This document shows, one piece after another, positions 1 through 64,000 of a stretch of 64,000 bases of DNA. How positions within the stretch are numbered: position 1 is the stretch's first letter; every line of letters starts with the position of its first letter. Position numbers and translations under genes: made by a program. The notes beneath the pieces were generated by a model. That model was given only the letters and a program-made list of their open reading frames with translations, ran no database searches and had not been told where the DNA came from. The DNA lies in contig CAKZKT010000102.1 of the NCBI GenBank assembly GCA_937124585.1, forward strand, positions 1 to 64,000, read 5' to 3'. Source of the DNA: an uncultured Anaerolineae bacterium (GTDB lineage: Bacteria > Chloroflexota > Anaerolineae > CG2-30-64-16).

Positions 1-603
1 CCGGTCCGAGAGCTTGTCGGCCTCCATCATGTCGTGGGTGGTCAGGAACACGGTCGCGCCTCGCGCGCGTTCCTCCAGGATGATGTTGCGGATGGCGACC
101 GCGGAGGCGGGATCGAGGCCCTCGGTGGGCTCGTCCAGGAACAGGACGCGCGGTCGGTTGACCAGGGCCCGCGCCACCATCAGGCGCTGCTTCATGCCTT
201 TGGAGTAAGTTGCCACCAGGTCTTTGCCGCGGCCGTCCAGGCCCACCCGCTTCAGCAGTGCATCGGGGTCGAAGTCCTTCACGCCGAACAGGCGGGCGAA
301 CAGGATCAGGTTGTCACGGCCGGTCATCTGCTCGTAAAGGTTGGTGAACTCGAAGCAGACGCCGATCTGGGCCTGCACCTGTTTGGGGTGGCGGGCCACA
401 TCCAGGCCCAGCACCGTGGCCTTCCCTTCTTTGGGCCGGAGCTGGCCTGTGAGCATCTTCACCGTGGTGGATTTGCCGGCGCCGTTCGGGCCGAGGAAGC
501 CGAGGATCTCGCCCTCGGCCACGGTGAAGCTGATGTGGTCCACGGCCGTGAGCTGGCCGTAGCGGTAGGTGAGGTTCTCGGCAATGATCGCAGGTTGTGA
601 CAT
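1..603 (-). CDS. ABC transporter ATP-binding protein (ABC-2/DrrA type), C-terminus cut by window
   Basis: This is the nucleotide-binding subunit of a multidrug- or ABC-2-type exporter, acting on the inner face of the membrane. The visible 201 residues start at the ATG at 601-603 and run off the window edge. Walker A (GPNGAGKST), a YSKGMKQRL signature in place of LSGGQ, Walker B with catalytic Glu (VLFLDEPTEGLDP) and the switch His (TTHD) are all present, so the domain should hydrolyse ATP. The SKGMKQ-type signature is common in the DrrA/NatA branch. No permease lies on the upstream side; it is probably encoded beyond the window. The substrate cannot be told. Confidence 0.9.
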   Translation of the reverse strand, partial: MSQPAIIAENLTYRYGQLTAVDHISFTVAEGEILGFLGPNGAGKSTTVKMLTGQLRPKEGKATVLGLDVARHPKQVQAQIGVCFEFTNLYEQMTGRDNLILFARLFGVKDFDPDALLKRVGLDGRGKDLVATYSKGMKQRLMVARALVNRPRVLFLDEPTEGLDPASAVAIRNIILEERARGATVFLTTHDMMEADKLSDR

Positions 604-652
604 GCTGGCTCCTTGTTGGTGAGGGTAACGCGATGTAGTGCGAAGGACGAGC

Positions 653-766
653 TCACTCGTACCTGGACGCCTCGATCCGTCGGCGCAGTCGCTCCTCCTC
701 GGAGAGGGGCGCCGTGGCGGGCTCCGCTGCGGCCCGCTGCGCGGCTTCGGCTGCTGCCAGGCACAC
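653..766 (-). pseudogene. possible remnant or tiny ORF upstream of the ABC ATPase
   Basis: A 37-codon GTG-initiated frame ends in a charged, protein-like tail (SEEERLRRRIEASRYE), 49 bases before the ATPase start and closed upstream by an in-frame stop. A second tiny frame of 24 codons (about 818-892, MPPSRRRNTVQLLG...) follows an AAGGAG-like site on the same strand. Together they could be the decayed remains of one small gene or two tiny leader peptides. No family is recognised and no function is assigned. The rest of 604-906 shows nothing else. Confidence 0.25.
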
Positions 767-906
767 GCCCGGCGGCTACCCGTCGTGTTGCGAGACGACA
801 TCCTTTCAATTCAATGTTCGAAGCCCAGGAATCTGGTCATGTCGCCCAGGAGCTGAACTGTGTTTCGGCGACGAGATGGCGGCATGGGGACTCCTTGGTC
901 TTGTCC

Positions 907-2402
907 TCAGGGCTTTCGCCACACCGTAATGCTCTTGCGCAATTCCACGCGTCCGTATCTTCCCATCTGTTGGCTGCTGTTTCCCTTCCTTTGAGGCAAG
1001 ACGTGGATCGTCTCAGGGATGAACCCGACCTGGTGCGCCAACTGGGTGCAGAGGAGATCAACCGGGATGATCTCCCCGGCATAGCGCACGTTGTCGTTCA
1101 CAAATGCGACTCTGGCGCCGGGGCGGCACACGCGCAACAGTTCGGCATAGACGATGGTGAGCTCTGTGAAGTACTGGCTAATCATCCTAAGGACACCGGC
1201 GTTGTTGATCTCACCGCGCTGCTTGCGCGTTTGGAGAGTGTCGTTGATCTCCGCCAGGGCATCGTTAGCGGAGATCAGGTCGAGAATAGCATCGAGGTCG
1301 GCTGCCCGGCCGATCTGCGCGTAGAAGTGCCTGAGATCGGCAAGTTTAGGACGATTCTCGACGGTACAGGAGAGCATATCCTGCCGCAGCCTGTGGATAT
1401 GCCCTCCCCGACCCCCAGGTAGGCTAGCTCCAGGGCATAGGTGCGCGTATAGTCGTAACGGTTGGCATACGGCGGCGAGGTGATCACGGCGTCGAAAACT
1501 GCCGGGGGCATCTTGGGCAATTCGGACAAAGTGTTGCCTCTGACCAGGGTTTGCGAGCTCGGCGGGGGCGGTTCGCGCTGAAGTACCTGCGCATCATAGC
1601 GAATCCTGGTGAGCACTTTCAGCAGCTCCGATTTGACAGAGGGGATGACGCCCTTGTTGATTCCATGGACAGGGGCCAGGCCCTGACTCCGGCGCCGCTC
1701 GTTGGCAGCCCGGATCTTCTCGGCGCGCACGTCCCACCGCAGGTATTGGCCATCCTTGCGCGTGTAGCTGACATCCTCGAGGATGCTCATCAGGGCAAAT
1801 CGGCACAGCAGTCTGGTGTCGGCGCTGAGCTCCAGGGTATCGAACCATTGGTCGTATGCCATCAGGTCGCGCTCCACCTCAGGCGGGAACGCCGACTCGG
1901 TGATCGGAAGGTGGGGAAACGGCCTGCTGCTCGGCGGCGGTGTCTGGCTCTCGATCAGGTGCAGGACGTGCGAGATCTCGGCTAGGTCGTACCGGTAGAC
2001 GCGCGATTTGGCATCCCATGCCAAGTGGCTGTTGGGCAGCAGCTCGATTCCCACCGCATTGACGCCCAGAGCCTGGGCAACCAGCAGCGTGGTGCACGAC
2101 CCTGCGAATGGGTCGAGAACTGTATCGCCCGGCTTGATGCCGAAATCGCCGAGCAACGATTCGACGAGCCCGGCAGAGAATCCCTCCCGGTACTTGATCC
2201 AGCCGTGAAGTCTCTCCGTCTTGTTGGCCTGGAAGCTGACCAACTGGCGGTTGAAGGTGTTGCTCTCTTGGAGAAGACCGCCATAGGTTTGCTCCAGCGC
2301 CATGCGAGCAGCCTCCGGACACACGCCATCGTGAGAGAACTGCGCGTGTGTCAGGCTCTGCAAGGCCAGATCTTCCCGCGCGAAGAGCAAGAGCTGTTGC
2401 AT
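907..2402 (-). pseudogene. DNA methyltransferase (SPPY type), split by a frameshift
   Basis: This is an AdoMet-dependent DNA methyltransferase of the N4-cytosine/N6-adenine type. The first frame (from 2402) carries motif I DPFAGSCT at residues 97-104 and the catalytic TSPPY at 308-312, about 200 residues apart, an order resembling the alpha class with recognition sequence between. After ALELAYLGVGE the frame is lost. A second frame (1377 to 907) continues with the C-terminal part (QDMLSCTVENRPKLAD, FVNDNVRYAGEIIPVDLL, ending RKSITVWRKP). One G missing within 1401-1409 (C-rich on the plus strand) would restore a protein of about 500 residues. It may be a true pseudogene, phase variation, or an assembly error. 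No restriction endonuclease lies beside it, so if intact it would be an orphan. Confidence 0.85.
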
Positions 2403-2443
2403 CAGGTGACATCCATCCCGAATCGAACGTCTTTGACAGCCCT

Positions 2444-2449
2444 ATTATA
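2444..2449 (-). promoter_or_regulatory. extended -10 promoter of the methyltransferase
   Basis: Reading the minus strand, TGGTATAAT is an extended -10 element 42 bases before the methyltransferase ATG. No good -35 hexamer is present, as expected for extended -10 promoters. It suggests the methyltransferase is transcribed separately from the dehydrogenase gene upstream. Confidence 0.6.
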
Positions 2450-2465
2450 CCAAACTCAACGTCTG

Positions 2466-2485
2466 GCGCCTAGCACCTCGAACGG
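2466..2485. repeat. copy of the dispersed GCGCC(A/T)GGCAC-type element
   Basis: CTGGCGCCTAGCACCTCGA at this site is nearly the same as GGCGCCTGGCACTCGACG on the minus strand at 52035-52054. A related stretch (TTGCCGGGCACCC, minus strand) lies at about 2595-2612, directly after the dehydrogenase stop. See the heptad-array finding. Confidence 0.35.
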
Positions 2486-2524
2486 CGAAGCCGTCCGAAA
2501 CACCCCTGTAAGAAGGTGCCCCCC

Positions 2525-2547
2525 GCTCTCCCCGGGAAGGGGAGAGC
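2525..2547. repeat. palindromic REP-like element / hairpin after the dehydrogenase gene
   Basis: GCTCTCCCC and GGGGAGAGC form a perfect 9-bp stem with a 5-base loop, followed by a G/A-rich stretch (2548-2570). Sequences of this CTCTCCCC...GGGGAGAG type are widespread intergenic repeats in many bacteria. It lies between the dehydrogenase stop (2617) and the methyltransferase promoter, so it could also stop transcription; there is no T-run. Confidence 0.6.
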
Positions 2548-2616
2548 GAGGACGAGGGTGAGAGGGGCTCAATGCGTTGCGAGACAGTCTGCTCCGGGTG
2601 CCCGGCAAGTGTGCGA

Positions 2617-3756
2617 CTATAGCGCCGCGGCCAGCACCGCCAGGCACTCCGCCTCACCGGCCGGCCGCACGTTGTTGCCGATCATCGCCATGCGCACCGC
2701 CTCGGCCGCCAGGACATCGAAGGTCGAGCCATCCAGCCCCAGATCGCGCAACGCGGTGGGCAGGCCGATGCGCCGCAGGAAGCCGACCGTCCAGTCATGC
2801 AGGGCATCCGGCGCAGCGTCGGATGGCAGCCCGAGCGCGTGACGCAGCGCAGGCCAGCGCTCCGCCGGGATCGCCCTCGCGTTGAAGGCCAGCACCGCGG
2901 GCAGGAGCACCGCGTTGCCCAGGCCGTGGTGGAGCTCGTGATGCGCGGAGAGCGGACCGCACAGCGCATGGCACAGCCCCAACCCGGCCTGATCCATCGC
3001 CATGCCCGCCCAGGCAGCCGCCTGCGCCATGGCCCGGCGGGCCTCCAGGTTCGTCGGCTCGGCCACGGCGACCGGCAGCCGGCGCACGATCGCCCGCAGC
3101 GCGGCGAGCGCGAACAGATCCATGGTCGGGTTGGCTCGGCGGCCCAGGTAGGCCTCGACGGCGTGCACGAGCGCGTCCATGCCGGTGGCCGCGGTCAGCC
3201 TCGGCGGCAGCGAGAGGGCCAGCCCGCCGTCCACGATGGCGACCGCCGGGAAGAGCGCCGCGTGCACGACCCCTCGCTTGAAGCCGTCGGCCGCAGCGAT
3301 CACCGCCACATGCGAGACCTCGCTGCCGGTGCCCGCGGTCGTCGGCACGGCGATCAGGGGCACACCGGCTCGCTGCAGCGCGGCCCGGCCAGCCTGCAAG
3401 TCCTCCCAGCGCATGCCGGGATGGGTCAATAGCACGCTGACGGACTTGGCCACGTCTATGGGCGAGCCGCCGCCGAGCGCCACCAGCGCTGCCGGCCCGA
3501 CCGCCTGCGCTGCGGCCAGGGCGGCCGCAACGGCGGCGACGTCCGGATTGCTCGGCACGTCGGCGAAGACCTCCACCCGGCGCTCGCCGGCCCGCAGCGC
3601 GGGCAGCAGCCGGTTGAGCAGGCCGCTCGCCGCGATGCCCGCGTCGGTGATGGTCAGAACAGGGCCGGGTCCTAGGCCGGCCAGCTCTCGCGCCAGGTCT
3701 GCTCCGGCGTCGTCAGAGAAGATCAGTTTGGTGGGGCAGTAAACAGTATGTGCCAT
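2617..3756 (-). CDS. iron-containing alcohol dehydrogenase
   Basis: Group III Fe-dependent NAD(P) alcohol/polyol dehydrogenase, cytoplasmic, 379 residues, the usual family length. Visible are the dinucleotide-binding GGGSPIDVAK, the TTAGTGSEVS segment, and the metal site made of Asp and His in GMDALVHAVEAY and the His residues in LCHALCGPLSAHHELHHG. An upstream ATG at 3777 exists, but the MAHTVYCP start at 3756 fits the family. It lies 31 bases after the SDR gene on the same strand and is probably co-transcribed with it, suggesting a shared oxidation of a small alcohol, aldehyde or sugar-derived substrate. The exact substrate cannot be predicted from the sequence. Confidence 0.9.
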   Translation of the reverse strand: MAHTVYCPTKLIFSDDAGADLARELAGLGPGPVLTITDAGIAASGLLNRLLPALRAGERRVEVFADVPSNPDVAAVAAALAAAQAVGPAALVALGGGSPIDVAKSVSVLLTHPGMRWEDLQAGRAALQRAGVPLIAVPTTAGTGSEVSHVAVIAAADGFKRGVVHAALFPAVAIVDGGLALSLPPRLTAATGMDALVHAVEAYLGRRANPTMDLFALAALRAIVRRLPVAVAEPTNLEARRAMAQAAAWAGMAMDQAGLGLCHALCGPLSAHHELHHGLGNAVLLPAVLAFNARAIPAERWPALRHALGLPSDAAPDALHDWTVGFLRRIGLPTALRDLGLDGSTFDVLAAEAVRMAMIGNNVRPAGEAECLAVLAAAL

Positions 3757-3787
3757 ATGATTCGCCCGCCTGTGCATCAGCGCGCCT

Positions 3788-4516
3788 TCACGTGAGCGCC
3801 ATGCCGCCGTCCACCTGCAGGATGCTGCCGGTGAAGTAGTCGCACTCGATGATGAGCTGCGCCAGGCGGGCCACGTCGCTCGGGTGGCCGATGCGCTTCA
3901 GCAGCGCCTTCTCGGTCAGCCAGCGCTCGACCTCCGGCGGGCAGTTGGGCGGCAGGAGGACGGTGCCGGGCGCGATGGCGTTCACGCGCACGGTCGGGGC
4001 CAGCTCCACGGCCAGCGACTTCGTCAGCGAGACCAGCCCGGCTTTGCTGGCGCCGTGCGGCGCGTAGCCGACCCACGGCTGGAATGCCGAGATGTCGGTG
4101 ATGTTGATGATCACCCCACGGCCCTGGCGCAGCATGGACGGCGCCACCGCCTGGGCCAGGAAGAATGGCCCTTTCAGGTTGATGTCGAGCGCGTTATCCC
4201 ACTCCTGCTCGGTGATCTCCAGGAACGGCGCTTTGAGCCACACCGACGCACTGTTAATCAGCACGTCAATGCGGCCGAAATGCGCCAGCCCCGCCGCTAC
4301 GGTCGCCCGGATCTGGGCGGTGTCGCGCACGTCGAGGGGGTGCGCCAGCACGTCAACGCCGCAGGCGGCGATCTCGGCCTGCGCTTCCTCCCACGGCTCG
4401 CCGGGCAGGTGCGTGAAGAAGATCTGGGCGCCCTGCCGGGCCATGTGGACAGCGAGATAGCGGCCGACGCGGATCGCGGCGCCGGTGATCATGATGACTG
4501 AATTGCGAAGTTCCAT
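3788..4516 (-). CDS. SDR family oxidoreductase with PTR1-like Asp and His in place of the catalytic Tyr
   Basis: Short-chain dehydrogenase/reductase of 242 residues with an N-terminal Rossmann motif (TGAAIRVGR, residues 11-19), NSAS at 88-91 and a C-terminal GSILQVDGG. In the active site the usual Tyr-x3-Lys reads H154-A-x-x-K158-type (PHGASK), so His occupies the Tyr position. The Ser position thirteen residues earlier is Asp141. Asp-x12-Tyr-x3-Lys is the pteridine reductase (PTR1/FolM) pattern, so this looks like that branch with Tyr changed to His; Tyr151 is nearby. Reductase activity is therefore uncertain. It is probably the first gene of an operon with the Fe-dehydrogenase; a possible -10 TACAAT lies at 4607-4612 on the minus strand. 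Confidence 0.85.
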   Translation of the reverse strand: MELRNSVIMITGAAIRVGRYLAVHMARQGAQIFFTHLPGEPWEEAQAEIAACGVDVLAHPLDVRDTAQIRATVAAGLAHFGRIDVLINSASVWLKAPFLEITEQEWDNALDINLKGPFFLAQAVAPSMLRQGRGVIINITDISAFQPWVGYAPHGASKAGLVSLTKSLAVELAPTVRVNAIAPGTVLLPPNCPPEVERWLTEKALLKRIGHPSDVARLAQLIIECDYFTGSILQVDGGMALT

Positions 4517-4734
4517 CGGCTATGCTCCAGGAAGTAATCAAACATTCAGATGCGCCTGCGGGCTCTCCGAAGGACGAGACGAGGCCCTGACGGATGTCGG
4601 ACGCCATTGTACACCAGAACCCCGTTGCCGGCCAAACATTTTCGTGTCGTGGGCCGGATGTGGTATCATGGCAGGCGGCGGACCGCTCTTTCTTTCATCA
4701 TCTGATCCGCATGACACACCTCATGAGGCGCATC

Positions 4735-7700
4735 ATGGACGATCGCATCATCCGCATGAAACTCGACCTCATTCGTCGCAGCGCGGTCGCGGCGCGCTGG
4801 CTGATTGCCGGCTGGCAGGCGCGCACGGCCGATTTTCCGGCGGCCGGCGACTATCGCTTCGACGGCGACTGGGCTGATGTGAGCGGCGAGACGTTTTGGC
4901 CCGCGGGGAAGACCCTCTTCATCCGCACACGCGCGGAGACGCCACCGGCCGTGCCGGCCGAGCGTCTCTTCATTCAGTTCGATGCCGAGGGGCTGGAAGG
5001 GTTGCTGTCGGTGGACGGCAAGCCGTATGCCGGCATTGACGCCAATCATCTGCGCGTGCAGGCTCCGCGCGCCGGATGGCTTGATCTGGAAGCGGAGTTC
5101 GTCAGCCTGCTCTCCGCACTCTACCGGCCAGAGTTGCGTCGTGAGCGCAGCCGGCTGCGCGAGGTGGCTTTTGTCGAGATAGATCCGGAGATCGAGGCCG
5201 CGTATTTCGACTTCTGGTTCGTCTGGGAGGCCGGCCAGCACGCCGGCGATTCTCGACGTCGGCAGCGTCTTCACGCTGCGCTCGAGGCCGCGTTGCTCCT
5301 CGTAGATCTGACCGCGCCGGCCGCTGAGTATCGCGATCAGATCGCGGCTGCTCGCCGGCTGCTGGCCGGCCAGATCGCCGGGCTCGCGCCAGATCCGGAG
5401 GCCGGCCGCATCTACCTCACCGGCCATTCGCACATTGACACGGCCTGGCTCTGGCCGCTGCGCGAGACCGTGCGCAAATGCGGCCGCACCTTCGCCACCG
5501 CCTGTCGCCTGCTGGAACGCTATCCGGATTATCGCTTCTCCTGCAGCCAGCCCCAGCTTTATGCCTACACCAGGAAGCACTTCCCGGCCCTGTATGAGGA
5601 GATCAAAAAGTGGGTGGCGACCGGCCGTTGGGAGTGTACCGGCGGACCGTGGGTGGAAATGGACTGCAATGTTCCGTCGGGCGAGGCGCTCATTCGCCAG
5701 ATTCTGCATGGCCTGCGCTTCTTCCGCGAGGAGTTCGGCGCGCGGCCGCATACGTTGTGGCTGCCCGACGTGTTCGGCTATCCGGCGTCGTTGCCGCAGA
5801 TCCTGGTCGGCTGCGGCCTGCGCGATTTCTTCACCGTGAAACTGCACTGGCAGGCCCGCAACATCTTCCCGGTCAACCTTTTCTGGTGGGAGGGGATAGA
5901 CGGCAGCCGCGTGCTGGCGCACATCCCCCGTCTGCGTCAGATGTACAACGGCTGGCCGAACCCTGAACAGCTTACGATTGCCTGGAATCAGTTCGAGCAG
6001 AAAGCCATTTATGACGAACTGCTCTTCCCGTTCGGCTTCGGCGACGGCGGCGGCGGCCCCACTCCGGAGATGCTCGAATTCGCAGCGCGCGCGGCTGCGT
6101 TCCCCGGCCTGCCTGCCTGTCGCCAGGGTGGCGGCGAGGCGTATTTCGACGCAGTGCGCCAGCGCCTGGCCGAGAGCCAGCCGTCGCCTCTAGATCTGCC
6201 GGTTTGGGTGGGCGAACTGTATCTGGAGACACATCGCGGCACCTACACCACGCACGGCGAAATCAAACGTGCCAATCGCAAGAGCGAGCTGGCCCTGCGC
6301 GAAGCCGAGATCGCCGGCTACCTGGCCGCGGCCGCCGGCATCCCGGTGGACCTCACGCCGCTGGATGCAGCCTGGGAAAACCTGCTCCTGCTCCAGTTCC
6401 ACGACATTCTGCCGGGCAGCTCCATCGGCGAGGTCTATCGGGAGGCGGCCGCCGATCACGCGCGCATCGCGGCGACCGCTCGCGGCGTGCGCGACGCAGC
6501 CTGGCGGGGGATCGTCGAGCAGGTCGCCGGCCCCGGTGAGATCGTGGCGTTCAATGCGCTCTCCTGGCCGCGTCACGACGCCGCGACTGCGGTGGTGGCC
6601 CAGGATTTCCTGCCGATCCAGATGGCCTGCGACTGCGCGCCGGCCATCGAGATGGCAACGCCGGACGGCCGGGCTGTGCCGGCCCAGATCGTGCGCCAGG
6701 AGGCCGGTCAGATCGAGCTGCTTTTTGCGCCGGAGGAGATGCCCGGCCTCGGCTACCTGCGGCTGATCCCGCGCCTGGCCGCCGATGTCGCCGCGACCAG
6801 CCTGCGCGTCTCTGCCCGTGTCATCGAGAATTGTTTCTTCCGGCTGGAGTTGGACGACGAGGGCCAGATCGTGCGGCTGTTGGACAAGCGCTGCGCGCGC
6901 GAGGTGATTCCGAGCGACTGCCGCGGCAACGAACTGCAGCTTTTCCAGGACGGCCCGGAGCGCGAGGCGGCCTGGAACATCCACGCGACCTTCGCGAAGC
7001 GACGGTATGCCTGGGCGCCGGGGACGCGCGTCGAGGTGATCGAAACCGGGCCGGTGCGCGCCGGGTTGCGCATCACCCGTCGCTATCGCAGCAGCGTGAT
7101 CGTCCAGGACCTGTACCTGTACGATCGCCTGCCGCGCATTGATTTCGTCACGCGTGCCGACTGGCAGGAACGCCAGGTGCTGCTCAAAGCCGCATTCCCT
7201 GTGACCGTGCGTTCCCCGCGCGCGACATTCGAGATCCAGTTCGGTGCGGTGGAACGGCCCACCCATCGCAACACGTCGTGGGAACAGGAGAAGTTCGAAG
7301 TGTGCGGCCACCGCTGGGCCGATCTCTCGGAGGCGGGCTACGGCGTCAGCCTGCTGAACGACTGCAAATACGGCTACGATGTGCGCGACAACGTGCTGCG
7401 TCTGACATTGTTGCGCGGCCCCGAAGCGCCCGACCCAGACGCCGATCGCGGGCATCACGAGTTCACATACGCCCTCTATCCACACCTGGGCGATTGGACA
7501 GTTGGCGAGACCGTGCGCCGCGGCTGGGAGCTGAACGTGCCGATCGTCTGCGTGGCGGCCGGCGCCGCAGCAGTGACCGGCAGCCGGGGTGCGGCCGACG
7601 GCGGCGCCGCTTCCTTCCTCCAGATCGAAGGGCCGGCCGTGCTGGAAGCGATCAAACCGGCCGAAGACGGCGACGGCTGGATCGTGCGCGTGTACGAACC

Positions 7701-7869
7701 GCACGGTGGCCGCGGCCAGGTGACGCTGCGGTCGAGCCGATCATGGCACCAGGTGGCGCGCTGCAACCTGGCAGAAGAAAACGCCACACCGCTGGCCACA
7801 GATGGCCACAGTGTGGCGTTCCCCATCGGCCCCTTCGAGATCGTGACGTTGCGCGTTCGGCTCGCGTGA
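4735..7869 (+). CDS. alpha-mannosidase, GH38 family
   Basis: Retaining zinc-dependent GH38 alpha-mannosidase of 1044 residues, removing alpha-mannose from glycans or oligosaccharides. From the N-terminus: an ancillary beta region; the catalytic domain with zinc-binding GHSHIDTAWLWP (His231, His233, Asp235); the nucleophile Asp345 in WLPDVFGYPASLPQ; GFGDGGGGPT; ELYLETHRGTYTTHG; the middle helical domain with QFHDILPGSSIGEVY; and a large C-terminal beta-sandwich. No signal peptide is seen, so it is probably cytoplasmic and acts on imported sugars. The frame is open back to 4594, but MDDRIIRMKLDL at 4735 matches normal family starts. It diverges from the SDR/dehydrogenase pair and converges on the peptidase-like operon. 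Confidence 0.93.
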   Translation: MDDRIIRMKLDLIRRSAVAARWLIAGWQARTADFPAAGDYRFDGDWADVSGETFWPAGKTLFIRTRAETPPAVPAERLFIQFDAEGLEGLLSVDGKPYAGIDANHLRVQAPRAGWLDLEAEFVSLLSALYRPELRRERSRLREVAFVEIDPEIEAAYFDFWFVWEAGQHAGDSRRRQRLHAALEAALLLVDLTAPAAEYRDQIAAARRLLAGQIAGLAPDPEAGRIYLTGHSHIDTAWLWPLRETVRKCGRTFATACRLLERYPDYRFSCSQPQLYAYTRKHFPALYEEIKKWVATGRWECTGGPWVEMDCNVPSGEALIRQILHGLRFFREEFGARPHTLWLPDVFGYPASLPQILVGCGLRDFFTVKLHWQARNIFPVNLFWWEGIDGSRVLAHIPRLRQMYNGWPNPEQLTIAWNQFEQKAIYDELLFPFGFGDGGGGPTPEMLEFAARAAAFPGLPACRQGGGEAYFDAVRQRLAESQPSPLDLPVWVGELYLETHRGTYTTHGEIKRANRKSELALREAEIAGYLAAAAGIPVDLTPLDAAWENLLLLQFHDILPGSSIGEVYREAAADHARIAATARGVRDAAWRGIVEQVAGPGEIVAFNALSWPRHDAATAVVAQDFLPIQMACDCAPAIEMATPDGRAVPAQIVRQEAGQIELLFAPEEMPGLGYLRLIPRLAADVAATSLRVSARVIENCFFRLELDDEGQIVRLLDKRCAREVIPSDCRGNELQLFQDGPEREAAWNIHATFAKRRYAWAPGTRVEVIETGPVRAGLRITRRYRSSVIVQDLYLYDRLPRIDFVTRADWQERQVLLKAAFPVTVRSPRATFEIQFGAVERPTHRNTSWEQEKFEVCGHRWADLSEAGYGVSLLNDCKYGYDVRDNVLRLTLLRGPEAPDPDADRGHHEFTYALYPHLGDWTVGETVRRGWELNVPIVCVAAGAAAVTGSRGAADGGAASFLQIEGPAVLEAIKPAEDGDGWIVRVYEPHGGRGQVTLRSSRSWHQVARCNLAEENATPLATDGHSVAFPIGPFEIVTLRVRLA

Positions 7870-7889
7870 GCGGCGGCGGGGCCGGCCGG

Positions 7890-8867
7890 TCACACGCGGA
7901 ACTGGCCGGCCTCCGCCACGACCTGGCCGTCCACCAGGATCCTCGGCCGCACGGCCACCAGGTCAGTGTGCGATGAGGCCCGGCCGAGTTTTCCTTTGAA
8001 GTGCGGCATCTGCGAACCGTGGCCGAGCACGAAGCAGCCGACTAGGCGTTCATCCTCCAAGATGTTGCCCGTCAGGCGCGCGGCAGGGTTCATGCCGACG
8101 GAGATGTGCGCGACGCAGAACATCTTCGGATCATTGAAGTGGGCCAGCCACTCGTACCAGCGCGCGCCGGCCGGCCCACCCTCCACGGCCACCACGCGGC
8201 CCTCGCGGTAGGTGACGCGGATGGCCTCGCCCACCGCGCCGACGGGCGGATAGGCCGAGCCGTCCACCGTGATCGTGCCGTTGATGCTCTCCTCGATGGG
8301 CGCGGAGGAGAGCTGCGCGCCGGGCATGTAGTCCAGGTCGCCGGGCCCCTCCAGCAAGCCGTCGCGCAGCACCTGGGGCCGGCCGGTGAGGGTCATCGTC
8401 AGCACGTCGCCGTCGCCCGTCTCCACCCGGCATTCGGTGCCGGCGCTGAAGATGGCCACCAGCCGATCGCCCACCCGCACCAGCTCGTCGTAGTCCACGT
8501 CGCCCACCAGCCGGATCAGCATGTCCTCGGTGATGCCGGTGCCGCACAGGATGCGCGTGCCGCCATCACGGGCGCGCCAGTAGGCGCTGGTGTGGATGAT
8601 GTACTGTTGGATCAGGTCGAGCACGAGATCGGCCGCGGCCAGCGCGGCCGCCACCGCCTTCGGCGGCTCTCGGTTGATCTCGGGTCGCGTCTCGAAGATC
8701 ATCACCTGGGTCTCGCCGCCGAGCGCGCAGGCCGCGTTAGCAAAAGCATCCACCAGCGCCCGGTCCACGATGCTGTCGGCGACGACCAGCACGTTTTCGC
8801 CCGCCTTCAGACGGGCGCAGTCTCGCACGGCCTTGAATGCCGCGCGCGCCAGTTCCATGGAACGCAT
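7890..8867 (-). CDS. M29/NicX-like metalloprotein, ligand set resembling NicX dioxygenase
   Basis: Member of the fold shared by M29 aminopeptidases and 2,5-dihydroxypyridine dioxygenase NicX; 325 residues, last gene of the dipeptide-transporter operon. It is a tandem paralogue of the gene just upstream. Where that protein has the peptidase-like residues GEFGIG, TAH and HLD, this one has AHISVG (His254), CFV and HTD (His300, Asp302). His plus His-x-Asp corresponds to the iron ligands reported for NicX (H265, H318, D320). It may therefore be a mononuclear metal oxygenase or hydrolase rather than a two-metal peptidase; this is inference. An alternative start is Met4 (8858). Confidence 0.75.
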   Translation of the reverse strand: MRSMELARAAFKAVRDCARLKAGENVLVVADSIVDRALVDAFANAACALGGETQVMIFETRPEINREPPKAVAAALAAADLVLDLIQQYIIHTSAYWRARDGGTRILCGTGITEDMLIRLVGDVDYDELVRVGDRLVAIFSAGTECRVETGDGDVLTMTLTGRPQVLRDGLLEGPGDLDYMPGAQLSSAPIEESINGTITVDGSAYPPVGAVGEAIRVTYREGRVVAVEGGPAGARWYEWLAHFNDPKMFCVAHISVGMNPAARLTGNILEDERLVGCFVLGHGSQMPHFKGKLGRASSHTDLVAVRPRILVDGQVVAEAGQFRV

Positions 8868-8879
8868 CCGTCCTCCTGA

Positions 8880-9851
8880 TCAGACTTTGAGTTTGCCCCG
8901 CTCCATGATCACCTGGCCGTCCGCGCGCACGGTCGGTTCCGTGATCACGAAGTCGAGATGGATCGGCGCCATGTTCGTTCCGCCGAAGCCGGTGTTGCGG
9001 CCGATCGCCACATGGGCCGTGCCAAGAATCTTCTCATCCTCGACAGTGATGCCCACGAAGCGCGAGGCGGGATTGGTGCCGATGCCGAATTCGCCCACGG
9101 TGTACACCGATGGATCGTTGAGCCCCTCCAGCAAGCTGCGCAGACGGTCGGCCGCGCGGCCGCCCTCGATGCGCACCAGTCGGCCGGCCTGGAACTCCAG
9201 TCGCACCGGCCGGTCGGGGATGCCGATCTGGGCCAGGCTGCCATCCACCACCAGCACGCCGTCTGCCTCGGTCTCCAGCGGCGCCAGGTACGCCTCGCCG
9301 GCAGGCAGGTTGCCCCATTCGCCCGGCCGATGGTAGAGGCCATTGTCGGGCGGCTGCGCCGGCTCTCGGCCGGCCTTGCCCAATCGCAGCCGCGTGCCGG
9401 CCGCCGATTCGAGCATGATCTCCCGTTTTCCCAGGAGCGCGGCCGTCACCGCGTCGCCGAGGCGGGCGACCTCGTTGTAGTCGGCGGTCATGCCGCCGCT
9501 GCACATCATCTCCGGCGTGATCCCGGGCATGGAAGCCAGCCGCACGCCGGCTTTGGTCGCTTCCTCGCGCGCGGTGGTGTGCGAGAGGGAGCGCGTGGTG
9601 ACCAGAAAAGCGACCTGCACGCTGCGCATGGCCGCGGCGACGCTGGCGGGCGGCTCCTGCGCGTTGCGCTCGCGCGGCCGCATGATGGTGATCACCGGGT
9701 CACCGCCCAGCGACTGCACCGCTGCGGCCAGCGCCTCGGCGATGGGCTGCCGTTCGTAATCGGTCACGATCAGGACGGCCTCGTCTTTTTGCACGGCCAG
9801 GCACGTCTCGACGGCGATTCGCGCCCCGCGCATCAGTTCGATCAGATGCAT
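8880..9851 (-). CDS. M29-family aminopeptidase-like protein
   Basis: Leucyl aminopeptidase (M29, thermophilic aminopeptidase T-like) of 323 residues. The expected metal-site residues can be read: NLPAGE (Glu186), GEFGIGTNP (Glu254), EDEKILGTAH (Glu271/Glu273, His280) and HLDF (His298, Asp300). It is somewhat shorter than classical M29 enzymes (about 400). It starts one base after the DUF1177 stop and is followed 12 bases later by a divergent paralogue, all in the dipeptide transporter operon. A role in hydrolysing an imported peptide or amide is likely, but the substrate is unknown. Confidence 0.8.
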   Translation of the reverse strand: MHLIELMRGARIAVETCLAVQKDEAVLIVTDYERQPIAEALAAAVQSLGGDPVITIMRPRERNAQEPPASVAAAMRSVQVAFLVTTRSLSHTTAREEATKAGVRLASMPGITPEMMCSGGMTADYNEVARLGDAVTAALLGKREIMLESAAGTRLRLGKAGREPAQPPDNGLYHRPGEWGNLPAGEAYLAPLETEADGVLVVDGSLAQIGIPDRPVRLEFQAGRLVRIEGGRAADRLRSLLEGLNDPSVYTVGEFGIGTNPASRFVGITVEDEKILGTAHVAIGRNTGFGGTNMAPIHLDFVITEPTVRADGQVIMERGKLKV

Positions 9852-9852
9852 C

Positions 9853-10773
9853 TCACAATTCCTCCCGTTTCATCTGCTGAAGAAAGCGCAGCGACCCATA
9901 GCGGGCCTGAATGCGCTGCCATTCATCAGGATCGTAGAAGCGGCAGCGGCTGGCCGTGAAGAGCTTGGCGACCTCGACGCAGAAGCGGGTGGCCGCTTCG
10001 ATGTCGTAGATCTGGTTCGCGCCGGTAGCCGGACCAGGCACCGGCACCTCGGCGGTGAGCGCCACGCCGACGACCGGCGCCGCAGTGGCTGTCGCCGGCT
10101 GCAAGATGCTGTTCAGGTGATAGAGGCCGTTGCCGTAGGGTGTGATGTCCTGGGTCGTGATCGGGAAGACCACGGGCATCCTGCCGGTGACCCAGCTCAT
10201 GATGTCGAGCAGGTCCTCGCTGACGCGCAGGATGTATCCCTCTTTGACGGTCGGCGAGATGGCGAAGCCGCGCTGATTGATGACGCGGTTGCCGCGCGTG
10301 GTGTCCACTGAGAGGATGGCCTGCATCGCCGGATGGACTTCCAGCGCGTTCATGCGCGCCATGTCCACCGGCGAGCCCATGAACGGCGTCGGCTCGTGGG
10401 GTGTGGTGGGCGCGGCCGGGCAGATGTGTGTGGCGAAGCGCACCGGGCCGGGCAGCGTGTCGCCGCCGCGCGCCATGTCGGCCAGCTTCAGCGCCGCGCT
10501 GAGGGCCACGATGGCCCCGTCGGCATCCGAGACCAGGCCGATCTGCACCGGCCGCGCGCCGATGCCGCCCAGCCGGCCGATGATGCCCAGGGTAGGGCCG
10601 GCACCGTGACCGGGGATGACGCCGGAGACGAAATCGGTGTAGCCGTTTTCGCTGGCCACGCGCTCGACGCGCAGCGCCACCCCATGCGCGGCGAACAGTT
10701 CGGCCACCTGTGCGCCGTCCACCGTGGCGCGGTCGAGCAATTCGTAAACTTCGAGGACTTGTTTCAGCGCCAT
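9853..10773 (-). CDS. DUF1177 family protein
   Basis: This 306-residue protein is recognised as DUF1177, a family without an assigned reaction. Visible conserved stretches include SGVIPGHGAGPTLGIIGRLGGIGARP, GLVSDADGAI, FATHICPAAPTTPHEPTPFMGSPVD and QRGFAISPTVKEGYILRVSEDLLDI. The spaced His, Asp and Glu residues could bind metal, but that is a guess. It lies three bases after the second transporter ATPase and one base before the M29-like gene, so it is translated as part of the same operon. DUF1177 proteins often sit with peptide transporters and other uncharacterised hydrolases, suggesting a step in peptide or amide breakdown. Confidence 0.85.
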   Translation of the reverse strand: MALKQVLEVYELLDRATVDGAQVAELFAAHGVALRVERVASENGYTDFVSGVIPGHGAGPTLGIIGRLGGIGARPVQIGLVSDADGAIVALSAALKLADMARGGDTLPGPVRFATHICPAAPTTPHEPTPFMGSPVDMARMNALEVHPAMQAILSVDTTRGNRVINQRGFAISPTVKEGYILRVSEDLLDIMSWVTGRMPVVFPITTQDITPYGNGLYHLNSILQPATATAAPVVGVALTAEVPVPGPATGANQIYDIEAATRFCVEVAKLFTASRCRFYDPDEWQRIQARYGSLRFLQQMKREEL

Positions 10774-10776
10774 GCA

Positions 10777-11601
10777 TCAACTCCGATACGGCGAATAGTC
10801 CGGGTCGGGGATGGGCATCGCCGCCAGCAGAGTGCGCGTGTACTCGGCGGTCGGCGCGGTGAAGATGCGCTCGGTCTCATCCTCCTCCACGATCTTGCCG
10901 CGATAGATCAGCGCCACGCGGTCGCAGATGTAGCGGATGACGCCCAGGTCGTGCGAGATGAAAAGATAGGTCAGCCGCAGGCGGCGCTGCAGCTCGTCGA
11001 GCAGGTTGAGGATCTGCGCCTGTACCGACACATCGAGCGCCGAGGTCGGCTCGTCCAGGATGATCAGCTTCGGGTTCAGGGCGATGGCGCGCGCGATGCC
11101 GATGCGCTGGCGCTGCCCGCCGGAGAACTCGTGCGGGAAGCGGTAGAGGTACTGCCGGCCCAATCCTACCATCTCCAGCAGCTCCACCACGCGCGCGGAC
11201 AGGGCCTCGCCGCGTAGCGGGGTATGGATCACCAGCGGTTCGCCGATGATGTCGCGCACGGTCAGGCGAGGATTGAGCGAGGCGAACGGGTCCTGAAAGA
11301 CGATCTGCATGTCGGCGCGACGGCGACGCAGCTCCTCGGCCGGCAGCTTAAGCAGGTCGGCGCCCTCGAAGATGATGCGGCCGAAGCTCGGCTCTTCCAG
11401 CCGCAACAGGCAACGCGCGATCGTGCTTTTGCCCGATCCCGACTCGCCGACCAGGCCGAAGCTGCTGCCCTCTCGAATGGCGAAGCTCACGCCGTCCACG
11501 GCCTTGATCACACCGATGGGGCGGTTGAAGAAGCCGCCGCGCAGCGGGTAGTATTTGCCGAGGTTTTCGACCTGAAGCAGGAACGGCATCGGCGCGCTCA
11601 T
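10777..11601 (-). CDS. oligopeptide/dipeptide ABC transporter ATP-binding protein (OppF/DppF type)
   Basis: Second ATPase of a dipeptide-type importer, 274 residues from the ATG at 11599-11601. Walker A is GESGSGKST, the signature SGGQRQRIGIARA, Walker B LIILDEPTSALD, with an H-loop in LFISHDLG. The frame is open further upstream, but the chosen start overlaps the OppD stop as ATGA (11598-11601), the same coupling used at two other junctions in this operon. The C-terminus is shorter than in many OppF proteins and ends in the usual TLLAAMPIPDP region. Confidence 0.92.
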   Translation of the reverse strand: MSAPMPFLLQVENLGKYYPLRGGFFNRPIGVIKAVDGVSFAIREGSSFGLVGESGSGKSTIARCLLRLEEPSFGRIIFEGADLLKLPAEELRRRRADMQIVFQDPFASLNPRLTVRDIIGEPLVIHTPLRGEALSARVVELLEMVGLGRQYLYRFPHEFSGGQRQRIGIARAIALNPKLIILDEPTSALDVSVQAQILNLLDELQRRLRLTYLFISHDLGVIRYICDRVALIYRGKIVEEDETERIFTAPTAEYTRTLLAAMPIPDPDYSPYRS

Positions 11602-12635
11602 GGTCGGCCCTCTCCGTACAGATAGCATGCTACCTGGTGGTCGGCCTGGAGGGCAACGGCCGACGGGAAGGCCGTGCGACAGATCGGCATGGCGTGGGGA
11701 CAGCGCGGCTCGAAGCGGCAGCCCGGCGGCGGCTGGATCAGGTTCGGGATGTTGCCGGGTACGCCCATCAGCTCCCCGCGGCGTGTCTGTGGTGTCGGGA
11801 TGGAGCGGAGCAGTCCGCGCGTGTAGGGATGGGCCGGGCTCTTGAAGACGCGATGCGCCGAGCCACATTCGACCACGTTGCCGGCGTACATCACGGCCAC
11901 TTCGTCGCACACCTGCGCCACGACGCCAAGGTTGTGGGTGATGAGCAGCACGCTCAGATGATATTCTTTTACCAGGGCGTACAGCAGGCGCAGGATTTGG
12001 GCCTGCACCGAGACATCGAGCGCAGTCGTCGGCTCGTCGGCGATCAACAGCTGGGGTTGGCCCAGCAGGGCCATGGCGATCAGCACGCGCTGGCGCATGC
12101 CGCCGCTGAATTCGTGCGGGTAGCCGTCAATGCGGTGGGCCGCGTCCTCGATGCCCACATGCTCCAGCAGCGCGATCGCTCGTCGGCGCGCGGCCTGGCG
12201 GCGGCCACGGGCCGACAGGCGGCGGCCCAGGAATCCGCCGTCGTCCGAGGTTTCCGCGATGTGCAGCGCGACGTCAATCATCTGTTCGCTGATGCGGAAG
12301 ACCGGGTTGAGGTTGGTCGCCGGGTCCTGAAAGATCATGGCGATGCGCCGGCCGCGTAGCTTGAGCATCTCGGCCTCGGACAGCGTCATCACGTTGCGGC
12401 CGTCGAACCAGATTTCGCCGCGCGGATAGCGGCCGGGCGGCGTGGCAACCAGCCGCGAGACCGACAGCCCCGTGAGCGTCTTGCCGCAGCCGGTCTCGCC
12501 GACCAGGCCCATCACCTGGCCGCGCGCCAGGCGCAGGTTGACGCCGTTCAGCACGTGCAGCGTGCCCTCGAAGACCTGGATGTCGAGATAGAGGTCGCGG
12601 ATGTCGAGCAGGGGATGGTCGGACGTCGGCATCAT
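11598..12635 (-). CDS. oligopeptide/dipeptide ABC transporter ATP-binding protein (OppD/DppD type)
   Basis: First ATPase of the importer, 345 residues. It has Walker [11 protein letters not shown], signature [13 protein letters not shown], Walker [13 protein letters not shown] and H-loop LITHNLG. The C-terminal oligopeptide-specific region [16 protein letters not shown] contains the cysteines that bind a 4Fe-4S cluster in characterised DppD-type ATPases (established for relatives, inferred here). The start at 12635 is supported by an ATGA overlap with the permease stop. Confidence 0.93.
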
Positions 12636-13549
12636 CGCTTGGCCCTCGGATCGAGCACATCGCGCAGCCCATCGCCGAGCAGGTTGAAGCCGAAGACGGT
12701 CAGGAAGAGCGCCAGGCCGGGGAAGATCGGGTACCACCAGTACTGCGGCACATAACTGCGGGCAGCACTGAACATCAGGCCCCATTCCGGCGTGGGCGGC
12801 CGCGCGCCAACGCCGACAAAGCCGAGCGCGGCCGCGGTCAGGATGGCGAAGCCCATGTCGAGCGACGCCTTGACGATGATCGGCGAGGTGATGTTGGGCA
12901 GGATGTGGGTGAAGATGATGCGGCGCTGGCTGGCGCCCGCCGCGCGCGCTGCCTGTACGTACAGGTCCTGTTTGCGCGAGGCGACCTCGGCCTGCACGAG
13001 GCGGCAGTAGCCCGGCCACCACACCAGGGAGATGGCCAGCATCATGTTCAGCACGCTCGGCCCCAGCGCGGCCGCCACCGCGATGGCCAGGATCAGGCTG
13101 GGCACGGTCAGGAAGATATCGGTGAGACGCATGATCACCTCATTGACCAGGCCGCCGAAGAAGCCGGCGATCGCGCCGAGGAGCACGCCGATGGTAACCG
13201 CGCTGAGCAGGACGATGACGCCGACTGCCAGCGACACCCGCGCGCCGATGACCACCAACGTGAAGATGTCTCGACCGAGTTCGTCGGTGCCGAACGGGTG
13301 GGCCAGCGTGGGCGGCTGAAAGCGCTCTTTGACGTGCACCGCGCCGGCCGCATCCTCGGGGTAGGGAACCCACAGCGGGCCGGTGACGGCCACGAGGAAA
13401 ATAAACAATGTGATGCCCAATCCGACCAGCGACAGGGTGCTCTGGCGAAAACGATAGAAACCCCGACGCCAGTTCTCGAAGCGGCTTTGGTTGCGTTCGC
13501 GCCAGTGGGCCAGCGGCCCCATGGACGTCACAGCAGATGTAGCGGTCAT
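12632..13549 (-). CDS. dipeptide ABC transporter permease (DppC/OppC type)
   Basis: Inner-membrane permease of 305 residues with an N-terminal OppC_N-like segment and TM helix (about 38-60), then the binding-protein-dependent transport domain of five more helices. The EAA loop that contacts the ATPase is seen as YVQAARAAGASQRRIIFTHILPN. HPFGTDELGRDIF is a typical DppC motif. It overlaps the DppB-type gene by ATGA at 13546-13549. Confidence 0.93.
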   Translation of the reverse strand: MTATSAVTSMGPLAHWRERNQSRFENWRRGFYRFRQSTLSLVGLGITLFIFLVAVTGPLWVPYPEDAAGAVHVKERFQPPTLAHPFGTDELGRDIFTLVVIGARVSLAVGVIVLLSAVTIGVLLGAIAGFFGGLVNEVIMRLTDIFLTVPSLILAIAVAAALGPSVLNMMLAISLVWWPGYCRLVQAEVASRKQDLYVQAARAAGASQRRIIFTHILPNITSPIIVKASLDMGFAILTAAALGFVGVGARPPTPEWGLMFSAARSYVPQYWWYPIFPGLALFLTVFGFNLLGDGLRDVLDPRAKR

Positions 13550-14553
13550 GTGTAACGAATCCGCGGATCGAACAGACCATAAAGCAGGTCAACGATCAGA
13601 TTGGTCACAACGAACATGATGCCGATGAGGAGCGTCACGCCCATGATCGGCTGAAAATCGAGGGCGATGATCGAATTCGTGGCGTACAGGCCGATGCCGG
13701 GCCAGTCGAACACGGTCTCGACCAGCACCGATCCGCCGAGCAGCCAGCCGAAATAGAGGCCGATGACCGTCAGCGTGGAGATGAAGGCGTTTTTCAGGAC
13801 ATATTTGAACAGGATCAGGGGCTGCGGCAGGCCCAGTGCGCGCGCCGTCAGCACATAATCCTGCTGCAGCACTTCGAGCACGCTGGCCCGCATCATGCGG
13901 ATGATCGTCGCCAGCATCGAGAGGGAAAGCGCGAACGCGGGCAGGGTGAGATGGCGCAGGGCTGTGACCAGCGCGCCCCAATCGCGCGCCAGGGCAGCAT
14001 CCAGCGTGAGAAAGCCGGTCACGGTCGGCGGTGGCGTTTGCAGCGTGGGGAAACGTCCGCCCAGAGGCAAAATGCCCAGGATGATGCCAAAGACGATCTG
14101 CAGCAGCAGGGCCAGGAAGAAGCGCGGGGTGGAGATGGAGCCGAGCGAAAAGATGCGGATCAGGTTGTCGGGCGCGCGATCGCGCGCCACGGCCGAGAAG
14201 ATGCCCAGCGGGACGCCCAGCAGGACGGCGATCGAGACGGCTGCCAGCACCAGTTCGAGCGTGGCAGGGAAAAACAGCCGCAGGTCATCGGCCACCTGGC
14301 GTCGCGTCATGATCGATCGGCCGAGGTCGCCCCGCAGCAGGCCGGCCATGTAGCGCACATATTGCGTGGGCAGCGGCTGATCCACCCCGAACTCAGCCGC
14401 CAGCGCGGCGATCTCTTCTTTGGTCGCCTGTGGACCGGCCACAAGCATCACCGGGTCGCCGGGCACCAGATGGGAGATCGTGAACGTCAGCAAGGTCAAG
14501 CCGAACAGGACCGGAATGATGAACAGGACGCGGCGGAGCAGGTAGTAGACCAT
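13546..14553 (-). CDS. dipeptide ABC transporter permease (DppB/OppB type)
   Basis: Inner-membrane permease of 335 residues. The N-terminus (YYLLRRVLFIIPVLFGLTLLTFTISHLVPGDP) is the standard DppB first helix and loop. The EAA loop reads LTARALGLPQPLILFKYVLKNA, and the protein ends in the family motif LIVDLLYGLFDPRIRY. It begins 51 bases after the binding protein gene and forms the pore with the DppC-type partner. Confidence 0.94.
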   Translation of the reverse strand: MVYYLLRRVLFIIPVLFGLTLLTFTISHLVPGDPVMLVAGPQATKEEIAALAAEFGVDQPLPTQYVRYMAGLLRGDLGRSIMTRRQVADDLRLFFPATLELVLAAVSIAVLLGVPLGIFSAVARDRAPDNLIRIFSLGSISTPRFFLALLLQIVFGIILGILPLGGRFPTLQTPPPTVTGFLTLDAALARDWGALVTALRHLTLPAFALSLSMLATIIRMMRASVLEVLQQDYVLTARALGLPQPLILFKYVLKNAFISTLTVIGLYFGWLLGGSVLVETVFDWPGIGLYATNSIIALDFQPIMGVTLLIGIMFVVTNLIVDLLYGLFDPRIRYT

Positions 14554-14604
14554 GGTTGCCTGGTGCGGGCCTGGCGCACCGCGCCAGGCCCAACGGTTAT
14601 CGGT

Positions 14605-16296
14605 TCACTTCAGGGAAAGTGGGAAGAACTCGATGGCGTTCGATGCGATCGGCACGAACTTCCAGTTCAGCACGCTGTCGCGCATCGCCAGCTTGCGGTT
14701 TTCGAGCACGCCGAAGATGTCCGGCGCGTCCTCAACCACCTGGCGCTGGAATTCGCCGTAGATCTTGATCCGTTCTGCCTCGGCCAGCGTGGTGCGCCCC
14801 CTCTCGATCAGCTCATTGGTCTTGGGGTTGTTGTAGGTGGGGTTCGACCAGTTGCCGTTCTGCGAGCCGTGATAGGCCGCGTAGGCGATGTTGTCCGGAT
14901 CGGCGTAGTTGGCCGTCTGGTAGACCGGGAAGAAGTCGGGCGTCGTCTTCGGGTCTTTGGTCAATGCCACCATGTCGGTCCACACGAGCTGCTTCACGTC
15001 CAGGTCGAGGTTCAGCTTTTTGAGGCTGTCGAGCAGGATCAGGCCGAACTTGCGCTCGATCTCCAGGCCGGAGACGTAGATGTAGCTCAGTTTGACGCCG
15101 CCATTGGGATATTTGGACTTCGCCAGCCACTCTTTGGCTTTGTTCAGGTCCATGCGCGGCACTTCGAGATTGGGGTCGGCGCCCAGGATGCCGGGCGGCA
15201 GCGGGCCGCGCATCAGCACTGCATGGCCCTCGCCTTCGGCGGCCAGCATGGCGTCGTAGTCGAAGGCATAGGAGACGGCCTTGCGCAGGGCGATATCCGT
15301 GAAGGGGCCGTTTTGGTAGTTCATCTTGATCGAGAAGGTGCGGAATTCCGGCTCTTCGATCAAGACGACCCCCGGCGATCCCTTCAGGAAATCCATGTCA
15401 TCGCCGGTCAGATCCACGGCGATGTGGGCATCTCCCTTTTGGACGGCCAGACGTTGCGATGAGGTTTCGCGCGTGATCTTCCAGATGGCGCCGGTCAGGT
15501 TGCCGCCGCCCGCCTTCCAGTAGCCCGGGAAGCGTTCGAGCTCGTACAGGTTGCCCGGCTCCCAGCGTTTGATCACGAACGGTCCGGACCCGGCCTCGTG
15601 ATCCTTCAGCCAGGTCTGCCCTTCATCCTGACCTTTGTTGGCCTCTACGACCTTCGGGTTGACGATGAACATCCACGGCAGCACCGAGAGAAACGGCGCG
15701 AACGGCTTGGTGAGCCTGATCTTGACCGTGGTGTCGTCCACCACCGACACGCTGTTCTCGTCCATGGCCGAGGCGAACATCCAGTTGCCACCCTTCTTCA
15801 GCTTCAGGGAGCGGTTGAAGGAATACCTGACGGCCTCGGCGGTTACCGGCGAGCCGTCGTGGAACCTGGCGTCCTTCACCAGCTTGAAGGTGTACTCCAG
15901 GCCGTCGGCCGAGATGGTCCACGATTCGGCCAGGTTGGGCACCACTTTGGGCGGGTTGCCCTCGTAGCGCACGAGCGCGTCGTAGACGTTGCGCTGCATG
16001 GCCCGGTTGGAGTAACCGTCGCCGGTGTGCGGATCGAGGTTCGAGATGTCCTGGCCGCTGGCGACGATCAACACTTTGGGCGCAGCGGCCGGCGCCGGAG
16101 CCTTGGTGGGTTCGGCGGCCTTGGTCGGCTCAGGCGCCTTGGTCGGTTCGGGCGCTTTGGTTGGCTCGGCGGCTTTGGCCGGCGCTGGGGCCGCCGGTGC
16201 CGGCGTGGGGGCCGGCGCACAAGAGGCCATCAGCAACGTGAGCAACGTGACGATGGCGAACAGTTTGAACAAACGATGGGCCGATGTTGAAGACAT
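14605..16296 (-). CDS. peptide ABC transporter substrate-binding lipoprotein (family 5)
   Basis: Solute-binding protein of the DppA/OppA family, 563 residues, exported and lipid-anchored: a signal helix is followed by the lipobox LLMASC. A Pro/Thr/Lys/Glu tether of four 6-residue repeats (EPTKA type, DNA about 16099-16180) precedes the binding domain, which starts at PKVLIVASGQDISNLDPHTG. The family segment RHKVPNLAESW-like (KVVPNLAESWTISADGLEYTFKLVKDARFHDGSP) is clear. A strong Shine-Dalgarno (AGGAGGAA) lies just before the ATG. It is the first gene of an operon of transporter subunits and three putative hydrolases, so the ligand is probably a peptide or amide rather than a sugar, although family 5 proteins also bind sugars and opines. 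Confidence 0.93.
   Translation of the reverse strand: MSSTSAHRLFKLFAIVTLLTLLMASCAPAPTPAPAAPAPAKAAEPTKAPEPTKAPEPTKAAEPTKAPAPAAAPKVLIVASGQDISNLDPHTGDGYSNRAMQRNVYDALVRYEGNPPKVVPNLAESWTISADGLEYTFKLVKDARFHDGSPVTAEAVRYSFNRSLKLKKGGNWMFASAMDENSVSVVDDTTVKIRLTKPFAPFLSVLPWMFIVNPKVVEANKGQDEGQTWLKDHEAGSGPFVIKRWEPGNLYELERFPGYWKAGGGNLTGAIWKITRETSSQRLAVQKGDAHIAVDLTGDDMDFLKGSPGVVLIEEPEFRTFSIKMNYQNGPFTDIALRKAVSYAFDYDAMLAAEGEGHAVLMRGPLPPGILGADPNLEVPRMDLNKAKEWLAKSKYPNGGVKLSYIYVSGLEIERKFGLILLDSLKKLNLDLDVKQLVWTDMVALTKDPKTTPDFFPVYQTANYADPDNIAYAAYHGSQNGNWSNPTYNNPKTNELIERGRTTLAEAERIKIYGEFQRQVVEDAPDIFGVLENRKLAMRDSVLNWKFVPIASNAIEFFPLSLK
16099..16180. repeat. 18-bp tandem repeat encoding the lipoprotein tether
   Basis: About four imperfect copies of an 18-base unit encode the (A/P)EPTKA repeats just after the lipobox of the substrate-binding protein. 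It acts as a flexible spacer holding the binding domain off the membrane. Confidence 0.75.
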
Positions 16297-16599
16297 ATAT
16301 TCCTCCTGACAAAGCGGATCACTTCGTGGCCTGAGCAGTGACAGCAGGTCACAGACGACAGTATGCTGGCGTCACGGAACGCATGTCGGATATGCCGCAG
16401 TATCGCAAGTGGCTGATTGCCGGCAAACGTTGCCGCCAGGAGCTTCGATGAGAGTCTTCAACGCTGAAGAAAACGTTATCAGCATTCTACATGATTCCCT
16501 ATGCTTGTCAAACGCGCCTTGCCGTCAAACTTTCCAACCGCCGTGAGAAGCGGTATACTACGGACAATCTGCAGGCCATTCGTCTTGCCGGAGAGAGAC
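16297..16599. promoter_or_regulatory. divergent intergenic region between the peptide operon and DUF917 gene
   Basis: This 303-base gap must hold promoters for both directions. On the plus strand TATACT at 16552-16557, 43 bases before the DUF917 ATG, is a plausible -10 with only a weak TTTCCA-like -35. A small inverted repeat GCTGA...TCAGC (16463-16467 and 16479-16483) flanks an AAAACGTT core and could be an operator; this is weak. No clear -10/-35 pair was found for the minus-strand operon. Confidence 0.4.
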
Positions 16600-17745
16600 A
16601 TGTTCACCTACGTGATTCGTGAGCGCACCGAGATCGAAGACCTGATCCGCGGCTTGACCTTCATGGGCACGGGCGGCGGCGGTCGGCCCGATGCGGGCCG
16701 AAGCTACCTGTATCGGCTTTTGGAAGAAGGCAAGCCGTTCGGTTGGACCGATCCGGCCGCGCTGCCCGACGACGGCTGGGCTTGTTCGGTCTTTTCCGTC
16801 GGCTCGACGGCTCCGCGGCCGGCCGATTTCGTTGAGGGACAATCCTGGCCCGGCTACGGCGTGCGTCAGGCCGGCTCGGCCATGCCGGCCGCCATTCGTG
16901 AGCTGGAAGTTTACACAGGCAGGCCGATATCGGTTGTCTTCCCGATCGAGTTGGGCGCGCACAACACGCCCGGCCCGATGTTTGCCGCGGCCGAGCTGGG
17001 CATCGCGCTGGTGGACGGCGACGCCAGCGGCCGCGCGGTGCCGGAGGCCAGCCAGGTGACGCCGGCCATGCAGCGACAGCCGCTCTGGCCGGCCGCCATC
17101 GCCGACGAGTGGGGCAACGCGCTGATCCTGCGCCGGGCCACCAGCCTGGACGTCGCCGAACGCGTGCTCAAAGGCATGTCGGTCGTCACCAAGCTGCCCG
17201 ACCCCTATGCCATCTGCGCGGTGGCGGCCTATCTGATGCCGGTGGCCGAACTCAAGCGTGCCCTCATCCTGGGCACGATCAGCCGCGCCTACGAGTTGGG
17301 CCGCGCGATTCGTCTGGCGCGCGAGGCCGGCGCCGACCCGGTCGCAGCGGCCACGGCCTTCCTGAAAGGCTGGGTGCTCTTCCGCGGGGTGGTCAGCCGC
17401 CGGGAGTGGCAGAGCACGGGCGGCTACCAGATCGGCACGACCGACATCGCCGGCGCCGACGTGTTCGCCGGTCATACCTTCCGCATCTGGTTCAAGAACG
17501 AACATCACATCACCTGGTATGACGGCCAACCCTTCGTGACCAGCCCCGACCTGCTGTCTGTGGTCGCGACGGACACCGGCGAGCCGATCACGAACACCTA
17601 TCTGGCCGAGGGAATGGCCGTGACCGTGGTCGGCGTTCCCGCGCACGAGGCGTTTCGCTCGGCCGAGGGGATCGCCTCCCTGGGACCGCGACACTTCGGG
17701 TTCGATCTCGACTATCGGCCGCTTGAGGAGATCATGGGGCGTTAG
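16600..17745 (+). CDS. DUF917 family protein
   Basis: A 381-residue protein of the DUF917 family, whose members are annotated as hydantoinase-like or uncharacterised. The glycine-rich N-terminal FMGTGGGGRPDAG segment, GAHNTPGPMFAAAELGIALVDGDASGRAVPE and the C-terminal TTDIAGADVFAGHTFRIWFKNEHHITW region are typical. The frame opens at 16501, but MFTYVIRERTE at 16600 follows a GGAGAGAG ribosome site and matches the family start. It diverges from the dipeptide-transporter operon, whose genes (M29-like, DUF1177) suggest a common peptide or amide pathway. No reaction is assigned. Confidence 0.85.
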   Translation: MFTYVIRERTEIEDLIRGLTFMGTGGGGRPDAGRSYLYRLLEEGKPFGWTDPAALPDDGWACSVFSVGSTAPRPADFVEGQSWPGYGVRQAGSAMPAAIRELEVYTGRPISVVFPIELGAHNTPGPMFAAAELGIALVDGDASGRAVPEASQVTPAMQRQPLWPAAIADEWGNALILRRATSLDVAERVLKGMSVVTKLPDPYAICAVAAYLMPVAELKRALILGTISRAYELGRAIRLAREAGADPVAAATAFLKGWVLFRGVVSRREWQSTGGYQIGTTDIAGADVFAGHTFRIWFKNEHHITWYDGQPFVTSPDLLSVVATDTGEPITNTYLAEGMAVTVVGVPAHEAFRSAEGIASLGPRHFGFDLDYRPLEEIMGR

Positions 17746-17748
17746 CCT

Positions 17749-18237
17749 ATGGAGACAATAAGCACACGACTGACCATCGGGGATGTCCTGAGATATCTGT
17801 TGGCCTACACCCTGTGGGCGCTTTTGAGCGCGGCCAGCGGCCTGTTCCTCTTGTTGTGGCGCGAGCCGATCAAGCAGTTGACCGCGCTCATCCTGGCAGG
17901 AAATCCGTATTACAAGACGCACATGGTCGAGGCGGGAGGGATCATCAACAGCGTGGACCGCTTCGGTCTGCTGATCATGGGCATCGTCTGGGTGGTATAC
18001 ATCATTTTCGCCGAGGAATACCTGCGCGGCAGCATCGCCAGCGCCCGCGAGCGGCGTATTCGCATCAGCCTGGCCCCCGAGACCGCTCCCGCCCTCATCT
18101 CGGATTCTCGACTCCGACGTTGGGAACTTGACATCCTGGCCCAACGGCTGCCCAAGCTGCTTCTCTTCCCGGCTATTTTGTTGGGCATCGGCTTGTTGCT
18201 GGTGGTGATCGCCCAGGTGTGGGTGCGCACTCTGTGA
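17749..18237 (+). CDS. small multi-pass membrane protein, unknown
   Basis: A 162-residue protein with three hydrophobic segments (about residues 15-36, 73-88 and 135-158) and a charged middle stretch with Arg-rich SARERRIRI. It is not recognised. It starts three bases after the DUF917 stop and ends 40 bases before the first ABC exporter gene, so it may be co-transcribed with the exporter and serve as an accessory membrane protein; this is context only. Confidence 0.7.
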   Translation: METISTRLTIGDVLRYLLAYTLWALLSAASGLFLLLWREPIKQLTALILAGNPYYKTHMVEAGGIINSVDRFGLLIMGIVWVVYIIFAEEYLRGSIASARERRIRISLAPETAPALISDSRLRRWELDILAQRLPKLLLFPAILLGIGLLLVVIAQVWVRTL

Positions 18238-18277
18238 CCCCTGCACCCGGACATTCGTTTCGCAAAGCGAGAATGCT

Positions 18278-20110
18278 GTGACCGCTGCTCTGCAATCCCT
18301 GCCTCAGCCGCGCAAGCGCGAGTTCCGCCTCGAAGAAGAATATCGCTACGATCGCTCCGGCCCGGTGCGCTGGATCATCTCTCACGCGCTGCGCTATCCG
18401 ATTTTCCCGCTCATCGCGCTGGCCGCGGCGGTGCTCAACAACTATGCCTACAGCCACATCCAGGTGCTCATCGGTCGCGCCTTTAACCTGATCACGACGC
18501 CGGGCTGGGCCACATCGGCGCTGGCGACGCTGGCGCTCGGTGTGGCGGCCGCAGCCCTGGCGCAGGGAGCGACCGGCCTGGCGCGCAACTATGCGTTCGA
18601 GTTCCTCGCGCAGCGCGTGGAGCGTGACGCGCGCGACGAACTTTATGTCAGCCTGTTGGGCAAGAGCCAGACCTTCCACGGCCGTCAGCGCATCGGCGAC
18701 ATCATGGCGCGCGCCACCAACGATGTGCGCTTTCTCAACCTGCTCTTTGCCCCTGCACTGATGCTGTTCGTGGACTCCGGCATGGCCATCGTCGTGCCGC
18801 TGTTCGTCATCGCCAGCCTGAACGTTCGCCTGCTGCTGGCGCCCGTCCTTTTCCTGATCGCCCTGGTGATCACCGTCTGGGATTACAACCGGCGGCTGAA
18901 TCCGGTGAGCCAGGCGCTGCGCGAGCAGTTCGGCGCCATGAACGCCGGCCTGGCCGAAGCGATTTCCGGCATCGAGGTCGTCAAGGCGAACGTGCGCGAG
19001 CGCTACGAATGGGACAAATTCACGGGCAACGCGCGGCGCTATCGCGACCTCTTCGTCCGGCAGGGCCGCATCCAGGCATTCTACCTGCCCACTCTGGCCT
19101 TCGCGGTGGCATGGGCCGGCGCGTTCCTCTACGGCGCGCTCCTCTGGCGCAGCGGCGAGATCAATGCCGGCCAGCTGATCGCCTACATCGGGCTGGTGGG
19201 CACGCTGCGCTTCCCCACCTTCATGTCCATCTGGATCTTCAACCTGATGCAGATGGGCGTGGCCAGCGCGCGGCGCATCCTGGAGACGATCAACACCGAG
19301 ACCGAACTGGACGAAAACGTTGGCGGCTATGCTGCGCCGATCCGCGGGGAGGTGGTCTTCGAGGATGTCTGCTTCAGCTACGACGACCGTCCGGCTGCTG
19401 CGAACGACCACGATGGCCCAGACGCGCAGATGGCTCGCATGGTCCTCAAGCACGTCAGTTTTCGGGCCGCGCCCGGCGAGACGATCGCCATCGTCGGCCA
19501 GACCGGCTCCGGCAAGACCACCCTCACCCGCCTCATCAATCGCATCTTCGACGCGACGAGCGGCCGGGTACTGGTGGATGGCGTGGACGTGCGCGACTGG
19601 AGCCTGGAGTCGCTGCGCTCGCAGATCTCGACCATCGAGCAGGATCCGTTCCTCTTTTCGCGCACGATTGCCGAGAACATCGCCTTCGGCTGTGCCGACG
19701 CCAGCCAGGAGATGATCGAGGAGGCCGCAAAAGCTGCTCAGGCACACGAGTTCATCACCGCGTTCCGCGATGGCTATGCCATCGCGGTGGGCGAGCGCGG
19801 GGAGATGCTATCGGGAGGTCAGCGCCAACGCATCGCCATCGCGCGCGCGTTCCTCACCAACCCGCGCATCCTGATCCTCGACGACAGCACCAGCGCCATT
19901 GACAGTGCCACCGAGGACCAGATCCAGCGCGCCATGCGTCGCATCAGCAGCGAGCGCACCACCTTCCTGATCACGCATCGTCTGAGCCAGATCCGCTGGG
20001 CCGATCGCATCCTGGTGCTGCGTCGCGGCGAGCTGGTGGATCAGGGGACGCACGATGTGCTGATGGCGCGCTGCGCCGACTATCGCCGGATTTTCGCGAG
20101 ATACGACTGA
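18278..20110 (+). CDS. ABC exporter half-transporter, subunit with degenerate Walker B
   Basis: Fused permease-ATPase of 610 residues with six TM helices in the first half and a C-terminal nucleotide-binding domain. Walker A is GQTGSGKTT (407-415) and the signature canonical LSGGQ (511-515). Walker B ends LDDSTSAID with Asp536 in place of the catalytic Glu. Start is GTG at 18278; a short hairpin (about 18253-18275) lies just before it. The next gene begins two bases after its stop and carries the complementary lesion, so the two form a heterodimer of the BmrC/BmrD or TM287/288 kind. It probably exports a drug, lipid or peptide. Confidence 0.92.
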   Translation: MTAALQSLPQPRKREFRLEEEYRYDRSGPVRWIISHALRYPIFPLIALAAAVLNNYAYSHIQVLIGRAFNLITTPGWATSALATLALGVAAAALAQGATGLARNYAFEFLAQRVERDARDELYVSLLGKSQTFHGRQRIGDIMARATNDVRFLNLLFAPALMLFVDSGMAIVVPLFVIASLNVRLLLAPVLFLIALVITVWDYNRRLNPVSQALREQFGAMNAGLAEAISGIEVVKANVRERYEWDKFTGNARRYRDLFVRQGRIQAFYLPTLAFAVAWAGAFLYGALLWRSGEINAGQLIAYIGLVGTLRFPTFMSIWIFNLMQMGVASARRILETINTETELDENVGGYAAPIRGEVVFEDVCFSYDDRPAAANDHDGPDAQMARMVLKHVSFRAAPGETIAIVGQTGSGKTTLTRLINRIFDATSGRVLVDGVDVRDWSLESLRSQISTIEQDPFLFSRTIAENIAFGCADASQEMIEEAAKAAQAHEFITAFRDGYAIAVGERGEMLSGGQRQRIAIARAFLTNPRILILDDSTSAIDSATEDQIQRAMRRISSERTTFLITHRLSQIRWADRILVLRRGELVDQGTHDVLMARCADYRRIFARYD

Positions 20111-20112
20111 CC

Positions 20113-21981
20113 ATGGGTTTCATTCTCGACGGCCTCGAGACCGAGGCATACGACCGCAACTACAGCGACCGCGAGCTGCTCCGCAGGCTGCTCAGCTACT
20201 TCGCGCCGCATCGGGGCAAGATGCTTCTGGTGGCCGCCGCGATTTCACTCAACTCGCTGGCCGGCGCGGCCGGGCCGGTTGTGCTCGGCCGCGGCATTGA
20301 CCTGCTGATCACGGACAAAAGCACCGGCATGATGCTGATGCTTGCCGGTCTCATCCTGGCGTTGGGCAGCCTGGCGTGGGGCTTTAACTTTATTCAGCAG
20401 TGGTTTTCCGCGCGCGTGGTCGGCGACGTCGTGCTCAAGATCCGTGAGGACGTCTTCGCGGCCACGATCCGCCACGATTTGTCGTTTTTCGACGAGTTTG
20501 AGTCGGGCAAGATCGTAAGCCGGGTCACTTCCGACACGCAGGACCTTTCCGATGTCGTCACGCTGACGACGAACCTGCTGAGCATGGTGCTGCTGGTAGT
20601 TGTGTTGGCCATCTATCTGTTCAGCATCAGCGCGCAGCTGACGCTCATCCTGCTGGCGATGGCGCCGGTGGCGGTGGCCGTGGCGCTGAGCTTTCGCCGC
20701 GTGGCGCGCACGGTGACGCAGCGCGCCAAACGGGTGACCGCGAAGATCAACGCGCAGATCCAGGAATCGGTGAGCGGGATCGTGGTGGCGAAGAGCTTTC
20801 GCCAGGAACGCGCCATCTACAACACCTTCGCCACCAACAATCAGCAGGCCTATGCGGTCGGCTTGCGCCGCGGCATCACCTTCGACAGCATCTTTCCGAT
20901 CCTCAGCATCTGTTCCGGCCTGGGCATCGCCACCCTGGTCTACTTCGGCGGGCTGGCCGCGCGCGCGGGCGACGTCAGCCCCGGCCAGTGGTATCTGTTC
21001 ATGCAGTCGGTCGGCTTCTTCTGGTGGCCGCTCATCAACATCGCCTCTTTCTGGAGCCAGTTTCAGGATGGACTGGCCGCGGCCGAGCGCGTTTTCGCGC
21101 TGATGGACGCCGAACCAAAGGTGCAGCAGGTCGCGTCCGAGCCGGTGGGCCGCCTGGAGGGACGGATCGAGTTCCGGCATCTGCGCTTCAGCTATGTCCC
21201 CGTCGGCGCGACGCAGACCGGCGCCGCCTCGCGCGCCGGCGAGATCGTCTTGCCCGATTTCTCGCTGACGATCCGGCCGCATGAGACGGTGGCGCTGGTG
21301 GGTCACACGGGCGCGGGCAAGAGCAGCGTTGTCAGGCTGATCAGCCGCTTCTACGAGTTCCAGGCTGGCGAGCTGCTGATTGACGGCCGCGACATCCGCC
21401 GCCTCGACTTGGCCGAGTACCGGCGGCAGATCGGCCTGGTGCCCCAGGAGCCGTTCCTCTTTTCGGGCACCGTGTTGGAGAATATCCGCTACGGCCGGCC
21501 CGGCGCGACCGACGAGGAGGTGTGCGCGGCCGCCGAGCGGATCGCGGGCGGCGACTGGCTGGCCGACCTGCCCGACGGCCTGGACACCGACGTGGGCGAG
21601 CGCGGGGCGCAGCTCTCGATGGGCCAGCGCCAGCTCGTCGCGCTGGCGCGCGTCCTGCTCAAAGATCCGGCCATCCTGATCCTGGACGAAGCCACGGCCA
21701 GCGTGGATCCCTTTACTGAGGCGCAGATCCAAGAGGGGCTGGAGACGGTGATGCGCGACCGCACCGCGGTCATCATCGCCCATCGCCTCTCGACGGTCAA
21801 ACACGCCGACCGCATCATCGTCATGGCGCAGGGCCGCATCATCGAGGAGGGCACGCACGAGGGGTTGCTGGCGCGGGGCGGCCATTACGCGGAGCTGTAC
21901 AATGCCTACTTCCGGCATCAGTCGCCGGATTACAGACCGCCTGAGCTGCTCGAAGAGCGCCGGCCGGCATTTGCCGTTTGA
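20113..21981 (+). CDS. ABC exporter half-transporter, partner subunit with canonical Walker B and altered signature
   Basis: Partner half-transporter of 622 residues: six TM helices, then an ATPase domain with Walker [10 protein letters not shown] (397-405), Walker [10 protein letters not shown] with catalytic Glu526, and signature LSMGQ (501-505), where Met replaces the usual first Gly. In the head-to-tail dimer its intact Walker site pairs with the LSGGQ of the upstream subunit to form one active ATP site, while its LSMGQ faces the Asp536 site to form the degenerate one. It ends close to a convergent gene at 22027. Confidence 0.93.
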
Positions 21982-22026
21982 TGCCCCGGCGGTTTCCCGG
22001 CGACTTTTCCGGCGCCGCCGCCCAGA

Positions 22027-22851
22027 TCACCGCAGCAATGGCCGCATGTGCGCGATCATCCGTCGCGCCGCGGTCTCGGCGTCGGGCCGGGCCATGAACT
22101 CGCCCGACAGGTAGCCGTCGTAGCCGATCTGGGCTAGGGCGCGCACAACGCCGGCGAAATCCACATGGCCGGCGCCGGGATACCAGCGGTTCGAGTCTGA
22201 GACGTGGAAATGGAAGAGTCGCGAGCCGACCAGCCGGATGCTCTCCTCGATGGACGGCTCTTCGATGTTCATGTGGAAGGTGTCGAGGATCAGCCCCATG
22301 TGATCGCAGCCGACACGTTCGAGTAGCGCCAGCCCTTCTCGTGCCGAATGAATGAAGTCCGCCTCGAAGCGGTTGATCGGCTCGATCACGAGGCGAACGC
22401 CAACGCGACCGCTGACGGCCGCGCACTCCCGCAACGCCTCCACCAGCCAGGCCAGCGCCTGCGCGTCGGAGACCCCCTCGCTGCGTTTGCCCCGAATCAG
22501 GCCGAGCATGACCATGGGCGGGCCGGCCGGGCCGGCCATGGCGGCCGCCAGCGTGATATGCCGGTGGATCCGCTCGCTCGCCGCTCGTCGTACCCGCTCG
22601 TCCGGGCTGGTGAGCGATAATCGTTCCTCGATCCACGCCTGGCCGGTGGAGATGGCCGGGCAGGCCAGGCCGTGGCGCGCCAGCATCGCCCGCAGCGCGG
22701 CAGCATCCAGTCCCTGTGGGTCTCGGATCCCCAGCTCGACGCCGTCGAAGCCCATCTGCGCCAGCCGGCCCAGGGTGTGCTCCAGATCGCCGACGAACGC
22801 CACATCGCTGTAACGCGTCGGCTGCGCAGAAATCACCAGAGACAGCTTCAT
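22027..22851 (-). CDS. sugar phosphate isomerase/epimerase family protein (TIM barrel)
   Basis: A 274-residue protein of the AP-endonuclease-2-like xylose isomerase TIM-barrel family (hexulose, allulose or hydroxypyruvate isomerase-like). The metal site is visible as LVIEPINRFEADF (Glu), LILDTFHMNIEEPS (Asp, His), FHFHVSDSNRWYPGAGHVDF (His) and a final YDGYLSGEF (Glu). These are the residues of Mn-dependent sugar epimerases. It is the last gene of the sugar-acid cluster, 18 bases after the UxaE-like gene. A ketose or uronate epimerisation is likely; the substrate is not determined. Confidence 0.87.
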   Translation of the reverse strand: MKLSLVISAQPTRYSDVAFVGDLEHTLGRLAQMGFDGVELGIRDPQGLDAAALRAMLARHGLACPAISTGQAWIEERLSLTSPDERVRRAASERIHRHITLAAAMAGPAGPPMVMLGLIRGKRSEGVSDAQALAWLVEALRECAAVSGRVGVRLVIEPINRFEADFIHSAREGLALLERVGCDHMGLILDTFHMNIEEPSIEESIRLVGSRLFHFHVSDSNRWYPGAGHVDFAGVVRALAQIGYDGYLSGEFMARPDAETAARRMIAHMRPLLR

Positions 22852-22869
22852 CGGTCTCCTGCCGCTGTG

Positions 22870-24597
22870 TCATTCGCCCGGATGGAACAGATCTTGCGCC
22901 AGTTCGCACAGATACGCCACGATGCGATCCTGGTACTCGCGATAGAAGGCGTTGTCCAGGCCGTACAGCCGTTCCCGGTTGAGGTAGCGGCCGTGCGCGT
23001 CGCGGCGGCCGACGAAAGCGAAGCCGAAGTTGTGGAAGATCGGATCGGTCGGCGAGGGGGTCGGGTCGGCGGCCGCCGCGTGCTCCTGCAGGCAGGCCGC
23101 GGCGAACGCAGAGCCGGCCGCGGCCTCGCGCCGGGCGTAGGCAAACGCGTCATCCCACCAGGCGCGGAAGAGGTCGGGTTCCAGATCGCGCACGGTCTCG
23201 GCAAAGATGATCTGCGGCTGCGGCGCGATCTTGAAATGGTTGCGCCCCTGCGTCGCCCGGCCGATCGCCTGACGGGTGGCAGCGCTCAGGTCGTCGCCCG
23301 AATGGAAGTCGAGCAGCAGGCCGAACTCCGCGGCCATCCGATGCTGGACGGCCACCCGCGTCTCCAGCTCGGCCAGGCCGGCGGGACAGCGATAATCCAC
23401 CCCCTTTTCGACACCGAAGTTGGGCGCGATGTGGGTGAGCGGCAGGCCCCGGCGTTGGGCTTCCAGGATGACGAAGGCCAGCTCGGTGTGGCCCGTGATG
23501 CTCTCGCACGCGGCCACGTCCGGCAGCCGCTCGTCAATGGCGAACTCGAGATCGAAGGCGGCGTTTTCTTTGAGGCCGCGCAGGAAGGCGGTCAGCTCCT
23601 CGGCGGCGGCAAGCGCGGCCCAATATTTGCCGACGAGCCGGCCCAGTGTGGCCGCGTTGGGCCGATAATCCTGGTTGCCGATGCGACGGCGCCGGCGATG
23701 ATAGGCCAACACGGCCCGGCGTTCCGAGGCGTCCGGGATGTGTTTCTCCAGGACAGCCGTCGCGGCGGCCGGCGAGGTGATCGCCAGCGCGGCGTAATCC
23801 AGCACGCCGGAGACATCGAGGGTGAAGAAGGTGTAGAAACGCGCGCACCCGATGACGTGTTTGGCCCATGCCATGCCGCGCGCGCCCGGCAACACTTTGA
23901 TGTGGTCGGCGTCGGCGCCGTAGCGGAAGTCGCCCTCGCTTTGCAGGGCCGCCAGGACGCCGTAGGCCCAAAGCCCCTCGAACGTGCTGCCGGTGTGGCC
24001 GGAGTCCACGACGCCGAAGCCGGGGTAGTAGATCGCCTCCGGCGGCCGGCCGGCCAGGATGTTCTCCAGCAGTTCTAGCTCGCGCACGGAATTCTGGATC
24101 GTATTGGCTGCGAAGCCGCACGCGGCCATTGCCCGATAGGTGGCCGGGAACATGGCCGTGCTCATGCGCGAGCCGGCGCCGATGCGCGAGATCGCGCCGA
24201 GCGGCCGGGGGCCTTTGTCGGGCCGCACGCGGCGCACGTAGCGGTCAATCGTCGCGGCATCCGTCCGGTAGACGCGCAGCTCCTGGCCCACAGATAGGGG
24301 TTGCGTCGTGAACGGCGTGCCGAGCGGCGCCGGCGCGTTGGCCGGGCCGAGCGAAATGAAGATCTGCTGACCGTCGGCCAGAGTGGCCAGCGCGAACGCG
24401 CTTCCCTCGCAGCGGCCGTGCGCGGGGCCGTGGATGGTGACCTGCGGCGAGACGAAGGGCTGCCCGGCCTCCACAGCCTCCCAGACGGCCGGCTCCAGCC
24501 CGCGCACGGCCGCTGCGGCCGCTTCTTCATCCCAGGTGGCCGTGTCCAGGATGGCCGGATTCCGGGCCGGGTTGAACTCGATCTGTCCGAATCGCAT
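22870..24597 (-). CDS. tagaturonate epimerase (UxaE)-like protein, long form
   Basis: This 575-residue protein resembles UxaE, the metal-dependent epimerase that interconverts D-tagaturonate and D-fructuronate in Thermotoga-type galacturonate breakdown. Shared segments are YGADADHIK (around residue 229), DFHSGDDLSAA (432-436 HSGDD) followed by HFKIAPQ, and FGVEKGVDYR (395-402). It is about 90 residues longer than the roughly 480-residue Thermotoga type, with an extra N-terminal region. MRFGQIEF (24597) is preferred over the upstream ATG at 24618 because a CGGAG ribosome site precedes it. Neighbours (SDR, transaldolase, isomerase) fit a uronate or related sugar-acid pathway. No uronate isomerase, UxuA or KDG kinase is in the window, so the substrate may differ. 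Confidence 0.7.
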   Translation of the reverse strand: MRFGQIEFNPARNPAILDTATWDEEAAAAAVRGLEPAVWEAVEAGQPFVSPQVTIHGPAHGRCEGSAFALATLADGQQIFISLGPANAPAPLGTPFTTQPLSVGQELRVYRTDAATIDRYVRRVRPDKGPRPLGAISRIGAGSRMSTAMFPATYRAMAACGFAANTIQNSVRELELLENILAGRPPEAIYYPGFGVVDSGHTGSTFEGLWAYGVLAALQSEGDFRYGADADHIKVLPGARGMAWAKHVIGCARFYTFFTLDVSGVLDYAALAITSPAAATAVLEKHIPDASERRAVLAYHRRRRRIGNQDYRPNAATLGRLVGKYWAALAAAEELTAFLRGLKENAAFDLEFAIDERLPDVAACESITGHTELAFVILEAQRRGLPLTHIAPNFGVEKGVDYRCPAGLAELETRVAVQHRMAAEFGLLLDFHSGDDLSAATRQAIGRATQGRNHFKIAPQPQIIFAETVRDLEPDLFRAWWDDAFAYARREAAAGSAFAAACLQEHAAAADPTPSPTDPIFHNFGFAFVGRRDAHGRYLNRERLYGLDNAFYREYQDRIVAYLCELAQDLFHPGE

Positions 24598-24614
24598 GGT
24601 AGACTCCGATCGGA

Positions 24615-25364
24615 TCACAGCATGGCGATGCCGCCGTTCACATCCAGCGTCGCGCCGGTGACGAAGGCCGCGGCATCAGAGGCCAGATAGAGGGCGGCCG
24701 CGGCCACCTCCTCGGGCCGGCCTAGCCGGCCAAGCGGGATCTGGCGCCGCAGCAGCTCCCGGTTCTCATCTGGCCATGCGGCGGTCAGCGGCGTCTCGAT
24801 GGGGCCGGGCGCGATGCAGTTGGCCGTGCCGTGCCAGGGCGCCAGCAGCCGGGCCAGCGCCTTCGTCAGGCTGATCACTCCGCCTTTGGACGCGACGTAG
24901 TGCAGCCCGACCGTCACGCCGCCGGTGCGGCCGGCCAGCGACGCGATGTTGATGATCCGGCCGTGGCCGCACGCGCACAGATGCGGGAAGGCCGCCTGGG
25001 CGCAGAGGAAGACGCCGGTCAGGTTGACTGCCAGCACGTGCTCCCACTCTGCGCGCGAGATCTCGGGGAACGGCGTGAGCGGGCAGATGCCCGCGTTGTT
25101 GACCAGGATCTCCAGCCGGCCCCAGGCAGCAACCGTTGTGGCCACCGCGTGCGCCACGCTCTCGGCCTGGCTCACGTCCAGGGCAAGGGCCAGGCCGCGA
25201 CCGGCCTCAGCCTCGATCTCGCCGACCACCCGCTGCGCCGCCGTCTCGTCCAGATCGGCGGCGACGACGATCGCGCCGGCGCGACTGAACGCCAGCGCCA
25301 TGGCCCGGCCCAGGCCCGATCCGGCGCCGGTGATCAGGACAACGCGATCGCGCAGCGCGCTCAT
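24615..25364 (-). CDS. SDR family oxidoreductase, classical type
   Basis: Classical NAD(P)-dependent SDR of 249 residues: TGAGSGLGRA cofactor loop, NNAG, catalytic Ser in INIASLAG, Tyr-x3-Lys in HYVASKGG, and APGPIETPL. Asp41 region (VVAADLDE) suggests NAD preference. The frame is open upstream to 25493, but MSALRDRVVLITG at 25364 is the natural start. It lies one base after the transaldolase stop and 17 bases before the UxaE-like start; a sugar-acid reductase or dehydrogenase role in that pathway is likely. Confidence 0.88.
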   Translation of the reverse strand: MSALRDRVVLITGAGSGLGRAMALAFSRAGAIVVAADLDETAAQRVVGEIEAEAGRGLALALDVSQAESVAHAVATTVAAWGRLEILVNNAGICPLTPFPEISRAEWEHVLAVNLTGVFLCAQAAFPHLCACGHGRIINIASLAGRTGGVTVGLHYVASKGGVISLTKALARLLAPWHGTANCIAPGPIETPLTAAWPDENRELLRRQIPLGRLGRPEEVAAAALYLASDAAAFVTGATLDVNGGIAML

Positions 25365-25365
25365 C

Positions 25366-26409
25366 CTAGCCGGCCGCGGGCTGGAACGTCTCCAGCAGTC
25401 GCCAGCCCGCTTCGACGAACTGCGTGAGGGTGCGCTGAGTGAGGCCGAACGCCAGGAACTCGTCCGGCGCCATGCCGTCCGGCTCGTAGGCACGCACGAA
25501 TTCGGGCAGGCTGCGCAGCCGGCCGATCACGTCGGCCGGCACCGGCTCGTCAATGCCGCAGGTGCGCGGCACGCCATCCTGGAGCAGCGTCGTCTGCACG
25601 CTCGGATGGACGGACATGATCAGATCGGCACCGGCCAGGCCGAGCATGTGATGGTTGCCGCGCAGCGCCGCAATGAGCAGCGTGGCCTCATAGCCGTGCG
25701 TCTTGTAGATCTGGTAGGCGCGTTTGACCGTGGCCAGGCCGGCCTGACGGATATCGTCCTCGTTCACATCGGCGCGACGGTCGAGGGCGATGTCGCGCAG
25801 GTAGTCGTCCAGCCGGCCGATCATCATTACGGCAAAGCAGCGGCCCGGTTTCACTCCGGTCGCCCGTGCGCGCGCCAGGCCGCGACGATAGCGTTCGGCG
25901 ATGGCGATCACCTGCGGCACGGTGAAGCTCACGGTCAGGGTGACGGTGATCCCCGCGGCCGCGCATTCCTCCAGCACATCGAGGCCGGCGGCCGTGGCCG
26001 GCAGCTTGACCGCGATGTTGGGCGCCCAGGCCGTGAAGCGTCGGGCCATGGCCAGCATCGCTTCCCGGTTGCCCGCCTGTGCCGGGTTCACCTGCGCGCA
26101 GACATAGCCCTGTTTGCCCGCAGTTGCCTCATAAGTGGGCAGCAGCGCATTGGCGGCATGCGTCACGACGACCCGCATCCAGGCCTCGGCGCGGCCCTCG
26201 GCCGTCAGGCTTTGCGGCAGCGGGTTGATCCGCGCCGTCCAATAGGCCGGCCGGCTGCGGAGCGTCAGGTTGGTGAGAAACGGGTTGGTCGTGACGCCGA
26301 CCGCGCCGTGCGCCAGGCCGTGCGCCAGTTCATCCGGGTCGGCCGAGTCGTGCCACCAGGCGGTCGGCGTCTCCTGTGCCAGCCATAGCAGATAGCTCGT
26401 TTGTGTCAT
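25366..26409 (-). CDS. transaldolase family protein
   Basis: Class I aldolase-fold protein of 347 residues. TTNPF (40-44) and the Schiff-base lysine Lys135 in NIAVKLPAT match the transaldolase/fructose-6-phosphate aldolase family, and GITVTLTVSFTVPQ is also typical. It is longer than short TalC or FSA enzymes (about 220) and contains a C-terminal region with GADLIMSVHPSVQ. MTQTSYLLWL at 26409 is taken as the start, ten bases after the UROD-like stop; the open frame upstream overlaps that gene and is a shadow. It probably supplies aldol cleavage or transfer in the surrounding sugar pathway. Confidence 0.85.
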   Translation of the reverse strand: MTQTSYLLWLAQETPTAWWHDSADPDELAHGLAHGAVGVTTNPFLTNLTLRSRPAYWTARINPLPQSLTAEGRAEAWMRVVVTHAANALLPTYEATAGKQGYVCAQVNPAQAGNREAMLAMARRFTAWAPNIAVKLPATAAGLDVLEECAAAGITVTLTVSFTVPQVIAIAERYRRGLARARATGVKPGRCFAVMMIGRLDDYLRDIALDRRADVNEDDIRQAGLATVKRAYQIYKTHGYEATLLIAALRGNHHMLGLAGADLIMSVHPSVQTTLLQDGVPRTCGIDEPVPADVIGRLRSLPEFVRAYEPDGMAPDEFLAFGLTQRTLTQFVEAGWRLLETFQPAAG

Positions 26410-26419
26410 CGTCCCCTCG

Positions 26420-27604
26420 TCATCCGCCGAACGTCTTGCGCATCTTGTCGCAGTAGTACTGCACGTTTTCCCATTTAGCATCGGGCGCCAGACGATGGTC
26501 GGGACAGGGGATGTAGCCGCCCAGTTCGACCAGCGGCTTGAGGCGCTCGACCTCCGCGTCAATCGCGGCATAGTCGTAGGCGAAGACTTTTTTGTCCATG
26601 CCGCCGACCCCGCGCAGCTCCGGGCCGTATTTTTCGCGCCAGGGCGCAATGCTGGCACCCCAGGTGCCCACCTCGATGGGGAACATCGTGTTGACGCCGT
26701 TCTCGAACCAGATCGGGATCAGCGCGTCAATCTTGCCGTCACAGTCGAGCGAGACGATGTGAATGCCGTGTTTGTTCAGCAGGTCGGTGATGCGCCGATA
26801 GTGCGGCCCGACCTTCTGCCTGAACACGCGCGGGCTGACCAGGGGGCCGCTGCGGAAGCAGATATCCTCCCAGAAATGCCCGAAATCCCAGTTGTCGCCG
26901 TAAACCTCCAGCGCTTTCTCGGTGGCCCAGTAGCAGAGATCGGCGAAGGTGAAGATCATCTCGTCGAACAGGACCGGATCGTCGGCTTGGAGATAGGAGA
27001 GGTTGACCATGCCGACGATGTCGCGAATACGGCCGTAGAGGCTGCCGCACATCAGGCCCAGCGGCCGGTCGCGGTCGATGCGCTGTACTTCATCCACGAT
27101 GTCCTGGAGCTCTTTGCGAAGCTGGCGCCGGAGATCGTCGTGCCGCAGGTCGCCGATGAGCGGCCCAGGCCGATAGATGCGGCGTTCGTCGGGCAGGAGG
27201 CGGGGTTTGTACAGCTCGTCCCACTCTTTGCGGCCCTTGAACAGGTGATCAATCTCGGTGGGGATGCCGGATGCGTCGTCCTTTTGCAGGATGATGACCC
27301 CGTCGCTGTTCACCTCTTTGCGTGTGCCGTCGGGCAACACCTCGAGCACTTTGCGCTCGAACGGCGGCAGCAGGTTGGTATCAACGCCGAAGACGCGATA
27401 CCAGTTGAAGTCGAAGCCGAGCTTCGTGCCGATTTCGAAGTCAACGGCGTTGCCGTCGGCCCAGGTGCGTGCCTGTTGTGCGGTGATATGCTCCTCCCTC
27501 GCCCATTTGTCGAGCGTCTCGTTCCAGAAGCCGAAGTGAACGATGGGCAAGCGATCGTAGGGGCGATAGTTCAGGATGGCCATGGCGCGTTCGCGGTTGT
27601 TCAT
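26420..27604 (-). CDS. uroporphyrinogen decarboxylase-like (URO-D fold) protein
   Basis: A 394-residue protein of the URO-D/MtaA superfamily (TIM barrel). MNNRERAMAILNYRPYDRLPIVHFGFW is the usual beginning of this group, and GHFWEDICFRSGPLVSPRVFRQKVGPHYRRI, SLDCDGKID and PCPDHRLAPDAKWENVQYY are family landmarks. Such copies in sugar-degrading bacteria sit in carbohydrate clusters and are not haem enzymes; they may be methyltransferases or act on sugar derivatives, but none has a firm role. An AAAGGAG ribosome site precedes the ATG. It is 53 bases after the FtsX-type permease gene. Confidence 0.85.
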   Translation of the reverse strand: MNNRERAMAILNYRPYDRLPIVHFGFWNETLDKWAREEHITAQQARTWADGNAVDFEIGTKLGFDFNWYRVFGVDTNLLPPFERKVLEVLPDGTRKEVNSDGVIILQKDDASGIPTEIDHLFKGRKEWDELYKPRLLPDERRIYRPGPLIGDLRHDDLRRQLRKELQDIVDEVQRIDRDRPLGLMCGSLYGRIRDIVGMVNLSYLQADDPVLFDEMIFTFADLCYWATEKALEVYGDNWDFGHFWEDICFRSGPLVSPRVFRQKVGPHYRRITDLLNKHGIHIVSLDCDGKIDALIPIWFENGVNTMFPIEVGTWGASIAPWREKYGPELRGVGGMDKKVFAYDYAAIDAEVERLKPLVELGGYIPCPDHRLAPDAKWENVQYYCDKMRKTFGG

Positions 27605-27657
27605 AGTGCTCCTTTCGCGACAATGGAACAGTGCGGCTTGCGTGTCTTTGAGTCGGA

Positions 27658-30525
27658 TCAGGCGCTGCTGCCGCGTAACGTCAGCAGGCGCGGCAGGCGC
27701 ACGATGAGCGCCAGAGTGATGACCAGTAGCTCCAGGCCGACCATCACGCCGGCGAAGATGATCGCCATCTGTGTGATCAGGTCATCGGGTACGACCGGCA
27801 GCAACGGCGGCAACGGCGCGTTTTTGACGCCGGCCACGCGGAAGAAAGGCGCGAACAGGTAGGAGGCCGCGGTGCCGATCAGTGCGCCGCCTGCTGCGCC
27901 GTAGGCCGTGAGCGCCAGATATTCGAGCAGCACCTGGCCGAGGATTTGACGGCGCTGCAGGCCGATGGCATGCAGCACGGCGAAGCTGTGCAGCCGTTCG
28001 TTCAGCGAAGCGTAGGTGTTGATCAGCAGGCCGGCCAGCGCCATCGCGGCAGCGGCCAGGAAGCCCACCGTCAGCGTGCCGAAGACGCCGACACGCTCCG
28101 TTTTCGCCTTTTCCTCCGTGATCGCGGCATTCGCATCGCGCAGCGCTCCTGCAGCCACATTGATGCTCGCCATCGCCTTGAGCACATCGCTGGCCGCTGC
28201 GCCCTCCTTCAGGCGCAGCCAGATATGGTGTTCGACCGGGCCGCCCGTGAAAGAGAACAGATAATCGAGATTGGTGATCCCCACTGGCTGGTCGGGATAG
28301 ACCGTGGGGAAGTATTTGTAGGTGCCGACGATGGTGAAGCGCACGCTATGGGTGCCCGCGCTGCCCATGATCACCTGTGCCTGCACCGGGTCGCCCACGC
28401 GCAACTGGCTCGCCGCCAGCAACTCTTCGGAAATGAGGATGCCGTCGGGCTTTTGTGCCAGCAGGTTCATCAGGCCGCCCAGCGGTTCCTGGGCAAAATC
28501 GCGGCGAAACCACGCCACCGCAGGGAAGCCGATCCGGTCAATGCCCAGCAGCCGGCCGCTCATCGGCCGCGCGTTGCTGCCGCCCAGGATGACGCGCATG
28601 CCGTAATCGCCCACGCGCGTGCCCGCAGCCACACCGGGCATCTGGAGGAAGTCCTCCAGCGGCAACACCCAGGCCTCACCGCTCGTAGCTCCGCGGCTGT
28701 CCGGATTGGCCGGCACCGGCCGGAAGCTCAAGTCTGCCCCGGCGTAGTAGTACATGCGGTCCACCAGCCACTGGTCCAGGCTGGCGGCCAGCGAGAAGGT
28801 GTAGATGCCCAGCCCTAACGAGATCATGATGAGCAGGAGCGGATTGATATAGCTCTGGGTCTGGCGGCCAAGCTGGCGCAGTGCCAGATGCGGGGTGATC
28901 CACGGCAGCAGCGCGGCGATCCAATCGAGCACGCGCATGAGCAGGGGGAAGAGGCGCATCCCCAGCAGCGCGGCCGTCAGGATGAAAAGAGCCGGCACGA
29001 GCACGAGCAGCGGATCGCGGAAGAGGTCGGCCGGCCGATCGGTGACGAGCATGGCCAACGACCCGCGGCGCTGCAACTGGTCATAGGCGTAGACCGTGGG
29101 CAAGACCAAGAGCAGATCGAGATAGTAACGGTACCAGAACGGCGTCGCCACCGGCCGCGCGTGTTCTCGCTCCGCCTCGACGACGCTCTGTTGGCCGGCG
29201 TTCCAGGCCGGCACGATCCTGGCCAGCAGTGAGACGAACAGCGCTGCGACCACCAGATACAGGTCGAGCCCCTGCAGCGAGATCGGCATGGGCGGCCGCG
29301 CCGCAAACTCCAGGAAACTGGCGGTTTGGCTCATCAGTGCGGCGATGCCCAGGCCCAGCGCCAACCCCAAAGGCACGGCAAGAATAAAGATCAGCAGCTG
29401 CTCGACCAGCGTGAGGCCGAGCACGGCGGCCAGGCTGACGCCGCGGCTGACCAGGATGGCGGTCTCGCGGCGCTGCCAGCGCGCCACGATCGCCGAAGTG
29501 AGCACCAGGAAATAGATGAGAAACCCGAAAGCCGGCAGGTTGAAACCGAGCAGCAGAATGGTGAGCGTCTGGTTGCGCTCGACGAAATTCTCCAGCGGCT
29601 TGATCGGCGATACATCGAGCCTGGCGCCGGGCGCGAACTGCTCGATGACGTTCATGGCGCGCTGGAATCCCCGCAGATAGGCGGACGAGCGGGCAGGATT
29701 GAGCGCCGTTTCGTCCAGGATCAGCTGCCAGGCCGCAAAGCGCGTGGCGCCGACGACAAGCGGCTGAATGTAATTGATGTAATCTTCACGGCGCACCAAA
29801 AAGGTGTCGTTCAGGGCCAGCGTGGGATCGCTGAACCAGTACGGGTCTTTCGGGTCGGTCGGCTTCCAGAAACCGCGCACGAGCACCGGCACCGGTTCGG
29901 AGACCATCGTCACGCCGAACGTGTAGCGATCGCCGACGTTCATGCCGGCCTTCGCGGCCAGTTCGGCAGGGGCCCAGGCCTCCAGGACATTGCCTTCGGG
30001 CGTTACATCCAGCGGGTCGCCGACGATCTCGATGTATTCTGCCACGCCTTCGATGTAAGCGACGTTGGCATTGCCTAGGTAGCGCGCCTCGCCGTCGCTG
30101 CCGCTGTCGCCGGGCCGCGCCTGGAGCATCAGGCCGCCGCTCTCGACCTCGAAGTGTGCCGTCTTCAGCGGCAGGCCGATCTCGCTGGCCATCGTATTGA
30201 CGACGTGCGGCAACAGCTTCTCCGCGGCCTGGAGGGTGAGCGGCGTGTCGGCGTTCGGCATCATATAGACGCGCATCGAGAAAGGCGGTCGGCCCGTGGA
30301 TCGCATCAGCTGTTCCAACTCGTTGAGCAGCACCACCCGATCCACGGCCTGCGCGAAGAAGCCGGCGCTGGTCACCAGGCCGACGGCAAAGGCCACGGCG
30401 AGCAGGGCCAGCAACGACAGCTCGAAGCGATAAAAAATGCGTTTGCGGGCGAGGCGGAGCAGCGCCAGGAACTGAAACAATGGCCGAAAAATCGCCGCGA
30501 AGGGCTGTGGTTTTTGTTGGATCAT
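27658..30525 (-). CDS. FtsX-family ABC permease (duplicated FtsX domains)
   Basis: Large membrane protein of 955 residues with the layout TM1 (about 35-60), an extracellular MacB-PCD-like region, a three-helix FtsX block, a central helix, a second extracellular region and a C-terminal three-helix FtsX block. Such permeases work with a MacB/LolD-type ATPase in lipoprotein or peptide export or cell-envelope signalling. No ATPase is adjacent. The open frame begins at 30663, but MIQQKPQPFAAIF at 30525 gives the natural cytoplasmic N-terminus; the extra upstream residues are Cys-rich and unlike a protein. It is upstream of, and perhaps co-transcribed with, the sugar-acid genes. Confidence 0.85.
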   Translation of the reverse strand: MIQQKPQPFAAIFRPLFQFLALLRLARKRIFYRFELSLLALLAVAFAVGLVTSAGFFAQAVDRVVLLNELEQLMRSTGRPPFSMRVYMMPNADTPLTLQAAEKLLPHVVNTMASEIGLPLKTAHFEVESGGLMLQARPGDSGSDGEARYLGNANVAYIEGVAEYIEIVGDPLDVTPEGNVLEAWAPAELAAKAGMNVGDRYTFGVTMVSEPVPVLVRGFWKPTDPKDPYWFSDPTLALNDTFLVRREDYINYIQPLVVGATRFAAWQLILDETALNPARSSAYLRGFQRAMNVIEQFAPGARLDVSPIKPLENFVERNQTLTILLLGFNLPAFGFLIYFLVLTSAIVARWQRRETAILVSRGVSLAAVLGLTLVEQLLIFILAVPLGLALGLGIAALMSQTASFLEFAARPPMPISLQGLDLYLVVAALFVSLLARIVPAWNAGQQSVVEAEREHARPVATPFWYRYYLDLLLVLPTVYAYDQLQRRGSLAMLVTDRPADLFRDPLLVLVPALFILTAALLGMRLFPLLMRVLDWIAALLPWITPHLALRQLGRQTQSYINPLLLIMISLGLGIYTFSLAASLDQWLVDRMYYYAGADLSFRPVPANPDSRGATSGEAWVLPLEDFLQMPGVAAGTRVGDYGMRVILGGSNARPMSGRLLGIDRIGFPAVAWFRRDFAQEPLGGLMNLLAQKPDGILISEELLAASQLRVGDPVQAQVIMGSAGTHSVRFTIVGTYKYFPTVYPDQPVGITNLDYLFSFTGGPVEHHIWLRLKEGAAASDVLKAMASINVAAGALRDANAAITEEKAKTERVGVFGTLTVGFLAAAAMALAGLLINTYASLNERLHSFAVLHAIGLQRRQILGQVLLEYLALTAYGAAGGALIGTAASYLFAPFFRVAGVKNAPLPPLLPVVPDDLITQMAIIFAGVMVGLELLVITLALIVRLPRLLTLRGSSA

Positions 30526-30554
30526 CTGGTCGGAGTGCTTTTTCTGTGTGTTTC

Positions 30555-30577
30555 CTGCTATGCTTCTATAATAGCAG
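30555..30577. promoter_or_regulatory. inverted repeat CTGCTAT-N9-ATAGCAG upstream of the FtsX gene
   Basis: A perfect 7-bp inverted repeat with 9-base spacer lies 30 bases upstream of the FtsX-type start. Its right arm overlaps a TATAAT (plus strand, 30567-30572), and the spacer also offers -10-like words on the minus strand. It has the size of a dimeric repressor operator. Confidence 0.4.
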
Positions 30578-30703
30578 CATCGGCGCGAATCGGCAAGCTG
30601 CGCGCAGCAAAAAGTCGCCACGCATTTGCCCTCCGACCCAAAGTCATGTATGATCTGTTTCATTCTCAGGCCTCAAGCACGACCTGGATCGGCTGATTGC
30701 CGA

Positions 30704-30868
30704 ATGGACTTTGAGTCGTATCGCCTCCACAACACGCTCGTGCGCGTGCCGAATGTGCAGGCCGAACTGCGCATCCTGCAGGGAACCCACTGCTGGGAGG
30801 TCTGGCGTCCGGCTTTCATCGAAGGCGCCCAGTACGTCTCGCAATTCCTCGCGGCGCCTGGCCATTAG
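30704..30868 (+). CDS. small hypothetical protein (54 aa)
   Basis: A 54-codon frame in the 470-base gap between the FtsX and rhamnose isomerase genes. Its product ([15 protein letters not shown]...[26 protein letters not shown]...) has a balanced protein-like composition, but no family is recognised and no clear ribosome site precedes it. It could be a small gene or a remnant. It ends 53 bases before the rhaA promoter. Confidence 0.35.
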
Positions 30869-30921
30869 CCGGGTGGCTCCCCATATCGTTGCGGGCGGCG
30901 TCCGCTTTGGCTCTCCGCAGT

Positions 30922-30949
30922 TTGACGCGCGCCTGTTTCGGCGTACAAT
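30922..30949 (+). promoter_or_regulatory. sigma-70-type promoter of rhaA
   Basis: TTGACG at 30922-30927 and TACAAT at 30944-30949 are separated by 16 bases, a near-consensus housekeeping promoter. The expected start of transcription is near 30956, leaving a 5' leader of about 40 bases before the rhaA ATG. Confidence 0.75.
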
Positions 30950-30996
30950 GTGGTGGTGTCAGGAGGGAACCATCACACCACACATGGAGACAGAGC

Positions 30997-32274
30997 ATGG
31001 CAACCTATCCCACGGAGAAGCAGATCAGCGATGCATATGCCCTGGCGCGTGAACGCTATGCCGGGCTCGGCGTGGACACCGATCAGGCGCTATCCACCCT
31101 GGCCGGCGTCGCCATCAGCCTGCATTGTTGGCAGGGCGATGATGTCGGCGGCTTCGAGTCGCCCGGCGGCGAGCTGACGGGCGGCATCGCGGCCACCGGC
31201 AATTACCCCGGCAAAGCGCGCACGGCCGATGAGCTGCGTCGCGACCTCGATCTGGTCTACAGCTTGATTCCAGGCAAGCATCGGCTGAATTTGCACGCCA
31301 TCTACGCCGAGACCGGCGGCCGCAAGGTGGAGCGCGATGCGTTGTTGCCCGAACATTTCGCGGCTTGGGTGGATTGGGCGAAAGCGAATGGCCATGGCCT
31401 GGACTTCAATCCGACCCTTTTCTCGCACCCCCTGGCTGTCAGCGGCATGACCCTGGCCTCCTATGACCCGGGCATCCGCAAGTTCTGGGTGGATCACTGC
31501 ATCGCATGCCGCAAGATCGGCGAGCATTTTGGCCGTGTGCTCGGCTCGCCCTGCGTCACCAACATCTGGATCCCCGATGGCTACAAGGACACACCGGTAG
31601 ATCGCAAAACGCCGCGCGAGCTGCTGAAGAATTCGCTCGACGCGATCCTGGCCGAAAAGATCAACCCGGCGTACAACCTGGATGCCGTGGAGGGCAAGCT
31701 CTTCGGTCTGGGCGCGGAGAGCTACACCGTCGGCTCGGCCGAGTTCTACCTGGGCTACGCGGTGGCGAATCGGGTGCTGCTGTGCCTCGATTCGGGCCAT
31801 TTCCATCCTACCGAGACGATCTCCGACAAGATCTCGGCCGTTTTGCTCTATCTGGACGAGATCCTGCTCCATGTCAGCCGCGGGGTGCGCTGGGACAGCG
31901 ACCATGTGGTGATCCTTTCCGACGACCTGCAGGCGATCATGCAGGAGATCGTGCGGGGCGGCTATTTGCACCGGGTGCACATCGGCCTGGACTATTTCGA
32001 CGCCAGCATCAATCGGGTGGCGGCGTGGACGATCGGCGCGCGCAACGCGCTGCGCGCCCTGCTGATGGCGCTGTTGGAGCCGCTCGAACAGTTGCGCGCG
32101 CTCGAGGTAAGCGGAGACTTCACGGGCCGGCTGGCGCTGCTGGAGGAGGTGAAGGGCCTGCCCTGGGCTGCGGTCTGGGATTACTATTGCCTGCAGCAGG
32201 GGGTTCCGGTCGGCAACCGGTTCATGGATGAGGTGCGCGCCTACGAGAAGACTGAGCTCTCCCGGCGCGGATGA
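30997..32274 (+). CDS. rhaA: L-rhamnose isomerase
   Basis: Converts L-rhamnose to L-rhamnulose in the cytoplasm; 425 residues, close to the E. coli enzyme (419). Whole-length landmarks are seen: [14 protein letters not shown] near residue 45, [26 protein letters not shown] and the metal-site region [20 protein letters not shown]...[12 protein letters not shown] and WDSDHVV. The frame opens upstream at 30889, but [10 protein letters not shown] follows a GGAG site and the leader from the promoter above. No rhamnulokinase or aldolase is adjacent, so the rest of the pathway is elsewhere. It converges on the alpha-2-macroglobulin gene, with a hairpin between them. Confidence 0.95.
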
Positions 32275-32292
32275 TCCCTGGCTCGGCTAGCT

Positions 32293-32348
32293 GCCACGCG
32301 CCAGGCATTCTGCAAGATGCAAGATGCCTGGCACGTGGCGATTTTCAC
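32293..32348. terminator. hairpin / 7-bp-period element between convergent rhaA and A2M genes
   Basis: Arms at 32293-32308 and 32324-32339 pair over 15 of 16 positions around a 15-base loop. From 32300 to 32348 the sequence also reads as seven consecutive heptads, most ending in GC or AC and the last being TTTTCAC. It lies between two converging genes and could stop transcription from both, though there is no classic T-run. A near-copy is at 62794-62840. Confidence 0.6.
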
Positions 32349-32349
32349 G

Positions 32350-35300
32350 CTATTCGCCGATTGTGAACACGCTGCCCGCGCCGCGCCCCCATACCTCCGG
32401 ATGATACATCTGGTAGGCGGTCGGCGGCAGGGTGAGGAACTGGCCGGGCAGGCTGGCCCGGATCTGATAGCGAAATTCGTAGCTGCCCGACGCCAGCGAA
32501 GTGGCAAAGAGGACCGTCTTCTCATCCCGCAGGTCCACGTGCGTCGGCGTCCACCACCAGCTCCAGCGAGACTCTTCGGCTCCGCTTTCCATCTTCAGTT
32601 CCGGGCCGTGCGCGGTGATCGAGGTCGTGCGCAGGCTGGCATCAACCGCCTCTGCGCCGGCCGGCAGCGGATCTTCGATGACCAGGTAGTGAAGCGCGCT
32701 CGGCGCGATGATGCTCAGCCGCACGTCAATCACATCGCCCACGCGCGCTGCGCTGATCGGCGGGCAGGTCTCCTGGCTGGTCGGCGGCAGGCCGCAGTCT
32801 GCCAGACGATATTCGCGGCTGATGATGACGCCGCGATTGCGCGGCGCGATCTGCGCCACCGGCTGATAGGTCTGAAGCCACACGGCGTAGTAGAGCTGGC
32901 CGCGGGCTGATCCCTCGTCGGGCGTCGGGGTCGGACTGCCGAGCTGGCCGGCCGTTGCCGCGCGCTGGATCAGCAGGGCGTTGGTTTGATCGGTCAGCAA
33001 CGCCTTGATCTCGGCGCGCAACGTGGTCGCGTCGCCCACCGTGGCGGGCGTTACCTGGCCCTGGCCAAGCGTTGCATTGTTCAAGAGCACGCGCCATGCG
33101 TAATCGCCTCGCAGCTCGCCGCTGGCGACCATCCAGTCGGTCAGGCCCATGATCGCCCAGGCGGTCTCCTGGGTCGTCTCCCAATGATCGGCCCGCCGCG
33201 CCGACATGAGCCAGCGAACCACGTTCGGCGCCAGGCTGTGCTTCGGATCGTGGCGGGCCAGCACGGCCAGCAGGATGGCGGTCGTGCGCGTGTCCGAGTT
33301 CATATTCCAGTAGTCGGGCCAGCCCTCCTCCCAATGGGCGGTGGTTGCACTGGTGATCGCCTTGCCCGTGATCTCGGCCAGAAGGGCTTGCAGCCGGGAC
33401 GCGCTCGCGCCGTCGCCGAGCAGGCCGAACGTCAAGGCCAGATAGCCCTTCGCGTAGAGGCTCAGCCCCTCGCGTCGCTCGTAGAGCGCGCCCGCCCGAT
33501 TCGGCTCGCCCGCGCCCGCTTCGGCCAGCGCGTAGAGGATGAAGGCCTGCTGATTCAGCTGCGTGGCACTGAGGCCGGCCGGCGCTTTCAGCTGGCCGCG
33601 CAGATAGCGCACGCCGCGGGCCAGCACCGTCTCATCCACGATGAAGCCCGTCTGCCGCGCTTTCGCCAGTCCGAGCACCACGTAGCTGCTGATCGCGGCG
33701 TCGCTGGCATCCTTCGCCCACCAGCCCCAGCCGCCGTCCACGTGTTGGCCGGTATAGAGCCGTTGCAGCCCTACGCCCACCTGCTGCGCCAGCGCCGTCT
33801 CCAGCTCTGGCTGCGACCAGCCCAGCTTCTTGAGCGCGCTGTAGCTGACCACGTTCGGCAGGAAGCGACTGACCGTCTGTTCGGTGCACTCGTAGGGGTA
33901 ATGCTCCAGATAGGCGAGCCCGCCGCGCATCCCGGCCGCCAGGCTGGCCTCCAGCCGCACCTCGACCTGACCGGCCGTGCGGTCGGCCCCGGCGGGCAGG
34001 CGGATCAGCTCCAGGCGGCTCTCGCCCAGCGCCACCTGGCCGCTGGTGCCCGTCACCTCCGGCGTGATGTAGCGGTGCACGGGCAGCACATATTCCACGG
34101 CATCCTGCAGGGGGCCGGCCGTTCCCGCCGCGGACATCGTCACCTTGACCTGGGTCGCATCGGCTGCAACCGTCACCGGCCAGGCGATCTTGACCGTGTC
34201 GCCGGCTTTGATCATCGCTTTGCGTTGTGTCGCTGCGGCCACCTGCAGGCCCTCGGCCTGCAGCGCCACCTCGACGCCGGTCTCGGCCTGGGTGTTGTTG
34301 TGCACGATGGCCGCGATCTCGGCCTGGTCGCCGGCCACGAAGAAGCGCGGCAGCACGGGCCGCACCAGCAAGTCCTTGGTGGCGATGATGTCCAGCCTGG
34401 CCTGGCCGACTTTTGTGTCGGCGGTCACCGCGCGCGCGTCCATCGTCCAGGTGGTCAGGCTGTCGGGCAGGGTCAGCTCGACCTGCGCGCTGCCGTTGTC
34501 ATCGGTGCGGACCGCCGCGTTCCAGTAGGCGGTGTCGGGGAATTCGCGGCGGACGGTGAACGCGATCGCTCCTTCGCCGCCTCCGCCTCCGCCTTTGCCG
34601 CCCTCTGCCAGCTGTGCCAGCAGGCGATCTACGTTCACGACCAGGGTGGCGGCCGTGGTGACGCCCAGCCCGCGCTCGCGATAGAAGCGATTCATCAGCG
34701 AGTCGGCATCCCATTCCGGGCCTTCGGCCAGGGAGAGGACGGCTTTGTCCACCAGCGCCAGCGAGACCTCGGCCGGGACGGGCTTGCCCGCTGCGTCCAG
34801 GGTACGGACTTCCCACACCATCGCCTCGCGCGGGCCGACGCGCAGCGGGCCGCTGCCCGATGCCGGAGTCTGGCCAGAGGATCCGGCCGCCGACTTTGCG
34901 CGCGGGATCAGTTCCACCTGCAGGCGCTTGTCGGCGGTGGAGACCTTCAGCGCGGCCAGGCCCATGCGGAAGGAGGGCGCAGGCGAGGTCTCGTCTATTC
35001 CTTTGACGAGCAGCAACGACGCGAAGACATCGGGCGCGAACTCGGTGCGGATCGGGATTTCCAGAAGCTCGCTGTTGCTGCGGATGTCAATCACCGCGCG
35101 GCTGAGGATGCCCCCGCGTTCGATCGTCAGCAGCGCCTTCACCGGCGTCTGATATGGGCTGGCGACCAGCAGCCGCGCGGTCTCGCCGACCCGATACTCC
35201 TTCTTGTCGGGGATCAACTGGATGCGGTCGTTGTTTTCCTGGCGCCACGCCGTGTATTTCTGGCCGCTGACCCAGGCGTAGGTGGCGCTGCGCACACTGT

Positions 35301-38300
35301 GGCCGGCTCGATCGCGGCCGGTCGCCTCGATCTTGTACTCGCCGGGCTCGGCGGGCGTGAACGCGAAGACCGCGGTGCCGTTGCGGTCGGTGGTCACGGT
35401 CTGCGTGTAGACCGGCGTCTTCTCGGCCCGGCTCGTCCAGTAGAAATTGCCGTTTTCCGCCTGCTCGCGCACGCTGTACCAGCGCACCTGGTAGGCGATG
35501 ATCTCGATCCGGGCCTCGGCTTCGGGCCGGCCCTGGGGATCCACGGCCAGCACGTCGAAGGCAGCCGGCTGGCCGACGACCGTCACATAGCTCTGTGGCC
35601 GCAGGCCGATGTAGTAGGTCGCTTTGTGCACGATGGCGCTCGCCTGCGCTGCAACGCTCTGCCCGCTGACATCCAAGATCGTGAAGTCCACCGTGAAGCG
35701 CTGGCTCTGGCCGAACTTCGTGATGTCGGCCGGCAGGCTGACCGTGAAGCGGCCTTCTGCATCGAGCATCCCTTCTCCCTGGCTCAGCACGCTGCCGAAA
35801 CCCGGGCCGCGACTCGTCTCGTACCAGTCCCAGTCGGTGAAGCTATAGGGACCGCCCGGCCACTCCGCTGCGTTGGGCGGCTCGAAGGCGAAGTCGTTGC
35901 GCAAGAGCACCCAGCGCACCGTCGCCCCTTTCACCGGCTGACCGAAGAAATAGTTGGCCTGGACAGTCGCTTTGATCTGTTCGCCCTGGATGTATTCCGG
36001 CCGGTCAGTCTGCGCGCTGACCTCATATTCCGGCTTGCGGTACTCGGCTACCTGAAAGCTGGCGCTGACGTAGCTGCCCTCCCGCTCCCGTGAAGGCTGC
36101 GGATCGGGAATCTGTACCATGATCTGGTAATAGCCCAACGATGCATCGGTGTCGAGCACCAGTTCGCCGTGTACCGTGCCCATGCCGTCAAGCGCCATGG
36201 GTCGGCTCCAGAGCATCTTGCCCATGCCGTCGTTGACCGTCACGGTGATGGTCTGGCCGGCCGCAGGCAGCGCGTAGAGCGCGTCGTTGTCGCGGCGGAT
36301 GATGGCTTTCCAGTATACGGTCTGGCCGGGACGGTAGATCGGTCGGTCGGTGTAGACATAGCCGGTGTACGGTTCGACCGAGCCGTCGGCGTTGACGCGA
36401 AAATCCCACGGGCTGATGCCAGACGTCCAGGCGGTTGAGGCGACGCCGAAGCCGCCATCGGCGCTGCGGGCCAGTGCCAGCAGCGTCATCCACGGTTGGC
36501 GCGGGGAAGCGAAGGCGACTTCGGCGATCCCGTCGCGGCCCGTAGTCGCGCGCAGATCAATATCCAGCCCATCGCTGAAGCGGACCTCGGCACCGGCGAC
36601 CGGCTGGCCGCTCCGCAGGTCGGTGACCCAGGCCAGCGCGCCGCCGGCCCAGGCTTTCAGCGTCACATTCATCGTCGTGCGGCCGATGAGCTGGCGCTGT
36701 GAGCCCGGCATATCGTTGCGGTCCACGATCGCCGCCGTTTCGCTGTCCACGACCAGGTAATACAGGCCGGCCGGCAGCGGTTCGCCATCACGCGTTGTGA
36801 GGGCGGTGGTGATGACGCCGATCTGATTGCGACCCGCGCGCGTCTCCACCCGCCATTCGCGCACCAGATCGGCCCGCTTCGGCGTGTAGGTGCGCCATTT
36901 CTCCCAGAAATTCTGTCCGGCCAGGGCGATGAATTCGTCGTCTGGGAGTCGCCAGAGGCCGAAGCTGATCTGCGGCACGTTGCGATAGGTCACCGCGGCG
37001 AAGGTCGGTGTGTAGGCGTTGTACGTCCCCACCGCGCCGGTGCTGTAAAGCTCCACGAACGGGTCGGCCTCCCGGGTGGCGAAGCGCAGGATATAATCCT
37101 GGCCCAGCAGATTGCCGTAGGGGTCGGCGATCTTGCCGGACAGGGTGACGGTGTATGCGGTGTCGGGCAGCGTTTCCAGGTTGATGTAGAGCGTATTGTC
37201 CCAGTCGCTGTAATTGGTGTAGACGCGCGTCGGCTTCGGCAGAACGGTCACCGTGCCGCTGACGATGCTGGCCGGGTTGATCGGGCTGGCGAACTGGAAG
37301 CTGATCCCGCCGGCCGGCGCCACGCGGCGGTCGCCGTTGGCCGGCAGCGTGTGCACGATCTTCGGCGGGAAGACGGTGGTGAAGTCCACGCTGGCGGCCG
37401 CGCGCAACACGCCCTGGCCGTTCGCCGGCCGGGCCGATGCTGCGATGGTGGCCCGATATTGTGTCCCCAGTTTGAGGCTGCGCGTCGGCTTGAAGCTCAG
37501 CGCGGTGCTGGCCTGGTTCCAGGTAAAGACCCCCTCCAGCGGCGCCGACTCGCTGCGATCGGTGAGCTCTACCAGGCGGAAGGCAGCCTCGGTCGAGCGG
37601 CGCTCCATCGGCATCGAGAAGGTGACCGTGATCGGGCTGGCGGGCGTCACATTGTCCGTTCCATCGCGATAGGTCGCCCGCGCGAGATCCCAGCGCAGCA
37701 CGGCCGGGTCGGTCGTGCGGAAGGTGAAGGTGTAGGGTTCGACCAGCTGGCCGCCCGTCGTGTCCTCCAGCCCGGCCTTCACGGTGACCGTGTAGTCGGT
37801 GGCCGCGGCCAGGCCGTCGGCCGGCGTGAAGCGGTAGATGCTGGTGGTGAGCCATTCGCCTGCGCCAGCCACCGTCGGTGTGATGACGAGCGGTTGCGCT
37901 GCGCGCTCGCTGCTGCCCACGGCCGCAAGGCCGCTCAATGCGACCACCGGCCGGTTGAACGCCACCACGAGCGCCACGTCCACGGGCACATCTACGGCCT
38001 GGTGGGCCGGCTGCACGCTCGTCACCTGCAGGTAGCCGGCCGTTTTGAACCTGAAGGAGATCGGCTGGGGCAGCGGCAATCCGGCTGCGCTGCGCGCCGA
38101 GGCATCCAGACGCACCCGATATTCGGCCCCGCGCTGCAGTCGCTCGGTGGGCGAGAAGATCAGCTGATTGCCTTTGACCTGCACCTCGCCCGGCACCGCC
38201 GGCTCGATGCTGAACGCTGCGCCTGTGCTGGCAGCATCCATAGGCTGGTCGAAAGTGATCGTCACCGGCGCGGCGAGCACCTGTTCTTCGCCGCGATCGG

Positions 38301-38481
38301 GCGTGATGCCGATCACCACGGGCGGCAGCGGCGCCGGTGTCGGTGTCGCTGTCGCCACGGTCGTTGGTGTTGGCAGGCTGCGCGGCGGCTCGGTCGTCGG
38401 GGTCGGCTGCGGCGCGCGACCGCAGTTCGCCAGGATCAAGATGGCCATAGCCAGGCCGATGAAGAGTCGTATAAGACGCAT
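32350..38481 (-). CDS. bacterial alpha-2-macroglobulin lipoprotein with thioester
   Basis: Giant lipid-anchored protease trap of 2043 residues. The signal peptide ends in lipobox ILANC and is followed by a Pro/Thr-rich tether. Next come several Ig-like (Big_5-type) N-terminal domains (for example TPDRGEEQVLAAPVTITFDQPMD), MG domains, the A2M_N motif TDRPIYRPGQTVYWKA, the A2M core (TAYWNAAVRTDDNG...LTTWTMDARAV) and an alpha-toroid thioester domain. The thioester motif is CTEQ with Cys1532 and Gln1535. MRLIRLFIGLAMAIL at 38481 is the start. It is the last gene of an operon with PBP1C and a lipoprotein, the same partnership as E. coli yfhM-pbpC, implying defence of the envelope or repair of peptidoglycan under protease attack. 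Confidence 0.95.
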   Translation of the reverse strand: MRLIRLFIGLAMAILILANCGRAPQPTPTTEPPRSLPTPTTVATATPTPAPLPPVVIGITPDRGEEQVLAAPVTITFDQPMDAASTGAAFSIEPAVPGEVQVKGNQLIFSPTERLQRGAEYRVRLDASARSAAGLPLPQPISFRFKTAGYLQVTSVQPAHQAVDVPVDVALVVAFNRPVVALSGLAAVGSSERAAQPLVITPTVAGAGEWLTTSIYRFTPADGLAAATDYTVTVKAGLEDTTGGQLVEPYTFTFRTTDPAVLRWDLARATYRDGTDNVTPASPITVTFSMPMERRSTEAAFRLVELTDRSESAPLEGVFTWNQASTALSFKPTRSLKLGTQYRATIAASARPANGQGVLRAAASVDFTTVFPPKIVHTLPANGDRRVAPAGGISFQFASPINPASIVSGTVTVLPKPTRVYTNYSDWDNTLYINLETLPDTAYTVTLSGKIADPYGNLLGQDYILRFATREADPFVELYSTGAVGTYNAYTPTFAAVTYRNVPQISFGLWRLPDDEFIALAGQNFWEKWRTYTPKRADLVREWRVETRAGRNQIGVITTALTTRDGEPLPAGLYYLVVDSETAAIVDRNDMPGSQRQLIGRTTMNVTLKAWAGGALAWVTDLRSGQPVAGAEVRFSDGLDIDLRATTGRDGIAEVAFASPRQPWMTLLALARSADGGFGVASTAWTSGISPWDFRVNADGSVEPYTGYVYTDRPIYRPGQTVYWKAIIRRDNDALYALPAAGQTITVTVNDGMGKMLWSRPMALDGMGTVHGELVLDTDASLGYYQIMVQIPDPQPSREREGSYVSASFQVAEYRKPEYEVSAQTDRPEYIQGEQIKATVQANYFFGQPVKGATVRWVLLRNDFAFEPPNAAEWPGGPYSFTDWDWYETSRGPGFGSVLSQGEGMLDAEGRFTVSLPADITKFGQSQRFTVDFTILDVSGQSVAAQASAIVHKATYYIGLRPQSYVTVVGQPAAFDVLAVDPQGRPEAEARIEIIAYQVRWYSVREQAENGNFYWTSRAEKTPVYTQTVTTDRNGTAVFAFTPAEPGEYKIEATGRDRAGHSVRSATYAWVSGQKYTAWRQENNDRIQLIPDKKEYRVGETARLLVASPYQTPVKALLTIERGGILSRAVIDIRSNSELLEIPIRTEFAPDVFASLLLVKGIDETSPAPSFRMGLAALKVSTADKRLQVELIPRAKSAAGSSGQTPASGSGPLRVGPREAMVWEVRTLDAAGKPVPAEVSLALVDKAVLSLAEGPEWDADSLMNRFYRERGLGVTTAATLVVNVDRLLAQLAEGGKGGGGGGEGAIAFTVRREFPDTAYWNAAVRTDDNGSAQVELTLPDSLTTWTMDARAVTADTKVGQARLDIIATKDLLVRPVLPRFFVAGDQAEIAAIVHNNTQAETGVEVALQAEGLQVAAATQRKAMIKAGDTVKIAWPVTVAADATQVKVTMSAAGTAGPLQDAVEYVLPVHRYITPEVTGTSGQVALGESRLELIRLPAGADRTAGQVEVRLEASLAAGMRGGLAYLEHYPYECTEQTVSRFLPNVVSYSALKKLGWSQPELETALAQQVGVGLQRLYTGQHVDGGWGWWAKDASDAAISSYVVLGLAKARQTGFIVDETVLARGVRYLRGQLKAPAGLSATQLNQQAFILYALAEAGAGEPNRAGALYERREGLSLYAKGYLALTFGLLGDGASASRLQALLAEITGKAITSATTAHWEEGWPDYWNMNSDTRTTAILLAVLARHDPKHSLAPNVVRWLMSARRADHWETTQETAWAIMGLTDWMVASGELRGDYAWRVLLNNATLGQGQVTPATVGDATTLRAEIKALLTDQTNALLIQRAATAGQLGSPTPTPDEGSARGQLYYAVWLQTYQPVAQIAPRNRGVIISREYRLADCGLPPTSQETCPPISAARVGDVIDVRLSIIAPSALHYLVIEDPLPAGAEAVDASLRTTSITAHGPELKMESGAEESRWSWWWTPTHVDLRDEKTVLFATSLASGSYEFRYQIRASLPGQFLTLPPTAYQMYHPEVWGRGAGSVFTIGE

Positions 38482-38500
38482 TGTGAGCCTCCCCAGAAAA

Positions 38501-39310
38501 TCACTCAAACCGCAATAGCTCCCACACTTCATCATAGGTGTTGGCTTTGCGCAGATGTCGGTAGCGCGCCAGGCCAATGCCCGGACAGTACCAGCGGATC
38601 GTCACTGCCGGCGGCGCGCGGAAGACGAAACGCGCACAATCGAGCCAGATGTCTTCGCCGCTGGCAGGCGTTTGCATATCTTCCAGGCCTTCGAACCGCC
38701 AGCGATAGGTCGCGCCGTCTATGGAGACCAGGTTGGGGTCGCCCCAGGTCTGGCCGATGGCTGCCGGCCAGACCGCAATCAGTTCGGCCTCATGGCCGGC
38801 GCCGTCCCTGGCGATCAGGTCGCGCGGATTCATGCCGTCGAAGAGCTGGTACAGCCGATTGTCCAATGCCACATAGTTATACGTCGGTTCATGTGGCGGA
38901 GTTCCCAACGGCAGCTTTCCAATTCGCTGCGCCCGAAAAACCCGGCCGGCGCCTTCGTTGCTCTCTGCAACGATGGTCTCCGTGATGATGCCGTTCCAGC
39001 GCAACGGCTGGTAGGCCGGCCGATGCAGCAGCGTCACGCTGTAGACCCGGCTGGCGCCCACGCGCAGCGGCATGAGCGCCAGAACAACCGGTATGTCTGC
39101 AGGCAGCATCACCGGTGTCGGCCGGGGCCGAGCCGTCGCCGTGGGCACAACGGTCGGCGACGGCGTAGAAGTCGGAGCGGGCGTTGCCGTGGCCGTGGCA
39201 AAAGATGCGATAAAAGCCTCCTCTGGTGTGGCCACCAGGGCCTGACAGGCTGCCGCCGAAAGCGCAACCCATACGAGGACGATGAGGACAATGGAGCGAG
39301 TAGCGTTCAT
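38501..39310 (-). CDS. lipoprotein of unknown function between PBP1C and A2M
   Basis: A 269-residue exported lipoprotein: signal helix with lipobox LSAAAC, a Thr/Pro/Ala-rich tether (about residues 35-70), then a compact domain with four Trp and a late pair of cysteines (DCARF, WYCPGIG) that could form a disulfide. The domain resembles other extracellular beta-rich proteins of unknown role. Start MNATRSIVLI at 39310. It lies 29 bases after PBP1C and 19 before A2M, so it may connect the synthase and the protease trap. Not recognised as any named family. Confidence 0.8.
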   Translation of the reverse strand: MNATRSIVLIVLVWVALSAAACQALVATPEEAFIASFATATATPAPTSTPSPTVVPTATARPRPTPVMLPADIPVVLALMPLRVGASRVYSVTLLHRPAYQPLRWNGIITETIVAESNEGAGRVFRAQRIGKLPLGTPPHEPTYNYVALDNRLYQLFDGMNPRDLIARDGAGHEAELIAVWPAAIGQTWGDPNLVSIDGATYRWRFEGLEDMQTPASGEDIWLDCARFVFRAPPAVTIRWYCPGIGLARYRHLRKANTYDEVWELLRFE

Positions 39311-39339
39311 GTCGGCAGCCCCCATCATGTGTTGGTGAG

Positions 39340-42102
39340 TTATTCCACGATCACGTTCACCGATGCGCTGCGGATGCGCCGTTCCTCGCCGTCCATTACG
39401 ACCGCCTCGAAGGTGTGCGCACCCGCCGTCAACGGCCACCAGGCCGTGTATTCCGGGCCGGACACGGTCGTCCACACCATGCCGTCCACCAGCAGGGTCA
39501 CTGTTGTGGCCTGCGCTCGCAGCCCAGGGCTCAGCCGGACTGTGATCGGCAGCTTCTGCGCGCTCACGGGCAGGCCCGGATCAATGCGATAGGTCCGGTT
39601 CGGGTCGGGGCTGGCAATCACGACGTCGGCGGTTCCGGTCTCTGGCGATGGCCGGGCCGTGCGTGCGAGGGTGGCTTCGGCCAGCGCGCCCTGTTGTCCG
39701 GTGGCCATGCGAGCCTGCGCCTCGGCGCCTGTCTGTGTCCCCGCACGGCTCGTCTCCGATGTCGCCCAGGTGGGCGGCGGAAGAAGATCGCGGCTGTGTT
39801 CCTGCGCCCAATCCCGATATTCCTCTGGCAGCAGCCAGTAGACCCGGTGGGTCACGAACGCGGGCGGAGTTGCAGCCGTGGCAGCCATGCCCGTGCGTGT
39901 GTCCAGCGCCACGCGCACGTGCAACCGATCCACCTCCGTCGGCTCGGTCCCTTCGATGAACCACTCATAGCGTCGCAGCGGACAGGTCGCCGGCGTCTGG
40001 CCGGCGACCGCGTCCGTCATCGCAACTTCGGCCGGATTCTCGTCGCCATCGCCGGGCAACAGGCCGGAGTCCGCACAGATCTCGACTCGCTTCAGGCCAT
40101 CGGGGCGCGGAAACGCGGCTGGCGGCGTGTTGCGCAGGACGGCCGTCATGAAATCGCGCCAGATCGGCGCGGCGCCGGTCACCCCGCTCACACCGAGCAT
40201 CGGCGTGTTGTCCGCGTTGCCGACCCACACTCCCACCACCAGCTCCGGCGTGTAGCCGATTGTCCAGTTGTCGCGCCAGTCGGTGGTGGTGCCGGTCTTG
40301 ACTGCGGCCGGCCGGCCGATCTCCAGCGCGCTGCCCGGCCCGAACGTCGGCCGCCGTGCCAGGTCGTCGCTCAGGATGTCGCTGATCAGGTAGGCGACGC
40401 GCGGATCGAGCACGCGCGGCGGGGTCGCCGCGGCCTGCTCGGCGTCGAACAGCGGGGTGCCGTCCAGCGTTTCGACGCGACGGATGGCAAGCGGTGTCAC
40501 CCGCATCCCACCGTTGGCGAACGCAGCGTACGCGGCGGTGAGATCGAGCAGCCGCACCTCGCCACCGCCCAGCGTCAGGGCCAGGCCATAGCCGGAAGCG
40601 GCCGGCCGGTCGGCAGGATGATCGGCGAGATGGGCAGGGATCAGCCAGCTTGCGTTCCTGTCCCACGAGATGCCCAGCCGGTTTGCCAGCTCGATCAGCG
40701 TGGGCACGCCGACGGCGTCTAGCGCCTTCACGGCCGGGATGTTGTATGAGTTGGCCAGGGCTGTGCGCAGCATCACCGGGCCGTGATATTTTCGGTCATA
40801 GTTCTGCGGCACGTAGGGCTGTCCCTCGGCGGTGATGAAGACGGTGCGCACGTCGGCGATCAGCGTGGCGGCCGTCCAGGGCCGACGGCCCGCTGCGGCG
40901 GCTGTCTGCGGATCGAGCACGAGGGCGTAGGTGAGCGGCTTGATGGCCGAGCCGGGCTGGCGCAGGGCCAGGGTCGTGTTGACTGCGCCGCTGACGGCGC
41001 GGTCAAAATAGTCGGGGTTGCCGACCATGGCCAGCACCGCGCCGCTGTGTGGATCGAGCGCCACCAGGCCGGCGTTCTCGATGCGACGATTCGCGTCGGC
41101 GTCGCGGTCGCAGGCAGTGAGCGGATACGGGCCGGCCGCGCAGGGCCGCAACGCGGCCATGCGTTGCCGCACGATCTCTTCGGCCTGGCGTTGCCAATCG
41201 AGATCGAGCGTGGTCGTCACCCGCAGCCCGCCCGCGCGCACCCGCTCGATACCGAGTAGGTCTTCGAGTTGGCCCTGCACCCACATGACGAAATGGGGCG
41301 CCTCGATGGGGAAGGGAGTGCTGGCAAAAGCCAGGCGTTCGTTGGCGGCTTCCGCAGCCTGCTCGGCTGAGATGTAGCCGTCTCGTACCATCAGGCCGAG
41401 CACGGTGGCCTGACGCCGTCGGGCTGCCTCTGGATATTCGAGCGGATTGTAGCCGGCCGGATATTGGACGAGGCCCGCTAGGAGCGCGCACTGCGCCAGA
41501 TCGAGCTCGCGAGCGTGGACGCCGAAATAGGCCTGGCTGGCCGCCTCGATGCCGACCGCAAAGTGGCCGTAGTAGGCGGTGTTCAGGTAGAGCGCCAGCA
41601 GCTCGTCTTTGCTGTAACGACGTTCGAGCCGCCACGCCAACCATGCCTCGCGCAGCTTGCGGCGCAGCGTGCGCTCACCCCGTTCGTCCTCTGTCATGTA
41701 GAGATTGCGGGCAAGCTGCTGGCTGATCGTGCTGGCGCCGGAGAATGGCCCTTCGCCGCGCCAGTTCGTCCACGCCGCGCGGACGATCGCCAGCAGATCC
41801 ACGCCGGGGTGCTGATAGAAGCGACTGTCTTCGGTGGCTACAGTGGCCTGACGGCAGGCGAGCGGGATCTCGGCCAGGGGCAGCGGCGCATGACGGCTGC
41901 CGTTCGCCGCGATCGCCTCGTAGAGCAGCCGACCGTGGCGGTCTTCGATGAGGATGCCCGGCGCGGGCATATTCAAGGCGGCCGCAGCCTGGGGATCGGG
42001 CAGATCAGCGAACCAGGCCAGCCAGAACAGCCAGGCCACGAGCGCGCCGGCTAACATGAGCAGGCTGCCACATGGCAGAATCCGGGATCTGAAGTGATAC
42101 AT
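39340..42102 (-). CDS. pbpC: penicillin-binding protein 1C (bifunctional transglycosylase/transpeptidase)
   Basis: Membrane-anchored peptidoglycan synthase of 920 residues. One TM helix (about 13-32) precedes the GT51 glycosyltransferase with catalytic Glu91 in EDSRFYQHPG and GASTISQQLARN. The transpeptidase follows with SAIK (Ser385), SYN (452-454) and KTGT (602-605). The C-terminal BiPBP_C beta domain, typical of PBP1C, begins near residue 810. The frame is open far upstream, but MYHFRSRILP at 42102 places the TM helix correctly. First gene of the operon with a lipoprotein and A2M. Confidence 0.94.
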   Translation of the reverse strand: MYHFRSRILPCGSLLMLAGALVAWLFWLAWFADLPDPQAAAALNMPAPGILIEDRHGRLLYEAIAANGSRHAPLPLAEIPLACRQATVATEDSRFYQHPGVDLLAIVRAAWTNWRGEGPFSGASTISQQLARNLYMTEDERGERTLRRKLREAWLAWRLERRYSKDELLALYLNTAYYGHFAVGIEAASQAYFGVHARELDLAQCALLAGLVQYPAGYNPLEYPEAARRRQATVLGLMVRDGYISAEQAAEAANERLAFASTPFPIEAPHFVMWVQGQLEDLLGIERVRAGGLRVTTTLDLDWQRQAEEIVRQRMAALRPCAAGPYPLTACDRDADANRRIENAGLVALDPHSGAVLAMVGNPDYFDRAVSGAVNTTLALRQPGSAIKPLTYALVLDPQTAAAAGRRPWTAATLIADVRTVFITAEGQPYVPQNYDRKYHGPVMLRTALANSYNIPAVKALDAVGVPTLIELANRLGISWDRNASWLIPAHLADHPADRPAASGYGLALTLGGGEVRLLDLTAAYAAFANGGMRVTPLAIRRVETLDGTPLFDAEQAAATPPRVLDPRVAYLISDILSDDLARRPTFGPGSALEIGRPAAVKTGTTTDWRDNWTIGYTPELVVGVWVGNADNTPMLGVSGVTGAAPIWRDFMTAVLRNTPPAAFPRPDGLKRVEICADSGLLPGDGDENPAEVAMTDAVAGQTPATCPLRRYEWFIEGTEPTEVDRLHVRVALDTRTGMAATAATPPAFVTHRVYWLLPEEYRDWAQEHSRDLLPPPTWATSETSRAGTQTGAEAQARMATGQQGALAEATLARTARPSPETGTADVVIASPDPNRTYRIDPGLPVSAQKLPITVRLSPGLRAQATTVTLLVDGMVWTTVSGPEYTAWWPLTAGAHTFEAVVMDGEERRIRSASVNVIVE

Positions 42103-42297
42103 GTCAAAACTCGTCGTCGGATCGCTATGTCGTCGTAGCCGATGATAATGAGAGGCCCGCTGGCGACATGACCTGAACGCAAGACGACATCCCCGCGCCG
42201 ATTGTTCCTCGATTATACCCCCTCCGGCGGATACCGACAAATGGTCATGGCGGTCGCTGCGCAGGGGCGCAATTGTAGCCATCAGGGCGATCTGCGG

Positions 42298-42303
42298 TAT
42301 AAT
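42298..42303 (+). promoter_or_regulatory. -10 element upstream of xylB
   Basis: TATAAT lies 63 bases before the xylulokinase ATG. A TTGTAG hexamer 19 bases upstream is a weak -35. The 200-base gap from the divergent pbpC start holds no other clear element. Confidence 0.5.
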
Positions 42304-42366
42304 GCCGTTCAGCTTCACGTCGCCGATCCCGGCGTCACCGATTGTCACCATTGCTGCGAGGTAAGC

Positions 42367-43872
42367 ATGGCCGCACGAAAGCTCTTCCTGGGAATTGATG
42401 TCTCGACGACAGGCGCCAAGGCCCTCTTGATAGATGCGGAAGGCGCTGTGGTCGTCAGCGCCTCCACTGCCCTCGTCGTCTCGACGCCACGCCCTCTCTG
42501 GTCCGAGCAGGATCCGCACGACTGGTGGGAGGGCACGGTTGCCAGCATCCGCCGCGCCCTGGCCGAGGCGGACGCGACCGGCGCAGACGTCTGCGCGGTG
42601 GGCCTGACCGGCCAGATGCATGGGCTGACGCTGCTGGATCAGGAAAACCGGGTGTTGCGCCCGGCGATCCTGTGGAACGATCAGCGCACCGGCGAGGAGT
42701 GCCGGGAGATCACAGAGCGGTTTGGCTTCGAGCGGCTTCTGGCGCTCACCGGCAACAAGGCGCTTACCGGCTTCACCGCGCCGAAGATCCTCTGGGTGCG
42801 CAAGCACGAGCCGGAGGTCTATGCCCGCGTGGCGCACATTCTGCTGCCGAAGGATTATGTGCGCTTCCGCATGACGGCCGGCTACGCGGTGGACAAGGCC
42901 GATGGGGCCGGCATGTTGCTCTTCGACCTGAAGCGCCGCACCTGGGCGCCGGAGCTGCTCGACGCGTTGGAGATTCCGACGGCGTGGCTGCCCACGCCGT
43001 ACGAGGGGCCGGAAATCACGGGCGAGGTCACGGCCGAGGCTGCCGCGATCACCGGACTGCGGGTCGGCACCCCGGTGGTGGCCGGCGGCGGCGATCAGGC
43101 GGCCGGCGCAGTGGGCGCCGGCGCGGTCGCGCCGGGCATCGTCTCGCTGGCCCTCGGCACGTCGGGTGTGGTCTTCGCGACGACCGCCGAGCCGTACATC
43201 GAGCCAGAGGGCCGGCTGCACTCGTTCTGTCACTCCGTGCCCGGCATGTGGCACCTGATGGGCGTGATGCTCTCCGCGGCCGGGTCGCTGCGCTGGTATC
43301 GCGATACGCTCGCGCCAGGCATCGCGTACGATGATGTCGTCGCGCCGGCGGCTGCCGTGCCGGTCGGCGCAGAGGGGCTCCTCTTCCTGCCCTATCTCAC
43401 CGGCGAGCGCACCCCACATCCCGATCCGTTGGCGCGCGGCGCGTTCGTCGGACTGACCGTCCGCCACACGCAGGCGCACATGACACGGGCCGTGCTGGAG
43501 GGGGTGGCGTTCGGCCTGCGCGACAGCATGGAGCTGATCCGTAGCGCCGGCCCGATCGCGCAGGTGCGTGTAGCAGGCGGCGGTGCCAGGAGTGCGCTCT
43601 GGCGACAGATCCTGGCCGACGTCCTGAACGTCGAGCTGGTCACGGTCAACACCACCGAGGGCGCGGCCTACGGCGCAGCCCTGCTGGCCGGAGTCGGCGC
43701 CGGACAGTGGGCCAGTGTGGCCGAAAGCTGCACAGCGACCGTCCGACCGGTCGAGCGCACCGCGCCGAACGCGGTCAACGTGCCCGTCTACGAACGCGCC
43801 TATGCGCAATATCGCGCGCTCTATCCGGCGCTCAAGCCGGTGTTTCATGCAATCGGAGAAGCGGAGGCATAG
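42367..43872 (+). CDS. xylB: xylulokinase (FGGY family)
   Basis: Phosphorylates D-xylulose with ATP; 501 residues, normal for XylB. FGGY landmarks: [16 protein letters not shown] at the N-terminus, [13 protein letters not shown] (the MHG motif of xylulokinases), [26 protein letters not shown] with catalytic Asp, and [14 protein letters not shown]. The C-terminal [22 protein letters not shown] is standard. Start [11 protein letters not shown]. It leads a run with an FAH-family dehydratase, a creatininase-like protein and GH3, indicating pentose use. Confidence 0.93.
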
Positions 43873-43876
43873 CATC

Positions 43877-44692
43877 ATGCTGCTCACACGTCATCAGACC
43901 CCCTCTGGTCCACGCTGGGCCGCCGACGGTCACTTCTTGCCCCAGGCATTCATCCTGGATTTTCTGCTGGAATTTCCCGCCGGCCGTGCTGCCGATGTGC
44001 TCCGCGCCATCGTGACCGCTGCGCCGGCCGCCGGGCCTCTCTTGCCGCCGATCGAGCCGGGCCAGGAGGTATGGGCCAGCGGCGTCACCTATCTGCGCAG
44101 CCGTGACGCGCGCAAGGCCGAATCGGCCACGGGCGACATCTACGAGCGTGTCTACGAGGCGACGCGGCCGGAGCTTTTCTTCAAGGCGATCGGCTGGCGC
44201 GTGGTGGGGCCGGACGCGGCAATTCGCGTGCGGGCCGACAGCCGCTGGAATGTGCCGGAGCCGGAGCTGACCCTCGTCCTCAATCGGCAGGGCGAGATCG
44301 TCGGCTTCACGGCCGGCAATGATGTCTCGTCGCGCGATATCGAGGGCGAAAACCCGCTCTATCTGCCGCAGGCGAAGGTCTACAATGGCTCGTGCGGCCT
44401 GGGGCCGGGCATCCAGCTCGCCGACGCCGATGCGCTGGCCGACCTGCGCATCGGCCTGCAGATCTACCGCAATGGGCAGCTGGCCTTCGCGGGCGAGACG
44501 AGCACGGCGCGCATGAAGCGCGGCTTCGCGGAGCTGGCGACCTATCTCTACCGGGAGCTGGCGTTCCCGCACGGCGTTTTCCTGATGACCGGCACCGGCA
44601 TCGTGCCGCAAGAGAGTTTCAGCCTGGGGCCGGGCGACCGGGTGCGGATCGAGGTCGGCGGACTGGTCCTGGAAAACGTGACGGCTCTGTAG
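43877..44692 (+). CDS. FAH-family protein, likely 2-keto-3-deoxy-pentonate dehydratase type
   Basis: Fumarylacetoacetate hydrolase-fold enzyme of 271 residues. The metal site is made by Glu residues in the [10 protein letters not shown] segment and the preceding E-x-E ([10 protein letters not shown]). [25 protein letters not shown] closely matches 2-keto-3-deoxy-D-arabinonate/xylonate dehydratases of archaeal and bacterial pentose oxidation, which yield 2-oxoglutarate semialdehyde. It begins four bases after xylB. Upstream pathway genes (pentose dehydrogenase, dehydratase) are not in the window, so the assignment is by similarity only. Confidence 0.82.
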
Positions 44693-44717
44693 CATTCGGA
44701 AGCGAAGGAGGCCTGCC

Positions 44718-45506
44718 ATGCAATGGGAGCATCTGACCGCGACGGAATTCGCGCAGGCGGTGGCCGACACCGGCGTCTGCATCGTCGCGCTCGGCGTCAT
44801 CGAGAAGCACAGCGAGCACCTGCCGCTCGGCACCGATTTCCTCAACGGGCACAAGCTGGCGTGCCTGGCGGCCGAGCAGGAACCGGCCGTCGTCTTTCCG
44901 CCCTTTTATTTCGGCCAGATCTACGAGGCGCGTTGCTTCCCGGGCACGATCACCCTCAAGCCGACGCTGCTCATAGAGTTGCTGCAGGGCGTGCTCGACG
45001 AGATCGGCCGCAACGGCTTTCGCAAGATCATCCTGCTGAACGCGCATGGCGGCAACACGCACTGGCTTTCCTTCGTGGCGCAGTGTACGCTCTGGGAAGA
45101 GAAGCCGTACAGCGTCTACCTGTACACCGGCGCGCTGAGCGAGGAACGTCGTCGCGCCTGGAACGCCATCGTCGAGACGACCCTGCACGGCCACGCGTGT
45201 GAGTGCGAGACGAGCATCTCGCTGGCGAATCATCCCGAACTGGTGAAGATGGACCGTGTGCCGGCCGAGCCGGCCGAGCCGCGCGGCCGGCTGAAGGACT
45301 TGCTCGCGAATTTCAGCGGCATCAGCTGGTACGCCAACTATCCCGATCACTATGCCGGCGATGCCCGTTCGGCCACGGCCGAGAAGGGCATCGCGCTGCG
45401 ACAGATCGCCGTGGACGCGTTGGCAGAGTACATCGCCGCGGTGAAGGCGGATCGGGTCGTCCCGGCGCTGAACCGGGAGTTCTTCAGTCGAACTCGCTGG
45501 GACTGA
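44718..45506 (+). CDS. creatininase-family amidohydrolase
   Basis: A 262-residue protein of the creatininase family, two-metal hydrolases that act on cyclic amides or on formamidopyrimidines. Typical segments are the early IVALGVIEKHSEHLPLGTDFLNG (Glu, His, Asp ligands) and LLNAHGGNTHWLSF (His). A late CECETSISLANHPELV supplies a further Glu. AAGGAGG precedes the ATG. Placement between a sugar-acid dehydratase and GH3 suggests a sugar-lactone or sugar-amide substrate, not creatinine; this is inference. Confidence 0.85.
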   Translation: MQWEHLTATEFAQAVADTGVCIVALGVIEKHSEHLPLGTDFLNGHKLACLAAEQEPAVVFPPFYFGQIYEARCFPGTITLKPTLLIELLQGVLDEIGRNGFRKIILLNAHGGNTHWLSFVAQCTLWEEKPYSVYLYTGALSEERRRAWNAIVETTLHGHACECETSISLANHPELVKMDRVPAEPAEPRGRLKDLLANFSGISWYANYPDHYAGDARSATAEKGIALRQIAVDALAEYIAAVKADRVVPALNREFFSRTRWD

Positions 45507-45527
45507 ATTACTGCGCAAAGGAGTTTC

Positions 45528-48008
45528 ATGACCATGACTGCGATGGCCGATGTCGAGCAGCGCATCTCCGAGCTGCTCGCCAAAATGACCCTCAAGGAGA
45601 AGGTCAGCCTGATGTCCGGCAAGGACAACTGGCACACGGTGCCCATCGAACGGCTGGGCATCCCGTGGATCACCATGACCGATGGGCCGCATGGCGTGCG
45701 CACGACAAACGACCAGGGCCGGACGTTCGTCCCGGCGACCGCTTTCCCGACGGGGGTGTCGTTCGCTGCCAGCTGGAACCCGGCGCTGGTCGAACGCGTC
45801 GGCGTGGCACTGGGCGAAGAGACGCATGCGTTGGGCTGCGATGTGCTGCTCGGCCCGTGCGTCAACATCGTCCGCCATCCGCTGGCTGGCCGCAACTTTG
45901 AAAGCTATGCCGAAGACCCCTATCTGGCCGGCCGCATCGGCATCGCCTGGGTCAAAGGCGTGCAGAGCCAGGGCGTCGCGGCGTCGCTCAAACATTACGC
46001 CTGCAACAATCAGGAAATCGAGCGGATGCGCGGCAACTCGGTGGTGGACGAACGCACCCTGCGCGAGATCTATCTGGCGCAGTTCGAGATGATCGTCAAA
46101 GAGGCGCGGCCGTGGACCGTGATGTGCGCGTATAACCGGATCAACGGCGTGTATGCCAGCCAGCATCATTATTTGCAGAACGAAATCCTGAAGGGCGAAT
46201 GGGGCTTTGATGGCGTTATCGTCTCCGATTGGGGCGCGAACCACACGATCGTCGAGTCGGTCGCCGGCGGGCTGGACATCGAGATGCCCGGCCCGGCCAA
46301 GTACTACGACCGGCTGCTCGTGGAGGCGGTACACAACTGGCAGATCGAAGAACGCCTCATCACCGAAGCGGCCCGGCGCATTCTGCGCCTGATCGCGCGC
46401 GTGGGCAAGCTCGATAGCCCGATCGCACCGACCGGCGCGCTCAACACGGCCGAACATCAAGCCCTGGCGCGCGAACTGGCCGAAGAGGCGATCACGCTGC
46501 TCAAGAACGAGCGCGCCATCCTGCCGTTCGATCTCGGCCGGATCAGATCGGTGGCGGTGATCGGCCCGAACGCGGCGGAGGCAGTGGTCAGCGGCGGCGG
46601 CAGCTCGCAGGTCGAGCCGCCCTATCGCGTCAGCCCTCTGGAGGGGCTGCGGGCCAGGCTGGAGGGCAAGATCGTGCTCCGTTACGAGAAAGGCTGCGAG
46701 AACGTGCGCGATCTGCCGCTGCTCCGCCCGGGGAGCGTCACGCCGGCACAGGGCGAAGGCAGCGGCCTGTGGGGAGAGTATTTCGATAACCCGTCCTTCA
46801 CGGGCAGCCCGGTTATCGCTCGCGTGGATCGGCGCTTCCGCTTCTGGCGGCTGGGTTTTGCGCCGCTGGAGACGACTCCGGCCGAGTTCTCGGTGCGCTG
46901 GACGGGCAAGATCGTGGCGCCGGGCACCGGCACTTATTCTTTCGGGATGAGCAATTCCGGCACGTGTCGGATCTACCTGGACGGCAAGCTGCTGGTCGAG
47001 AATGCCAACCCCCAGTCGGCGGCAGCGTGGCCGGTCACCGAGGCAGCGGCCGCGGTGAAGCTGGAAGAGGGCCGCGCCTACGATCTGAAGATCGAGTACG
47101 TGCGGCCGACCTGGCTCGACCTGCCGCATCTGCAGCTTCGCTTCGGCTCGACCCCGACGGCCGAGGAAGTTGCCGCTCAGATGGCGCGCGCCGTGGCCAT
47201 CGCGCGCGAGTCGGACGTGGCGCTGATCTTTGTCGGCTATCCGGAGGCCTACGAGGCGGAAGGGAGCGATCGGCCCGACATGGCCCTCACCGGGCCGCAG
47301 GATGCGCTGATCCGGGCTGTCGCCGCGGTCAATCCGAACACGGTCGTCGTGCTGAACGTCGGCGCGCCGGTCGCCATGCCCTGGGCCGATCAGGTGGCGG
47401 CGATCGTGAACGCGTACTATCCGGGCCTGGAGAATGGCAATGCGGTGGCGCGCGTGCTGCTGGGCGAGGTCAACCCGTCGGGCAAGCTGCCGGTCACCTA
47501 TCCGAAGCGGCTGGAAGACACGCCGGCCTACCTCAACTATCCGGGCGGTCGGGACGTGCGCTACGGCGAGGGGATCTTCGTCGGCTATCGCTACTACGAC
47601 GCGAAGGGGATCGAGCCGCTCTTCCCGTTCGGCCACGGCCTGTCGTACACCACCTTCGCCTACAGCGATTTGCAGGCGCCGGCGCAGGTCAAGCCCGGCG
47701 AGCCCGTGATGGTCTCGGTGACGGTCACCAACACCGGTGACCGGGCCGGCAAAGAGGTGGTACAGCTCTACGTGCGCGATGTCGTGGCCAGCCTGCCGCG
47801 ACCGCCGAAGGAACTGAAGCGCTTCGCCAAGATCGCGCTCCAGCCCGGCGAATCGCAGACTGTGCATTTCGAGCTGGACGCGCGCGCGCTGGCTTTCTAC
47901 GATCCCGACCGCAAGGCATGGATCGCGGAGCCGGGCGAATTCGAGGTGCTGATCGGCAGCTCGTCGCGCGATATTCGGGCCAGGGCGACGTTCGAATTGG
48001 TCGGGTAG
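45528..48008 (+). CDS. beta-glycosidase, GH3 family with PA14 domain
   Basis: Retaining GH3 beta-glucosidase/xylosidase of 826 residues without a signal peptide. The (alpha/beta)8 domain carries DGPHGVR, KHYACNNQE and the nucleophile Asp234 in GVIVSDWGA. A PA14 domain (about 410-545, GLWGEYFDN...) is inserted in the second domain, as in many oligosaccharide-specific GH3 enzymes, where it shapes substrate length. The fibronectin III-like domain ends the protein (about 745-820). Neighbours (xylulokinase, sugar-acid dehydratase) favour xylan- or glucan-derived oligosaccharides. Confidence 0.94.
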   Translation: MTMTAMADVEQRISELLAKMTLKEKVSLMSGKDNWHTVPIERLGIPWITMTDGPHGVRTTNDQGRTFVPATAFPTGVSFAASWNPALVERVGVALGEETHALGCDVLLGPCVNIVRHPLAGRNFESYAEDPYLAGRIGIAWVKGVQSQGVAASLKHYACNNQEIERMRGNSVVDERTLREIYLAQFEMIVKEARPWTVMCAYNRINGVYASQHHYLQNEILKGEWGFDGVIVSDWGANHTIVESVAGGLDIEMPGPAKYYDRLLVEAVHNWQIEERLITEAARRILRLIARVGKLDSPIAPTGALNTAEHQALARELAEEAITLLKNERAILPFDLGRIRSVAVIGPNAAEAVVSGGGSSQVEPPYRVSPLEGLRARLEGKIVLRYEKGCENVRDLPLLRPGSVTPAQGEGSGLWGEYFDNPSFTGSPVIARVDRRFRFWRLGFAPLETTPAEFSVRWTGKIVAPGTGTYSFGMSNSGTCRIYLDGKLLVENANPQSAAAWPVTEAAAAVKLEEGRAYDLKIEYVRPTWLDLPHLQLRFGSTPTAEEVAAQMARAVAIARESDVALIFVGYPEAYEAEGSDRPDMALTGPQDALIRAVAAVNPNTVVVLNVGAPVAMPWADQVAAIVNAYYPGLENGNAVARVLLGEVNPSGKLPVTYPKRLEDTPAYLNYPGGRDVRYGEGIFVGYRYYDAKGIEPLFPFGHGLSYTTFAYSDLQAPAQVKPGEPVMVSVTVTNTGDRAGKEVVQLYVRDVVASLPRPPKELKRFAKIALQPGESQTVHFELDARALAFYDPDRKAWIAEPGEFEVLIGSSSRDIRARATFELVG

Positions 48009-48060
48009 CCGGTGCACAGGCCGGATCGCGCTGCAAAACCCATGTGAAAGACGCAAAACG

Positions 48061-48612
48061 ATGAATGTCCTCGTGATCCACTCAAGCCCCAATCTGGACG
48101 GTCTGACGGCTGCGTGTGCGGCGGCCGCGGCCGCAGGCGTGCGCGATGCCGGCGGCCAGGCCGAGGAGGTGCGGCTGAACGACATGCAGGTCGGCATGTG
48201 CCGGGCGTGCGATGATGGCTGGGGCACATGCCGGCGAGAGCATGTCTGTCAGGTATTGGATGGTTTCCGGGCGCTTCATGGTCGCGTTCTGGCTGCCGAT
48301 GCCCTCGTGCTCGTGACGCCCGTCTACTGGGGCGAGATGAGCGAATCGGCCAAGGCGCTGACCGACCGGCTGCGGCGCTGTGAGGCGTCGCGCGGGGAAC
48401 AGAGCGGGCTGGCCGGCAAGCCGGTGATCTGTGTGGCCGCGGCCGGCGGCTCAGGCGGTGGCATGATCACCTGCCTGTTGAGCATGGAGCGCTGGATTCA
48501 GCACGTGCGGGCGCGGCCGTTCGATCTGATCCCGGTCAACCGCTGGAGCCGGCCCTACAAGCTGACTGCGATTCGCGCGGCTGGCCGCGCGTTGGCGGCC
48601 GGAGCTTGGTAA
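48061..48612 (+). CDS. flavodoxin-like NAD(P)H-dependent oxidoreductase
   Basis: FMN-binding flavodoxin-like reductase of 183 residues (NADPH-dependent FMN reductase group). VIHSSPNLDGLTAACA is the phosphate-binding loop, and TPVYWGEMSESAKALTDRL the second flavin loop. The middle CRACDDGWGTCRREHVC has four cysteines in the spacing seen in iron-sulfur flavoproteins (C-x2-C-x6-C-x5-C-like), so a redox or metal centre is possible. Its TAA is followed immediately by the GTG of the ATPase gene. Substrate unknown. Confidence 0.8.
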   Translation: MNVLVIHSSPNLDGLTAACAAAAAAGVRDAGGQAEEVRLNDMQVGMCRACDDGWGTCRREHVCQVLDGFRALHGRVLAADALVLVTPVYWGEMSESAKALTDRLRRCEASRGEQSGLAGKPVICVAAAGGSGGGMITCLLSMERWIQHVRARPFDLIPVNRWSRPYKLTAIRAAGRALAAGAW

Positions 48613-49833
48613 GTGGCCACGATTCGCCTGGAAAACGTCAGCCGGATTTTCGCGCGCGGGGAGACGCCCCGACTGTTCGTGACGGGCCGTGGCCTGGCCG
48701 GCAGCCAGGCCGATCGCGCCTTCGCCGAGCGGGTGGCCGCTCACACGCGCGAGGAAGCTGCCGGCCGCAGCGCGCACGGCGAGGTGCTGGCGCTCGACCG
48801 GGTCAATCTGCTCGTGCCCGACGGCCAGACGATGGCCGTGTTGGGGCCGTCGGGCTGCGGCAAGAGCACGCTGCTGCGCGTCGTGGCCGGTCTGGATGAC
48901 GACTACACCGGTACGGTCTACTATGACGGCCAGGACATGCGCAGCGTGCCGCCGGGCGACCGCTACATCGGCATGGTGTTTCAGAACTATGCGCTCTATC
49001 CGCACTTCGAGAGCCGTGGCAACCTGAGATTCTTCTTTTGGGTGCGCAAGGCGCCGAACGCCGAGGCCGAGGAGCGCATCCGTATCACCTCGGAGATCAT
49101 GGGGATCGGCTTTGAGGAGTTGCTCGAGCGCAAGCCGGGCACCCTGTCGGGCGGACAGCAGCAGCGGGTGGCCATCGCGCGCGCCATTGTCCGCAATCCC
49201 CGCCTCTTTCTCTTCGACGAGCCGCTCTCGAATCTGGACGCCAAGCTGCGGCTGCAGACGCGCGTCGAGATCAAGCGGCTGCTCCATCGCTTCGCCATCA
49301 CTGCGCTTTACGTAACACACGACCAGGATGAGGCCGTGGCGCTGGCTGATCAGATTGCCATCATGCGCGATGGCCGGATCGAGCAAGTGGGGCCGTATCC
49401 TGTGCTGTGCGACGATCCGCGCAATGCGTTTGTGGCGGGTTTCCTGGGCCGGCGGCCGATGAACCTGTTGCCCGGCGTTGTCCAGGACGATGGCCGGTTG
49501 CGGGTCGGCGAGGCGATGGTCACCCTGCCTGGAGCCGTGCGCTCGCGCTGTGCGCCGGGCCAGACGGTGATCCTGGGCGTGCGCCCAGAGGCCGGCCGGC
49601 TGCTCCTGGGGCAGCCATTGGCCGGTGACGAGTTCCGGCTGTCCGGGCAGGTCGAGGCGGTGGAGCCGGACTACGTGCATCGCACGCTGGCGGTCGGCCT
49701 GGCCGCCGGCGACCGTTCGTTCTGGGCCTATGGCCGCATCGAAGAATGGGTGCGCCCCGGTGAGCGGATCGAAGTGGCATACCGATTGGACGCACTGTAC
49801 TTCTTCGATGGGAAGCGCGGTGATCGGCTGTAG
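48613..49833 (+). CDS. sugar ABC transporter ATP-binding protein (MsmX/UgpC type) with N-terminal insertion
   Basis: ATPase of carbohydrate importers, 406 residues, GTG start directly after the previous stop. Walker A GPSGCGKST (78-86), signature LSGGQQQRVAIARA, Walker B LFLFDEPLSNLDAKLR, H-loop VTHDQDEAVAL and a C-terminal TOBE domain are present. Between the first strand (IRLENVSRIF) and LALDRVNLLV there are about 40 extra, Arg/Ala-rich residues (14-56), so Walker A sits near 78 instead of about 37. No binding protein or permease is nearby; this type often serves several sugar importers at once. Confidence 0.88.
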   Translation: MATIRLENVSRIFARGETPRLFVTGRGLAGSQADRAFAERVAAHTREEAAGRSAHGEVLALDRVNLLVPDGQTMAVLGPSGCGKSTLLRVVAGLDDDYTGTVYYDGQDMRSVPPGDRYIGMVFQNYALYPHFESRGNLRFFFWVRKAPNAEAEERIRITSEIMGIGFEELLERKPGTLSGGQQQRVAIARAIVRNPRLFLFDEPLSNLDAKLRLQTRVEIKRLLHRFAITALYVTHDQDEAVALADQIAIMRDGRIEQVGPYPVLCDDPRNAFVAGFLGRRPMNLLPGVVQDDGRLRVGEAMVTLPGAVRSRCAPGQTVILGVRPEAGRLLLGQPLAGDEFRLSGQVEAVEPDYVHRTLAVGLAAGDRSFWAYGRIEEWVRPGERIEVAYRLDALYFFDGKRGDRL

Positions 49834-49859
49834 GGGGCGATCCCTCGACGATCGCCCCC
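49833..49859. terminator. perfect 10-bp inverted repeat between convergent genes
   Basis: GGGGGCGATC and GATCGCCCCC form a perfect GC-rich stem around a 7-base loop, starting on the last base of the ATPase stop codon and ending 19 bases before the caspase stop. It sits where two converging transcripts meet and may stop both, although no T-run follows. Confidence 0.65.
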
Positions 49860-49878
49860 GCCATGGTCGTCGCGGCGA

Positions 49879-50685
49879 TCAGACGAAGATCTGCCGTCTT
49901 TTGTTCTTCATCTTCCCTTCAAGCTGCGGCGTCTGCTGATAGCCCTCGGCCATCAGCTTCTCGTTGACCCGCTGCGCCAGCTCCGCATACGTGATCTGGT
50001 AATTCGCCTCGCGGATCGCCTCGATGGCGTAGTAGGTCATGGCACCGTGATACGTGCCGCCGATCTGCGCATCGTACGAGTATTCGGTGGCCTTGCAGCC
50101 GCTGAGCAAGATTTCCCTCATTCGCGATTGGGGATGTCCCTTCCGATGCTTCGAGCGCAGTCCGGCGAGCTGCGCATCGGGTAGATCGGGCAGCCCGAAC
50201 TCGCGCGGGCGCAGCAGCCGGAGCCGCGGTGGCGGCACGATGGCCGGCGCGACAGCGCGCGTGACCGATCCGGAATGGCACGAGTCCGAGATAACCGTTA
50301 GCCGCACGCCCGCCGGCAGGTCGGCGAACAGACCGCGCAATTCGTCGTCCAGGATGAGGTTCTGTCTGAAATCGTAGGGTACCAGCGCCTCATCGTAGTG
50401 GTCCGGCTCATCGGTGCTGGTGTCCAACACGTAGGTACCGTGCGAGGAATTCGTGAAGACCAGCACATCGCCGGCGCGCGCGCCGGCCAACAGAGCCTTC
50501 AGGCCATCCAGGATGTTTGCTTTGGTCGCTTGATTGTCCAGCAGGAGCTTCACATCTGGTTTGGGCAAATCGTAGTGGGTTACAAGCAGTTCTGCCCACG
50601 CGTAGGCGTCGTTGACGCAGCCGTTGAGGTCCTGTTGTGTGCCGGGATAATTGTTGATGCCGACACAGAGCGCGCGCTTGGCCAT
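49879..50685 (-). CDS. caspase-family (C14, metacaspase-like) peptidase
   Basis: Stand-alone caspase-fold cysteine peptidase of 268 residues (orthocaspase/type I metacaspase group without extra domains). The N-terminus KRALCVGINNYPG...LNGCVNDAYAWAELL is diagnostic. The catalytic pair is His82 in NSSHGTY and Cys136 in ISDSCHSGS; the usual (Y/F)SGHG is SSHG here. No signal peptide, repeat domain or TM is seen. A strong promoter and AAGGAG site precede it. Bacterial relatives cleave after Arg/Lys or Asp and take part in stress or defence; no defence partner is found next to it. Confidence 0.92.
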   Translation of the reverse strand: MAKRALCVGINNYPGTQQDLNGCVNDAYAWAELLVTHYDLPKPDVKLLLDNQATKANILDGLKALLAGARAGDVLVFTNSSHGTYVLDTSTDEPDHYDEALVPYDFRQNLILDDELRGLFADLPAGVRLTVISDSCHSGSVTRAVAPAIVPPPRLRLLRPREFGLPDLPDAQLAGLRSKHRKGHPQSRMREILLSGCKATEYSYDAQIGGTYHGAMTYYAIEAIREANYQITYAELAQRVNEKLMAEGYQQTPQLEGKMKNKRRQIFV

Positions 50686-50717
50686 AGTGGATCTCCTTTT
50701 CTTTTTCGATCAAAACT

Positions 50718-50746
50718 AGTGTATCATTTGTGCCACGATGTGTCAA
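50718..50746 (-). promoter_or_regulatory. near-consensus promoter of the caspase gene
   Basis: On the minus strand TTGACA (50741-50746) and TACACT (50718-50723) are 17 bases apart, the optimal spacing, 32 bases before the ATG. The gene is thus its own transcription unit, probably expressed at a steady level. Confidence 0.8.
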
Positions 50747-50768
50747 GAATCGCTCAATGCCGGCGCCT

Positions 50769-51989
50769 CTACACGACGTTCCTGGCGCGCAGGCCCGCAA
50801 TCGCTTCGGCATCGAAGCCGAGTTCGCCGAGCACGGCCTCGGTGTGTTGGCCCAGGGTCGGCGGCGGCAACCGGTAGACGATCGCGCCGTCGCGCATGTG
50901 CACGGGGAAGCCGAGCGAGCGCACCGGCCCGGCGACCGGATGCTCCAGCGTCACAATGAAATGCCGCGCCAGGATCTGCGGGTCGGACAGCGCCTGATCG
51001 AGCAGGTAGATCGGCCCCGAGGGGATATCGGCCTCGCGCAGGCGCTCCAGCCAGTAGGCGCTGGGCTGCGTCCGCAGACGTTCGCTCACCAGTGCCACGA
51101 CTTCCGCCCGATTGTGGTTGCGCGCCGGGTTCGTGGCGAATCTCGGATCATCGCGCACCGAGTCGGGCAGGCCGAGCACGCCGCACAGCCGGGCCCAGAT
51201 GCGATCGGTGCCGCCCGCAATGATGATATAGCCGTCGGCCGTCGCGAAAGGCTGGTAGGGCGTGATCGTCGGATGCTGGTTGCCCAGCCGTGGCGGGTTG
51301 ACGCCGGTGGCGAAGAAACTGCCGGCCGTGGGACAGAGCCACGTCATCTGCGCTTCCAGGATCGCTGCATCAATCGCCTGGCCGCGGCCAGTGCGCTCGC
51401 GCTCGTAGAGGGCAGCCAGGATGGCCACCAGCGCGTAGACGCCGACCGTCATGTCCGAGATCGGCACCGGATAACGGATCGGGAGGCCGTCCGGTTCGCC
51501 GGTCAGGCTCATGATGCCGCTCATGCCCTGCGCCAGGATGTCGTAGCCAGGCTGGCCGGCGCGCGGGCCGGTGTGCCCGAAGCCGCTGATTGAGACGTGG
51601 ATCAGACGGGGATTGCGCGCCAGGCAGCTTTCGGGATCCAGGCCGAGCTCTTGCATGGACGAGAGGCGAGGGATGTTGTTGACGAAGATGTCGGCGCCAT
51701 CCACCAGTCTGCGGATGATCTCGCCTCCTTCCGGCGTTTTGACGTCCAGCGTGAGGCTCCGTTTGTTGCGATTTGTTGACATAAAATATGCGGATTCGCC
51801 GTTGACGTAGGGTGGCGCCCACCCGCGCGTCTGGTCGCCGGTGATGCGGCGTTCCACCTTGACGACGTCCGCGCCCAGGTCGCCCAGGTACATGGTGCAG
51901 AACGGCCCGGCCAGCGCTTCGGTCATGTCAACGACCCGCAGACCGGAGAGAATTGCGGATTGTGGGTGGGAAATGGTGGCTTGGGTCAT
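50769..51989 (-). CDS. family III (CaiB/BaiF) CoA transferase
   Basis: Transfers CoA between carboxylic acids in the cytoplasm; 406 residues, the normal length. LRVVDMTEALAGPFCTMYLGDLGADVVKVE is the family's N-terminus, and SISGFGHTGPRAGQPGYDILAQGMSG the central region. Asp179 (VPISDMTVG) occupies the position of the catalytic Asp169 of formyl-CoA transferase. Last gene of the run with ApnO-like and XdhC proteins, starting 36 bases after XdhC. It suggests that an organic acid made by these enzymes is activated as its CoA ester. Confidence 0.92.
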   Translation of the reverse strand: MTQATISHPQSAILSGLRVVDMTEALAGPFCTMYLGDLGADVVKVERRITGDQTRGWAPPYVNGESAYFMSTNRNKRSLTLDVKTPEGGEIIRRLVDGADIFVNNIPRLSSMQELGLDPESCLARNPRLIHVSISGFGHTGPRAGQPGYDILAQGMSGIMSLTGEPDGLPIRYPVPISDMTVGVYALVAILAALYERERTGRGQAIDAAILEAQMTWLCPTAGSFFATGVNPPRLGNQHPTITPYQPFATADGYIIIAGGTDRIWARLCGVLGLPDSVRDDPRFATNPARNHNRAEVVALVSERLRTQPSAYWLERLREADIPSGPIYLLDQALSDPQILARHFIVTLEHPVAGPVRSLGFPVHMRDGAIVYRLPPPTLGQHTEAVLGELGFDAEAIAGLRARNVV

Positions 51990-52003
51990 GGGTGGCCTCG
52001 AGC

Positions 52004-52089
52004 GTGAAACGTGAAATGTGAGGCGTCAAGCATCAGGCGTCGAGTGCCAGGCGCCCACTTGCTGATTTGCCGATTGGCTGATTTGCCGA
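52004..52089. repeat. degenerate 7-bp and 16-bp tandem array at the XdhC 3' end
   Basis: From 52004 the plus strand runs in heptads (GTGAAAC, GTGAAAT, GTGAGGC, GTCAAGC, ATCAGGC and on) to about 52059. It continues as two copies of GCTGATTTGCCGA (52061-52073, 52077-52089) with a 16-base period. The array contains the xdhC stop codon and encodes the last part of XdhC. Confidence 0.75.
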
Positions 52090-53219
52090 CTCTCGCGACG
52101 TCGCCGGTCGCGCTCGCGGCGCTGGTCGGAGAGGGAGATGGCCGGGCCGCCGCGCAGCACGTTGATGATTTCGGCCATGATGCAGACCGCGATTTCGGCC
52201 GGCGTGCGCGCGCCGATGTCGAGGCCGATGGGCGCATAGACGCGGTCGAATTTGACGGGATCAATCCCCTGCTCGCGGGCCAGCAGCTCGAAGACGGCAT
52301 CCACGCGGCGCCGAGAGCCGATCATGCCGATGTAGGCCACGGGCCGGTCGAGCACTTCGAGCAGGCACTCCACGTCGTGGCTGTGGCCGCGCGTGACCAG
52401 CACGACGAAGGTGTCGGCGTCCATGGGCAGGTCGCGCACGGTCTCGCGCAGTGGCGCGGCCAGCACCCGCCGCGCGGTGGGGAAACGAGATGGATGCGCG
52501 AAGCTGGGCCGGTCGTCGAGCACGGTGACGGCGAAATCGCAGAGCGCAGCGATCTGCGCCAGCGGCACGGCGATGTGGCCGGCGCCCACGATCAGCAGCT
52601 CGGGCGCGCGACGCTGCACCTCGACGAAAACGGCCACCGGCACGTCCTCGGCGGTCCGATAGCGCAACAGCTTGTGTTGCCGGCCGCGCAGGACGGCCTG
52701 GGCATCGGCGATCACCTGCGCCTCCAGGCCGGCCAGGCCCAAGTTGCCCTGGGGCGGTCGGTCCGACCAGATCACGGCCTGCTGTCCGACCGTCGGCCCG
52801 CTGACGACGGTTGCCAGCGCTACCGGCTCCCGGTTGCGGATCGCCTCCAGCAGGACATCGGCGTAGGATGGAGGGCGGTCGAGGCCGGCCATTACTGCCG
52901 CTGCGCCTGGCCCGGCCCGCTCCACGAACACATCCATGATCCCGCCGCACACGCCGAGCGCCTGCATGGAGATGTCCTCCGTCAGGTCCACGCGCACGGT
53001 GGTCGGCTTGCCGGTCTGGATGACATCCAGGCCGGCCTTGATCACATCCGCCTCACCGCAGCCGCCGCCCACGGTACCTACGTGACGCCCCAGCGGATGG
53101 ATGATCATTTTGGCGCCCACCTCGCGCGGAACCGAGCCTTTGACCTCCACGATGGTGGCCACGGCGACGGTTTCGCCCGCCTCCAGCAGTTCGTTCAACC
53201 GTGTGTAGATGTTTTCCAT
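52026..53219 (-). CDS. XdhC/CoxI family protein with repeat-derived tail
   Basis: Maturation factor of molybdenum hydroxylases: XdhC-type proteins bind the molybdenum cofactor and aid its sulfuration and insertion. The protein has 397 residues: N-terminal XdhC_CoxI domain (GSVPREVGAKMIIHPLG, GGGCGEADVI) and C-terminal Rossmann-like domain (LLIVGAGHIAVPLAQIAAL, YIGMIGSRRR, PIGLDIGARTPAEIAVCIMAEI). The family part ends near residue 365; the rest (Arg-rich, then QISQSANQQVGAWHSTPDA) is encoded by the tandem array and looks acquired. No molybdoenzyme subunit is in the window. Confidence 0.9.
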   Translation of the reverse strand: MENIYTRLNELLEAGETVAVATIVEVKGSVPREVGAKMIIHPLGRHVGTVGGGCGEADVIKAGLDVIQTGKPTTVRVDLTEDISMQALGVCGGIMDVFVERAGPGAAAVMAGLDRPPSYADVLLEAIRNREPVALATVVSGPTVGQQAVIWSDRPPQGNLGLAGLEAQVIADAQAVLRGRQHKLLRYRTAEDVPVAVFVEVQRRAPELLIVGAGHIAVPLAQIAALCDFAVTVLDDRPSFAHPSRFPTARRVLAAPLRETVRDLPMDADTFVVLVTRGHSHDVECLLEVLDRPVAYIGMIGSRRRVDAVFELLAREQGIDPVKFDRVYAPIGLDIGARTPAEIAVCIMAEIINVLRGGPAISLSDQRRERDRRRRESRQISQSANQQVGAWHSTPDA

Positions 53220-53250
53220 GATCGGGGGCTCCGTTCCCTCGACAGGAGGG

Positions 53251-54102
53251 TCACCTGGGCAGGGCGGCCCGGCCGGCCGTGATCGCCTTCACCTCGGCCT
53301 TTACGTTTTCGATGTCGAACACCCGTTTCCAGTCGGGCTGGAAGAGGACGGATTTGGCCCGTTCGACCGCCAGTTTGGCGCCGTCAGAAAACTGCGCATC
53401 CAGATAGCCGAACAGGATGCCGACGTTGATGTTCATATGGCCGAGCGCAAACTCGCGCGCGGCTTCGGCCGGCACGCCACGACGCACTGCTTCGTCTATC
53501 GCCTCTTTCATCACGACCATGCAGGTCAGGATCACGGTCTCGGCCATGGCCGGTTCGAGCAGCGCCATCTGTTCGACGGTCACGCGATAGGCGTTCATCA
53601 CCGGCGCGAACATGCGCCGGGCAATGGCAACCCCGCGTTCGTAGTCGCTCTCTGGGCCTTGCATGAGCGCGCAGACGATGTGTTGTTTGGCCGCAACGCC
53701 TCCGTAGAAGTCTTGTCGTGCGACAGGATCGGTCTCATCGTTGACGATCGGCGGATGGCATGGATGGACGACGAAGTAGCTGATGTCGGCGCGGGCAGGC
53801 AGTTCGCCGCCGTAGGGCGCGGCCGGATCGAGGCAAATCACCAGCGCGCCCGGCTTGAGCCCGGGCACGATGTCGTGTGCCACCTTGCCGAGCACGGTGT
53901 CGGGCACGGCCAGGATCACCGCATCGGCCAGGGCGATGGCCGTCTCGGCCGGAGTCGGCATCAGGCCGTTGGCGCGCAGACGCGCGAGGCTCGCGTCGCC
54001 TGCTTCCACATACAGGGTGGTGAATTCGGTCGTCTCTCGCAGCCGGTTGGCGATGCGCGTGCCGATCTTGCCGGCTGCGCCGAACAATGCAACGGTGGTC
54101 AT
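53251..54102 (-). CDS. NAD-binding oxidoreductase of the 6PGDH-C/ApnO-like family
   Basis: A 283-residue Rossmann protein: MTTVALFGAAGKIGTRIANRL is the dinucleotide loop, followed by VILAVPDTVLGKVAHDIVPGLKPG and FVVHPCHPPIVNDETDP, then an all-helical C-terminal half (EQMALLEPAMAETVILT, EFALGHMNINVGILFG). The HPCHPP(I/V)xNDE segment is like that of D-apionate oxidoisomerase ApnO and relatives; assignment to that reaction is tentative. MTTVALFG at 54102 is preferred over the upstream Met at 54141. It begins the ApnO-like, XdhC, CoA transferase run. Confidence 0.72.
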   Translation of the reverse strand: MTTVALFGAAGKIGTRIANRLRETTEFTTLYVEAGDASLARLRANGLMPTPAETAIALADAVILAVPDTVLGKVAHDIVPGLKPGALVICLDPAAPYGGELPARADISYFVVHPCHPPIVNDETDPVARQDFYGGVAAKQHIVCALMQGPESDYERGVAIARRMFAPVMNAYRVTVEQMALLEPAMAETVILTCMVVMKEAIDEAVRRGVPAEAAREFALGHMNINVGILFGYLDAQFSDGAKLAVERAKSVLFQPDWKRVFDIENVKAEVKAITAGRAALPR

Positions 54103-54160
54103 GGGTATGTCTCCATTTTTTATCTTGGCGAGCCCCCACAAAGGCGGGCGGGTTTTCCGT

Positions 54161-54179
54161 GCCGGGGGCCTTTGGCCCG
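54161..54179. terminator. short GC-rich hairpin after rtcA
   Basis: CCGGG(G)GCC and GGCCCGG pair around TTT, directly after the rtcA stop on the minus strand. It may end or weaken transcription between rtcA and the ApnO-like gene. No T-run is present on the minus strand. Confidence 0.45.
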
Positions 54180-54180
54180 G

Positions 54181-55227
54181 CTATGCGAGCGATGACCCCC
54201 TGGCCGGCGCGATGCGGACCAGGCCTGCCTTGCCCGTCTCCTCGCTGATCTCGATCGCGGCCACGCCGAACGCTCGGATCACCTCGGCATTGGTCAACAG
54301 GTGCGGGGTGATCCTGGCCGTGCGGTATTCCGACGGGCCGGTCGCGCAGGCGAGCGGTAACAACAGCTGATCGGCCAGGTGCTCGTCCACTGCGCCGACA
54401 CCGGCCAGGAACTTCTCCAGCCACAGGCACGCTTCGTCGGCGACCTGCTCGGCCCGTTTTCCCGGCGCGCCCAGGGCCGAGAAACAGGCGGTGCTGTGCC
54501 GGAATTCGGCCAGCAGGATGAGCGCGGTGCCTTTGTTGTTGGCCCCCACCTCGGCGGCCTCGATCTCTAGCCGGTTGTGGCGTCCGGCCAGGCGCCGCAA
54601 GGCCCGGTCGCGCTGCCGTTCGGCGATGCTCATGTCGAGATTGGCGACCAGGGAGAGGCCGCGAATGCCTTTGAGCGCGCCTCGTTCTGTCAGCCGCAGC
54701 GGAGAGACCGCTTCGGCCGCTGCGATCCTGGCCTGCACGATGCCGCCGCCCGCCGGGTAGAAGCCCGCCAGGTCGAGCTGGAGCTCGCCGTCCAGTCCGA
54801 TGCGGCGCAGGAAGGGCAGCCATTGCCACGCGAGATAATGATAGCACGGGCTCCAGGGCACATGTGTGCCGCCGGTTACCGTGATCTCAGAGGCCGCGCC
54901 GGCCAGGGCCAGCGGCAGCCAGATCGTCTGGAGCACCAGGCTGGTGGCGCCGGCCGTGCCGATGTCGCAGCGATAGGCGGCCGGCCGCACGTCGGCCGGC
55001 GCGAAGGTCAGCGCCTGCGAGTTGACGTAATCGCATGTCACCTGCGCCTGGCTGATCTGCGCGGCGGCGCGCACGGCCGCCAGATGCTGGGGCTGGAGGC
55101 CGGGTTTGGCGCGGCCGGCCCGGATGCGCGTGATGCGCAGCGGCCGGCCCGTGAGAATGCTCAGAGTCAGCGCGGTGCGCAACACCTGGCCGCCGCCTTC
55201 GCCCAATGCGCCGTCAATCTCCACCAT
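54181..55227 (-). CDS. rtcA: RNA 3'-terminal phosphate cyclase
   Basis: Converts RNA 3'-phosphate ends to 2',3'-cyclic phosphates using ATP and a covalent His-AMP; 348 residues, the family length. EIDGALGEGGGQVLRTALTLSILTGRP is the signature N-terminus, GTAGATSLVLQT follows, and the catalytic His283 sits in DEHLADQLLLPLA. No RtcB ligase or RtcR activator is near, unlike the enterobacterial operon. It starts four bases after the P-type ATPase stop, so it is carried in the glycyl-radical operon. Confidence 0.94.
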   Translation of the reverse strand: MVEIDGALGEGGGQVLRTALTLSILTGRPLRITRIRAGRAKPGLQPQHLAAVRAAAQISQAQVTCDYVNSQALTFAPADVRPAAYRCDIGTAGATSLVLQTIWLPLALAGAASEITVTGGTHVPWSPCYHYLAWQWLPFLRRIGLDGELQLDLAGFYPAGGGIVQARIAAAEAVSPLRLTERGALKGIRGLSLVANLDMSIAERQRDRALRRLAGRHNRLEIEAAEVGANNKGTALILLAEFRHSTACFSALGAPGKRAEQVADEACLWLEKFLAGVGAVDEHLADQLLLPLACATGPSEYRTARITPHLLTNAEVIRAFGVAAIEISEETGKAGLVRIAPARGSSLA

Positions 55228-55230
55228 CGG

Positions 55231-57786
55231 TCACTCTTCCAGATCGAGGAAACGCGTGAGCAGGGCATTGCGCCAGACCTGACGCTGGACGAGGAGCCAG
55301 AGGACCGTCATGCCGATGACGCCCAGGTAGATTTCGGGCGGCAGCGGCGCCAGCTGGAAGGCCGCGGCCAGCGGTTCGATCAGTTGCAACGCAACGTAGG
55401 CCAGGATCAGCACGCCGGCGAGGAGGACCGGTCGCCGGTCGCCGCTGTACTCGGCGCCGCCCACGAACCAGCGCGTCGGCGGCAGCGCGAACACCATCAG
55501 CAGCACGCCGCTGAGCACGGTGAAGCCGGTGAGCGCGGTCTGCGCCGAGAGAAGCGTGGCCGAGGCGCGGAACGCCTCCGGCGTGGAGATGTCGTAGGTG
55601 ACGCCCACATAGCGCTCGAATCCGGCGATCATCTCCGGTGTGACCACAATCCGGGCCAGATCGTTCTGGATGACGAAGAACGTGCCGATGTACACGGCCA
55701 GGCCGCACAGCGCGATCAGGCCGGCCGCGGGCAGGGTGAAGTGGAGGATGCTTCGATACACGCCCATCTGCGTGGGGCCGGGCCGTGCCCACAGCGCCAG
55801 CGCGATCGGCGGCACCCCGCGCGCGAAGAAAGAGAGCAGGGTGTTCTGGCTGGCCGAGAACGGAAAGCCGATCTGCAGCGCAGCGGTCGCCACCACAAGC
55901 AGCGCCAGCGAGAAGACGGTGACCAGATACACCTTCAGGATGTTGTGCACGCTATTGATGATCCGCTGTCCTTCCGCGAACGCGTAGGGCAGCGCCTCGA
56001 ACGAGTCGCCCAACAATACCATGTTGGCGACCGCGCGCGTGGCCGACGAACCGCTCTCCATGGCGATTCCCATGTTGGCTTTTTTCACCGACAGCACATC
56101 GTTGACGCCATCGCCGATCATGGCGACATACTCGCCCTGGCGGCGCAGCGCGGCGACCAGGGCCTCCTTCTGCTGCGGGGTGATGCGGCCGAAGATGGTT
56201 GCCTCGGCTGCCGCGGCTTCGAATTCGGCCGGCGTCATGCGTGCCAGCTCTGGCCCGGAGACGCGTTTGAGCTCACCGGTCAGGCCGGCCTGACGGGCCA
56301 GCGCCGCCACGGCTTGCGGATTGTCGCCGGAGATGATCTTCAGCCGCACGCCGTGCGCGGCGAACGCGGCAAGCGTCTCACGCAGGTGTGGTCGCAGCTC
56401 ATCGCTCAGGCTGACCACGCCCAGCAGGGTGAGGGGCGGCAGGCCGGCCTCGCCGGCCGCATTGTGCAGGCTCAGCTCGTGCGGATTGTGCGCGAAGACG
56501 AGCACGCGCAGTCCCTGATCGGCCCAGGCAGCCAGCTGGCGGTCGGCCGCCGGGTCAATGCGCAGGTGCTCCTGCAGCGCCTCGGCCGCGCCGAGCACAT
56601 ACACTCCGCGCATCGCCGGCCGACCGTTCCCGTCATCGTCAATGGCCAGCGCCGACCATTTGCGCGCCGAGGCAAACGGCACTTCATCTACGACCCGGCG
56701 CCGAACGCCCGCCAGCCCCTCGCTGAGCGCCTGGCTGGTCTTGTTGGGAGCGGCGGTGCTGGCGGCGAAATCGGCCAGCCAGGCCTCGAGACGGTGCTGC
56801 TCGATTCCGGCTGTAGGAAGAACGGCATGATACCTCAGCTTGTTGCTGGTCAGCGTGCCGGTTTTGTCGCTGCAGAGGACGGTCACATTGCTGAGCGATT
56901 CGATCGCGTTGATTTGCTGCACCAGTCCCCCACGCCGGCCGATGCGCACCGCGCCCCAGGAGTAGTTCAGGATGATCACGGTGAGCAGCCCGGCCGACAC
57001 CATGCCGGTGATGACGGCCGCGCCGGACAGGAAAGTCTCGATCCGCATGGGGAGCACGAAGAGCGCCAGCGCCAGCAGGATCATCTGATACAGTACGATC
57101 AGCATCAGCACGCGCAGCAAGCGGTTGATCTCGCGCTGGAGCGGCGTGCGCTGCACCTGAAATTTGCGCGCCTCGGCGGTCAGCTTATTGGCGAAGCTGT
57201 TTTCGCCGACGGCCGTGGCCTCGACCAGTGCCGCGCCGGTGACGCAAAAGCTGCCCGACAGCACCGTCTGGCCGGTCGTTTTCAGGATCAGGTCCGATTC
57301 GCCGGTGAGGGGCGACTCGTCCACCTCGATCCGGCCATCACCGATCACCACGCCGTCCACGGGGATCTGGTCGCCGGCCTGGATGCGCAGGACATCGCCC
57401 TGCACCAGCTCGGCCGGATCGAGCGGCTGTGGCCGACCGTCTCGCCAGACCGTCACTTTGGCGCGCGCCAGCAGCGCGATGCGGTCGAGCTGGCGTTTGG
57501 CGCGCCCCTCCTGGATGACGCCGATGAGCGCGTTGAAGACGACCAGGCCAACGGTGAAGAGCGCGCTGCGCAGGTCGCCGATCAGCACCATGCCCGAGCC
57601 GATCACATAGAGCACGATGTTGACCGGGTTGAAAACGTTTTCGCTCAGGATATCCCGATAGGAGCGGCTGGTCGTCAGGCGTACCGCATTGCCCAGGCCC
57701 TGGCGCCGTCGCGCCAGCGCTTCGCTGCTGCTCAGTCCGATTTTTTGCGCCACGAATCCTCCGGCCGCGCCTTCAGGTTTCTGCAA
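55231..57786 (-). CDS. P-type cation-transporting ATPase lacking the PEGL motif
   Basis: Membrane ion pump of 851 residues. Actuator TGES (161-164), phosphorylated Asp307 in CSDKTGTLT and hinge GDGVND (558-563) are intact, so it can form the phosphoenzyme. It resembles the CtpE-like branch, with no N-terminal metal-binding domain. In TM4, where P2-type pumps have PEGL, the sequence is GMVSAGLL (264-267 SAGL), losing both the Pro and the Glu that coordinate ions. It overlaps the glycyl radical enzyme gene by 14 bases. Transported ion unknown. Confidence 0.9.
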   Translation of the reverse strand: MQKPEGAAGGFVAQKIGLSSSEALARRRQGLGNAVRLTTSRSYRDILSENVFNPVNIVLYVIGSGMVLIGDLRSALFTVGLVVFNALIGVIQEGRAKRQLDRIALLARAKVTVWRDGRPQPLDPAELVQGDVLRIQAGDQIPVDGVVIGDGRIEVDESPLTGESDLILKTTGQTVLSGSFCVTGAALVEATAVGENSFANKLTAEARKFQVQRTPLQREINRLLRVLMLIVLYQMILLALALFVLPMRIETFLSGAAVITGMVSAGLLTVIILNYSWGAVRIGRRGGLVQQINAIESLSNVTVLCSDKTGTLTSNKLRYHAVLPTAGIEQHRLEAWLADFAASTAAPNKTSQALSEGLAGVRRRVVDEVPFASARKWSALAIDDDGNGRPAMRGVYVLGAAEALQEHLRIDPAADRQLAAWADQGLRVLVFAHNPHELSLHNAAGEAGLPPLTLLGVVSLSDELRPHLRETLAAFAAHGVRLKIISGDNPQAVAALARQAGLTGELKRVSGPELARMTPAEFEAAAAEATIFGRITPQQKEALVAALRRQGEYVAMIGDGVNDVLSVKKANMGIAMESGSSATRAVANMVLLGDSFEALPYAFAEGQRIINSVHNILKVYLVTVFSLALLVVATAALQIGFPFSASQNTLLSFFARGVPPIALALWARPGPTQMGVYRSILHFTLPAAGLIALCGLAVYIGTFFVIQNDLARIVVTPEMIAGFERYVGVTYDISTPEAFRASATLLSAQTALTGFTVLSGVLLMVFALPPTRWFVGGAEYSGDRRPVLLAGVLILAYVALQLIEPLAAAFQLAPLPPEIYLGVIGMTVLWLLVQRQVWRNALLTRFLDLEE

Positions 57787-60025
57787 CGATCCGATCCACC
57801 ACCAGCTGGCGGAATTCAGGCGAAAGGCTGGCGAAGTAGGCGCTGAAGCCGGTGACGCGCACCACCAGGTCGGGGTATTTGCCGGGGTCGCGATGCGCCT
57901 CCAAGATCTGCGCCTTGTCCAACACGTTCAGGTTGATCTGGGTGCCACCCAGCGCGAAATGCGAGCGAATGAGCGCGGTGACCGCGGCGATCCCGGCGTC
58001 GTCTCGGCCCAGACCGGGGTCCAGGTCGAGCTGCAGCGGGGCGGTGTTGCCGTAGCCCGGCTGCACCGCTGCGACCGCCACCGCCAGCGCGGTGGGCGCG
58101 CCATCCTTGCGAAAGCCCGGGTCGGGATTCGGGCCGTGGGAGATCGGGTCGCCGGCGTGGCGACCGTTCGGCGTCGCGGCGATCTCTTTGCCCATGGCGA
58201 TCATGCTGGCCCAGGAGAACAGGCCGGGGATCATGTTGTAGCCGGCCGGCGTGGGCTTTTCTTTGACTAGATCGGTGAAGAGGCGGGCGATGTGCATTGC
58301 GTATTCGTCGGCGATGGTGCCGCCATGTCCGAAGCGAGGGCCGCGCTTCATCAGCCGCCGCGCGCGCTCGCCGTCTTCGCCGGCCCAGTCGCTTTCCAGG
58401 TAGTGCTTGAGCTGCGTCCAGGTGAGACGGCCCTCGCGCTCGATCCAGTGCGCGCACGCGGCGAAAGAATCGGCAACCGTCGCCAGCCCTGCCGCGTCCA
58501 CGCACAGGTTGTAGTAATCCACGCCGCCGGCCGCAGCATCCAACCCGCGTTCGATCGTGCCGTGGCAGAGCAGGTCGAGCACCAGCTCGGGAAAGACATC
58601 GCCCATGTGGCGGAGGTGGAAATCGAGCCCCTCGGCCGTGACCGCGACTGCCCGGCGCAGGTGATCGGCAAAGCGCGACCAGAGTTCGGCCGTGCCGGGC
58701 TCGCGGCTGACCTCCAGCATCTCGGCCAGGGCTGTCTGGAACACGGCAGCCAGGTTGATCTTTACCAGGTCGTTCATCGTGTACTCGATGCCCGGCAACG
58801 CCAGCCAGTGGCAGCCGGAATAGACACGTTGTCGCGAAAGCTCCGGCGGATAGCCGTTGCGCGCGAAGCCTTCTACCGTGCGATCCACGCCGAGGAATTT
58901 GGGAACACCCAGCCGATCCTGGAACATGATCTCGACGCCGCGCGTGAGCAGGCCCGGATCGGTGGTATCGCCCACGCAGACGCCGATGTTCGCCGGGATT
59001 TTCATGCGGTGGGCGGCTTCCAGGATCAGGTAGGAGACCGGATTGGTCACGTCGCGGCCGGTCGCGTCCGGGCCGCCGAGCTGGATGTAGCCCGTATCGC
59101 GCAGCAACAGACAGGCGATGTGGAAGGCGGCCTCGTCGTTGGTCAGGGTGCCGGCTGCCCGATCGCGCTCGTAGTAGGGCAGGAGGAGAACGTCGAGCCG
59201 GCCGATCGCGCCGCTGCCGTTGTACATGCGCGCGGCGACCAGATACCAGAGCAGCCACTGGCACGCCTCGCGGAAGGTGCGCGGGGGATGGCTGATCAGC
59301 CATTCGTTCATCTCAGCGATTTCGGCCAGATTGCGGCGCACTTCGGGCCGGGGCTCGGCCGCGGCCATCTCGCGCGCAGCCACGGCATGGCGCCCGATCC
59401 AGTCCTGCATGCCCAGGACGACATCGGTGAGGCCGTCGTAGAAATCGGCGCCTGCGGTGCGTGCGTCGTGCTCCGGCGCGTTGAGCTCACGGTAGTAGCC
59501 GATCTTGGCGAGCAAGCCGCCCCAGCCCAGCTCCAGGCCGATCGCCAGGTCGGGACAGAAATGTTGCGTCGCGCCGATGCCGCTGTGGATCTGATAGCGG
59601 TGCTGCGCCTCGTGCAGGTGCGAGAAGTCCATGTCGGGGTTCCAGTGCGGCTTGCGATACGACATGAAGTTGACCATCGTCGCGCCGGCGAGCGAGGCGG
59701 CCGGATCAATGTAGACCGGGTGGCGCTCCAGCAGCGCCCGGAAGGTGCGACCCACGGCGACTGGCCCGAAGAAGCCGCCGCTGGGATGATTGACAGCGAT
59801 CGGGATGTCTTTCAGCCGCACGTCGTTGATCAGCACGCCGGAGCCGCTCAGCGCCTGGACGATCTCGCGCGCCTCTGGTGGCGGCAGAATCAGCCCCCAA
59901 TCGTCATGGTTCATCGCGCCGATGATCTGCCACTTCTCGGCCGTGTGCGCCATTTTGGTCGCGCGCAGCGCTTTGTAGCGCGCTTCCAGGGTGAATGGGA
60001 TGGGAGCAGAGGAGGTTTGCAACAT
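57773..60025 (-). CDS. glycyl radical enzyme (PFL family) of unknown substrate
   Basis: Oxygen-sensitive radical enzyme of 750 residues. The C-terminal radical loop VRVTGFSAYF places the glycyl radical on Gly726. The active-site cysteine is most likely Cys405 in VYSGCHWLALPGIEY. Characterised diol dehydratases, CutC, HypD, IslA and HPAD have GCxE at this loop; here the residues after Cys are His-Trp and no Glu follows, and it is not the CC pair of pyruvate formate-lyase either. Its activase is encoded 69 bases upstream. The reaction cannot be assigned; this appears to be an uncharacterised subgroup. Confidence 0.9.
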   Translation of the reverse strand: MLQTSSAPIPFTLEARYKALRATKMAHTAEKWQIIGAMNHDDWGLILPPPEAREIVQALSGSGVLINDVRLKDIPIAVNHPSGGFFGPVAVGRTFRALLERHPVYIDPAASLAGATMVNFMSYRKPHWNPDMDFSHLHEAQHRYQIHSGIGATQHFCPDLAIGLELGWGGLLAKIGYYRELNAPEHDARTAGADFYDGLTDVVLGMQDWIGRHAVAAREMAAAEPRPEVRRNLAEIAEMNEWLISHPPRTFREACQWLLWYLVAARMYNGSGAIGRLDVLLLPYYERDRAAGTLTNDEAAFHIACLLLRDTGYIQLGGPDATGRDVTNPVSYLILEAAHRMKIPANIGVCVGDTTDPGLLTRGVEIMFQDRLGVPKFLGVDRTVEGFARNGYPPELSRQRVYSGCHWLALPGIEYTMNDLVKINLAAVFQTALAEMLEVSREPGTAELWSRFADHLRRAVAVTAEGLDFHLRHMGDVFPELVLDLLCHGTIERGLDAAAGGVDYYNLCVDAAGLATVADSFAACAHWIEREGRLTWTQLKHYLESDWAGEDGERARRLMKRGPRFGHGGTIADEYAMHIARLFTDLVKEKPTPAGYNMIPGLFSWASMIAMGKEIAATPNGRHAGDPISHGPNPDPGFRKDGAPTALAVAVAAVQPGYGNTAPLQLDLDPGLGRDDAGIAAVTALIRSHFALGGTQINLNVLDKAQILEAHRDPGKYPDLVVRVTGFSAYFASLSPEFRQLVVDRIVAET

Positions 60026-60094
60026 CGTGGTTTCCTGTCTTGTGTTGTTTTGCGACGAGCCAATGCGCAGATCGGCCCCTGCCCAGGTAGCATG

Positions 60095-61033
60095 TCAATG
60101 CGCTCGCACCGGCACCCCTGATGCGTGCGCAACTTCGGACAGGACAGCCAGCAGCTCCCTGGGCGGCGGGTTGAGATCGCGCGCCCGATATTCCAGGCCC
60201 AGGCTGCGATATTTGTCGGCAGCCAGGCGGTGAAACGGAAGCAGCTCCCACGAGATGTCGGTCGGGCCGACACCATTGCCCGCACCGGCCCGCAGGCTGA
60301 CCAGTTCGGCGATGAACGCGGCGATGGCCGCAATCTCGGCCGGCGTGTCGTTGACGCCGGGCACGACCGGCGTGCGCAGGAGCAGTGGCACGCGCATGCC
60401 GGCGAGGCGCCTGGCATTGGCCAGGATGCGTTCGTTGCCGACGCCCGTGGCAGCCCGGTGTTTTTCCGCATCCATCTGCTTCAGGTCCATCATCACCAGA
60501 TCGGTGAACGGCAACAGCATGGCCAGGTTTTCCCAGGGCACGTTGCCGCATGTTTCGATGGCCGTGTGCAGTCCTTCTGCTTTGCAGCGGGCCAGAATGG
60601 CGCGGGCAAAATCGGGCTGCAGGGCCGGCTCGCCGCCGGACAGGGTGACCCCGCCGTCGGAGGCCTCATAGAAGACGCGATCGCGCAGGACCTCGGCGAC
60701 GACCTCTGTGTCCGTCACATGCCGGCCGGCCAGGTTGAGGGCTTCGGCCACGCACGCCTCGACGCATTTGCCGCACGCCACGCAGCGCTCGCGCGTGAAG
60801 CTTCGGCCGTGCTCGTCCAGATGCTGGCCGCCATGCTCGCAGGCGACGACGCACGCGCCGCAGGCGATGCAGCGGTTGGGCAGAAACTGCACTTCGGGCG
60901 TCATGCGCAGCCCTTCGGGGTTATGGCACCAGAAACAGCGCAGCGAACAGCCCTTCAGGAAGACGGTCGTCCGGATGCCGGGCCCGTCGTGGACGGAAAA
61001 ACGCTGAATGTCGAAAATCAGGCCGGTGGTCAT
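60095..61033 (-). CDS. glycyl radical enzyme activase (radical SAM)
   Basis: Installs the glycyl radical on the downstream enzyme by reductive cleavage of AdoMet. It has 312 residues with the radical SAM motif C29-x3-C33-x2-C36 and two extra ferredoxin-type 4Fe-4S sites (Cys55, 58, 61, 65 and Cys84, 87, 90, 94), the layout of activases for non-PFL glycyl radical enzymes. VTLSGGEPALQ is the AdoMet-binding GGE motif. MTTGLIFDIQ at 61033 is the start. First gene of the operon. Confidence 0.95.
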   Translation of the reverse strand: MTTGLIFDIQRFSVHDGPGIRTTVFLKGCSLRCFWCHNPEGLRMTPEVQFLPNRCIACGACVVACEHGGQHLDEHGRSFTRERCVACGKCVEACVAEALNLAGRHVTDTEVVAEVLRDRVFYEASDGGVTLSGGEPALQPDFARAILARCKAEGLHTAIETCGNVPWENLAMLLPFTDLVMMDLKQMDAEKHRAATGVGNERILANARRLAGMRVPLLLRTPVVPGVNDTPAEIAAIAAFIAELVSLRAGAGNGVGPTDISWELLPFHRLAADKYRSLGLEYRARDLNPPPRELLAVLSEVAHASGVPVRAH

Positions 61034-61074
61034 GGCAAATGCAGACAACTCCGTGGCGCGTGTTTCAGAAGAAG

Positions 61075-61103
61075 ATGCTATCACCGTTCGAGGGGATTGT
61101 CAA
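61075..61103 (-). promoter_or_regulatory. promoter of the glycyl radical operon
   Basis: On the minus strand TTGACA (61098-61103) and TAGCAT (61075-61080) are 17 bases apart, 41 bases before the activase ATG. A fully consensus -35 with this spacing indicates a housekeeping-type promoter. Confidence 0.75.
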
Positions 61104-61146
61104 CGCGAATGCGCGGCGATTTTCGGGTGTGGTTGCAGGGCGACGA

Positions 61147-61176
61147 TTTCCGGAAGCGGTCAAGTTGATTTACAAT
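61147..61176 (+). promoter_or_regulatory. divergent promoter of the amidohydrolase pair
   Basis: TACAAT at 61171-61176 with a weak TTTCCG -35 (61147-61152, 18-base spacing) points to the plus strand, 47 bases before the ATG. It is back to back with the glycyl radical promoter, so the two units may be co-regulated. Confidence 0.5.
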
Positions 61177-61223
61177 CTGCGCATTGTTCGATTCGTGTCA
61201 CACGGGCAGCGTTCGGAGGGCAT

Positions 61224-61974
61224 ATGCGTTTCTTTGACTGCAACGTTTTTTTTCGGCCTGCCGATTGTCCGGCCGTTACGTCCCGTACCGACTGCAGAGA
61301 TGCTGCTGGCCGAAATGGATCGCGCGGGCATCGAGCGCAGCCTGGTCTGGCACATCGCCCAGCACGACGCGTCGCCGCAGCTCGGCAACCGGCTGCTGGC
61401 CGATGCGATCCGGCCGCATGACCGGTTGGTCGGCTGCTGGACGGTGTTGCCGAACCACGCGCATGAGTTCCCGCCGCCGGCAGAACTGTTCGACCAGATG
61501 CGCCAGCAGCGCATTGCCGCGCTGCGCATCTTCCCGACCGCGCATCGCTTTCAGGCGAATGCTGTAAGCCTGGGCGATCTGCTGGAGGCGATGGTGGCGC
61601 GTCGCGTGCCGCTTTTCCTTTCCATGCGCCGTGGGGCCAATTGGGCGGTTGCCTATGCCCTGTTGGCCGAGTTCCCGCAACTCGTGTGCGTCATCTGCGA
61701 TCATGGCTGCTGGGGCGAAGATCGTTCGTTTCGGCCGCTGTTGAGCCGCTATCCGAACGTGTATGTGGACACGGCGCAGTATCTGCTCGACGGCGGGATC
61801 GAGGCACTGGTGGCCGATTACGGCCCAGGACGGCTTCTGTTCGGCAGCGGCTTCCCCGAGTCGTACCACGGCGGCATGATGCTGGCATTACGCCATGCCC
61901 GGATCGGCGAGGAGGCGAGGCAGGCCATCGCAGCCGGCAATCTGGAACGCATTCTGGCAGAGGTAATCCTATGA
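61224..61974 (+). pseudogene. amidohydrolase-fold protein lacking metal ligands, frameshifted at an 8-T run
   Basis: The ATG at 61224 follows a strong GGAGGG site and gives MRFFDCNVFF, a typical start for this amidohydrolase-2 subgroup. The next residues (GLPIVRPLRPVPTAEMLLAEMDRAG) are one frame away. Eight T at 61246-61253, where seven would fit, make the break; the result would be about 249 residues. The slip could be real, an assembly error, or bridged by slippage on the T-run. The usual HxH is DCN here, and the late metal Asp (FGTD) is FGSG (LLFGSGFPES), so the protein looks non-catalytic even when read through. It overlaps the next gene by ATGA. Confidence 0.8.
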
Positions 61975-62780
61975 TCGGCATATCTCCCCTGGCGCGCGAG
62001 TTTTGGGAACATGGCCGTTCGGCCTTGTGTCCGATCTACGACATGCACGGCCACATGGGCACGTTTCACTCGATCTACTTTCCGCGAGCCGAAGCAGCGG
62101 ACATGATCCGCACGATGGACGAATGCGGCGTGCGCATGCTGGTCTTTTCGCATCATCACGCACTGTTTGCGCCCGATGTGGGCAATGTGCCCGCAGTGGA
62201 AGCGGTGCGACGCTATCCCGACCGGCTACGGGCCTACTGCGCGTTGAACGCGAACTACCCGGAGCAGCTCGAGGTGGCGCTGGCGGATTTCGACGCATAT
62301 GCCGATGTGTTCGTGGGCTTCAAGTTTCTCCCCGACTATCACAAAGTGGCGCTGACCGATGCCCGCTGTCGGCCGGCCTGGGAGTTCGCCGAGGCGCGGC
62401 GGCTGCTCGTGCTGACACACACCTGGCGCGATAGCCCCTACGATGGCCCGGCCATCGTGCGACAGATCGCGGCGCGCTATCCGAATGTGCCGCTGTTGCT
62501 GGGCCACTCTTGCCATGACGACTGGGATGCGGCCGTGGCCCTGGCCCGCGACTTCCCGAACATTTACCTGGAACTGACCGCGGTCTTCGATGATCGGGGG
62601 CCATTGGAAAAGTTTTGTGCCGAGGTCGGCTCGCACTGCCTGTTGTTCGGCACCGATCTGCCGTGGTTCGATCCGCATCAGGCGATTGGCGCGTTGCTTT
62701 CGGCCGACATCAGCGATGAGGACCGGCATAACATTTGTCATCGCAATGCCGAACGATTGCTGGCGCCGTTTCTGACCTGA
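61971..62780 (+). CDS. amidohydrolase-2 family metal-dependent hydrolase
   Basis: TIM-barrel metal hydrolase or decarboxylase of 269 residues (family of ACMSD, LigI-like lactonases). All ligands are seen: HGH (His26, His28), LTHTW, LLLGHSCHDDW and the final Asp in FGTDLPWFDP. The start at 61971 overlaps the upstream stop by ATGA, so translation is coupled to the ligand-free paralogue. It may be the active half of a complex. Divergent from the glycyl radical operon; substrate unknown. Confidence 0.88.
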   Translation: MIGISPLAREFWEHGRSALCPIYDMHGHMGTFHSIYFPRAEAADMIRTMDECGVRMLVFSHHHALFAPDVGNVPAVEAVRRYPDRLRAYCALNANYPEQLEVALADFDAYADVFVGFKFLPDYHKVALTDARCRPAWEFAEARRLLVLTHTWRDSPYDGPAIVRQIAARYPNVPLLLGHSCHDDWDAAVALARDFPNIYLELTAVFDDRGPLEKFCAEVGSHCLLFGTDLPWFDPHQAIGALLSADISDEDRHNICHRNAERLLAPFLT

Positions 62781-62793
62781 AAACAGCTGTGCT

Positions 62794-62840
62794 CACGCGC
62801 CAGGCACTCTGCAGGGTGCCCGGCGCGTGGCGGCTTTCAC
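62794..62840. terminator. hairpin / 7-bp-period element, second copy
   Basis: Arms 62794-62806 and 62817-62829 pair at 12 of 13 positions with a 10-base loop, 13 bases after the hydrolase stop. From 62799 the sequence reads in six heptads ending in CTTTCAC, aligning with the copy at 32300 except for one missing heptad. Possible terminator or attenuator before the next gene. Confidence 0.6.
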
Positions 62841-62853
62841 CCGAGGTATTCTC

Positions 62854-64000
62854 ATGTTTCCCATCGCCTCATCCGCTTTCGACACCCTTCTTTTCGCCAG
62901 TGCCCGCGCCTCGGTGCATTTCGCGTTGCATTGCCTGGAGCCGTTCAACGGCCATCTTCGCCCCATCTCCAGCTTCGTCAAGCCCGATGGCGAGATCATG
63001 CACTGGCATGACTTCGGCGACCTGATCGGGCCGGGCTGGGCGGCCAACGCGGTCGGCGGTGCGCATCTGCTCTGGCGTTGGGGCGATTATCTCGGCGACG
63101 CGGCCATACAGTCTGCAGCCCTGGCGCTGCTCGATCATGTGCTCGCGGACGGCTACATAGACCGCGTCATAGGCTTCATCTGGCCCTACTACGATCTGGC
63201 CCGGCAACGATTTTGCCTGAATTACGTGCATCGCGATGATTGGCTCTGCCCCGGCTCGCTGGCAAAGATTGGTGTGCAGTTGCTCGAGTTTGCGGAGCAA
63301 ATCGGCGCATCGGCAAATGGGCAAGCGGGCGAGGTCGGGGGCGGGGCGTCACGGGCGGCCGAGATGCGGGCGGCGGCGGTCGGGCTTGCCGGCTGGCTCT
63401 TCGATCATACGCCGTCGTTGCCAGGCGGTTGGGTGCCGCGCCGGATCACGGCGACGGGCGAGGCGTTCCCGTTCACGCCGCACGGCCGGCCCGACCCGAT
63501 CCACGATCACAGCGCGGATGGGCTCTTTTTGCTCGAGCTGGCCGTGGCGCTGACGGTGGCCGGCCTGGCCGATTATCGGCTGCAGGCCGAGGCGCTCGGC
63601 GAGGCGTTTGTGGTCGCGGGCGGGCTGTGGGGCAGTATTAATCACGATACCTATGACGATCACGAGAACGTGGCGTATGCGGTTGCGTTTCGTGTTTTGC
63701 GTCGCACGGCAGAGATGTTGGGCCGGCCGGCCTGGCGCGATTTTGCCTATCAGGTGGCGTTGCCTGGCCTGGCGCGTTTCCGCATGGCCGAGGACCGCAA
63801 CGGCGTTGCTGCGGCCGGACTGCTGTGGATGGAGGAGACGTGGGACACTGCGTATCTGTGGGAAAATGCAGAGGCGGCGCAGGCGTACCTCGAGGCGTGG
63901 GCCGAGACCGGCGATGGCGCCTGCCTGGAGGCTGCGCTGGGCATCCTGGCCGGCATCGCGCGGCATCATTACGGCGACCTGGGCTTTCTGACCGAGGGCG
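62854..64000 (+). CDS. unknown protein, possible alpha/alpha-barrel, cut by window end
   Basis: At least 382 residues from the ATG at 62854, still open at the window end. It is rich in Trp and in paired helices with spaced Asp/His (HWHDFGDLIGPGW, INHDTYDDHENVAYAVAFRVLRR, WMEETWDTAYLWENAEAAQAYLEAW), like the alpha/alpha toroids of glycoside hydrolases, epimerases or prenyltransferase-like proteins. No exact family is recognised. Around residues 151-166 a Gly/Ala-rich stretch (SANGQAGEVGGG) looks like a repeat-derived insertion, similar to the SANQQ peptide in the XdhC tail. It follows the hydrolase by 73 bases. Confidence 0.7.
   Translation, partial: MFPIASSAFDTLLFASARASVHFALHCLEPFNGHLRPISSFVKPDGEIMHWHDFGDLIGPGWAANAVGGAHLLWRWGDYLGDAAIQSAALALLDHVLADGYIDRVIGFIWPYYDLARQRFCLNYVHRDDWLCPGSLAKIGVQLLEFAEQIGASANGQAGEVGGGASRAAEMRAAAVGLAGWLFDHTPSLPGGWVPRRITATGEAFPFTPHGRPDPIHDHSADGLFLLELAVALTVAGLADYRLQAEALGEAFVVAGGLWGSINHDTYDDHENVAYAVAFRVLRRTAEMLGRPAWRDFAYQVALPGLARFRMAEDRNGVAAAGLLWMEETWDTAYLWENAEAAQAYLEAWAETGDGACLEAALGILAGIARHHYGDLGFLTEG

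What the first reader, a model, noticed from the sequence alone, without database searches (positions are those of the whole stretch)
32300..32348. Dispersed hairpin family built from a 7-bp period, with exact one-heptad indel between copies
The copies at 32300-32348 (seven heptads) and 62799-62840 (six heptads) align heptad by heptad: GCCAGGC, then A(T/C)TCTGC, on to GTGGCG(A/G) and (T/C)TTTCAC, with one AAGATGC unit lost in the second. Related words occur at 52004-52059 and, more weakly, at 2466-2485 and 2595-2612. Four of the five sites touch or lie within about 30 bases of a stop codon; the one at 2466-2485 sits just upstream of the methyltransferase promoter. The elements fold as hairpins yet lack T-runs. 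They are neither simple satellites nor ordinary terminators.
Basis: seen in the sequence. Interest (0 to 1): 0.7.

Follow-up and report, generated by a model that had tools for sequence, protein, structure and literature searches.

The report
RAYT-associated palindromic repeats, not heptad satellites
The two hairpins are copies of a short mobile-type palindromic repeat (at least 164 copies in this genome, mostly just after genes) of the kind spread by a domesticated "REP" transposase; the proposed seven-base building unit is largely an illusion.

Summary
The hairpins at 32295-32337 and 62794-62829 are real and belong to a large family. The genome has at least 164 copies of a 36-bp near-perfect palindrome (CACGTGCCAGGCA-CTCTGCAAGA-TGCCTGGCACGTG) in 82 clusters. 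Almost all are intergenic, biased towards stop codons, and often tandem. The heptad reading fails: core length is 36 bp in 157 of 164 copies, the 7-bp insertion occurs in one copy only, and array spacings ignore multiples of 7. The site at 52004 is a separate degenerate 7-bp repeat; those at 2466 and 2595 are at chance level.

In two relatives the same palindrome lies on both sides of a RAYT (REP-associated tyrosine transposase), in the same place after mutS. A RAYT of the same clade in a third genome, from another family, has GTGCCTGGCAC palindromes next to it. Across the clade, 10 of 15 genes have long palindromes nearby, against 4 of 38 other RAYTs (p = 1e-4). Their arms are themselves palindromic, and the classic GTAG tag is absent.

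Best explanation: GTAG-less, double-palindromic REP/REPIN-type elements mobilised in trans by this RAYT clade. No cognate RAYT was found in the window's own assembly, where mutS is also missing. Mobility is inferred, not shown.

The parts
32295..32337 (.). Palindromic core, copy 1: arms 32295-32307 and 32325-32337, 17-nt centre with a private 7-bp duplication (43 bp in place of 36)
   Evidence: sequence; fold; arms; the only 43-bp core among 164
32338..32348 (.). Flank GCGATTTTCAC of copy 1, matching one side of the outer inverted repeat (TGAAAATCGCC ... GCGACTTTCA) of a subset of copies; the other side is not recognisable here
62794..62829 (.). Palindromic core, copy 2: arms 62794-62806 and 62817-62829, 10-nt centre (36 bp)
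   Evidence: sequence; fold; arms
62777..62839 (+). Copy 2 with its outer inverted repeat (CTGAAAACAGCTGTGCT ... GCGGCTTTCA), full-length model match, 76.5 bits
   Evidence: G000:C102:62777-62839
30997..32274 (+). Gene ending 20 bp before copy 1
   Evidence: codon-model gene call
32350..38448 (-). Gene whose stop lies 12 bp after copy 1 (convergent pair)
   Evidence: codon-model gene call
61971..62780 (+). Gene ending 13 bp before copy 2
   Evidence: codon-model gene call
51993..52051 (.). Degenerate period-7 stretch; NOT a member of the hairpin family

Best explanation
The element is a short non-autonomous repeat of the REP/REPIN kind. Its core is an inverted pair of a self-palindromic word (ACGTGCCAGGCAC), so one strand can fold either as one long hairpin (15-16 bp across relatives; 13 bp plus a 10-nt centre in this genome) or as two small ones (GTGC-CAG-GCAC). 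A RAYT (Y1 single-strand transposase) of one particular clade, encoded in relatives beside mutS with copies of the palindrome around it, most likely cuts and rejoins such hairpins when they become single-stranded and so copies them to new intergenic places. Local tandem duplication then makes arrays. Insertions survive mainly between genes, close to stop codons and away from divergent promoters, because they do least harm there; in mRNA the hairpin may also mark or protect 3' ends. Shown: the family, its structure, its placement, and the proximity to this RAYT clade in relatives. Inferred: mobilisation by that RAYT, the two-hairpin recognition, and any effect on RNA. In the window's own genome the cognate RAYT is lost or lies in an assembly gap.
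For: At least 164 cores in 82 clusters, 157 of them exactly 36 bp. Helix conserved across genomes: 9 of 16 pairs with changes on both sides, 0 of 500 shuffles. Of 62 bounded clusters 60 are intergenic; in same-strand gaps the stop is nearer in 32, the start in 13, p = 0.007; divergent gaps depleted, p = 0.0015. RAYT with these palindromes on both sides in G004:C213 and G009:C144, same place after mutS, 89% identical proteins. RAYT of the clade in G067 with three GTGCCTGGCAC palindromes on one side. Clade-specific link: 10 of 15 against 4 of 38 RAYT loci, p = 1e-4. Arms self-palindromic across the clade's repeats, 5.4 against 3.3 +/- 0.2 pairs. RAYT identity: NF047646 at 74.5-75 bits, Pfam Y1_Tnp 24.2 bits over its cut-off of 23.
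Against: The window's own assembly has no RAYT of this clade, and G005, rich in copies and with an intact mutS locus, has none there. NF047646 scores are just under that model's cut-off of 80. No GTAG foot. No target-site duplication, empty site or excision was shown. RAYT statistics are not corrected for relatedness, and the palindrome is common in G004 and G009, so chance proximity is not fully excluded.
Confidence: 0.78

Rival explanations
1. The hairpins are gene-end signals kept by selection (terminators or mRNA 3'-end stabilisers) rather than mobile elements.
For: Bias towards stop codons (medians 28 against 62.5 bp in same-strand gaps, p = 0.0014); stable folds; some copies have TTTT a few bases after the stem (GCGATTTTC).
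Against: Core sequence, not only structure, is conserved among copies; arrays of up to eight copies; only dozens of clusters for a genome of thousands of genes; abundance jumps from 0-2 to many between genera of one family. A by-product role in RNA is not excluded.
Confidence: 0.1
2. A MITE-like element of an ordinary IS, with the outer TGAAAATCGCC repeat as its terminal inverted repeat.
For: A subset has an outer imperfect inverted repeat; CTGAAAATCGCC occurs 17 times against 0 for the reversed control word, some of them without a canonical core.
Against: Most copies, and copies in relatives, have the core without this frame. No IS with these ends was identified, although none was searched for systematically.
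Confidence: 0.07
3. A satellite or hairpin family evolved by gain and loss of 7-bp units.
For: One copy has a 7-bp insertion; lag-7 self-match of the core is slightly raised.
Against: 157 of 164 cores are exactly 36 bp; other length changes are -1, +1, +5 and +7; spacings are not multiples of 7; lag 7 is not significant after allowing for choice of lag.
Confidence: 0.02
4. A palindromic binding site for a DNA-binding protein (nucleoid or regulator operator).
For: Conserved palindrome between genes.
Against: Depleted in divergent (promoter) gaps; stem kept by double-sided changes across genomes; close to RAYTs in relatives.
Confidence: 0.03

Closest known systems
REPINs / REP doublets with RAYTs (Bertels and Rainey 2011, PMC3116915)
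   Same: Inverted pair of palindromic words forming one hairpin, intergenic, many copies, clusters, a RAYT in relatives with copies around it.
   Different: No GTAG-type foot; the two halves are much closer together (3-10 nt) than the 71- or 110-bp doublets described there.
TIR repeats and TIRtrons with TIRYT transposases (Di Nocera 2013, PMC3733652)
   Same: RAYT-like genes bounded by long inverted repeats without GTAG, some self-complementary or double-palindromic, forming dispersed families in dimers or clusters.
   Different: Sequence unlike the described GGGGWSAS type; host group and transposase clade differ. Protein-level membership in TIRYTs was not tested.
Atypical REPs of TnpA-REP subclasses 2.6 and 3 (PMC6006769)
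   Same: Repeats near Y1 transposase genes without a GT[AG]G foot.
   Different: Described there as having weaker secondary structure; here stems are long. Subclass of this RAYT not assigned.
TAACTGA heptamer direct repeats (Beggiatoaceae, PMC4679880), for the 52004 stretch only
   Same: Intergenic direct repeats of 7-bp units.
   Different: There one fixed heptamer; here degenerate heptads of a different sequence in each array. Known from the abstract only.

Membership tests
REP (GTAG superfamily) | Conserved unpaired GTAG-type tetranucleotide at the 5' foot | tested here: not met
   GTAG 0, GTGG 2, GGAG 0 of 328 foot positions
REP (CGTC superfamily) | Unpaired CGTC at one end | tested here: not met
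   CGTC 4 of 328
REP/REPIN in the wide sense | Short palindromes, many copies, mostly intergenic | tested here: met
   164 cores, 82 clusters; 60 of 62 bounded clusters intergenic
REP/REPIN in the wide sense | Inverted doublet of a palindromic word folding as one hairpin | tested here: met
   folds, covariation, self-palindromic arms
REPtron / TIRtron | RAYT gene with copies of the repeat next to it | tested here: met
   in relatives G004 and G009, both sides, and G067, one side; not found in the window's own assembly
REPtron / TIRtron | Repeat cut and mobilised by the RAYT | not testable with these tools
   needs biochemistry or population sequencing
RAYT (NF047646 / Y1_Tnp) | Score over the curated cut-off | tested here: inconclusive
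   NF047646 74.5 and 75 bits, cut-off 80; Pfam Y1_Tnp 24.2 bits, cut-off 23; weak match to E. coli TnpA-REP 4er8, E 0.001
Intrinsic terminator | G+C-rich stem directly followed by a T-run | tested here: inconclusive
   stem yes; TTTT only in the frame of a subset, a few bases after the stem; terminator scan not run
Known Rfam family | Match at gathering score | tested here: not met
   0 matches in the window

The most novel reading that the evidence does not exclude
A distinct RAYT clade, found in 72 of 396 sampled genomes of this class at E <= 1e-30, uses GTAG-less double palindromes. Each half is a small hairpin (GTGNN-N-N'N'CAC type) and the whole an inverted pair, so the halves alone would specify the target, with recognition rules unlike those of the known E. 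coli and Stenotrophomonas systems.
Probability: 0.4. Interest if true: 0.55.

Novelty: new member of a known kind. Interest (0 to 1): 0.42.

Why it matters
It turns an odd 'heptad hairpin' into a named, testable kind of element and adds a well-sampled RAYT clade from a little-studied group, in which the repeats differ in sequence from gene to gene while keeping one format. That gives natural variants for asking how domesticated Y1 transposases recognise repeats without the GTAG guide. It also shows why such genomes assemble badly: 16 of 82 clusters lie within 130 bp of a contig end.

Tried and rejected
Heptad satellite: rejected by core-length and spacing distributions. Known Rfam RNA: none. 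The own-genome RAYT at C102:78420-78947 as cognate: it has TTGGATTGCGGGGACACGTCCCCGC repeats around it instead. Sequence words in the literature (GTGCCAGGCAC / GTGCCTGGCAC): 15 papers, judged by their titles to be chance matches. Exact-pattern scan of 84,980 genomes: one hit, in a Chloroflexota MAG; the own genome or one very near may be left out of that scan, and relatives use other loops that the pattern does not cover. GTAG/CGTC tags: absent or rare. A first core count (144 in 78 clusters) used a best-match regex that skips copies in arrays; it was replaced by a plain Hamming scan. The gene-context figures still rest on the 78 clusters of that first count.

Full report
Observation. Both hairpins exist at the places given and fold well. 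The windows at 2466 and 2595 fold no better than shuffles. The one at 52004 is a degenerate period-7 stretch with a weak fold.

Family. A BLAST search of the window's own genome (4.83 Mb, 164 contigs) gave 85 and 127 matches with the two copies. A covariance model (R1) built from 22 copies gave 175 matches at E <= 1, counting both strands. In the 351 kb fetched around these matches, a Hamming scan finds 164 non-overlapping cores in 82 clusters. Of these, 157 are exactly 36 bp, the others 35 (three), 37 (two), 41 and 43. The consensus core is CACGTGCCAGGCA-CTCTGCAAGA-TGCCTGGCACGTG. A subset carries an outer imperfect inverted repeat, CTGAAAATCGCCGTGCT ... GCGACTTTCA, which also occurs without a canonical core. 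Arrays of up to eight copies have spacings of mostly 39-64 bp (four of 86 or 99) with no preference for multiples of seven. Sixteen clusters lie within 130 bp of a contig end, so the true copy number is probably higher.

The heptad claim. The 43-bp core at 32295 holds a private 7-bp duplication; no other core has that length. Lag-7 identity of the consensus is modest (p = 0.013 at lag 7, 0.064 for the best lag from 5 to 11, against shuffled palindromes). Period-7 stretches do exist in this genome (7 in 351 kb, including 52004), but they have other sequences.

Position. Genes were called with a codon-usage model trained on the window. The context analysis used the 78 clusters of a first core count; the later recount of 82 clusters was not re-annotated. 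Of the 62 clusters not at the edge of a stretch, 60 are intergenic. In 46 same-strand gaps the stop is nearer in 32 and the start in 13 (p = 0.007; medians 28 and 62.5 bp). Divergent gaps hold 5 clusters and convergent gaps 9, although divergent gaps contain three times the bases (p = 0.0015).

Relatives. Among nine other genomes of the same family, six hold 17-89 model matches (candidates capped at 89) and three hold 0-2; outside the family most genomes have none or a few, with one at 40. An alignment of 30 cores, most of them from relatives' genomes, shows double-sided changes at 9 of 16 pairs (0 of 500 shuffles), so the helix itself is conserved. The alignment was put together by hand from matched copies, which favours the structure somewhat.

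Link to RAYTs. In G004:C213 and G009:C144, palindromes of this family lie on both sides of a RAYT gene that directly follows mutS. The proteins are 89% identical. In G009 the downstream copies are imperfect or interrupted by Ns, which is why the automated test with stem >= 14 marks only G004 as two-sided. A RAYT 63% identical in G067, from another taxonomic family, has three GTGCCTGGCAC palindromes on one side. For the RAYTs closest to these (60 bits or more to the G009 protein), 10 of 15 loci have palindromes with stems of at least 14 bp within 350 bp, against 4 of 38 other RAYT loci (p = 1e-4). In a second, partly overlapping sample of the clade, 14 of 28 loci have stems of at least 13 bp within 500 bp; the window, as a background, has none in 64 kb. 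The sequences differ between clade members (GTGACAGTCAC, GTGCGACGCAC, GTGCCCGTCAC, AGCTTCCGGGAAGCT and so on) but the format is shared: an inverted pair of self-palindromic arms (5.4 internal pairs per arm against 3.3 +/- 0.2 in shuffles). 'Clade' here means similarity score; no tree was built.

Own genome. The assembly has one RAYT, at C102:78420-78947, outside the window. It is 31% identical to the G009 protein and has another repeat around it. No close mutS1 is found in the own assembly (best match 34% identical), while eight of the nine relatives have one at 86% or more (not G008, 70% complete); in G006 and G007 the contig ends at or inside the mutS 3' end. An assembly gap at the RAYT locus is therefore plausible but not shown. 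G005 is a counter-example: its mutS locus is intact and has no RAYT.

Comparison. REPs of the GTAG superfamily carry a GTAG foot (PMC3733652, PMC8266576); this was tested and not met (0 of 328). REPINs are inverted REP doublets forming hairpins (PMC3116915); the anatomy agrees, though the halves here are closer together. The nearest description is that of TIRtrons and TIR repeats, including double-palindromic ones (PMC3733652), and of atypical REPs of TnpA-REP subclasses 2.6 and 3 (PMC6006769). I therefore file it as a new, GTAG-less member of RAYT-associated repeats and do not call it a classical REP.

Limits. The statistics ignore relatedness. Gene calls are home-made. The genomes are mostly draft assemblies. 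The RAYT scores lie near curated cut-offs. Thresholds for stem length and distance were chosen after looking at first results. That the host is a Chloroflexota bacterium is my inference from sequence character and the one named hit; no taxonomic test was run. Mobilisation and any effect on RNA are inference.

Noticed in passing
G000:C102:78420-78947 (L119 1288-1815), just outside the window: A RAYT (NF047646, 87 bits, over the cut-off) with a different hairpin family around it, TTGGATTGCGGGGACACGTCCCCGCTTTGGATT.
   Followed up: partly
window 51993-52051; also C68:26998, C39:22029, C77:13363, C162:7905, C162:8906, C50:10095: Degenerate period-7 stretches, a different heptad in each; one in 40 Markov-resampled 64-kb windows had any. 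Similar ones in relatives.
   Followed up: partly
G000 cores with both outer arms recognisable: The 10-nt centre of the palindrome occurs in both orientations relative to the outer arms (13 against 10), as if the centre flips.
   Followed up: no
G000:C6:4636-4800 (L009): A CATTGCGAGG-type hairpin lies beside a copy of the palindrome, between similar flanking words (GGTGAAA ... TTTTCAGGA).
   Followed up: no
G000:C104:61923-62014 (L273): A copy with an insertion of about 29 bp in its centre that is itself partly self-complementary.
   Followed up: no
G000 whole assembly: No close mutS1 homologue found although the assembly is rated 99.8% complete; in relatives the cognate RAYT sits directly after mutS.
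   Followed up: partly
window 2524-2548: Palindrome CGCTCTCCCCGGGAAGGGGAGAGCG between the two weak sites near 2.5 kb; similar CTCTCCCC/GGGGAGAG words appear in loci from relatives (e.g. L178).
   Followed up: no
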